Made by a program: the position numbers and the translations under genes
Part shown: positions 1 through 38,074 of the stretch, piece after piece
Layout of the letters: every line of letters starts with the position of its first letter
Numbering within the stretch: position 1 is the first letter of the stretch
DNA from: Desulfovibrionales bacterium
GTDB lineage: Bacteria; Desulfobacterota; Desulfovibrionia; Desulfovibrionales; Desulfomicrobiaceae
Direction of reading: 5' to 3'
DNA length: 38,074 nt
Assembly: GCA_012727715.1 (NCBI GenBank)
Contig: JAAYGN010000139.1
Coordinates: 1 to 38,074, forward strand
Notes under the pieces: model-generated
The model's input: the letters and a program-made list of their open reading frames with translations, nothing else
Told to the model about the DNA's origin: nothing
Database searches by the model: none

Positions 1-2
1 AG

Positions 3-1523
3 GTAACGCAGGAATGTTTGCGCTGCCATGAACAGGCCGGGGAAGATATGCTGGAAAGTGCTCACTGGCTCTGGAAGGGACCTTCGCCCTACACTGTGGA
101 CAAAACCAAGCGGGTCATGAGCGGCAAGGCCACGGATACTATTAATAATTTTTGTATTGCCCTGCCCTCCAATTGGCCACGATGCACCTCCTGCCATGCT
201 GGATACGGCTGGAAGGACGAAACCTTTGACTTCACGGATAGCAGCCGCATTGACTGTTTGGTCTGTCATGACACCACCGATAGTTATGTCAAAACACCCA
301 CAGCAGCCGGAATGCCCGCTCCTGAAGTTGATTTGGTCTATGTGGCCCAAAACGTCGGCCTGACTTCACGAAATACCTGTGGCAATTGTCATTTTGAAGG
401 CGGGGGTGGAGACGCGGTCAAACACGCGGATATGTCCGGAGTGCTCCGCTGGCCCGACAAAAATTGTGACATCCATATGGGCAGTTACGATTTTTCGTGT
501 ACAGACTGCCACCGCGCCCAAAACCACAAAATCCCCGGGCGCAGCACTTCTTTACCCGTGGCCGAAGGATCCAAAAGTTGCGAGGATTGTCATTCGCAAA
601 AACCGCATTACGGGGACTCCCTTCTTGATTACCATTTGAACAAACATACCGACACCGTGGCCTGTAACACCTGTCATACCCCGGTTTTTTCCAAGTGTGC
701 AGCCACAAAAACCTGGTGGGACTGGTCTGAAGCAGGCGATAAAGAACGCGAACCTGTTAAGGACAAGTACGAGATGCTTGACTATAACTGGCAAAAAGGC
801 GTTTTTGAATGGAAGGAATCCAAAAAGCCGTCCTATGCTTGGTATAATGGGTATATGGAACGAGTTTTAATTGGTGACAAAATAGACAACCAGGGATTCA
901 AGTCTGGAAATCAATTGTCCAAAACAGAAAAACAAAGCTTGCCCATAACGGACATCACCAGACCTGTGGGCTCCTTCAAGGATCCTTCATCCAGGATCTA
1001 TCCCTTTAAAATCATGGATGGGATTCAGCCCATTGATGCTCAAAATCGTTATCTCCTGGTGCCCCATCTCTTTCCTGTCAGTCCGGAAGATGATTCAGCC
1101 TATTGGAAGCATCTGGACTGGGAAAAAGCCTTTGTCACGGGAATGCAATCCGTCAATTTAGCCTATAGTGGCAGCTATGAATGGGTACGCACCAACATGT
1201 ATTGGGGAGTTCATCATGAAGTCGCGCCCAAGGAGATGGCTTTGTCCTGCGTACAATGTCATGACAGCCTCAAAGGAGAAAAGACCTGTGATCGCTGCCA
1301 TCAGCAGAGCGAAGTTGTTGATTTTAAAAAGTTGGCCCATAAAGGAACTGACTTCAACTACATGCTCTCGCGAGGCAGGGATGTGGCTGACCTCATTGAC
1401 TCCACGGATTATATTGACTTCAAGGCTCTGGGGTACAAGGGTGACCCCATTTTGTATGGTGGTCGATTCACAGTGTTGCCCCTGGGACAGACAGCTCCGG
1501 ACATTGTTGATGTAACTGAGTAG
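3..1523 (+). CDS. Multihaem c-type cytochrome, octahaem tetrathionate reductase family (5' end missing)
   Basis: Periplasmic multihaem cytochrome that probably reduces tetrathionate, nitrite or hydroxylamine, as characterised members of the octahaem tetrathionate reductase (OTR) family do. The frame is open from base 3, and the first haem motif (CLRCH, 15-29) precedes any plausible start, so the gene begins upstream of the window. 506 residues are visible. CXXCH motifs begin at 15, 183, 255, 378, 498, 579, 663, 1248 and 1287, nine in all against eight in the family name. After the fourth motif comes a glycine-rich stretch followed by VKHADM, which resembles the OTR segment I recall as carrying the lysine ligand of the active-site haem. 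A long haem-free region of about 190 residues separates motifs seven and eight. No signal peptide can be seen because the N-terminus is absent. The natural substrate cannot be read from the sequence. Confidence 0.85.
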   Translation, partial: VTQECLRCHEQAGEDMLESAHWLWKGPSPYTVDKTKRVMSGKATDTINNFCIALPSNWPRCTSCHAGYGWKDETFDFTDSSRIDCLVCHDTTDSYVKTPTAAGMPAPEVDLVYVAQNVGLTSRNTCGNCHFEGGGGDAVKHADMSGVLRWPDKNCDIHMGSYDFSCTDCHRAQNHKIPGRSTSLPVAEGSKSCEDCHSQKPHYGDSLLDYHLNKHTDTVACNTCHTPVFSKCAATKTWWDWSEAGDKEREPVKDKYEMLDYNWQKGVFEWKESKKPSYAWYNGYMERVLIGDKIDNQGFKSGNQLSKTEKQSLPITDITRPVGSFKDPSSRIYPFKIMDGIQPIDAQNRYLLVPHLFPVSPEDDSAYWKHLDWEKAFVTGMQSVNLAYSGSYEWVRTNMYWGVHHEVAPKEMALSCVQCHDSLKGEKTCDRCHQQSEVVDFKKLAHKGTDFNYMLSRGRDVADLIDSTDYIDFKALGYKGDPILYGGRFTVLPLGQTAPDIVDVTE

Positions 1524-1584
1524 GATAATTGTAATTCAACTTTAACAATAATCGGGGCTGGAACATTAATTCCAAGTCTTTAAC

Positions 1585-1624
1585 CCAGCGTGTAGGATGA
1601 AAGACTTTTCGCCCTACACGCTGG
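1585..1624 (+). terminator. Hairpin downstream of the cytochrome gene
   Basis: A perfect 12-bp inverted repeat (1585-1596 with 1613-1624) encloses a 16-nt loop about 60 bases after the cytochrome stop. No T-run follows directly, although the next 30 bases are AT-rich. It may end the transcript or protect its 3' end. A classical intrinsic terminator is not fully supported. Confidence 0.45.
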
Positions 1625-1672
1625 ACAACTTGAAATAATCTTGATTTTTATACAACAATAGTTAAATGATGA

Positions 1673-1923
1673 GCATTGGGATACGCTTCGTTAGACAAAA
1701 AGGACTCTACCAGTGCTATGGATGCCTTTGCCCAAGCCATTACCCTGCTCCCACAGATAAGGCCGGATACATAGACATGGTCTATGCCCAGCTTGTATCC
1801 GACAATAAGAAGCTGGTGACCAAATACTTGCACAAGGCTATTGCTGTCGATCCCACTGCCCAGGCCGACATTCAGGTGGACTCCCGTTTTGAGCCTGTCC
1901 TGGACTCTATGATTTCCCTTTGA
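1673..1923 (+). pseudogene. Frameshifted 3' remnant of a TPR-repeat protein
   Basis: Two adjacent frames together read as one C-terminal TPR segment. The first (1673-1750) gives an alanine-rich helix ending AQAITLLP. The second (from 1750 to the stop at 1921-1923) continues DKAGYIDMVYAQLVSDNKK and then KAIAVDP, a typical TPR end. After that comes a tail ending in DSRFEPVLDSM, like the end-of-group domain that caps some TPR proteins. Losing one base in the CCC at 1750-1752 would explain the shift. Upstream, a TGA at 1670-1672 closes the first frame, and no start codon or ribosome site is present. The minus strand has an open frame over the same bases, but its product resembles nothing. This is a decayed gene fragment; its original role is unknown. 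Confidence 0.6.
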
Positions 1924-1940
1924 CAAAAGTCAGGACAAAA

Positions 1941-2033
1941 ATGGCGATGCGTAGTGATTTTTTATTCTGCGTTGCTTCTTTTGTTTTATTGGGGATCATT
2001 TTTGTCCTATTCATGGGGGAATTCAGGGTATGA
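1941..2033 (+). CDS. Possible 30-aa single-span membrane peptide
   Basis: A 30-codon frame starts at ATG 1941, with AGGA at 1932-1935 (5-nt spacing). It encodes a short polar start (MAMRSD), about 20 hydrophobic residues with F, V, L and I, and a polar end (GEFRV). This fits a single-pass membrane peptide. The 5' part overlaps a 12-bp inverted repeat (1932-1943 with 1997-2008), so the bases may instead be a structured or repeat-derived element. No family is recognised. Confidence 0.3.
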   Translation: MAMRSDFLFCVASFVLLGIIFVLFMGEFRV

Positions 2034-2149
2034 TAGGTGAAGTGTCGAAATGATGAGAGAAAAATCTGTTTGGGATGACCTGAAATTGCAATGACAATGA
2101 TGGTGGGTTCGATTTAATCAGTACCTCCCTAACAACATAATAGGTAATT

Positions 2150-2761
2150 ATGAAAGAAAAATATCAGCGTTTAACCTCAGACCAGGGCATGAGTTTTTCT
2201 GATGAAGATATTTTGTCAGCCATGCGCGCCATACCCGGTTATGTTGATTTGACCCCAGGGGATTTTAAGCTCATTTTTGAACATGCCTTTGACCTGGCTC
2301 GTAAAAAAATTTTGCACGACACCAAGGTTGCAGATTTTATGACCACACCAGTTATCTCCATTAACCAAGACCAGCATGTCTCGGAGCTGGTGGATATTTT
2401 GACGGAACACAATATTTCCGGAGTACCAGTGGTGGATGATGCTGGCCTGGTGGTGGGTGCTATTTCTGAAAAAAATATTTTTCGTTCTCTGGCCCAAAGT
2501 GCTGAAGTGCGGCCCATGCGTATGTTGGCTGCCTGCCTGACCACACCTTTTTTTCTCACGGACCGGGAACGGGCCCAGCAGGTCAAAAATCTTATGACTT
2601 CTCCAGCCATCACCATTGCCCAAGATGCGTCATTGGCTGATGTAGTTGAAATTTTCCACGCCAAGGACATCAATCGCCTGCCTGTGGTGGATGAGCATGG
2701 CTATCCTGTGGGTATTATTTCCCGTCAGGATAGTGTCAGGATTTTCAGGAGATTTTTGTGA
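2150..2761 (+). CDS. Tandem CBS-domain protein
   Basis: Cytoplasmic 203-residue protein with two CBS domains, at about residues 60-115 and 140-203. Each opens with the usual segment (VADFMTTPVISI; VKNLMTSPAITI) and contains a GVPVVD or RLPVVD core, followed by GAISEKN or GIISRQD. CBS pairs normally bind adenine nucleotides and regulate a partner. The first ~55 residues are an unassigned helical region. The gene overlaps the downstream HPP membrane-protein gene by 4 nt (GTGA), and in many bacteria CBS pairs and HPP domains occur fused, so this is probably the regulatory half of a two-gene HPP-CBS unit. The ribosome site before the start is weak (AGGT). Confidence 0.85.
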   Translation: MKEKYQRLTSDQGMSFSDEDILSAMRAIPGYVDLTPGDFKLIFEHAFDLARKKILHDTKVADFMTTPVISINQDQHVSELVDILTEHNISGVPVVDDAGLVVGAISEKNIFRSLAQSAEVRPMRMLAACLTTPFFLTDRERAQQVKNLMTSPAITIAQDASLADVVEIFHAKDINRLPVVDEHGYPVGIISRQDSVRIFRRFL

Positions 2762-3294
2762 GGCAGTATTTTTCCAAAATGCGGGGCGTATCTCAGCCGC
2801 CCCCACTGCCCAGAAAAAAAGAGGTAGTTTTGGCCTTTGTGGGTAGTTGCCTGGCTTTAAGCTTTATTGCCTTGATGCATGAATCATTTTCCAATGCTCT
2901 GGGCCTGCCCCTGATCATGGCTCCTTTTGGGGCTTCCGCAGTCTTGGTTTTTGGGGCTTTTCGCAGCCCCCTGGCTCAGCCGCGTAATGTTCTTGGTGGG
3001 CATGTTATCTCTGCGCTCATTGGGGTTAGTGTGTATTATCTGGTAGGGGATGCCCCGGTTTTAGCCATTAGCCTGGCTGTGCCCACAGCCATTGCGGCCA
3101 TGTATCTGAGTGGCACCCTGCATCCACCAGGCGGAGCCACTGCCTTTGTCACCGCAGCCGGAGGCAGCAGTATCCATGCGCTGGGGTATTGGTATGTACT
3201 TTCCCCCTGTGCTCTGGGAAGTATAATTTTGATACTCTTTGGCCTGGTGATCAACAATATCCCAGCCAAACAGCAATATCCCCAGTTTTGGTAG
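2758..3294 (+). CDS. HPP-family integral membrane protein
   Basis: 178-residue membrane protein with about four hydrophobic segments after a short basic N-terminus. It carries the family signature: GTLHPPGGATA near residues 118-128, preceded by APFGASAVLVFG and AQPRNVLGGH. Start is GTG 2758, with AGGAG at 2744-2748 and a 4-nt overlap with the CBS gene. Cyanobacterial and chloroplast HPP proteins have been reported as nitrite transporters; whether that holds here is unknown. A nitrite reductase (nrfHA) lies 14 kb away, so a nitrite role is possible but only inferred. The two genes are probably cotranscribed and translationally coupled. Confidence 0.85.
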   Translation: MRQYFSKMRGVSQPPPLPRKKEVVLAFVGSCLALSFIALMHESFSNALGLPLIMAPFGASAVLVFGAFRSPLAQPRNVLGGHVISALIGVSVYYLVGDAPVLAISLAVPTAIAAMYLSGTLHPPGGATAFVTAAGGSSIHALGYWYVLSPCALGSIILILFGLVINNIPAKQQYPQFW

Positions 3295-3352
3295 GGCTTA
3301 GAGGTTGTGGAATTTTGAGGTCTCTTCACCAACGCTATGCAGCATTTTCTCT

Positions 3353-3452
3353 TGTTATTCCGACCGACTGCGACCGCGAACAACGTGCGGCGGGAGGCAG
3401 GAGTGGAGAAATCTCAGGAAAGACAGAGATCCCTCGACTAAGCTCGGGATGA
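3353..3452. repeat. REP-like dispersed palindromic repeat
   Basis: About 100 bases with imperfect inverted ends: TGTTATTCCGACC at the left, and GCTCGGGATGACA at the right, whose complement begins TGTCATCCCGAGC. Inside are GAGAAATCTC and GAGATCCCTCGAC. This layout (ATTCCGA..., ATCTC, ...CTCGGGATGACA) matches a type of intergenic repeat found in many copies in other bacterial genomes. It sits between the HPP gene and an unrelated gene, and no transposase is near. Copy number in this genome cannot be known from the window. Confidence 0.6.
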
Positions 3453-3581
3453 CAGGGTCTGAGTGACTTTAATTTTATGATATTTTGCATAAAAATAGCT
3501 GGAGATATTTAATTGCTATCTTTTTGGGTCAGGCTATAAAGGTGTTCAAGCCGGACCCATAGGCTTTGAGATGGAGTTTTA

Positions 3582-3890
3582 ATGGCTTTAGTTAATATTG
3601 ATACTGTGCTTGCTGATACTCTTCGACTGTTGAAAAAAACCGATCCGCCGGGAGGAGTGTTGCTGTTGTCCTACAAACGTAATCGTGGTGTTGCGGTTAT
3701 TACCAAAGATGCACAATGCTATGAAGTACGTGAAGATGGCTATGAGCAGCAGGTAGTAGAGCTTTCTCAGGAGAAGTTGGCCAAAGAACTTAAAACCATG
3801 ATTAAGCGTGAGTTTCCCCGCAGTAGAAAAGTCCGCATGATCAAGTTTGGTGATCCAGAGGAATTGGAGCGAGAGCGTAAAAAATTGTGA
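3582..3890 (+). CDS. Conserved-looking hypothetical protein, 102 aa
   Basis: Small soluble protein without signal peptide or membrane segment. An N-terminal helix is followed by short beta-like segments (GGVLLLSYKR, GVAVITKD) and a strongly charged C-terminus ending EELERERKKL. ATG 3582 has GGAG 6 nt upstream. I do not recognise the family. It stands alone: the repeat is upstream, and its TGA stop (3888-3890) touches the reversed stop of the next gene. The basic tail might contact RNA or DNA, but nothing specific supports that. Confidence 0.7.
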   Translation: MALVNIDTVLADTLRLLKKTDPPGGVLLLSYKRNRGVAVITKDAQCYEVREDGYEQQVVELSQEKLAKELKTMIKREFPRSRKVRMIKFGDPEELERERKKL

Positions 3891-4481
3891 TCAGGAAAAA
3901 AAAGCATTGGCATCCTGGCGGCGCAGCTCTTCAATCCAGACATTCAATTTTTCCACCACAAGTTTGAGGTCGTGCTCATCACCTTCCAGGTCCAACAGTA
4001 AAGCCTTGGTGTATGCTTTTTCCGCAGTATTGAGACAGTTGCACAGGAGCAGGTAATTGGTTTTGTTTTGATAGCCATTGCGCACCAGAGTTTTCATGGT
4101 TTCGCCGGGCGTATCTAAAAGCTGCATATAATGTTCAATCATGACCATCATCCAGCGAACATAGTACTCCCTGGATTTTTCCGGGACCAGAGGGGCCAGG
4201 TCATCAAGGTGGTGAGGTTTAATAGTTTTGATCTGTTGTTCCAGAAAACCTATAGCCTTATCCATGGCCCGCAGACGTGCTTTGAGATGGTTGTCCGTGA
4301 AGTCGGCCAATCCTTTTTTGTATTGAGTCATTTTTTGGACAAAAAAGATAAAAAATACTGGAAGGAAGATCATCCACAAAGGTGGCTTGGGTTTGTCCAG
4401 TACCTTGCAGGCTAGGCGTTTGGCCAGATCCCGTTCATGATCAAGAATCATTTTTTTTCGTTCATTTATTGATGTTGCCAT
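3891..4481 (-). CDS. Hypothetical membrane-anchored helical protein
   Basis: About 196 residues from the ATG at 4481; an in-frame TTG at 4502 is an alternative, and neither has a clear ribosome site. A charged N-terminal helix is followed by one hydrophobic segment around residues 37-50 (LWMIFLPVFFIFFV). The remainder is predicted helical and cytoplasmic or periplasmic, with the segment SREYYVRWMMVMIEHYMQLL and later EKAYTKALL. I do not recognise a characterised family. The gene converges on the 102-aa gene with no base between the two stop codons (TGA|TCA). No operon partner is visible. Confidence 0.7.
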   Translation of the reverse strand: MATSINERKKMILDHERDLAKRLACKVLDKPKPPLWMIFLPVFFIFFVQKMTQYKKGLADFTDNHLKARLRAMDKAIGFLEQQIKTIKPHHLDDLAPLVPEKSREYYVRWMMVMIEHYMQLLDTPGETMKTLVRNGYQNKTNYLLLCNCLNTAEKAYTKALLLDLEGDEHDLKLVVEKLNVWIEELRRQDANAFFS

Positions 4482-4502
4482 GTCTGAAACTTTTATGAAC
4501 AA

Positions 4503-4736
4503 GAAAAGATTCGGTCAAGCCACATAATTTTCAGCATTATCTGACCTTGTCTGTAAAGAGGGCTGTACTTGCTGCTAGCTTTGAATTGTCTTTTTGATTT
4601 CAAAAGGTTTTGATGTTATACACGGGTACATTTTTTATACTTGACGTATCTATATAAGTTCACCAAATAAGCGCTTGCTCAAAGAGATCTATTGCTTAGG
4701 CTCTTTGAGCGTATTTCTTTGGTCAGGAGGATGGTA
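4503..4736. promoter_or_regulatory. potA upstream region with leader hairpin
   Basis: The region between divergent genes contains a perfect 10-bp inverted repeat, GCTCAAAGAG (4677-4686) and CTCTTTGAGC (4701-4710), with a 14-nt loop. It ends 14 bases before the AGGAGG (4725-4730) of potA, and GTATTTCTTT follows it. It could be an attenuator, a 5'-UTR fold or a dyad operator. TTGATG followed by an AT-rich stretch around 4610-4640, and TTGACG near 4642, are possible -35 elements, but no convincing -10 partner was found. Confidence 0.5.
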
Positions 4737-5864
4737 ATGAGCAAGAATGCGGTTGTGGTTCAGCTGCGTGATGTGACCAAGGAGTACGATGGTCAATACG
4801 CTCTTCGGGATGTGTCCTTGGACATTCATCGAGGTGAATTTTTGACCATTCTTGGACCGTCTGGATGTGGTAAAACAACTATTTTACGTCTGATAGCTGG
4901 TTTTGAAAGTTCTTCAACGGGCTCCATTACCATTGATGGTCAAAATGTCACTGGACAGCCCCCCGAGCGTCGCAACGTCAACACTGTGTTTCAAAGCTAC
5001 GCTCTGTTTCCCCACATGAATGTCTATGATAACGTTGCCTTTGGCCTTAAGATGAAAAAATGTCCCAAGGATGAAATGAAGGAACGCGTCCTTGAAGCCC
5101 TGCGCATGGTTCAGTTGGAGGGTTTCGGCGCGCGTATGGTGGGACGACTTTCCGGGGGACAACAACAACGGGTGGCCATTGCCCGAGCGATTGTTAACCA
5201 GCCTTCGGTGTTGTTGCTCGATGAGCCCTTATCTGCCCTTGATTATCGGCTACGAAAAAAAATGCAGCTTGATCTCAAGCACTTGCAACGCAAACTGGGG
5301 ATCACTTTTGTTCTGGTTACTCATGACCAGGAAGAAGCCTTTTCCATGTCCGATCGAGTGGTGGTCATGAATGATGGCCATATTGAGCAGGTGGGAACTC
5401 CAGCCAGTGTGTATGAAGAACCCAGCAATCTTTATGTGGCACGCTTTGTGGGGGAAATTAATATTCTTGATGCCGAGGTCGTGGCTCAAGATGAGGACCA
5501 GACCAGAGTTCGGGCCCAGGGAATAGATACTTACCTGAGCAGTGAACATACCTTTGCCCCAGGGGACAAAGTGCATATTCTCTTGCGACCCGAGGATTTG
5601 CGTATTGAAACTCTAAAGGATTTGGCTGCAGATCCAGAACTGGAAGACAGTTTTGAGCGTGGCCGGTCCATATTGGGGACAGTGGTCGAAACAATTTACA
5701 AGGGGGCGACCTATGATGTCTGGGTACGTCTGGATACGGGCACCTTGGTTATGGCTACAGAGTTTTTTAATGAGGATGACGAAGATGTCTATTTTCGATC
5801 TGGAGATCGGGTCGCCGTAAGCTGGGTTGAAGGCTGGGAAGTGGTATTGCCGTATGAGGAGTAA
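4737..5864 (+). CDS. potA: Spermidine/putrescine ABC transporter ATPase PotA
   Basis: Cytoplasmic ATPase that powers polyamine import. The N-terminal ABC domain shows Walker A GPSGCGKT (~residue 40), Q-loop [13 protein letters not shown], signature LSGGQQQR, Walker [13 protein letters not shown] and switch histidine [10 protein letters not shown]. The C-terminal ~130 residues form the TOBE-like regulatory domain ([11 protein letters not shown]), as in PotA. AGGAGG at 4725-4730 fixes the start at ATG 4737 (6-nt spacing) rather than in-frame codons at 4692 or 4731. This gives 375 aa, usual for PotA. First gene of potABCD; its stop lies inside the start region of potB. The binding protein and permeases alongside favour polyamine over other substrates. 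Confidence 0.95.
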
Positions 5865-6711
5865 TGTTGGTTTTTTCAAGCTTACGGTCATTGTGCTGTC
5901 CATTCTTTGGATGGCTATTTTTGCCTTTGCCCCCAATATTTTAGTTTTTTTAGCCAGTTTTTGTTCCTCTTCTACGGCCAATTTTATTGAACCAGATATT
6001 ACTTTGGCTAATTACATACGTCTTATGGGTAAAACCCATTGGGATATCTTGCTTTCGTCTCTTAATTTATCTGGCATGGTCACCGCCATATGTCTGGTGG
6101 TTGCCTACCCTTTTGCAGCAATTTTGGCCCGGGCGCCGAAGTCTGTGCAACAAATTATGCTGGTTTTGGTTATTATCCCTTTTTGGACCAATTCCCTGGT
6201 GCGCACCTATGCCATAACGACCATGCTCAATACCAGCGGGCTGGTGAATACCTTTCTTTTGCGTTTAGGCATTATTCAAAAACCTCTGGCCATGATGTAT
6301 ACTTCAGGAGCAGTGGTTTTGGGGTTGGTGTATACTTTACTCCCCTTTATGATTTTGCCTTTATATGCTGCTTTGGAACGTCTTGATTCGCGGTATCTTG
6401 AAGCAGCCAGAGACCTGGGTGCCTCACCGTGGCAGACATTTTGGAAAGTTATGGTACCCTTGACCATGCCGGGTATTGTGTCTGGATGTATGTTGGTATT
6501 TTTGCCCGGTATTGGTATGTTTTACGTTTCCGATGTTCTTGGTGGAGCCAAAACCATGCTCCTGGGCAATTTTATTCGCGATCAGTTTTTAGCTACTCGT
6601 GATTGGCCTTTGGGTTCCGCAGCCAGTGTCACCTTAACCCTGCTTATGGGTGTTATGCTCCTTATGTACTGGTACAGTACCAGGCGGGTTCAGGCTGGAG
6701 AAGAGTCATGA
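5854..6711 (+). CDS. potB: Polyamine ABC transporter permease PotB
   Basis: Inner-membrane permease, about 285 residues with six hydrophobic segments. The EAA loop that docks on the ATPase is clear (EAARDLGASPWQTFWKV, ~residues 185-200), as is FWTNSLVRTYA, common in PotB proteins. The ATG at 5854 overlaps the last 11 bases of potA. An in-frame TTG at 5827 is possible but less likely, and no strong ribosome site precedes either, which suggests coupled translation. It pairs with potC, whose ATG overlaps this stop. Confidence 0.93.
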   Translation: MRSNVGFFKLTVIVLSILWMAIFAFAPNILVFLASFCSSSTANFIEPDITLANYIRLMGKTHWDILLSSLNLSGMVTAICLVVAYPFAAILARAPKSVQQIMLVLVIIPFWTNSLVRTYAITTMLNTSGLVNTFLLRLGIIQKPLAMMYTSGAVVLGLVYTLLPFMILPLYAALERLDSRYLEAARDLGASPWQTFWKVMVPLTMPGIVSGCMLVFLPGIGMFYVSDVLGGAKTMLLGNFIRDQFLATRDWPLGSAASVTLTLLMGVMLLMYWYSTRRVQAGEES

Positions 6712-7472
6712 TGGGGATACTCCGTAAAATATATTCAGCACTGATTTATATTTTTTTGTATATGCCCCTGGTGGTGATGGTTGTTTTTTCCTTTAATGCC
6801 TCCAAGTTTTCCATGCAGTGGCAGGGCGCGACTCTGGGTTGGTACAGTAAGCTCTTTAGTAATGTCAGCCTCATGGAAGCAGCTTGGCACTCCCTGATTA
6901 TTGCTGTTTTGGCAGCAACGTGTTCCAGTCTGCTGGGTACCTTAATGGCCATGGCCTTGCATCGATGGCGTTTTCCTGCCCGCAAGGTGATTCGCGCTTG
7001 CCTTTTTGTGATGATGATGTCTCCAGATATTGTTATCGGTATTTCTTTGTTGGTTCTGTTTATGTCCATGGGGTTACCCCTTGGTTTTTGGACCTTGCTC
7101 ATGGCCCATATTACTTTGTGTGTGCCTTTTGTAGCTATAACCGTGCATTCTCGCTTGTTGGGCTTTGATCCTCATGTAGTGGAGGCCGCACGAGATTTGG
7201 GAGCAGGGGAATATGAGGTTTTTCGCTATGTGGTCTTACCCATGGTTTTCCCTGCTGTTTTGGCTGGATGGTTTTTGAGTTTTACTTTATCCATTGATGA
7301 CGTGATCATTAGTTTTTTTGCCACAGGGCCAACTTTTGAAGTTTTGCCTTTGCGCATTTATTCCATGGTCCGTTTGGGTATTAAACCTGAAGTGAACGCT
7401 TTGTGCGCCATCATGATCCTTATAACTGCTGTGGGTGTCTTCATATCCCAGCGTCTTTTGAAGGAGAGGTAA
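6708..7472 (+). CDS. potC: Polyamine ABC transporter permease PotC
   Basis: Second inner-membrane permease, about 254 residues and six membrane segments, with the EAA loop EAARDLGAGEYEVFRYV near residues 160-176. The start ATG at 6708 forms an ATGA overlap with the potB stop; ATG 6711 directly follows and cannot be excluded. The late segment LSIDDVIISFFATGP is typical of PotC. The stop overlaps the potD start by one base (TAATG), so the four genes form one tight operon. Confidence 0.93.
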   Translation: MMGILRKIYSALIYIFLYMPLVVMVVFSFNASKFSMQWQGATLGWYSKLFSNVSLMEAAWHSLIIAVLAATCSSLLGTLMAMALHRWRFPARKVIRACLFVMMMSPDIVIGISLLVLFMSMGLPLGFWTLLMAHITLCVPFVAITVHSRLLGFDPHVVEAARDLGAGEYEVFRYVVLPMVFPAVLAGWFLSFTLSIDDVIISFFATGPTFEVLPLRIYSMVRLGIKPEVNALCAIMILITAVGVFISQRLLKER

Positions 7473-8503
7473 TGAAGAAAATTGTTTTAACCTGTGCTCT
7501 GCTACTCTGGGTCGTGCAATGCCTGGCAGCTTCCAATGAATTGTATGTGTACAACTGGTCCGAATACATGCCTGATAGCGTGTTGGATGATTTTCGCAAA
7601 GAGACAGGCATTAAAGTGGTCATGTCCACCTATGATAGTAATGCAGCGTTGTATGCTAAAATTAAGATGGTCGATGGTAAAGGCTATGATCTTATTGTTC
7701 CGTCCACTGATTATGTGTCCAGAATGCATCAGGAAGGCTTGTTGCGACCTTTGGATAAAGACTTGTTACCCAATTTGGCAAATATTGATCCGCACCTGCT
7801 GGACCAGGCTTTTGATCCGGGTAATGTCTATAGTGTTCCCTATATGTGGGGTTCCACAGCTATTGCTGTGAATATCAAGGATCCTGTGGCAGCGACGGTG
7901 ACTTCTTTGGCTGACCTATGGAAACCGGAGTTGCGTGGCAAACTGCTTTTGCCCAATGATATGCGCGAGGTAATGACCATTGGGCTCAAGCGGCTGGGAT
8001 ATTCTTTAAATGAGTTTGATCAGGCCAAGGTTGAGGAAGCCTGTGATTTACTTCTGCCTCTCATGGATAGCGTGCGGGTTTTTGATTCTGATTCACCAAA
8101 ACAGGCTCTTCTGAATAATGAAGTTCAGGCTGCTGTCATCTGGAATGGTGAGGCGTATATTGCTGCGGGAGAAAATCCCGATATCCACTATCGTTATCCT
8201 CCCGAAGGCTTTACCTTGTGGATTGACAATATGTGCATTCCCAAAAATGCAGTGAATATTGAAAATGCCCATTTGTTCATGAATTATCTCATGCGGCCTG
8301 AGGTGGCAGCTTTTATGTGCCAGGAACTGGGTTATTCCTCACCCAATACCAAGGCTCGGGAGTTGCTTCCCCAAGAAGTCCGGGAAAGTCACATTGTCTA
8401 TCCCTCGGATGAAGTCATGAGCCATGGTGAATTTGAAATCAGTCTGGATTCGGCGGTCAAGTTTTATGAAGACAGCTGGATCAAATTAAAAACCGGGCGC
8501 TAA
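7472..8503 (+). CDS. potD: Spermidine/putrescine-binding protein PotD
   Basis: Periplasmic binding protein of 343 residues that delivers polyamine to PotBC. A signal peptide spans about residues 1-19 (KK then a hydrophobic core ending CLAA). The mature protein opens LYVYNWSEYMP, the standard PotD/PotF start, and contains YDLIVPSTDYVSRM, VPYMWGSTAIAVN and later FTLWIDNMCIPKNA, which match the ligand-site regions of the family. Start ATG 7472 has GGAG 7463-7466. Last gene of the operon, followed by a strong terminator. Spermidine versus putrescine preference cannot be read safely. Confidence 0.94.
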   Translation: MKKIVLTCALLLWVVQCLAASNELYVYNWSEYMPDSVLDDFRKETGIKVVMSTYDSNAALYAKIKMVDGKGYDLIVPSTDYVSRMHQEGLLRPLDKDLLPNLANIDPHLLDQAFDPGNVYSVPYMWGSTAIAVNIKDPVAATVTSLADLWKPELRGKLLLPNDMREVMTIGLKRLGYSLNEFDQAKVEEACDLLLPLMDSVRVFDSDSPKQALLNNEVQAAVIWNGEAYIAAGENPDIHYRYPPEGFTLWIDNMCIPKNAVNIENAHLFMNYLMRPEVAAFMCQELGYSSPNTKARELLPQEVRESHIVYPSDEVMSHGEFEISLDSAVKFYEDSWIKLKTGR

Positions 8504-8528
8504 GCTCTTTGTTATTGTTTATTTTTTG

Positions 8529-8558
8529 AGCCGCTTTGCATTGTAAAGCGGCTTTTTT
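8529..8558 (+). terminator. Intrinsic terminator of potABCD
   Basis: Nine-bp perfect stem AGCCGCTTT (8529-8537) and AAAGCGGCT (8545-8553), 7-nt loop, then a run of T to 8558. It lies 25 bases after the potD stop. The reverse strand lacks a T-run, so it serves potABCD rather than the convergent opgH. Confidence 0.9.
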
Positions 8559-8618
8559 AGTGGGCGGATTCAAGTTGGAAAGGAAAGAGCAAGTTATGGG
8601 CAGCGTTGTATGTACCCC

Positions 8619-10721
8619 TCATGGCTGCAAACGAACGTTCCAGGTCTTGGACAAATCTTCTTCAGACAGATCCCAGATTTTATCATGCAAACGAGCCATG
8701 CGCTCGGGGTCATAGAGCAGTTCTTTTTTTTCTTTTTTACTCAGACCACAAGGGCCTAAAGCTAAAGCTTTGTCCACCAGGGTATTTCGTCTTGTAGCTA
8801 TTTCTTTGGCCAAAGATCTTGGACTTGGACCAAGGAGAGCCAAATGCAGGGCATTTATTTTGGGGTCCACCGCAGCCCGACTAAAGCCATCTTCTAGTTG
8901 AAGGTCAAAAGGACAGGAATTTTGGCGGGTAGCGAGGTAGTCCTGTATATCTTGATATTCCCTGGGTAATGTTTTTTCTTCTGGGGTCATAAAGATGCGC
9001 AGTTTTCTAAAAAAACGTCCCATGCCCAATTTACTGGTGAGCATGGACACAGGGATAGAGAGCACCAAAGACAGGATCAGGGGAGATGCCCACCAAAAGA
9101 AGACACGATTTATTTGAAATAAGGCAAAGCCCCAAACCAGGCCCAGGAGTGTTCCGCTGCCATGAAAGCGGATGGCCTCCCATAACCTGGTGCTGCTGTC
9201 ATCACGCTGTTGTGTACCCCATCCAATGCCTAGTCCAAGCAACGTCAAAAAAACATACTTGCTGTGAAAAAGCATACGCACTGGTGCCAGCAAGGTCGAA
9301 AGAATGACCTCAAACATGATGCTCCCACATAAGGCAAAGAAGCCACCAAATTGTTTGCGTCTGCCCTTGATCAGGACCAACAGCAGGCCACAGACCTTGG
9401 GTAGAAAAAGAATCAGGGCAGTGGCTATTAAAAGTGAAATTCCAGGTCGAGGATCCCACACTGGCCAGACGGGAAAGAGGGTTTTGTCTGGGGTAAAATA
9501 ATCAGGTTGGACCAGGGCTTTCACCAGAGCTTCAGTTGTGGCCAGGGTTAAAAATAGAAACCAGAGTAAGGCTGAACCGTAGCTCATCACTCCATTGAGA
9601 AAAAGAACCCGATGACCAGGAAAAATACCCCGGGTAAAGACCAGACGTAAGTGTTGCAAGTTTCCCTGACACCACCGGCGGTCGCGTTTGAGTTCACTCA
9701 GCAGTGTCGGCGGTACTTCCTCGTAACTGCCTTCCAAATCATAGGCCAGCCACACTGAATAACCAGCACGACGCATGAGGGCTGATTCCACAAAATCGTG
9801 GGATAGAATATCTCCACCCAAAGGAGGTTTGCCAGGCAGTCGGGACAAGGCACAATGATCCATAAAAGGTTTGACCCGAATAATGGCATTGTGTCCCCAG
9901 AACTGGGCATCACCGAGAAACCAATGGTGCAGTCCTGCAGTATACATGGGACCAAAAGCTCTGTTGGCAAATTGTTGGGCCCGGGCAATAAAGGTTTCTC
10001 GTCCAGTACAGGCAGGAGCAGTTTGCAGGATACCCACATTGCGTTTTCTTTCCATGATGCGCACCATGCGCACCAGAGTTTCACCAGACATGACGGAATC
10101 AGCATCAAAGACAATCATATACGTATAATGGGCGCCATAGCGTCTGCAAAAATCTGCGACATTGCCGCTTTTACGTTTGAGATTGATGCGGCGCCGTCGA
10201 TAAAAAATTTGCCCATGGGCATCCAGGTCAGTACATAATTGGTGCCACGCAGCTTCTTCTTGAACCCAGCGATCTGGATCGTGAGAGTCACTTAAAATAT
10301 GAATAGCAAAGCGTTCTGCAGCACCCAAGCGTTGCAAAGAATGCCAGATTGCAAAAATTCCGGCCATGATGCGTTCTGGATCTTCATTACAGATGGGAAA
10401 GAGAATTGCAGTTTTTATTTGCGATCGGATAGGGGCATCCAGACTGGACTGGGTATGGGTAACTGCAAATTTGTCATATCTTTTAAGCAGGGTCCAAAAT
10501 CCAGCCAGAGCTGTCCAAAAACCAAGGGAAATCCAGATAAAAAGAATACCGTAAACAATGATGATGGAGAGTTCCAGCAAGGTACTGCCGCGATGGGGAA
10601 GCAAGGAACCCATCATGCTTGTGGCGATCAAGGATGGGACCAGGACCAGTATGAGCAATAACATTCTGCGCCGGGCAGCAACTTTGCGCCATGGTTCATT
10701 TAAAAACTCTCTGGTTTTCAT
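8619..10721 (-). CDS. opgH: Glucans biosynthesis glucosyltransferase OpgH (MdoH)
   Basis: Inner-membrane glycosyltransferase (GT2 family) that makes the beta-1,2-glucan backbone of osmoregulated periplasmic glucans from UDP-glucose. About 700 residues with membrane segments at the N-terminus and in the second half. The catalytic domain shows FPICNEDPERIMAG, the DxD-type VFDADSVMSG, GHNAIIRVKPF, LSHDFVESALMRRAGY and the product-binding RDRRWCQGNLQHLRL. The ATG at 10721 is preferred over the TTG at 10739 because AAGGGA stands 7 nt before it. It begins almost directly at the first membrane segment and lacks the ~140-residue cytoplasmic N-terminus of E. coli OpgH. The preceding gene ends one base before this start. 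Confidence 0.95.
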   Translation of the reverse strand: MKTREFLNEPWRKVAARRRMLLLILVLVPSLIATSMMGSLLPHRGSTLLELSIIIVYGILFIWISLGFWTALAGFWTLLKRYDKFAVTHTQSSLDAPIRSQIKTAILFPICNEDPERIMAGIFAIWHSLQRLGAAERFAIHILSDSHDPDRWVQEEAAWHQLCTDLDAHGQIFYRRRRINLKRKSGNVADFCRRYGAHYTYMIVFDADSVMSGETLVRMVRIMERKRNVGILQTAPACTGRETFIARAQQFANRAFGPMYTAGLHHWFLGDAQFWGHNAIIRVKPFMDHCALSRLPGKPPLGGDILSHDFVESALMRRAGYSVWLAYDLEGSYEEVPPTLLSELKRDRRWCQGNLQHLRLVFTRGIFPGHRVLFLNGVMSYGSALLWFLFLTLATTEALVKALVQPDYFTPDKTLFPVWPVWDPRPGISLLIATALILFLPKVCGLLLVLIKGRRKQFGGFFALCGSIMFEVILSTLLAPVRMLFHSKYVFLTLLGLGIGWGTQQRDDSSTRLWEAIRFHGSGTLLGLVWGFALFQINRVFFWWASPLILSLVLSIPVSMLTSKLGMGRFFRKLRIFMTPEEKTLPREYQDIQDYLATRQNSCPFDLQLEDGFSRAAVDPKINALHLALLGPSPRSLAKEIATRRNTLVDKALALGPCGLSKKEKKELLYDPERMARLHDKIWDLSEEDLSKTWNVRLQP

Positions 10722-10722
10722 G

Positions 10723-11256
10723 CTATAATCCCTTGCCAATCAGGTCCATAAGGCCATGCCAGAAAAAGAGAATCGTCCAAGGGATTGTTTTCTCCAGGGC
10801 ATACATCCCAGCCAATAACAAGGTGTACTGTAAAAGATGGAGATAGAATAAATTGGAAAAATTGGCTGCCATAAGCCATAGGGGGCGCCAGACTCTAAAG
10901 AAAGCTCCCACCCAGGGACGTCGATCCATTTCTTCCGGCACCATGGGTTTGCGCATGAGTTTTGGACCTGGATATACATGGAGGATGGGTCGTTCATCCT
11001 GCATGAGATCACGCAGGATAGCCATGCCTCTGGCTTGGGCTTGAGCTGGGTTATCACCAGGGTTTTTGGCCAGCTCGTCTAAAATTTGAAGGGCCAGGGT
11101 ATGACGTTTGCGTTCAGGCATGGGTAAATGGCGCAAATATGCTGCTATGCGTTGCCCAGCTGCCTCCATCCTTTGTTCCAAAAGCAGGTATGGAGTATCA
11201 AGGGCTGGGCCTCGACACTCCACATAGGGGCTATTGTACTCAAAATTATGGGTCAT
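10723..11256 (-). CDS. Small membrane protein between opgG and opgH
   Basis: About 177 residues from ATG 11256; an in-frame codon at 11286 would overlap opgG. The first ~115 residues are soluble and charged (MPERKRHTLALQILDELAKN), then two hydrophobic segments follow near the C-terminus. The stretch KPMVPEEMDRRPW followed by FFRVWRPLW resembles the MFPDPW...NPVGRFWDRLRG region of the E. coli OpgH N-terminus as I remember it. As the adjacent OpgH lacks that N-terminus, this may be the same region encoded separately; this is inference from a short resemblance. The gene starts 5 nt after opgG and stops 1 nt before opgH, so it is surely cotranscribed with them. No other family recognised. Confidence 0.75.
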   Translation of the reverse strand: MTHNFEYNSPYVECRGPALDTPYLLLEQRMEAAGQRIAAYLRHLPMPERKRHTLALQILDELAKNPGDNPAQAQARGMAILRDLMQDERPILHVYPGPKLMRKPMVPEEMDRRPWVGAFFRVWRPLWLMAANFSNLFYLHLLQYTLLLAGMYALEKTIPWTILFFWHGLMDLIGKGL

Positions 11257-11261
11257 AAGTA

Positions 11262-12815
11262 TTAAAATCTGACCGCATACGTCCATGTTTCTGTCAGAGG
11301 CGTCAGACCATGGTGAAGGGAAGCACGCATTTCAGTCAGGGGGCGTTTGTCTGGTAGCAGAACGGAAAAGGCTGGAGCAGAATCATGCTCAACTTCAAAG
11401 ATCAGTCGCCAGCTCCCGGTGATGTTATTACGCTGTACCCGTTTGTTGAGGAGTTTTCCTCCTGCACCGATCCAGACATTGGCATCCAAAGCTGCGTCAT
11501 CGGGTAGATCTTCCAGTTTACCGCCTTGAAATTCCAAAACAAACATGTGGGAGTTGCTTTTCTTGCCTTTGGCTTGCCGAGTGAAAATAACTTGCCCTTT
11601 GGGGGAAACAACACGTTGAGGTGGTGTCCAGCGAATTTTATAGTCAAAGCGTACAGGCTGCCCAATGCCCGGCAAGGATTCAGGGGACCAAAAGCTGACA
11701 ATATTGTCATGGATTTCTTCGGGAGAAGGAATTTGTACCAATTGCAAACTTCCAGGCCCCCACTCTCCTTGAGGTTCAATCCAGGCACTGGGTCGAGCTT
11801 GATATAATGCCTCCAGGTCTTGGTAATTGTTATAGTCAGTGTCGCGCTGCATAAGCCCCATGCCCTGAAGATTTGGAGCATGAAAAGTGTTCACGGTCAG
11901 GGTCTTTGGATTTTGCAAAGGTCGCCAAAGCCATTCATCGTTGGCAAGAAGGGCCATCAGTCCGTCAGAATCATGCACTTCAGGGCGAAAGTCATCACCC
12001 ACACGCACATTGGAGTTTTCTCCAAAAATGAACATGCTGGTTAATGGAGCAATACCCAAGGTGGTGACGGATTCTCGTAAAAAAAGTGTACTGTTCACAT
12101 CCATGATGGTTTCAGCTCCAGGTGTAACCTTAAAACAAAAAGCCCCAGTAACCCGTCGTGAATCCAGTAAGGCATAAATAGTTAAATCCGGACTTTTTTT
12201 CCCTGGTTTTTGAATCCAGAATTCTTTGAAAAAGGGAAATTCCTCTCCTTTGGGGTCAGCGGTATCAATGGCCAGGCCCCTGGCAGAAAGTCCGTAGTGT
12301 TGCCCTTTGCCCACAGCACGAAAATAACTGGCCCCAAGGAAAACCAGAAATTCATCCAGATAGCTTTTTTTGTTAATGGCGGCATGGACTCGAAATCCAG
12401 CATAACCCATATTGGCAGGAAGTTCTTGTGCAAAGGCATTTTGACCATAAGTAAAGCTTTCTGTGTCAAAATCTAAACGGCTGGGGACGTTTTGTTCCAC
12501 AATATTAATGGTCACAGTACGATCATAAAAAAGACCGGGATGAAAAAACTGAAGTTCAAAAGGAAGTTTTTCTGCACGCCAAATACTTTTTTCAGGTACA
12601 AAGCGAATATCACGCCATTGGTCGTAGGACAAATGTTTGAGCACCTCAGGAACATTGCCCTTGGTATCCTCAAAAGGCTTCGAAGCAAGATCCAGGGCCA
12701 GGGCTTCAATATCTTCCAAACCAAAGGATGCTGCCCAGATTGGGCCTGGTCTAAAGCAGAATAATAAAATAAAAAGTCCGGCTAAAAAACCGAACAACAT
12801 CTTTTTCCCTTGCAT
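11262..12815 (-). CDS. opgG: Glucans biosynthesis protein OpgG (MdoG)
   Basis: Periplasmic protein needed for osmoregulated periplasmic glucan synthesis, thought to act on the glucan backbone exported by OpgH. 517 residues: signal peptide at about 1-28 (hydrophobic core, cleavage near PIWAA), then the OpgG/OpgD domain with SYDQWRDIRFVPEKSIWR, FGENSNVRVGDDFRPEVHDS and WEPQGEWGPGSLQLV-like segments (here WIEPQGEWGPGSLQL). The start is ATG 12815, preceded by AGGAG with 7-nt spacing; the GTG at 12842 is less likely. First gene of a three-gene operon with the small membrane gene and opgH, the order used in enterobacteria apart from the extra gene. Confidence 0.94.
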   Translation of the reverse strand: MQGKKMLFGFLAGLFILLFCFRPGPIWAASFGLEDIEALALDLASKPFEDTKGNVPEVLKHLSYDQWRDIRFVPEKSIWRAEKLPFELQFFHPGLFYDRTVTINIVEQNVPSRLDFDTESFTYGQNAFAQELPANMGYAGFRVHAAINKKSYLDEFLVFLGASYFRAVGKGQHYGLSARGLAIDTADPKGEEFPFFKEFWIQKPGKKSPDLTIYALLDSRRVTGAFCFKVTPGAETIMDVNSTLFLRESVTTLGIAPLTSMFIFGENSNVRVGDDFRPEVHDSDGLMALLANDEWLWRPLQNPKTLTVNTFHAPNLQGMGLMQRDTDYNNYQDLEALYQARPSAWIEPQGEWGPGSLQLVQIPSPEEIHDNIVSFWSPESLPGIGQPVRFDYKIRWTPPQRVVSPKGQVIFTRQAKGKKSNSHMFVLEFQGGKLEDLPDDAALDANVWIGAGGKLLNKRVQRNNITGSWRLIFEVEHDSAPAFSVLLPDKRPLTEMRASLHHGLTPLTETWTYAVRF

Positions 12816-13147
12816 TAACGCACTCCTGATAGCAGAGAACACAATGAGGTAGTATTTTCGTTGCCTAGTGTAACCACAACTTTTGGTAAATCAAGACAAT
12901 CAATAAAGGGCCAGCCACCATAGATTTACAGTTTTGTTGTTACTAGGTCCAAGTTAATGTCCCTGGATTATTTGGTCTCTTGGGGGACATTCCCTATGAT
13001 CGTTTCACAAGTGCTCGTCAAGATTTAAGGTCATGGCTGCCTTGTTTGTGGATACCAGTCTGGCTAAAACTGTGCCTTTTCCATGGTAGCAAAAATACCA
13101 TCTTTACCATACATGCTTTGTACGTGCTTTTTTATAAGGAGTTGGGT
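12816..13147. other. Divergent intergenic region opgG / binding-protein gene
   Basis: About 330 bases separating divergent operons. An 8-bp inverted repeat (AATGTCCC at 12956-12963, GGGACATT at 12984-12991) might be an operator or weak hairpin. The frame of the binding protein is open upstream to 12980, but that extension lacks a signal peptide at its start. No convincing -35/-10 pair was found. Confidence 0.35.
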
Positions 13148-14377
13148 GTGCTCAGAAAATATCTGGGGGTAATTGTACTGTGTTTTTATAGCCTGATGCT
13201 GGCTTCTTGTCAGGAGGCTGAGGTGGTTGTTGCCATGCCCTCCATTGGCTCAGGTGTAACAGATTCTGAGGTTGTCTGGGGGTCTTCTTTGGCGTTACAA
13301 GGCCATGCAGGATATTTAGGACGAGAAACGTTGCATGGAGCCATGTGCTATCTTAACCATGTCAATGCACATGGTGGTGTCCACGGACGGACCATTCGCC
13401 TTATCACCCGAGACGACTCCTACGATCCTCCCCAATGTTTGGACAATACCCAGCGTTTTCTCATTGAAGATCAGGTCTTTGGTTTGTTTGGCTATGTAGG
13501 CACTCCTACAACAGTAAGGATTTTGCCTTTAATTGAAGAAACCGGAGTGCCCCTCCTGGGTATGTTCACAGGCGCCAATGCCTTGCGTGATCCCTTTAAT
13601 CCCTATCTCATCAATGTTCGCGCCTCCTATTATCAAGAAACAGATGCCGTGGTGGCCCATTTGGTTCAAGACCTGGGTCTCAGTCGTATCGCTGTTTTTT
13701 ATCAATATGACACCTTTGGCTTTGATGGGCTAACCGGAACAGAATTGGCCTTAAAACGTTTTGGCTTGGAACCAGTAGCTCGGGGAAGCTATATTCGCGG
13801 TACCCAGGATGTGCATGAGAGCTTTGAGCGTATTGCCACTTCAGGAGCTGAAGCAGTGGTTATGATTGGAACGTCCAAGCCTTGTGCCAATTTTATTCAA
13901 AGTTCTTTGGAGCTTGGATATGATCCCATTTTTTATATGGTTTCTTTTGTTGGAGCCAAAGAACTGGCACGACACCTTTTGCAGATTGATACCAGTAAGG
14001 CACGTGTTGTGATGTCTCAGGTCGTGCCTCCACCTGTGGGCCATGACGGTACTATTGCGGAAAGCGCAGAGGAGTTTGTCAGGCTTTTACAGAAATATTT
14101 TCCTGGAGAAGATCCTGATTTTGTAAGTTTTGAAGGCTACATCAATGCCAAGGTTATGGTGGAAGGTTTGCGCCGTGCTGGCCGTGCCCTCAATCGAGAG
14201 ACATTTTTTCGGGCCATTGCTTCCCTTACAGACTTTTCTCTAGGAAGCGATGTCCGTTTAACCTTTGGTCCTGATGATCACCAAGGAATGGACAAGGTGT
14301 ACTTCACCTGTTTTCGGGATGGTCGTTTCCTCCTGTTAGATGACTGGATTAGCCTGCATCGGAGTGCTCACGAGTGA
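13148..14377 (+). CDS. Periplasmic ligand-binding lipoprotein (branched-chain amino acid ABC type)
   Basis: About 409 residues. GTG 13148 has AAGGAG at 13136-13141 (6-nt spacing), which puts a lipoprotein signal first: hydrophobic core, then lipobox LASC with Cys21. The mature part is a type-I periplasmic binding fold of the Leu/Ile/Val class (Peripla_BP_6): SSLALQGHAGYLGRETLHGA, then VFGLFGYVGTPTTVRILPL, GVPLLGMFTGANALRDP and RIAVFYQYDTFGFDGLTG. No ABC permease or ATPase is nearby. Instead its stop overlaps the sensor kinase start (GTGA), so it probably presents a small ligand to that kinase. The ligand is unknown. Confidence 0.88.
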   Translation: MLRKYLGVIVLCFYSLMLASCQEAEVVVAMPSIGSGVTDSEVVWGSSLALQGHAGYLGRETLHGAMCYLNHVNAHGGVHGRTIRLITRDDSYDPPQCLDNTQRFLIEDQVFGLFGYVGTPTTVRILPLIEETGVPLLGMFTGANALRDPFNPYLINVRASYYQETDAVVAHLVQDLGLSRIAVFYQYDTFGFDGLTGTELALKRFGLEPVARGSYIRGTQDVHESFERIATSGAEAVVMIGTSKPCANFIQSSLELGYDPIFYMVSFVGAKELARHLLQIDTSKARVVMSQVVPPPVGHDGTIAESAEEFVRLLQKYFPGEDPDFVSFEGYINAKVMVEGLRRAGRALNRETFFRAIASLTDFSLGSDVRLTFGPDDHQGMDKVYFTCFRDGRFLLLDDWISLHRSAHE

Positions 14378-16356
14378 AACTTCATGCCCGCGTTTCTCTA
14401 AAGAATAAGATTTTTATTTCTATTTTGGCAGTCATTATGATCATTAGTGCCACTATTGCGTTGCTGGCACGCTGGATACTTGTTTCTGGTTTGACCAAAG
14501 AATTGGAACAGCGCGGCATTGCAGTGGCCCATTCTATTGCTGAGCGTGGGAATGGGTTTGTTTTAGAAAAGAGTTATGCAGAATTATTAAGTTTAATTTT
14601 TGATGAAGCCAGATTGCGTGAACGTCAACATATGATCAACTATATTTATGTTCTTGGTTACGGTGGAGAGGTCTTATCACACACCCTAACCGTTCCCTTC
14701 CCTCAGGAGTTGGGAGTGGCTAATCCCATAGATGAAGGGCAGGGATATAGTGTGCGCTTGGTGGCTATTGGCAATCAGATTTCCTATGACATTGCTGTGC
14801 CCATGAATGAAGGCTTGTACCGCATTGGCACTGTTCATGTGGGTTTAAGCAAGGAACATAATGACAGGCTGGTAGCCAAACTTCGGTTTATGTTTTTGGG
14901 CTTTATCTCTGCTGTGATTACCATTGTTTTTTATGTCAGCCATCGTATTGCCAGGTATATTACCAGCCCCCTGACTCGATTGACCAGAATATCTGACGCC
15001 TTAAGTCAGGGTGATTTTGATATTTCCTTGGATCTAGGTGAAGACCTTGATTGGGCTGTGACCAATTGTCCTGCTTATCAAGATACGAATATGCCCTGTT
15101 GGCATTTTGATGACCAGCGACGTAGAACACATGACCCCGAGCAAAAAACGGGTCAGGTATGCGCTACTTGTTTATTCTATCGTAAACGGCAAGGTGACGA
15201 AGTTATCCAACTTGCAGATTCTTTTATGAGTATGGTTTGGTCCATTCGTTTGTACCGTAAACGTCTTCAGGAATCTGAAGGAAAATATCGGTCTCTTTTT
15301 GATTCTGGTCCGGATCCGATTTTTGTTGTGGAGGGGAGCTCTGAGGTAATTTTAGATGCAAATCCTCGAGCAGAGGAATTGTATGAATATACCAAAAATG
15401 AACTTATTGGGTTGTCTTTTATAGCCTTGGGTGGGGAGCAGGCCAGGGAATGCTTAAATGCACTCCATGATTCAGAAACCCTGACTGGTTGTGTGTATTG
15501 CCCTAAAATGTTGCATTTTAAAAAAGATGATAAGCCATTTTACGTCAATATGCATGCTTGTCCCATTAGCTATGGCCGGGTCCAGGCAGTGATTGTCGCA
15601 GTAACAGATATCACAGAAATCATGGAAAAAGATACCCACCTCATGCAGGCTGCAAAAATGAAAACTTTGGGGGAAATGAGTGCAGGTATTGCCCATGAAA
15701 TTAATCAACCCCTTAATGTTATAAAAATGGGCAGTGAATATTTGAATTTGCTTGCTGAGCAAAATCATGAAGTTACAGCAGAACAGATTAAAGAAATGGC
15801 CATGGATATCAGCCATCAAGTAGATCGTGCTACGGATATTATTAATAATCTTCGAGCCTTTGGAAAAAAATCTGGTCTGGTCATGAGCCGGGTAAATATG
15901 AATGAGCCTATTAAGGGCGTTTTATCTATAATTGGCCGCCAGTTTTCTATTCAACGCATTAATATTCGTCTGGAATTACATGAGCATTTACCCTTAATCC
16001 AGGGACATAATAATCGTTTGCAACAGGTGTTTTTCAACTTACTGAATAATGCCCGGGATGCTATTCAAGAAAAGATGGAAGCAGTGCCTGAGCTGTGGGG
16101 TGATATTCTTATTCGGACCTACGCCCAGGAAGGGCATGTTTCTGTTTCTTTTTCAGATAATGGTCCGGGTATTTCTGAATCCGTGCGTAACAAAATTTTT
16201 GAGCCTTTTTTTACCACCAAGCAAACAGGCAAGGGTATGGGCCTTGGCCTGGCCATTACTTATGGGATTGTGCGTGATTATGGCGGAAAGGTGAGTATTC
16301 ACAGCAAAATGGGACAAGGAACAACTTTTGTTTTGACCTTTCCAGCTGCTGAATAA
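14374..16356 (+). CDS. Membrane sensor histidine kinase with cysteine-rich insert and PAS domain
   Basis: 660 residues. Membrane segments at ~10-32 and ~168-190 flank a periplasmic sensor region of ~135 residues. Next come HAMP (~190-225), a four-cysteine segment (Cys232, 242, 263, 266: CPAY...PCWH...CATC), PAS (~300-415), a dimerisation/phosphoacceptor helix with HEINQPLNV and an ATPase domain ([27 protein letters not shown]). The phosphorylated histidine is in [10 protein letters not shown]. The GTG start at 14374 overlaps the binding-protein stop by 4 nt, so the two are probably translationally coupled. The cysteines could hold a metal or sense redox. A response regulator follows 38 nt downstream and is the likely partner. 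Confidence 0.92.
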
Positions 16357-16394
16357 TCCAAGATTTTATATGGTCAAACCTAAGGACACAATGC

Positions 16395-17105
16395 ATGGAG
16401 CATAATAAAATTTTAGTTATTGATGATGAAAAGCCTACTTTGAAAATGTTCAGGCTGTTTTTGGATACCTATGGTTTTGAAATATTTACAGCAGAATCTG
16501 GCGAAGAAGGTCTTGAAATTTTTAAAAGGGAGCAGCCAGATCTTGTGCTTACAGATGTAAAAATGCCGGGAATGGACGGTATTGAAGTATTACAAGCCAT
16601 CAAAAAGCTATCTTCTGACACAGAGGTTATTGTTATTACGGGCCATGGGGACATGGATTTGGCTATCCGTGCCCTTAATCTTGATGCCACAGATTTTATT
16701 AATAAACCCATTCAACGTCAGAGTCTTGAAGATGGGCTGCGGCGTGCCAGGGAGCGGTTAAAGTTAGCTGCAAAAAATCGTGAGGATATGGAAATTCGTC
16801 AGGCTGGTGATGCCCTTATTCTTACAATCCAGCATAGCGTGGGTTCGCATTGTGAAACGTTTTTACGAGAAACTTACTCTAGAGCAGTACATGATAAAAT
16901 GGCCCGGATTATTTTTCACTTTGGTCCTAATGCGTCAATTAATGGTGCGGGTATTTCTATTTTAAGCCAGATCATCCGCAACAGTATTCAGGATAACATC
17001 GAAATTGTACTAGCGGGATTAGCACAAAATTTTCATAAAATTTTTAGTGTTATGGGTTTAAGCCGTATGGTAAAATTTGTAGATTCAATTGAAGCAGAGT
17101 TGTAA
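16395..17105 (+). CDS. Response regulator with C-terminal STAS-like domain
   Basis: 236 residues. Receiver domain at 1-120 with acidic pair DD (~10-11), phosphoacceptor Asp in LVLTDVKMPGMDG, Thr in VIVITGHGD and Lys in FINKPI. After a charged linker, residues ~140-236 resemble a STAS domain (SpoIIAA-like): IIFHFGPNASINGAGISIL, then IEIVLAGLAQNFHKIFSVMG and VKFVDSIEAEL. STAS proteins usually bind anti-sigma kinases, so output is probably by protein contact rather than DNA binding; no helix-turn-helix is seen. ATG 16395 has AAGGA 8 nt upstream. It follows the kinase in the same operon and ends exactly where the convergent mobA ends. Confidence 0.85.
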   Translation: MEHNKILVIDDEKPTLKMFRLFLDTYGFEIFTAESGEEGLEIFKREQPDLVLTDVKMPGMDGIEVLQAIKKLSSDTEVIVITGHGDMDLAIRALNLDATDFINKPIQRQSLEDGLRRARERLKLAAKNREDMEIRQAGDALILTIQHSVGSHCETFLRETYSRAVHDKMARIIFHFGPNASINGAGISILSQIIRNSIQDNIEIVLAGLAQNFHKIFSVMGLSRMVKFVDSIEAEL

Positions 17106-17681
17106 CTAGGCTTGGTCTTGCTGCAAAAGATGAAGATCTTGGGGGCGATTGACGTTAAAGAATACCTGATTTTCACTGGTAGGATAGGTCAAAATGTGGC
17201 GTAATGCCTGGGGAATCAACGCATTGATTTTATATTTTTTTTGTATCAATCCTTGCTCAAGCAAGGGTAGTGCCGCTGGCTCATAAATGGATACCAAGGT
17301 TTGGATAAACCCGGTCTCTAATTCTTGCCAGGTAGTCAACACACAATGTTTCGGACGTAGTATTCTGGCCTGAATCAATTTTTCTAAGAAATATCCCTGC
17401 ATAAAAGGCAGATCACAGGCTAGGACCAAGATAGGGGCATTTATTTTTTTTAAACAGGTAATAATCCCCCCCAAAGGACCTACGCGTTGGGTTGTATCCA
17501 CAATAGTGGAAATAGCAGGGGGTACTGTGGTCGTATGGCGACAGGAAACATAAACGCCAGAGCAATAATGGCCAAGCAAAGTAACAGCACGCTCCAGCAG
17601 ACTTTGACCATTATGCATGATCCTGGTTTTATCTTGCCCCAAGCGTACGGATTTGCCACCTGCCAGCACTACTCCAATCAT
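17106..17681 (-). CDS. mobA: Molybdenum cofactor guanylyltransferase MobA
   Basis: Cytoplasmic enzyme that joins GMP from GTP to molybdopterin to make the guanine dinucleotide cofactor used by formate dehydrogenases and similar enzymes. 191 residues, usual MobA size. Visible motifs: VVLAGGKSVRLGQDKTRI at the N-terminus (nucleotide binding), VGPLGGI near residue 70, LVLACDLPFM near 90 and FFNVNRPQDL near the end. The first motif has S before VRLG where SxRMG is common. It converges on the response regulator without a gap and lies downstream of nrfA, from which it is separated by a terminator and ~140 bases. Confidence 0.92.
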   Translation of the reverse strand: MIGVVLAGGKSVRLGQDKTRIMHNGQSLLERAVTLLGHYCSGVYVSCRHTTTVPPAISTIVDTTQRVGPLGGIITCLKKINAPILVLACDLPFMQGYFLEKLIQARILRPKHCVLTTWQELETGFIQTLVSIYEPAALPLLEQGLIQKKYKINALIPQALRHILTYPTSENQVFFNVNRPQDLHLLQQDQA

Positions 17682-17785
17682 AACGTATGGCGTTCACACC
17701 TGGGCCATTGTTGAGGATAGCAGGTGTCTCTGTAGGGATTTAACATATTTTTATTTCAAATTGCAGGAAAGTTGGCTGATACAAA

Positions 17786-17819
17786 ATAATAAGGGCCCTG
17801 GTACCAGGGCCCTTATTAT
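17786..17819 (-). terminator. Perfect 34-bp palindrome, terminator of nrfHA
   Basis: Every base pairs from 17786 to 17819 around GGTACC, giving a GC-rich core and AT-rich ends. Read on the minus strand it lies just after the nrfA stop and is followed by TTTTGT, as an intrinsic terminator should be. The full symmetry would also let it act on the plus strand. Confidence 0.8.
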
Positions 17820-17825
17820 CATAGC

Positions 17826-19382
17826 TTAACTATTTTCTGGTTTGGGGATGAGGCGTCTATTTTCATCCCAAATTTGCTCTGCTTTGGGCATAAGATCAAT
17901 ATACTTAAACCAGACATGGCTTTCCATGTGTTCTGGATCCATTTGCAGCTCACGACTATGGTACAAAATGGGTGGTACAAGTTCCTTGATATCTTTAGAC
18001 ATGGCTTCAGCTATGGTGAAATCCGCAGCCTGAATTGCAAAATCTACAGCTTTTTGGCTAAACTGTTGAGATTTGGCCAAAGTATCCAGTGCCTTGGTGG
18101 GGTTATGGAACCCAACACTATTTTCTGCTGAGATAAGATCCCAGAAGAATTGTCCCTTACGGCACATTTCGCGGGCATTGATCATAAGCTGATTATAGTT
18201 ATAGGGCCGTGGACCTTCATATTCATTTGCTCTGCGGATAGCTTCATGCGCCTTAACGGAAATGTCTTGGGCTATCATGAGTTGATCCCAAACTTTATTT
18301 TGGGTGTAAACTACGCGTTCACGCAAGTATTCAGGTGATTTATCTGTGTGGCATTGACGGCAGGCCCTGGCATCAGGATCTTTGAGAGGGGAAGTCCAAT
18401 GATGGCTGGAGAGCTTTTTCTTTCCATCCATGCGCACATAACTCATGTGACAATCAGCGCAACTGACACCAGCAGCACCATGGATGCCATTGTGCCAGGT
18501 TTCGTATTCAGGATGTTGAGCTTTGAGCATGGGAGTTTTGGATACAGGGTGGACCCAGTCCGCAAAATTGCCTTCAAATCCTGGAGTTTTGGTATTGCCT
18601 TTGTCTTTGTAATATTCATAAATTTGTTCGGGATCTTTGCCTAAAGCCCAGGGGAAAACTGGCTTTTTGTTTGCGCCATGTCCTTCATCTGTAAAATAGT
18701 ATTCTACATGGCATTGACCACAAATAAGGGCACGCTGCTCATTACGAGGCAGGTTTTCAAATTTTTTCCCTTCAGACTCCAGATGGACTTTGAGGGGCTC
18801 AGAATAAATACGCAGTTCCATATTGGTTGGATTGTGGCAGCTAGCACAGCCAATGGTGTGATCATCCATGTCCACTTCTTCGCGGAACTGATTGAAGTCT
18901 TTAGCCCAAAATTCATCACCATATTCTTTGACCCAATCAATCATTTTGGCACCCTTGCAGTTCCAGCAGGTAGCCGGGAGTCCAGCTTTTTCAGCATATC
19001 GATTAAGGCGGTCGATATTTAAAATATCTTTTAGTGCGTAGGTATGGCCTCGGGCTGCTTTATATTCATAGCTAAAGGGGTAACCCAGCCAAAGATTTTT
19101 TAAATAGGGTTGGGCATGTTTATAGCCCTGGGGTAGAGGATTAACATTGTCATGTTTGTCATAGGCTACAGAGCCACCGTACTCAGTCATAATTTCCGAT
19201 TCATTATTACGCAAAAAAGTTTCATATTGCAGTGGAAATTCATTTTTAAAGGCTGAGTTTTTAATCTCAGTTTCAGGTAATTTGGTATTAAATTGAGGAG
19301 TTGTTGGCTCAGAAGTGTCGCTACATCCAGTCAAAACCAGGCTAGCGGCCAATAAAGTTAGAAAGATTATTGTTCTACGCAT
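17826..19382 (-). CDS. nrfA: Ammonia-forming cytochrome c nitrite reductase NrfA
   Basis: Reduces nitrite to ammonium with six electrons on the outer face of the cytoplasmic membrane. 518 residues. An N-terminal lipobox (LTGC, Cys near 19) makes it a lipoprotein. Five haem sites: the active-site CWNCK with lysine as haem ligand, then CASCH, CGQCH (in GQCHVEYYF, the calcium/active-site tyrosine region), CADCH and CRQCH. The catalytic-histidine region appears as KAQHPEYETWHNGIHG. The start is ATG 19382 with AGGAG 8 nt upstream; a GTG at 19391 is in frame. It overlaps nrfH by 8 nt and ends before the palindromic terminator. Confidence 0.97.
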   Translation of the reverse strand: MRRTIIFLTLLAASLVLTGCSDTSEPTTPQFNTKLPETEIKNSAFKNEFPLQYETFLRNNESEIMTEYGGSVAYDKHDNVNPLPQGYKHAQPYLKNLWLGYPFSYEYKAARGHTYALKDILNIDRLNRYAEKAGLPATCWNCKGAKMIDWVKEYGDEFWAKDFNQFREEVDMDDHTIGCASCHNPTNMELRIYSEPLKVHLESEGKKFENLPRNEQRALICGQCHVEYYFTDEGHGANKKPVFPWALGKDPEQIYEYYKDKGNTKTPGFEGNFADWVHPVSKTPMLKAQHPEYETWHNGIHGAAGVSCADCHMSYVRMDGKKKLSSHHWTSPLKDPDARACRQCHTDKSPEYLRERVVYTQNKVWDQLMIAQDISVKAHEAIRRANEYEGPRPYNYNQLMINAREMCRKGQFFWDLISAENSVGFHNPTKALDTLAKSQQFSQKAVDFAIQAADFTIAEAMSKDIKELVPPILYHSRELQMDPEHMESHVWFKYIDLMPKAEQIWDENRRLIPKPENS

Positions 19383-19851
19383 CAGCAGCACTCCTATAGG
19401 CTATGGGCTTTTTGGGTGTATGAGGTACATGACGATGGCAGTCAGTACAAAATTCCTTGCTTTGCATGGTCACGGTACTGGTTGTAGCACTATGGCAACG
19501 TTCACAATTGGCCTGTGTTACCGCTTTAGTTTCACCGCCTGGATGGATTAGATCTGGAATAGTATTGGTGAAGTTTACATAAATATCATGCAGACCTATT
19601 TTGGCCTTAAAGGGGAGCATGGTTATGTCGTGGGGGATATGACACTCATTGCAGGCTTCTTTAGCGTGCACTGACTGGCTGTGTGTCAGGGCGGCCTCAT
19701 TCATGGAATGACAGCTTCCGCAGAAAATGGCCTGATCCGTAAAGGTGATGGATAACGCCACACCAACGGTCAGTACCACCCCTGCAATGGCTGCTGGCAA
19801 GACGTAACGCAAGTTATGTCTGCTGAAAAAACCACTCTTTTTTTGGGGCAT
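19375..19851 (-). CDS. nrfH: Cytochrome c nitrite reductase small subunit NrfH
   Basis: Membrane-anchored tetrahaem cytochrome of the NapC/NirT family that takes electrons from menaquinol and passes them to NrfA. 158 residues, one membrane segment at about 17-37, then haem sites CGSCHSM (the methionine just after is the ligand of the quinol-side haem in this family), CNECH, CERCH and CTDCH. GAGGAGG is 4 nt before ATG 19851. The NrfH type of donor, rather than NrfBCD, fits deltaproteobacteria. The operon is nrfHA, with a 520-base upstream region. Confidence 0.97.
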   Translation of the reverse strand: MPQKKSGFFSRHNLRYVLPAAIAGVVLTVGVALSITFTDQAIFCGSCHSMNEAALTHSQSVHAKEACNECHIPHDITMLPFKAKIGLHDIYVNFTNTIPDLIHPGGETKAVTQANCERCHSATTSTVTMQSKEFCTDCHRHVPHTPKKPIAYRSAADA

Positions 19852-20371
19852 ACATCCTCCTCTACTTTTTGGAAATCATACCTGAAGACGCATTTTCCAT
19901 CAGGCATAAACAATATTTTCTCCTTATCAGAAACCCCCTGTACAAGGGAATAGGGAAAACAGCCTTTTTCACAATTCAAGTAAAACAGTCTGAAATTATG
20001 GAGTGCCTATCAACGATGCATATACAAATAAGAGGTGCGCAGAAAGATCTGGCACCTCTTCCTTGAGATGAGAGTTTTAGTTGTGGTGGGAGATTTTAAA
20101 GCTTCCATCAATCCTGTTGAGGTCTTGAGCATGCTCAAGAAGAGTGGAAACAGTCTCAGTTTTAGCCTTCTTAACTTGTCGCAATCTTATTTTGGCTGAA
20201 GTACATAATAGTATATTTTGGCTAGAAACCTTGCTTTTTTACTGTAGCAAGGTCAGGTTTACTAAACTTAAGGAGACGAGATTATCTTTTATGCACTCTC
20301 GGTTTAAGATAGGTATCTATGTGTCCCTAGCTATTATATTTGGCCTCGTAGCTATGCCGTACTATAAGTGG
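19852..20371. other. Intergenic region upstream of nrfH
   Basis: Contains the nrfHA promoter region on the minus strand, although I could not settle -35/-10 positions. A 9-bp stem (20030-20038 with 20052-20060), followed on the minus strand by ATTTGTATA, may be a late terminator for the Wzz-like gene. A plus-strand 43-codon frame (20068-20199) starts MRVLVVVGDFKASINPVEV, faintly like the start of glycerate kinases, and then loses resemblance; a decayed gene start is possible. No other feature is supported. Confidence 0.4.
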
Positions 20372-21421
20372 TCAGGCATTTTGTATGGCTTCTTCTTTGC
20401 GTTTACGAATTATGCTCCGTAGCAAGGCAACAAAAATGCCGAGCATGCTGCCAGATACAAAACCTATGGCCACGATCAGTTTGCGCTTAGGTTTGATTGG
20501 TATTTCTGGTACCTTGGCTTTTTCGTCAATTTTAACAACCTGAGATGTTTCATCATTGATTATGACTGCTTTTAATTGGTCAAGATACACTTCCAGGTCA
20601 CTTATATCCTCGATAAAAGGGTCATCAGTTTTTCGTTCTTGCAAGATTTTAATTTGCGCTCGCAATGCTTTGGTGCCGCGTAGATATATCAGATTGCGAT
20701 CTATGTAGTCAGCGGCTTCCTGCATAGCTTTTCCAGCCGGCAAGAGATGCGCTTCTTGTTCAATGGATTCTGCAATCCATAATGCTTCTTGCAAACGAGC
20801 AATTTCAGCTAACCGTTTTCTTTTGGCTGCTTCCCGTAAAATTTCTATTTTCTTTGCAACGCTATCCTTCTCGAGTTGAATTGCAGCTTGGATATCTTTT
20901 CGCAAATCAGCCTTGGTCTCTTCTATCGCAAGTTCTACAAACTCGTTTGCCCATTGAGCAGCAAGTTCTGGATTGGCCAGTTGGACCGTCAGCAGGTACG
21001 CATTGTCCGTTGTTTTTTTGTTAGGCTGTTTGATCAAAATCTGATTTTCTTTGGTCAAGTGCGGTACATGATGTTTTTTAAAAAAAATATTGCGTAGCTG
21101 CCGTGAGTTTAAGTTAGTAGTGAAACGTTCAAATATTTTTTCCTGTGTGAACAGCTGATAAGAAATTTTTTCTGATGTAGTTTGCAGTAAAAATTTTTGG
21201 GCCTTATTATATTCCTCGATATCGGCATTTGAAGGACTCACCAGAGCTGTTTTTGCCTCATATATTGGCGGAGACAGCAACGCATAGCCTGTTGCAAGTG
21301 CAGTTAAGATCAGGGTGAGCATGACGACCAAGATTTTTTCTCGCCAGGTATTTTGTGCCAGTTCAAATAAATCAATCTCATCATCATGGATTGAAGCTGA
21401 TGCCATTTGCTTTTGGGTCAC
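20372..21421 (-). CDS. Wzz/chain-length determinant family membrane protein
   Basis: 349 residues with the Wzz layout: cytoplasmic N-terminus with DDEIDLFELAQNTWREK, membrane segment at ~33-50, a long helical periplasmic part (coiled-coil-like, rich in E/K/R/A at ~150-290), the proline-rich VPEIPIKPKRK, and a second membrane segment at ~315-335. Proteins of this type set polysaccharide chain length (O antigen, ECA) or act as co-polymerases. No Wzy, Wzx or kinase is adjacent, so the polymer is unknown. GTG 21421 has AGGAG 6-7 nt upstream; ATG at codon 6 is an alternative. It is a single gene, with the htpG terminator upstream. Confidence 0.82.
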   Translation of the reverse strand: MTQKQMASASIHDDEIDLFELAQNTWREKILVVMLTLILTALATGYALLSPPIYEAKTALVSPSNADIEEYNKAQKFLLQTTSEKISYQLFTQEKIFERFTTNLNSRQLRNIFFKKHHVPHLTKENQILIKQPNKKTTDNAYLLTVQLANPELAAQWANEFVELAIEETKADLRKDIQAAIQLEKDSVAKKIEILREAAKRKRLAEIARLQEALWIAESIEQEAHLLPAGKAMQEAADYIDRNLIYLRGTKALRAQIKILQERKTDDPFIEDISDLEVYLDQLKAVIINDETSQVVKIDEKAKVPEIPIKPKRKLIVAIGFVSGSMLGIFVALLRSIIRKRKEEAIQNA

Positions 21422-21554
21422 GTAGTACTCCTGTGTCAGGGGGTGTTATAACAACTATCCCCTGTAATTTTGTATATTGTTACAACAAATTTAGAGCATT
21501 GTGCTAGGTTTGTAAAATATTGTAGTTAACACCAGCTTTATTTTCAAGAAGGAT

Positions 21555-21609
21555 AAAAGAAAAAAATAAAGCCAGGTAAGAGCCCATAAATTTTGGAATC
21601 TTGCCTGGC
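21555..21609 (-). terminator. Intrinsic terminator of htpG
   Basis: Eleven-pair stem (21571-21581 with 21599-21609, one G-U) followed on the minus strand by TTTATTTTTTTCTTTT. It begins about 45 bases after the htpG stop. On the plus strand a T-run also follows (AATTTTTTT), so it may work in both directions. Confidence 0.85.
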
Positions 21610-21653
21610 AATTTTTTTACGATATGTGTCCAGGGCCTTACAGCCGATTTTTC

Positions 21654-23546
21654 TTATTTTTCTTGTTTGTTTTTGTACCAGGTACTGGCTTCAGCCATCA
21701 AGGAATTTAGACGGTTGACCATTTTATGGGGGTCAGCCAGATAACCATCCATTAGCAGGGCTGACTCATAGAGCTGTTCAACAATCGTGGTTACGAAGTC
21801 ATCCTGCTCGTTTTTAGAAAAAACAGCCAAAAGATTACGGATAAGCGGATGGTCTTGGTTAATCTCAAATATCTTTTTGGGAATGGACACATCTTTGGTT
21901 ACCAATTGCATAATCTTGTGCATTTGGGATGTGGACCCATCAGGGCTGACCAGGCAAGAAGGACTTTCGCTAAGCCGTTTGGAAATACGAGCTTCAGTAA
22001 TCCGTTCCCCAAGAATATCTTGAATCCGTTTTAAAAACCGTTCTAAGTCCTCGCCTTCCTCAGCACTAAGCTGAGCCGGTTTGTCTTTAGGAGTAGCTGT
22101 GTCAGCAAATTGTTCCAGGCTGGCAATATCCGCGTTTTCTGTGGCCTTGAGGTCAAACTCCTTGAATGTACGCAAGCTGTCCATAACGAACTCATCCACA
22201 GGCTCGTACAGGTAGAGCACTTCCAGCCCTTTGGCTCGAAAGATCTCCAGATGGGGATTTTGTTCAATGGCTTCACGGCTGGGCCCAGAGATGTAATAGA
22301 TTTCTTTTTGTCCCTCTTTGGCTGTTTCAATATATTCATCTAGGGAAATGAGTTCATCCTTGTTTTCATGGCGAGAAGAATTAAAGCGGAGTAACTCGCC
22401 AAAGGATTCCTGATTGGCAAAGTCAACGTAGCCAAGCTTAAAACGCTTGGCATGCTCTGCCCAGAATTTTCCATAACGATCTTTATCTTGGCCAAGTTTT
22501 TTTAGATGGGTAAGAATTTGTTTGGTTAACGTACTGGCAATTTTTCTAATGAGAATATTTTCCTGCAGCGTTTCCCTGGAAATATTTAAAGGTAAATCTT
22601 CCGTGTCCACTACACCACGCATAAAACCCAGGTATTCAGGGATAAGATCCTTGTTTTTATCTTGGATTAGCACTCGGCGGACATAAAGATCCAGTCCGTA
22701 ATTCTCACGGTCAAATCCAAAGGTGTCCGCACTGCGTGGGGGAATAAAGGCCAGGGCGGAAAATTGTACGGGTGCGTCCACGCTTAAATGGACAGTATCC
22801 AAGGGTTCTTCGTGATCATAAGTTAAGAATTTATAAAATTCTGAGTACTGCTCAGGAGTGATGGAAAATTTATTTTCTCGCCACAGAGCAGAGACTGTAT
22901 TTGCTTTCTCATCTTGAACCAGAATGGGAAAAGAAATAAAATTTGAGTATTTTTTTATAATAGAGGTGATGCGTTTTTTTTCTGCAAATTCTTTAGCATC
23001 TTCCTTTAATTGAACAATAATGGTTGTTCCACGAGGCAGATCACTATCCAGTTCACTTATGGTATACGAGCCCTGGCCGTCAGAGCTCCATTCCACAGCT
23101 TTGGCATCAGGGTTAAAGGACCGGGTTTGGATGGTTACTTTGTCCGCAACCATGAACACAGAATAAAAACCAACCCCGAACCGCCCAATAATATTTGATG
23201 AGTTGGCCTGGTCAGCCATGGCCTGGCGAATGAATTCCGCAGATCCAGAGTGGGCAATGGTGCCGATATTTTTAACAAGCTCCTCTTGGGTCATGCCAAT
23301 ACCCGTGTCCTTAATCTGGAGCTGATGTTTATCCTCATCAATGGTGATGGCAATGTGCAGTTCCAGATCCGGGTTGGCAAGAGTTGTGGATCTGGTCTGC
23401 TCAAAACGAAGCTTGTCCAAGGCGTCCGAGGCATTGGAAACAAGTTCGCGTAGAAAAATTTCACGACTAGTGTATAGGGAATGGGTAATAATATCGAGAA
23501 GTTGTTTAATTTCAGTTTTAAATTCATATTGTTGCCCTTGACTCAT
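21654..23546 (-). CDS. htpG: Molecular chaperone HtpG (Hsp90)
   Basis: Cytoplasmic ATP-dependent Hsp90 chaperone, 630 residues as usual for the bacterial family. The N-terminal GHKL ATPase domain shows [20 protein letters not shown], the DTGIGM motif and [12 protein letters not shown]. The middle domain shows [18 protein letters not shown] with the conserved arginine, and the C-terminal part holds the dimerisation region. ATG 23546 is preceded by AAGGAG. Probably monocistronic: own promoter upstream and terminator downstream. Confidence 0.97.
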
Positions 23547-23579
23547 GATAACTCCTTATGATTGCAAAAATTTACTGGT

Positions 23580-23607
23580 AAACTAAATGGCCAGCACGGA
23601 TTGTCAA
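23580..23607 (-). promoter_or_regulatory. Candidate sigma-70 type promoter of htpG
   Basis: On the minus strand TTGACA (23607-23602) is followed after 16 nt by TAGTTT (23585-23580), about 35 bases before the htpG start. The -35 is a perfect match and the -10 is moderate. The CTTGA also recalls a heat-shock -35, but no CCCCAT element at the right distance is present. Confidence 0.45.
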
Positions 23608-23708
23608 GATGTACGGATAATTCTCGTACGCTTTGTTACCTTATATCAAGCTATGGAAGAGCGGAGAAAATTATTTGCAAAGAACAAAATGCACCCGTAC
23701 AAGAATTT

Positions 23709-23737
23709 TCTTGACCTGGAGGTGAGCTTTGTATAAT
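23709..23737 (+). promoter_or_regulatory. Promoter of tRNA-His
   Basis: A perfect -10 TATAAT (23732-23737) stands 18 bases before the tRNA 5' end. Upstream is TTGACC (23711-23716, 15-nt spacer) or, in the shifted register, TCTTGA (17-nt spacer). Confidence 0.65.
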
Positions 23738-23755
23738 CAATTTAATCCTTCGGAT

Positions 23756-23832
23756 GGTGGGTGTAGCTCAGTTGGTAGAGCACTTGGTTGTGGCCCAAGT
23801 TGTCGCGCGTTCAATCCGCGTCACTCACCCCA
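23756..23832 (+). tRNA. tRNA-His (anticodon GTG)
   Basis: 77-nt cloverleaf. Acceptor stem GTGGGTG (23757-23763) pairs with CACTCAC (23822-23828). The extra 5' G at 23756 faces the discriminator C at 23829, the hallmark of tRNA-His. The anticodon arm is CTTGG-TTGTGGC-CCAAG, with anticodon GTG. A T loop TTCAATC is present, and CCA is encoded (23830-23832). Confidence 0.97.
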
Positions 23833-23841
23833 AGATTATAC

Positions 23842-23867
23842 GGGGCAGATTGTCTGCCCCTTTTTTT
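23842..23867 (+). terminator. Intrinsic terminator after tRNA-His
   Basis: GGGGCAGA (23842-23849), TTG loop, TCTGCCCC (23853-23860), then seven T. It ends the tRNA-His transcript, so murA needs its own promoter in the next 100 bases. Confidence 0.92.
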
Positions 23868-23973
23868 ATGTGTAATATTGTGATTTTACTGGGTTGTCAG
23901 CTCATGTCTCACTATTGTACTTATCTTTTTTGCAATCATAATTTTTTTCAGACTGCTGGCATCAGGAGTATAT

Positions 23974-25224
23974 ATGGACAAGTTTGTCATTGATGGCGGT
24001 ATTCCTTTACGAGGACAGGTTGTAATTAGTGGTTCAAAAAATGCTGCTTTGCCCATATTGTTGGCTGCAATTTTAGTTGATGGAGAGGTACGACTCTCCA
24101 ATGTGCCTCATTTACGTGATATAGTTACAACCCTTAATTTATTGGCATTGCTTGGCTGTCGTGCCGAGTTTCATGGTGATGAGGTTTTATTACATTCCTG
24201 TGATCTCAAGCCTGAGGCACCATATGATTTAGTCCGAACCATGCGTGCTTCTGTTTTGTGTCTTGGGCCGCTTTTGGCAAGATTGGGTACGGCTCGCGTT
24301 TCTTTGCCCGGTGGATGTGCCATTGGAGCTCGTCCAGTGGATATGCACCTGAGGGGTCTTGAACAAATGGGGGCTGTTTTTGAGCTTGAGGACGGAGATA
24401 TCGTTGGAAATTGTGATGGTCTGCATGGTGCGCATATTCATTTAGATTTCCCCACTGTTGGCGGCACAGAGCACTTGATTATGGCCGCGACCCTGGCCAA
24501 AGGGAAGACAATTTTGGAAAATGCTGCTCGTGAGCCAGAAATTCAGGATTTGGCCGAATTTCTTAATACTTGCGGAGCAAAAATTTCTGGACATGGTACC
24601 AGTGTTATTCAGATTGAGGGAGTGGAATCTCTCCACGGCACCAGCTATAAAGTGATGTCTGACCGGATTGAAGCTGGAACCTATTTGGTTGCTGCAGGTA
24701 TTACCAAGGGCGATTTGGAGCTTGTTGATTGTCCCGTAGATGCTTTGGAAGCAGTAATTTCCAAGCTTCGAGCCATGGGCATGCACATTGAGGGTGATGG
24801 AAGTAATGTGCGAGCCTATGTGGATGGACCACTACATTGTGTAGATCTTACCACCAGACCTTATCCAGGGTTCCCCACAGACATGCAGGCTCAAATCATG
24901 GCTTTGATGAGTTGTAGCCATGGTGCTGGGATAATTACTGAAGGAATTTTTGAAAATAGATTTATGCATGTGCAGGAGTTATGTCGCCTTGGTGCTCATA
25001 TCACCTTGTCTGGGCAGAGTGCTATGGTTCGCGGCGTTGAGGGACTCAAAGGAGCCACAGTCATGGCCTCTGATTTACGGGCCAGTGCCTGTCTGGTTTT
25101 GGCTGGACTTGCTGCTTCGGGACGCACTGAAGTTCGACGTATTTATCATCTTGATCGTGGGTATGAACAGATGGAAGTCAAGCTAAGCCAACTGGGAGCA
25201 AAAATTTATCGTGAGCGTGAGTAG
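23974..25224 (+). CDS. murA: UDP-N-acetylglucosamine 1-carboxyvinyltransferase MurA
   Basis: First committed enzyme of peptidoglycan synthesis: transfers enolpyruvate from PEP to UDP-GlcNAc in the cytoplasm. 416 residues, standard length. Near the N-terminus is [10 protein letters not shown] with the catalytic lysine. [16 protein letters not shown] comes near residue 91, and [16 protein letters not shown] holds the active-site cysteine that fosfomycin alkylates. [12 protein letters not shown] and the C-terminal [15 protein letters not shown] are also typical. AGGAG lies 6 nt before ATG 23974. Probably monocistronic between two terminators. Confidence 0.97.
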
Positions 25225-25282
25225 TTCTTGTGATTTTTAAGATAATATTGTTGGCGCTAACTTATTGAAATTGCTACCAACT

Positions 25283-25317
25283 AAAATGGCCACCCGGAAA
25301 TTCCGGGTGGCCATTTT
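25283..25317. terminator. Bidirectional terminator between murA and ppaC
   Basis: A 17-bp arm (25283-25299) is fully complementary to 25301-25317. It has a GC-rich centre, with AAAA on one flank and TTTT on the other. It lies 58 bases after murA and 20 bases after the convergent ppaC, and suits both. Confidence 0.88.
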
Positions 25318-25337
25318 ATCTACAAATAGTCAAGTTT

Positions 25338-26258
25338 TTAAGCAAAGACTTTCTCAAACTTGGGCACAACGTCCTTTTTGCGGGACATGATACCAGGCAA
25401 CCAGGCTTTGCCATCAGCAGGCTTAACGCCAAAAGCTTTTTCAACAACAGCAATATCCTCAGAAGCAATAAGGATTTCAGAGCCTTCTTTCATGATGTCA
25501 GTCAGCAATAAAAAGATGGAATGCGCACCTTTTTCAGCTTTCAAGGCAGCAATATCTGCGGCCAGATCATTTTTAACAGCATCGAGAATGGACAGATCAA
25601 CAACTTCTAGCTGACCAATTCCAACCTTGGTACCGCTCATATCAAAGTCTTTATAGTCACGCAGGACCAGTTCACGGGCCGGAGTCCCTTCTACCGCGGA
25701 TTTAACCTTGAACATTTCCATGCCCAGGGCTTCCAGGTCAGACACACCAGCGATTTTAGCCAAAGCAGCAGAAGCTTCCTTGTCAGCTGGAGTGCAGGTG
25801 GGGGACTTGAAGATCACGGTATCACTCAAAATAGCACAAAGCATAATGCCAGCGATATTTTTTGGGATTTCAATACCGTGAAATTTGTACATGGCATTAA
25901 TAACAGTTGCAGTACAACCTACTGGCCAGATCCAGCATTCCAAGGGGCTGGAAGTCGTCAGGTCACCGAGTTTGTGATGATCAACGATACCCAAAACTTC
26001 GGCTTCCTTGATGTCATCTGGAAGTTGGGCCAAGTCTGAAGTATCCACCAGGTAGACTTTTTCCCCAGCAAAAGATGTTTTAACAGCTGGAGCAGCTACG
26101 CCAAATTTTTCTAAAATAAAATTGGTTTCAGGGGGGAGTTCGCCCTGAGCTACAGGTGTACAGGCTGTGCCAAGTTTGCTCTTCAGATCAGCCAGGGCAA
26201 TGGCGCTGCAAACAGTGTCAGAATCAGGATTTTTGTGACCAAAAACATAAACGGACAT
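25338..26258 (-). CDS. ppaC: Manganese-dependent inorganic pyrophosphatase (family II)
   Basis: Soluble enzyme hydrolysing pyrophosphate to phosphate; in sulfate reducers it pulls forward the sulfate activation (ATP sulfurylase) reaction. 306 residues. DHH-family motifs are visible: FGHKNPDSDTVCSA near the N-terminus, VDTSDL, VDHHKLGDL and, in the C-terminal DHHA2 domain, the substrate-binding MSRKKDVVP. No CBS insert, so it is the unregulated type. AGGAGG stands before ATG 26258; earlier in-frame codons have no site. It lies 88 nt downstream of the PTS genes and may be cotranscribed with them. Confidence 0.95.
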   Translation of the reverse strand: MSVYVFGHKNPDSDTVCSAIALADLKSKLGTACTPVAQGELPPETNFILEKFGVAAPAVKTSFAGEKVYLVDTSDLAQLPDDIKEAEVLGIVDHHKLGDLTTSSPLECWIWPVGCTATVINAMYKFHGIEIPKNIAGIMLCAILSDTVIFKSPTCTPADKEASAALAKIAGVSDLEALGMEMFKVKSAVEGTPARELVLRDYKDFDMSGTKVGIGQLEVVDLSILDAVKNDLAADIAALKAEKGAHSIFLLLTDIMKEGSEILIASEDIAVVEKAFGVKPADGKAWLPGIMSRKKDVVPKFEKVFA

Positions 26259-26346
26259 AGTATTCCTCCTAACATGGTTTTTTGACATACATGACTTTGT
26301 GCCAAATATCACAATTCTTGGGGGCTGCCAAGTACTAACATTATGA

Positions 26347-27027
26347 TCAGAGATTTAGGAGGATTCCAAGTATCATGGTTATTGCTGCCAGAATATACGC
26401 TTTATGGATGCGAAGGGACAGTAATGCTCCCAGACTAGCAATGAGCCACAGCATAGGCCAGGTGGGCTGTAACTCATTTTCAACCCAGGGGTGTATGTTG
26501 CGCAAAACGAACAATAATGGAAGCACACAGAGGAAAAAGAGCAGAAGATTAAGGACAAAAGTTTCCGTTAAAGCCAGTTTAGTTAAGATTTCTGGAGATG
26601 AATAGGCAGGTTTTCGGTTTCTGGTCCAAGTAATAAGAGAGTTATAGCTTAAGTTTTGTCGTCGCCTGTACCATTGTTCCGTCCATGCTCCAAGATAGCC
26701 AAGGGGTGTTGTACAAATAAGTATGAGAGTTACCATGCGCATATCTGAAGCAGGTAGGCAGGTAAGAAGAGTCAGGGTAGCTAAAAGGGAAAAGATGGAG
26801 TGAGGAGGAATAAAGGTTCCGGCAGGGAACAAATCCAGCCACAAAAGTTCAAAAAAAATTCCTATACTGAGCACTGGTTGTGCTTGCCAGGTGACCAGAG
26901 CCCATAAAGATGCAACAAAAATGGGACGTTGCACAAAGCCTAAGTCCAAAGCAAAGCGGGTCAGTCCTAACAGGGCAAAAAAAATACCTCCACCAAGGAT
27001 AACCATAGTGTCTGGGGAAGTAATCAT
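26347..27027 (-). CDS. PTS EIIC, mannose/sorbose family
   Basis: Integral membrane protein of about 226 residues with six or more hydrophobic segments, resembling the EII-Sor (EIIC) family: GIFFALLGLTRFALDLGFVQ near the start and LSIGIFFELLWLDLFPAG after it. In a complete mannose-type PTS it forms the sugar channel with EIID. No EIID is present in the window, so transport is uncertain. The ATG at 27027 makes an ATGA overlap with the EIIB stop; an upstream in-frame codon at 27060 would overlap EIIB more. Follows EIIA and EIIB in one operon. Confidence 0.85.
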   Translation of the reverse strand: MITSPDTMVILGGGIFFALLGLTRFALDLGFVQRPIFVASLWALVTWQAQPVLSIGIFFELLWLDLFPAGTFIPPHSIFSLLATLTLLTCLPASDMRMVTLILICTTPLGYLGAWTEQWYRRRQNLSYNSLITWTRNRKPAYSSPEILTKLALTETFVLNLLLFFLCVLPLLFVLRNIHPWVENELQPTWPMLWLIASLGALLSLRIHKAYILAAITMILGILLNL

Positions 27028-27488
27028 ACGCTGATCTTGGGTGTGCTGGTGGGCAAACAACGAAAATCAAGGGTCACACCATGGTCCTTAAAATATTGCA
27101 GACAATGACGGTCTTCTGGGCCCAAGGCAATATGCTCGCATACTTGTTGTTTTCCTGGACCATAGTGGAGATTGCCCAGATTGATGATACTAAAAGGAGC
27201 CCCTGATTGGTGAGCATGGCGGGCATCAGCGCAGGAGGCAAATAAAACAAGAATATGCCCACTGACATCTGATGCGGCCAATTGATCCAGAGTTATAGTT
27301 GTTTCTGCGACAGAACAGCAAATAAAGGTAATATTTTTTGGAATGGCCAGACCCATGATAGTCTGCCGAAGTTCATTGGCAGCTAAATCGTCATTGGCTA
27401 CAACTAAAGTTCTAGCTCGAAGATGTGGCAACCAGGCTTCAATAACCTGACCATGTACCAGGCGGTTATCAATGCGAAACCAGAGCAC
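27024..27488 (-). CDS. PTS EIIB, mannose/sorbose family
   Basis: Cytoplasmic phosphocarrier of 154 residues. The phosphorylated histidine lies in the N-terminal family signature FRIDNRLVHGQVIEAW. TLVVANDDLAAN and SIINLGNLHYGPGK match EIIB of the mannose class. GTG 27488 is preceded by GGAG that also includes the end of EIIA. It would receive phosphate from the adjacent EIIA. The gene is 3 nt from EIIA and overlaps EIIC by 4 nt. Confidence 0.9.
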   Translation of the reverse strand: MLWFRIDNRLVHGQVIEAWLPHLRARTLVVANDDLAANELRQTIMGLAIPKNITFICCSVAETTITLDQLAASDVSGHILVLFASCADARHAHQSGAPFSIINLGNLHYGPGKQQVCEHIALGPEDRHCLQYFKDHGVTLDFRCLPTSTPKISV

Positions 27489-27491
27489 GAA

Positions 27492-27902
27492 TCAGGCTCC
27501 TTTAATTTTACGGGTCAGGATTTCCCCTGCGGCAACAATTCCCTGGATGGCGGCATTTTTAGCATCAAGAACGAGTTCAGACAGATTTTGATCCCGCATA
27601 CCTAAGATCCTGAGTAACATGGGCAGGTTGGCACCGGTGAGCACATCAATTTTGTTCGTTTGCAACAATGATAAGCTGATATTGGAGGGTGTGCCTCCAA
27701 ACATATCCGTGAGAATAAGGACCCCATTGCCACTATCTACGTGCTTAACAGCACGTTTGAGTTCGGTCATGAGGGTTTCTACCTCGACACTGCCCTCCAC
27801 AGCAATATGGGCACATTGTTCTTGAGGGCCAAGGATGGTCTGGGCGGCATCAAGTAAATATTTTCCAAGTAAGCCATGGGTTACCACGATCACTCCGACC
27901 AT
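27492..27902 (-). CDS. PTS EIIA, mannose family
   Basis: Small cytoplasmic phosphocarrier, 136 residues. The active histidine is in VVTHGLLGKYLLDAA near residue 9, and ILTDMFGGTPSNISL near 65 is the conserved loop of EIIA-Man/DhaM type proteins. The start is ATG 27902 with GGAGG upstream; the open frame extends to 28031 but would overlap rapZ. With EIIB and EIIC and next to ptsN and rapZ, it suggests a regulatory PTS rather than only sugar uptake. Confidence 0.92.
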   Translation of the reverse strand: MVGVIVVTHGLLGKYLLDAAQTILGPQEQCAHIAVEGSVEVETLMTELKRAVKHVDSGNGVLILTDMFGGTPSNISLSLLQTNKIDVLTGANLPMLLRILGMRDQNLSELVLDAKNAAIQGIVAAGEILTRKIKGA

Positions 27903-27919
27903 TATTCCTCCATTATTGG

Positions 27920-28807
27920 TTAACCCAAACTGAGATGACGATGTTCCACGGTTACGGTGTAGTCTTGATTGGCAAGATGAGCAAGGACAGCTTCTGTCAC
28001 CGCAACAGATCGGTGCCGACCACCTGTACAACCAAAAGCAATGGTCAAACGATATCGTCCTTCTAAAGCATATAAGGGCAGTGTAGATTCAAGAAAGGTG
28101 AACAACGTCTGTAAGTATTTTCGTCCTGGATCTTTTCCTAGCACATACTCTGATACTGTTTTGTCTTGTCCTGAAAGGGGGCGTAGGGATTCATCAAAAT
28201 AGGGGTTGGGCAGGAAACGCAAGTCCAAAACCGAATCCGCCTCTGCGGGTACTCCATATTTAAAACCAAAGGAAATAAGATGGATGCGCATTCCGGGGCT
28301 GTATGTAGCCAAAGATTTCCATTTGTCCTGGATTGCTCGACGTAAGTCATGAATGGAATAATGAGAAGTGTCGATGACCATATCAGCCTGGTTGCGAATG
28401 GGCTCTAGAACTTTTCGCTCTCGGGCAATGGCTGCTTCCAAGCCCAGACTGCCTGTGGTCAAGGGGTGAGGCCGACGTGTAGTGGCATAGCGTCGCAGCA
28501 GTACTTGATCAGAAGCATCAATAAAGATGAGCACTGGCTGTTTATGGCAACGCTCCAAGTCAAGGAGTACATCTTGCCATTGGCCATCAAAGTCTACCTG
28601 ACGTAAATCCATGCCCATAGCTAAGCCTGAGTAGTTTTGGCTTGTAGAGTTAAAGAAAAGGTCTGCAAGGGCGGTGGCCATCCGGGCGGGCAGACCATCA
28701 ACACAAAAGAAACACATATCTTCAAAAACATTAAGAGCTGTACTTTTCCCTGATCCGGACATGCCGGAGACAATAACTATGGGATATTGTTGAGGAACTG
28801 ACAGCAT
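27920..28807 (-). CDS. rapZ: RNase adapter / nucleotide-binding protein RapZ
   Basis: 295 residues. Walker A GMSGSGKSTA near residue 15, FFCVDGLPARM near 33, and the C-terminal domain with LDLRFLPNPYFDESLRPLSG and GCTGGRHRSVAV, all hallmarks of the RapZ/YvcJ family. In E. coli RapZ controls glucosamine-6-phosphate synthase through small RNAs; in other phyla the role is less clear. The neighbours ptsN, hpf and rpoN form the widespread rpoN cluster. It lies 15 nt after ptsN. Confidence 0.95.
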   Translation of the reverse strand: MLSVPQQYPIVIVSGMSGSGKSTALNVFEDMCFFCVDGLPARMATALADLFFNSTSQNYSGLAMGMDLRQVDFDGQWQDVLLDLERCHKQPVLIFIDASDQVLLRRYATTRRPHPLTTGSLGLEAAIARERKVLEPIRNQADMVIDTSHYSIHDLRRAIQDKWKSLATYSPGMRIHLISFGFKYGVPAEADSVLDLRFLPNPYFDESLRPLSGQDKTVSEYVLGKDPGRKYLQTLFTFLESTLPLYALEGRYRLTIAFGCTGGRHRSVAVTEAVLAHLANQDYTVTVEHRHLSLG

Positions 28808-28822
28808 AGCTATTTCACCGTA

Positions 28823-29272
28823 CTAGACAGTTTGTAGGAGTTGCCACAACTCATCTTGGCTGGTGGAAGAAACAAAAGCCTGCCGAAATCCATCATCTTT
28901 GAGTAGGCGTGAAATAGAGGCCAGAATTTTCAAATGTAATCCGACCACATTAGAAGGTGCTAAAACAGTAAAGAAGATTGTTGCTGGTTGATGATCCAGA
29001 CTGTCGAAATCTACTCCCTTTTGGCTTCGTCCGACCACAATGACGACCTGTTTTAAGTCATCAAGCTTTCCATGGGGAATAGCGACGCCATCACCAATGC
29101 CAGTGGTTCCCAAGGCTTCTCGTTCTATGAGTGTTTGAATAATGCGTGCTGTATCCATTTGAGGATATTTGACTGATACCGAAGCTACGAGTTCGGCCAG
29201 GACCTCAGGCTTGGTCCTGGCCTCTAAGTTTGCAACAATGAGGTCCTGATCCAGATAATCCGCGAGCTTCAT
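28823..29272 (-). CDS. ptsN: Nitrogen PTS phosphocarrier EIIA-Ntr (PtsN)
   Basis: 149 residues of the fructose/Ntr EIIA family. The phosphorylated histidine is in GIGDGVAIPHGKLDDL (~residue 66), and GLHLKILASISRLL follows near 110. PtsN is part of a regulatory phosphorelay linking nitrogen and carbon state to potassium and envelope functions in proteobacteria. It follows hpf after 3 nt. No PtsP or NPr is visible in the window. Confidence 0.95.
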   Translation of the reverse strand: MKLADYLDQDLIVANLEARTKPEVLAELVASVSVKYPQMDTARIIQTLIEREALGTTGIGDGVAIPHGKLDDLKQVVIVVGRSQKGVDFDSLDHQPATIFFTVLAPSNVVGLHLKILASISRLLKDDGFRQAFVSSTSQDELWQLLQTV

Positions 29273-29275
29273 GTC

Positions 29276-29818
29276 TTATACCCCAGGATCAATCAGACCA
29301 AAGTCACCATTCTTCTGGCGGTAAATAACATTCACGCGTTCGTTTTCTGCATTGAGAAAAACAAGAAAATCACTACTAGAAGTTTCCAGCTGCATGGCAG
29401 CTTCTTCAACAATCATGGGTTTGGGAGAGTAATGGTCAGTATGTTGGATAGTGGGTTTTCGTTTTCCAGCATGGTCTTCATCAAAACGAATGATGTCCAT
29501 ACGTACTGCACCACCAGATCCACGACGTTTATCTTTATTTTTATCCCGAATTTTTCGCATTTGAGCTTCAAGTTTATCCCACACCAAATCTACTGTGGAA
29601 TACATGTCCGAGCTATCTTCACGAGCGGAGATATGGATATTTTTTCCGGTGAGGACAATGTCAGCAATATGGCGAAATTTTTCTACTTCAAGGTTGACCT
29701 GGAGCTCGGCATTTTCTGTGCCAGCCATAAATTTAGCCAGCTTTCCGAACCGATCTCTGGCGTATTTACGCAGATGGTCGGATGGGTCAAAGTTTTTGAA
29801 GTTGAAGGTAATTCTCAT
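29276..29818 (-). CDS. hpf: Long-form ribosome hibernation promoting factor
   Basis: 180 residues. The N-terminal ~100 form the HPF/YfiA fold (FKNFDPSDHLRKYARDRFGKL; ADIVLTGKNIHISARED). The C-terminal ~55 form the dimerisation tail (KPMIVEEAAMQLETSSSDFL, VNVIYRQKNGDFGLIDP), so this is the long type that joins two 70S ribosomes into 100S dimers. AGGAGG precedes ATG 29818. Standard neighbour of rpoN and ptsN. Confidence 0.95.
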   Translation of the reverse strand: MRITFNFKNFDPSDHLRKYARDRFGKLAKFMAGTENAELQVNLEVEKFRHIADIVLTGKNIHISAREDSSDMYSTVDLVWDKLEAQMRKIRDKNKDKRRGSGGAVRMDIIRFDEDHAGKRKPTIQHTDHYSPKPMIVEEAAMQLETSSSDFLVFLNAENERVNVIYRQKNGDFGLIDPGV

Positions 29819-29864
29819 GAAAACCTCCTGGTTGTTGTGGTGCTATTTGTTAGGCCTTGCAACG

Positions 29865-31292
29865 CTAAAACACCTGTTTTCGTTTTGAGGACGACTCAAT
29901 ACCAAGTACAGCTCTATATTTAGCAACTGTTCTGCGAGCGATATTCACATCCAGCTCTGCTTTGAGTATGTCTGCAATTTTTTCGTCGCTATAGGGTTTT
30001 TTGGGATTTTCTTCACTCACGAGTTTTTTGATAATGGCTTTAACAGATTCTGAACCAATTTGGCTGCCATCGTCCATTTCTAGGGCTGAGTTAAAGAAAA
30101 ATTTTAATTCAAAAATGCCGTGAGGTGTGGCTACGTATTTGCTGGTGGTAATACGACTTACAGTAGATTCATGCATTTCAATGTCGTCCGCCACATCTTT
30201 AAGAATAAGGGGGTTGAGTTTGGTCACTCCCTCTTCAAAAAAAGGACGTTGGAAACGAACAATGCTTTCCATAACTTTATACAAGGTGCGTTGTCGCTGA
30301 TGCAGACTTTTCATAAGCCACAAGGCCGACCGCATTTTATCGTGTAAATATTCCCGGTCTGGTCCTTCCACAGCAAGACGATTTTCATCCATATAAAAGG
30401 GGTTGAGCTGAAGTTTGGGCAGCCCATCATCATTCATAACAATGACAAAATCGTTTTCATATTCATACACAAACACATCTGGACTGACAAAAATGGTCTC
30501 AGCACTTCCATAGCTACTGCCAGGCATGGGGTCTAAAGACTGGATAATATCAAGATACGTCTTCAGATCCTCCATTTGAATTTTAAATTTGCGGGCCAGG
30601 GGTTTGTATCGTCGCTTTTCTATGTCCTCGAGATGATCAGCAACTAAAGACAGTAAAATAGGATCTTCCTGGCCCAAAACGTCAAGCTGGATAAGCAGAC
30701 ATTCTTGTGGCGATCTGGCAGCAACGCCAACGGGATCAAAGCGCTGGATACGATAAAGAACTGACTCTACCAAGGAAACAGGCAAAAGAGACTCTGACGC
30801 AATTTCTTCAGTCGTTGTCGTGAGATATCCTTGGGAGTCCAGACTGGCGATAAGAGCTTCTCCAGCAATTTCTTCTTCTTCGCTGATATTTGACAGGCAT
30901 AGTTGCCAGAGAAGATGCCCTTCCAAAGAGGGTTTGCCTGATAAACGAGCCTCATAGGACATCATTTCTTCCAAGGCTTCACTTTCTTTGAATTGGACTT
31001 CTTTGCTTGTACTAGAAAAATCACCGAGGTAGTTTTCCCAATCAGCATTACGCATCAAATCAGCTTCACCAACGGCAAGCTCTTGATTGGTAGATTCTTC
31101 AGCAATGGTTTCGTTATTTTCCGCTGCATCAGCTGGCGCTTCTTCCAGCATGGGGTTTTCCAACATTTCCTGTTGCACGGCTTCCAGCAGCTCAAAACGA
31201 GACAGCTGTAGCAGTTTAATAGCTTGTTGCAGCTGTGGGGTCATAACCAATTGCTGCGTTAGCTTGAGGTGTTGTCGGAGTTCAAGGCCCAT
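29865..31292 (-). CDS. rpoN: RNA polymerase sigma-54 factor RpoN
   Basis: 475 residues. Region I is glutamine/leucine-rich (LKLTQQLVMTPQLQQAIKLL), followed by an acidic region II. The core-binding domain follows, then a helix-turn-helix (ESTVSRITTSKYVATPHGIFELKFFF) and the RpoN box ARRTVAKYR near the C-terminus, which reads the -24 element. It directs transcription that needs ATP-driven activators. First of the rpoN-hpf-ptsN-rapZ set; hpf is 46 nt downstream. A 235-base gap to lptB may hold a promoter. Confidence 0.97.
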   Translation of the reverse strand: MGLELRQHLKLTQQLVMTPQLQQAIKLLQLSRFELLEAVQQEMLENPMLEEAPADAAENNETIAEESTNQELAVGEADLMRNADWENYLGDFSSTSKEVQFKESEALEEMMSYEARLSGKPSLEGHLLWQLCLSNISEEEEIAGEALIASLDSQGYLTTTTEEIASESLLPVSLVESVLYRIQRFDPVGVAARSPQECLLIQLDVLGQEDPILLSLVADHLEDIEKRRYKPLARKFKIQMEDLKTYLDIIQSLDPMPGSSYGSAETIFVSPDVFVYEYENDFVIVMNDDGLPKLQLNPFYMDENRLAVEGPDREYLHDKMRSALWLMKSLHQRQRTLYKVMESIVRFQRPFFEEGVTKLNPLILKDVADDIEMHESTVSRITTSKYVATPHGIFELKFFFNSALEMDDGSQIGSESVKAIIKKLVSEENPKKPYSDEKIADILKAELDVNIARRTVAKYRAVLGIESSSKRKQVF

Positions 31293-31527
31293 ACGTATTT
31301 ACTTGTCCTTTTAACAAATGATTAAAAAATACACCCTCATGTGTTGCAAAGAATTTGCCATAGATTGAAATGACTGGCAATCATTGTCTTTGGATCCTCA
31401 TGGCGTCTTAGGTAAGTTTGCAAGTAATTCACCAGAGTAACCAGCGGTTGGTGTCCAATCTTTTTAGATATTTTACTGGTGAAGTGTACAGAAAATAGGG
31501 AAAAAAGAAAGTAACTCAACAAAGAGT
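31293..31527. other. Gap between lptB and rpoN
   Basis: 235 bases, the largest gap in the minus-strand block. A minus-strand frame of 61 codons (31522-31337) would start with a hydrophobic stretch and end NLWQILCNT; its start has no good ribosome site and I recognise no family. It may be a small gene, a remnant or chance. An rpoN promoter is expected here but was not identified with confidence. Confidence 0.35.
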
Positions 31528-32250
31528 TTAAAGATAAAAACCTTCGCCAAGATAAACTTTTTTTGCTTGGGGATTTTCTACAATTTCTGCCGGACTTCCG
31601 CTTAAGATGATTTGTCCGTCATGAACCAAATAGGCCCGATCGCAAATCTGTAAAGTTTCACGAACATTGTGGTCAGAGATAAGTATCCCAATACCTTTGC
31701 AACGCAAATCGCGGATAATGGATTGAATGTCATCAACTGCCAAAGGGTCAATACCAGCAAAGGGCTCATCCAAAAGAATAAACTTGGGGTTTTGAATAAG
31801 GGCCCGAGCGATTTCCAGGCGACGGCGTTCTCCTCCAGAAAGATAAGCTGCCAACTGGCCTTCGAGCCGGGCAATGCCCAATTCCGCAAGGAGTCGATCA
31901 GCTGTTTCTTTTTGATTTTTTCTGGTCATTTTAGAATATTCCAAAATAATTTCCAGATTTTGTCGCACTGTGAGTTTTCGAAAAATTGAGCTTTCCTGGG
32001 GAAGATAACTCATGCCTAAACGGGCTCGTTTATGTAGGGGCCACTCAGAGATTTTGATTTCTCCCAAAAACACTTCACCATGGGTAGGCTTGATAAGACC
32101 GGCAAGCATATAAAAGGTCGTTGTTTTTCCTGCTCCATTGGGGCCCAGGACGCCCACAACTTCCCCTTGAGTTACCTTGAGGTCTATATCTTGAACCACA
32201 TTGCGTTCACCATAGCGTTTGGCCAATTTTTGGCCGAACAAAGTGGTCAT
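31528..32250 (-). CDS. lptB: LPS export ABC transporter ATPase LptB
   Basis: Cytoplasmic ATPase that drives lipopolysaccharide extraction from the inner membrane with LptFG. 240 residues: Walker A GPNGAGKTTTFYM, GMSYLPQESSIFRKLTV (Q-loop region), signature YLSGGERRRLEIARAL and Walker B FILLDEPFAGIDPLAV, all in LptB form. Overlaps lptA by 4 nt (ATGA). The lptFG genes are not in the window. Confidence 0.96.
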   Translation of the reverse strand: MTTLFGQKLAKRYGERNVVQDIDLKVTQGEVVGVLGPNGAGKTTTFYMLAGLIKPTHGEVFLGEIKISEWPLHKRARLGMSYLPQESSIFRKLTVRQNLEIILEYSKMTRKNQKETADRLLAELGIARLEGQLAAYLSGGERRRLEIARALIQNPKFILLDEPFAGIDPLAVDDIQSIIRDLRCKGIGILISDHNVRETLQICDRAYLVHDGQIILSGSPAEIVENPQAKKVYLGEGFYL

Positions 32251-32759
32251 TGAACAGACCCTGATTTTTGGGCTGGTGAGTGAAAAATGGCTTCAACCCG
32301 TTTGGTACCGCCAATGACTTCGCTACGGTTTTCTTCAATATACATTTTTATGATTTCACCTTGGATTTGATTTTGTCCCTCCATGACAATGGGGTTATCC
32401 TCCATGGTGAGGAGATCAGCTTGGGCATCATAGGTAGCTTTGCCGCAGGTCCCTGATCTATCGGGCTCAGCCTTCATGCGCACATTGCCCGTGGCAATAA
32501 TTTTTTTAATGGAGCTTTGTTGATCTCCAAAAGCTTGGCCAGAGTTGGTGGCCCTGGGTTGTTGTTCCAAGAGCACGGTCAAAGCATCGCACCATAACTG
32601 GATATCCTGACGAAGGACATAGACATCACCAGTAAAAACAACCTGGTCATTTTTTTGTGAATAACTCATGGCATTGGCAGTAATTTTTATGGGGATTGTC
32701 TCTGCGGCCCATGCAGGCAAAGTACAGAGAAATATCAATAAAAAGAACAAGATTCGCAT
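32247..32759 (-). CDS. lptA: LPS transport periplasmic protein LptA
   Basis: Periplasmic bridge protein, about 170 residues from ATG 32759 (AGGTG nearby). The signal peptide is MRILFFLLIFLCTLPAWA. The OstA-type beta-jellyroll repeats show ITANAMSYSQKNDQVVFTGD, KKIIATGNVRMKA and ATYDAQADLLTMEDNPIVM. The frame extends further upstream into lptC but without a signal there. Lies between lptC (13 nt away) and lptB. Confidence 0.93.
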   Translation of the reverse strand: MRILFFLLIFLCTLPAWAAETIPIKITANAMSYSQKNDQVVFTGDVYVLRQDIQLWCDALTVLLEQQPRATNSGQAFGDQQSSIKKIIATGNVRMKAEPDRSGTCGKATYDAQADLLTMEDNPIVMEGQNQIQGEIIKMYIEENRSEVIGGTKRVEAIFHSPAQKSGSVQ

Positions 32760-32772
32760 AGTACACCTATTT

Positions 32773-33306
32773 TTAGTTGAGGATGACCTGGACATTACCA
32801 GCAGCATCCACATCTCCTGTTTCAAGATAATAAATCATGGTATTTGAGGTTGCCTGAATGGCTGGCCCGGTCATTTCAACGTCTTCCCTTAAGGTCAAAG
32901 TGTGGCTTGCACCATCATAGTCAAGGGTCTGAGAACAAAGGTCATACTCGTCTCGTTTAATATGAACTCCCCCCCACATGCGGGCTTGATCTTTTTTTTG
33001 CCACACTTGCCCGTGGGGAGCATCAACATAGACAGGAATGGTATCATTGCCCCAATAGGTGATCGTGGGCGAGTCAAGAACAAGGTTATCTTCAGTTTCA
33101 GCATAATTGGCACTTTTGGCCTGAAGATTCCATAGTTTTACTCCATCTCGTCCCTGATTTAAGGTGATACCTTCCAAACTCAAATCCACAGAAATATCCT
33201 GGGGGATACTTCGCTGTAACCGTTCTGGCCACAACACATATTTGCCCAGCAAGAAGAGACCAATAAGCAAGATAAGGGCCAGACCTCCTGAAAGTACATG
33301 TTTCAT
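32773..33306 (-). CDS. lptC: LPS export system protein LptC
   Basis: 177 residues. One N-terminal membrane anchor (~residues 7-26), then a periplasmic jellyroll domain (LSLEGITLNQGRDGVKLWNL, NLVLDSPTITYW, TLDYDGASHTLTLREDVEM). It receives LPS from LptBFG and hands it to LptA. Its start overlaps the kdsC stop by 4 nt, tying Kdo synthesis to LPS export in one transcript. Confidence 0.9.
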   Translation of the reverse strand: MKHVLSGGLALILLIGLFLLGKYVLWPERLQRSIPQDISVDLSLEGITLNQGRDGVKLWNLQAKSANYAETEDNLVLDSPTITYWGNDTIPVYVDAPHGQVWQKKDQARMWGGVHIKRDEYDLCSQTLDYDGASHTLTLREDVEMTGPAIQATSNTMIYYLETGDVDAAGNVQVILN

Positions 33307-33827
33307 CCTTGTAACCAGTTCTGCCAGAGAGCCTCAAAAGTTCCTTGAGCACGAAGAATAAAATCTATGGTTTCACGCACAGCCCCTTGTCCACCCATGG
33401 CTGTGGTGACCCAGGCTGCCAGCTGAAGAATTTCCGGGCGAGCATTGGCCACAGCCACGGGAAAGCCAACCTTGGACATGGGGGTAGCATCCACCCAGTC
33501 GTCACCAACATAGGCCATTTCCTCAAGAGCAATTCCTGTTGTTGTGACCAGATCGTGTAAGATTGGCATCTTGCGTAGATAGCCAGGAAAGTAGTGGGTA
33601 ATTCCGAGTTCTGTAACGCGTTGGGCAACAGCTGGAGAATCAAGACCAGTGATGACCGCAAATTGAAGACCAGTGCTGGCCGCCATTTTAATGCCCAAAC
33701 CATCCTGAACATGAAAACGTTTCATGCTTTGTCCAGTGCGGTCGTAATAAAGACCTCCGTCAGTTAAAACACCATCTACATCCAAGATAATGAGTTTGAC
33801 CTGACCAGCCAAGTATTCAGCCTGCAT
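33303..33827 (-). CDS. kdsC: Kdo-8-phosphate phosphatase KdsC
   Basis: HAD-superfamily phosphatase that releases Kdo from Kdo-8-phosphate for LPS core synthesis. 174 residues: motif [16 protein letters not shown] near 15, [28 protein letters not shown] (motif II region) and motif [15 protein letters not shown], as in the capless KdsC tetramer group. ATG 33827 overlaps the kdsA stop by 11 nt. Confidence 0.95.
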
Positions 33828-34623
33828 GGGTAATGCTCCAAATGGCCAAGAGTTCTGCTAATAAGGCTCTGGTTTTGGCCAAGGGCCAGGAGTTGGGGCC
33901 ATCGCAAAGAGCCTGATCTGGATCAGGATGGATTTCCATGAAAATCCCCTGACAGCCACAAGCTACAGCTGCTCGAGCCAGGTGGGGAACAAATTCACGT
34001 TGGCCTCCAGAGGATGAACCCTGACCCCCTGGTAATTGCACAGAATGGGTAGCATCAAAGATAATGGGACAACCGAATTCCTTCATAAGAATTAAGGAGC
34101 GAAAATCGACCACAAGATTGTTGTAACCAAACATGGAGCCCCGTTCTGTGAGCCAGATGCGATCAAATCCAGCTGAGCGAATTTTTTCTACAGGTCCACG
34201 CATGTCCCAAGGGGCCATGAATTGGCCTTTTTTGATATTGACTATTTTTCCAGTTTGAGCGGCTTCGAGAAGAAGGTTTGTTTGTCGGCACAAAAAGGCT
34301 GGAATTTGTAGTACGTCTGCAACTTGGGCCACAATAGCTGCTTGGTGTGGCTCATGAATGTCCGTAATTATAGGTAGTCCAGTTCGACTTTTTATTTGGG
34401 CCAGCCAGTCTAAACCCTGATCAAGGCCTGGTCCACGAAAACTTTCTCCCGAGGTACGGTTGGCCTTGTCATAAGAGCTTTTGAAGATAATCGGCAAACC
34501 CAGATCTTGGCTTATGGTTTGTAATTCCAGGGCCACAGTCATGCTTGTATCCAAGCTTTCCAGGACACATGGACCAGCAATGAGAAAAGGTTGGTTTAAG
34601 ATCAAAGGCATGTTGGTGTGCAT
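33817..34623 (-). CDS. kdsA: Kdo-8-phosphate synthase KdsA
   Basis: Condenses PEP with arabinose-5-phosphate to Kdo-8-phosphate in the cytoplasm. 268 residues: [11 protein letters not shown] at the N-terminus, [44 protein letters not shown] and [12 protein letters not shown]. The segment [12 protein letters not shown] corresponds to the usual PEP/A5P site. Whether it is a metal-dependent or independent type was not settled. Starts 3 nt after pyrG. Confidence 0.96.
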
Positions 34624-34626
34624 AAT

Positions 34627-36568
<1,942 letters not shown>

Positions 36569-37381
36569 ATGGTCCAGGTCAACACATTAGTCATTACTGG
36601 GCATGGGATAAGTTGTGAGCGAGAGAGTGCCTTTGCAGCTGAGATGGCCGGCTCAGATCGCACTACGATTGCCTTTTTTTCTGACCTTGTGGCCAGTAAG
36701 ATTGTATTATCCAATTATAATTTGATCATTTTCCCCGGCGGTTTTCTTGACGGTGACGACTTGGGTGCAGCCCACACTGCGGCCCATCGTTGGCAACTGT
36801 CACAATCCAGCTCTGGCCGCTTGCTGATTGATGATCTGCGAAGTTTTGTCGATGATGAAAAGTTGATTTTGGGAATTGGCAATGGATTTCAGTTACTCCT
36901 TAAACTTGGACTTTTGCCAGCCCTTAATGGTCAGTACTTCACCCAACAAGGGGTCATGAGTCCGAACGATTCAGCATTATTTGAAGATCGTTGGGTTACG
37001 CTGAAGGTAAATCCTGCAAGTCCATGTGTGTTTACCCAAGGTCTTGACTATCTATACTTGCCTGTACGCCATGCTGAAGGGAAATTTGTGCCTCTGGATG
37101 AACAAATCCTTACTCAGCTGCAGACACAAAATTTGATTACCTTACAATATGCAGATTCCCAAACCCTTGAGGTTACCCAGGCTTATCCAGCTAACCCCAG
37201 TGGTTCGCCCTTAGGTATTGCCGGCTTGACGGATTCATCAGGTCGAATTTTGGGGCTTATGCCTCATCCTGAGGCCTACACACATCTGACCAACCATCCG
37301 CGTTGGACCAGGGGAGAAACAGCAACTTTGGGAACAGTCTTGTTGCAAAAGGGTGTTGAGTATCTCAGAAGCAAAAAGTGA
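36569..37381 (+). CDS. purQ: PurQ-like class I glutamine amidotransferase, nucleophile Cys replaced by Gly
   Basis: 270 residues resembling the glutaminase part of phosphoribosylformylglycinamidine synthase: GHGISCERE at the N-terminus (PurQ has GTNCERE), then IIFPGGFLDGDDLGAA, then the elbow LILGIGNGFQLLLKLGLLP, and GLMPHPEAYTH near the end. In active members the elbow reads GICNGFQ with the catalytic cysteine; here the codon is GGC (Gly), one base from TGC. The His and Glu of the triad (HPE) remain. It may therefore depend on free ammonia or have a structural or regulatory role. GGAGG precedes ATG 36569. tadA follows 60 nt downstream; no purL is in view. Confidence 0.75.
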   Translation: MVQVNTLVITGHGISCERESAFAAEMAGSDRTTIAFFSDLVASKIVLSNYNLIIFPGGFLDGDDLGAAHTAAHRWQLSQSSSGRLLIDDLRSFVDDEKLILGIGNGFQLLLKLGLLPALNGQYFTQQGVMSPNDSALFEDRWVTLKVNPASPCVFTQGLDYLYLPVRHAEGKFVPLDEQILTQLQTQNLITLQYADSQTLEVTQAYPANPSGSPLGIAGLTDSSGRILGLMPHPEAYTHLTNHPRWTRGETATLGTVLLQKGVEYLRSKK

Positions 37382-37441
37382 TCCTCATGAGGAAGTGTTT
37401 TTTTATGACCAAGCAAAGCAAGGCGTGTTGACAGGGATTTC

Positions 37442-37975
37442 ATGAGTTTTTACGATAATAATTTGGCTACACCAGATATGGATGTTCTTATGGCCTGGGA
37501 GCCACTTATGCACGAGGCACTTTTGAGTGCTCAGCGAGCTGAAGATCAAGGTGATGTTCCGGTGGGTGCGGTGGTAGTCAATGATTGTGGACGTATTTTG
37601 GGTCGTGGTGAAAACAGAACTATTTTTAACAATGATCCCACAGCACATGCTGAAATTTTGGCCATTCGCGAGGCCTGTAGGGCCGTAGAGAATTATCGTT
37701 TGCCTGGAGCAGTATTGGTGGTGACCCTGGAACCATGTATGATGTGTTTGGGAGCAATTATTCAGGCCAGGCTGGCAGGGGTAGTTTTTGCAGCCGCAGA
37801 TCCTAAAGCAGGGTGCTTGAGCAGTCAGATTAAGGGGAATGAACTGTCTTGGAGTAACCACCGTTTCTGGGTGCTCCAGGGGGTATTGGAAAAAACTTGC
37901 AGTTCCATGTTAAGTAGTTTTTTTCAACGTCGTCGCTGTGAACAGAAATCTTTAAAAAAACTTGTGGAGAGGTAG
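37442..37975 (+). CDS. tadA: tRNA adenosine(34) deaminase TadA
   Basis: Converts A34 to inosine in tRNA-Arg(ACG). 177 residues: GDVPVGAVVVND near 37, the zinc and proton-shuttle motif TAHAEILAIREA and LVVTLEPCMMCLGAIIQAR with the two zinc cysteines. FWVLQGVLEKTCSSML and a basic tail follow. The start at ATG 37442 has only a weak GGGA; ATG at codon 13 is an alternative. The last codons and the TAG stop lie within the tRNA-Ser gene (37966-37975). Confidence 0.95.
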   Translation: MSFYDNNLATPDMDVLMAWEPLMHEALLSAQRAEDQGDVPVGAVVVNDCGRILGRGENRTIFNNDPTAHAEILAIREACRAVENYRLPGAVLVVTLEPCMMCLGAIIQARLAGVVFAAADPKAGCLSSQIKGNELSWSNHRFWVLQGVLEKTCSSMLSSFFQRRRCEQKSLKKLVER

Positions 37976-38060
37976 CGAAGTCCGGTTGTAACGCGCCCGA
38001 CTCGAAATCGGGTTGGCGGTTCATCCCGCCACGTGGGTTCGAATCCCACCCTCTCCGCCA
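37966..38060 (+). tRNA. tRNA-Ser (anticodon CGA)
   Basis: 95-nt class II tRNA. Acceptor GGAGAGG (37966-37972) pairs with CCTCTCC (38050-38056). The anticodon arm is CCCGA-CTCGAAA-TCGGG with anticodon CGA. A long variable arm (GGCGG...CCGCC), T loop TTCGAAT, discriminator G and encoded CCA (38058-38060) are present. The first 10 bases are also the 3' end of tadA, including its stop. Confidence 0.97.
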
Positions 38061-38074
38061 TTTTGTTATTCTAT

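Follow-up and report, generated by a model that had tools for sequence, protein, structure and literature searches.

Coupling of a glutaminase to a synthetase through an ammonia tunnel is, to our knowledge, regarded as nearly universal for amidotransferases. In a survey covering 490-886 genomes for each enzyme, a glutaminase component was in no case missing for AsnB, PyrG, GuaA, PurL, TrpDE, CarAB, or GatABC, and NadE alone was often without one, glutaminase components and not Cys residues being scored (PMC3376133). Single enzymes are nevertheless able to work with ammonia: CPS I is devoid of the catalytic Cys and runs on free ammonia (PMC7657897), a GMP synthetase mutated at the catalytic Cys had no glutamine-dependent activity and made GMP when given NH4Cl (PMC9312489), and a hisH deletion mutant of C. 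glutamicum grew with ammonia (PMC3896937). The PurQ described here shares its fold, length, and His-Glu pair with T. maritima PurLQS (3d54) and with the GATase domain of Salmonella PurL (1t3t) and, like in the known PurQ systems, its partner PurL is encoded elsewhere; however, whereas the known PurQ and PurL GATases have a Cys nucleophile, this protein has Gly at that position and changed neighbours.

The window analysed here (the whole stretch of 38,074 nucleotides) is contig 79 of a 2.53-Mb MAG made of 271 contigs, which is 91.9% complete. The purQ gene (36569-37381, + strand) is an intact ORF coding for 270 aa and preceded by a ribosome-binding-site-like GGAGG (36560-36564, + strand). Its product matched GATase_5 in profile searches (E 3e-73), and it also matched the NCBIfam PurQ models with scores below their curated cut-offs. 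An AlphaFold model (pLDDT 92, pTM 0.92) showed the class I GATase fold, its best structural matches being FGAM synthetases (E 1e-19), T. maritima PurQ among them. The gene and its neighbours stand in the order pyrG-purQ-tadA, as elsewhere in the genus, and a free-standing PurL of 992 aa, with a PurS-like N-terminus and devoid of a GATase domain, is encoded in contig 248. The ORF, profile match, structure model, and synteny identified the gene as a PurQ orthologue whose glutaminase is predicted to be dead. A second purQ or a purL with a fused glutaminase was looked for in the assembly, and neither was found.

The original prediction was that the nucleophile elbow of this protein reads GIGNGFQ, with Gly in place of the catalytic Cys. 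This reading was confirmed: residue 104 is encoded by GGC (36878-36880, + strand), a phmmer alignment pairs it with the Cys in the GATase domain of Salmonella FGAM synthetase, and in the model it sits at the tip where strand 99-103 passes into helix 105-113, that is, the nucleophile elbow. The catalytic His and Glu were also found to be kept as proposed, in His233-Pro-Glu235 (37265-37273, + strand), H168, H233, and E235 being retained in all 30 aligned PurQ. Thus, the protein has the His and Glu of the triad and Gly104 at the nucleophile position. Surveying the residue among relatives, as had been suggested, revealed Cys in 49/49 PurQ read from the same order and in 29/29 others of a wider alignment, and the DNA pattern for GIGNGFQLL was present in 1/297 genomes of the order, the present one. 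A Gly shared by the whole clade was thereby ruled out.

The idea that only the nucleophile had been lost did not hold. Of the 75 columns that do not vary among the other 49 PurQ, eight differ here (N15S, Q69H, C104G, S129V, L130M, G169A, N211S, and P223S), while in a leave-one-out control ten other PurQ rows showed 0-2 changed invariant columns each. Two of these changes, Ser15 (36611-36613, + strand) and Ala169 in the motif RHAEGK (37073-37075, + strand), replace an Asn and a Gly, respectively, that are found in 29/29 other aligned PurQ. The distance of PurQ to that of genome G009 is 30%, compared to 14% for G005 and 9% for G004; the corresponding values for PurL are 27%, 21%, and 16%. PurQ has therefore been accelerated more than PurL.

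The other class I amidotransferases of the genome were read as a control for PurQ. In CarA, GLGLGYQ replaces GICLGHQ and the HPE motif is lost. GuaA contains GVGYGLSL, instead of the GICYGMQL of eleven family comparators and the GVCYGMQT of E. coli, and its SHGD motif is lost. By contrast, pyrG (34627-36267, - strand), which adjoins purQ and codes for CTP synthase, served as an internal control and has an intact glutaminase site (GICLGMQ and FHPE). Neither TrpG nor HisH was found in searches of the genome, while five sister genomes contain five or six PF00117 proteins each. The trp operon retains E, D, C, F, and B, and trpD begins just behind trpE, where G015 has trpG in between; hisF has no adjoining hisH. 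In TrpE (L162:823-2295), a conserved chorismate-enzyme motif is altered, reading MLVALGCQDLERIA vs MLVDLGRNDLGRIA in G015, and this change may be either adaptation or decay.

Similar changes were found in glutaminases of other folds. An AsnB-like protein of the Ntn type starts with MSGFAG, with Ser for Cys2, and has lost the RRL and NGE motifs, its synthetase part being kept. Two CobB/CbiA-type proteins (GATase_3) contain AEGGG (CbiA, C to G) and AESGG (a paralogue, C to S), where all 10 and 11 comparators, respectively, have AECGG. One of the two genes adjoins a CbiD-like gene, and the other product is taken by us to be a DsrN-like paralogue. GatA, of the amidase type, retains residues that we take to be the catalytic Lys, cis-Ser, and Ser; it shows GGSC for GGSS, DTTGS for DTGGS, and a deletion plus replacement around the DPLQMYLxDIFT segment, which in GatA structures holds a glutamine-binding Asp. 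GatA is thus probably affected by loss of glutaminase function. PurF keeps its Cys and surroundings. Accordingly, most, but not all, amidotransferases are affected, because PyrG and PurF are intact, and the change seen in PurQ, which had been taken as specific to it, is rather one instance of a genome-wide loss.

The six changed nucleophiles lie on six contigs and are encoded by GGC (PurQ and CbiA), GGG (CarA and GuaA), and AGT (the AsnB-like protein and the CbiA paralogue). The GGC of purQ is a single base away from TGC, as would be expected if one base had been misread or misassembled. Nevertheless, such an error is very improbable, since CarA, GuaA, the AsnB-like protein, CbiA, and its paralogue are also without the nucleophile, with differing codons, two of which are two bases from a Cys codon; besides, the cysteines of PyrG, PurF, and GuaB read normally, and seven further PurQ columns are changed. 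A general loss of cysteines was ruled out as well, since those three proteins retain the catalytic Cys. Because GGG is two bases away from a Cys codon, the losses look like separate events of different ages.

Rates of change were compared between the two parts of each enzyme. Identity to G015 was 51% for the GATase and 82% for the ATPPase of GuaA, 53% for the glutaminase part vs 69% in CarA, and 55% vs 64% in AsnB; in PurF it was 81% and 84%. Taking as a yardstick the outgroup G018 vs G015 (67% and 84% for GuaA, 72% and 76% for CarA), the GATase parts of GuaA and CarA are the accelerated ones, while relative to the sister G005 both parts of GuaA were accelerated about equally. The probability of at least six of eight nucleophiles changing at each protein's own invariant-column rate was 7e-5, assuming independence, a value that is small but not overwhelming on its own. 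The lineage is fast-evolving, with a long PurL branch. The G+C content is 45-46% here, whereas sister species have 58-60% in the region of purQ, which makes for a large shift inside a single genus.

Genomes of sisters showed partial, apparently repeated stages of loss, affecting CarA in three genomes and AsnB in one. In G005 and G011, CarA contains GIGLGYQ and HYPG for HHPE, and GuaA and PurQ are intact. In G010, CarA contains GLGLGHQ and AsnB starts with MSGIAG (Ser for Cys2), GuaA and the CbiA-type proteins being intact; a second CarA with Cys in this genome may be contamination. In G004, which belongs to the same genus and is 97% complete, PurQ keeps its Cys, and CarA, the N-terminus of GuaA, HisH, and TrpG were not found in the assembly, these absences being either gaps of its 490 contigs or a further case of loss. 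A PurL tree required at least two changes of CarA state and did not settle the position of the present genome. A single loss of CarA in the genus was not supported by this tree.

Genes of nitrogen metabolism were also searched for. The genome encodes the glutamate dehydrogenase GdhA, a single-domain NadE of the ammonia type, and a glutamine synthetase homologue in a 749-aa frame, of type III length and with weak NCBIfam scores. GltB (GOGAT), AmtB, PII, and a type I GlnA were not found in it, all of them being matched in G015. Neither the GATase nor the SIS part of GlmS was found, and 24/24 other genomes searched have GlmS; its absence may reflect a gap in the assembly, or GlcN-6-P may be made in another way, for example by NagB from ammonia. 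Since the MAG is 91.9% complete, the absences of GlmS, HisH, TrpG, GOGAT, and AmtB may partly be gaps; for trpG the junction is visible.

Based on these results, we consider it likely, with a probability of about three in four, that the dead PurQ has been kept while PurL works on free ammonia, as part of a stepwise loss of glutamine hydrolysis in most amidotransferases. PurQ would act as a folded, glutaminase-dead structural subunit of FGAM synthase, and it would have been retained because it is presumably part of the PurL complex. The original prediction of a non-glutaminase, ammonia-using subunit of FGAM synthase fits the data well, the use of ammonia being deduced from the sequences; the regulatory role offered as the other option found no support. 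In addition to PurL, free ammonia would be drawn by CarB, the ATPPase of GuaA, the synthetase part of AsnB, CbiA, HisF, and TrpE. The loss would be specific to this lineage and proceed step by step through PurQ, CarA, GuaA, the AsnB-like protein, the two CobB/CbiA-type proteins, and probably GatA, with TrpG and HisH absent. A persistently high supply of ammonia would make the loss of glutamine hydrolysis possible, and the retention of GdhA with no GOGAT or AmtB found fits such a supply. Absent glutaminase activity, the ammonia donor, the structural role of PurQ, and an ammonia-rich habitat are all what we infer from the gene content and residues described. Within the window, multihaem cytochromes similar to NrfA/NrfH were noticed by reading (17826-19851, - strand); a putative ammonia-forming nitrite reductase of this kind is a possible source of ammonia.

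A more general reductive decay would have nucleotides, amino acids, and cofactors taken up, so that the pathways are relaxed, their glutaminase sites go first, and the proteins persist as remnants. The fast lineage with its long PurL branch, the small genome, the changed TrpE motif, and the several nitrogen-metabolism genes not found would agree with it, but every frame is open and full-length, the trp operon still keeps five of its genes (E, D, C, F, and B), and PurL, CarB, HisF, PurF, and the GuaA ATPPase are retained. Moreover, the damage is concentrated in the glutaminase portions of nine proteins that are unrelated or differently placed, and we therefore regard decay as unlikely. Even less credit is given to a supply of ammonia in trans, from some other glutaminase or amidotransferase, with glutamine remaining the source. 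As the genome was read in part, a donor such as a stand-alone glutaminase may be encoded elsewhere in it; however, a single donor would have to dock with many unrelated synthetases, HisF and HisH need matching partners (PMC3896937), and the assembly yielded no second PurQ. Turning back to free ammonia as the nitrogen donor, a bolder reading is probable, though somewhat less so than the explanation preferred above. It would make most amidotransferases of this bacterium natural ammonia-only enzymes that have lost either the nucleophile or the whole glutaminase subunit, in at least two and probably three unrelated glutaminase folds, with sisters at intermediate stages; among the amidotransferases found, PurF and PyrG would be the only ones to hydrolyse glutamine.

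The proposed enzyme-by-enzyme dismantling, together with its earlier stages in sisters, makes it possible to test when coupling is needed. The lineage also allows the roles of dead glutaminase domains as scaffold, activator, or tunnel, and the level of free ammonia required by the cell, to be tested. Furthermore, whole-protein 'glutamine-hydrolyzing' models give the dead GuaA and CarA scores well over their cut-offs, a warning for annotation.

The herpesvirus homologues of FGAM synthase (TIGR01739) are recognised relatives with the same GATase fold, some of them being pseudo-amidotransferases; unlike PurQ, they are viral tegument proteins with no role in purine synthesis. Single-domain NadE carries out amidation with no glutaminase component and is of the same type as the NadE of the present genome (PMC3376133), but the single-domain form is probably ancestral, whereas here glutaminases present in sisters were lost. 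In C. glutamicum, HisF, the synthetase half, works in vivo with ammonia when HisH is deleted, although that case is a laboratory deletion of one gene, given as an unpublished observation (PMC3896937). Single cases of amidotransferases devoid of the Cys or of the glutaminase, such as CPS I and single-domain NadE, are thus known, and a genome-wide switch is unreported in the open literature searched, which, being limited to open papers, is weak evidence. The closest counterpart is CPS I of terrestrial vertebrates, an ammonia-using enzyme that has likewise kept a Cys-less glutaminase domain (PMC7657897); as in CPS I, the nucleophile is lost here and the synthetase partners PurL, CarB, HisF, and the GuaA ATPPase, as well as PurF, are retained. 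However, CPS I is one enzyme of a urea-producing tissue, whereas in this single bacterium the change affects several enzymes that are unrelated to each other.
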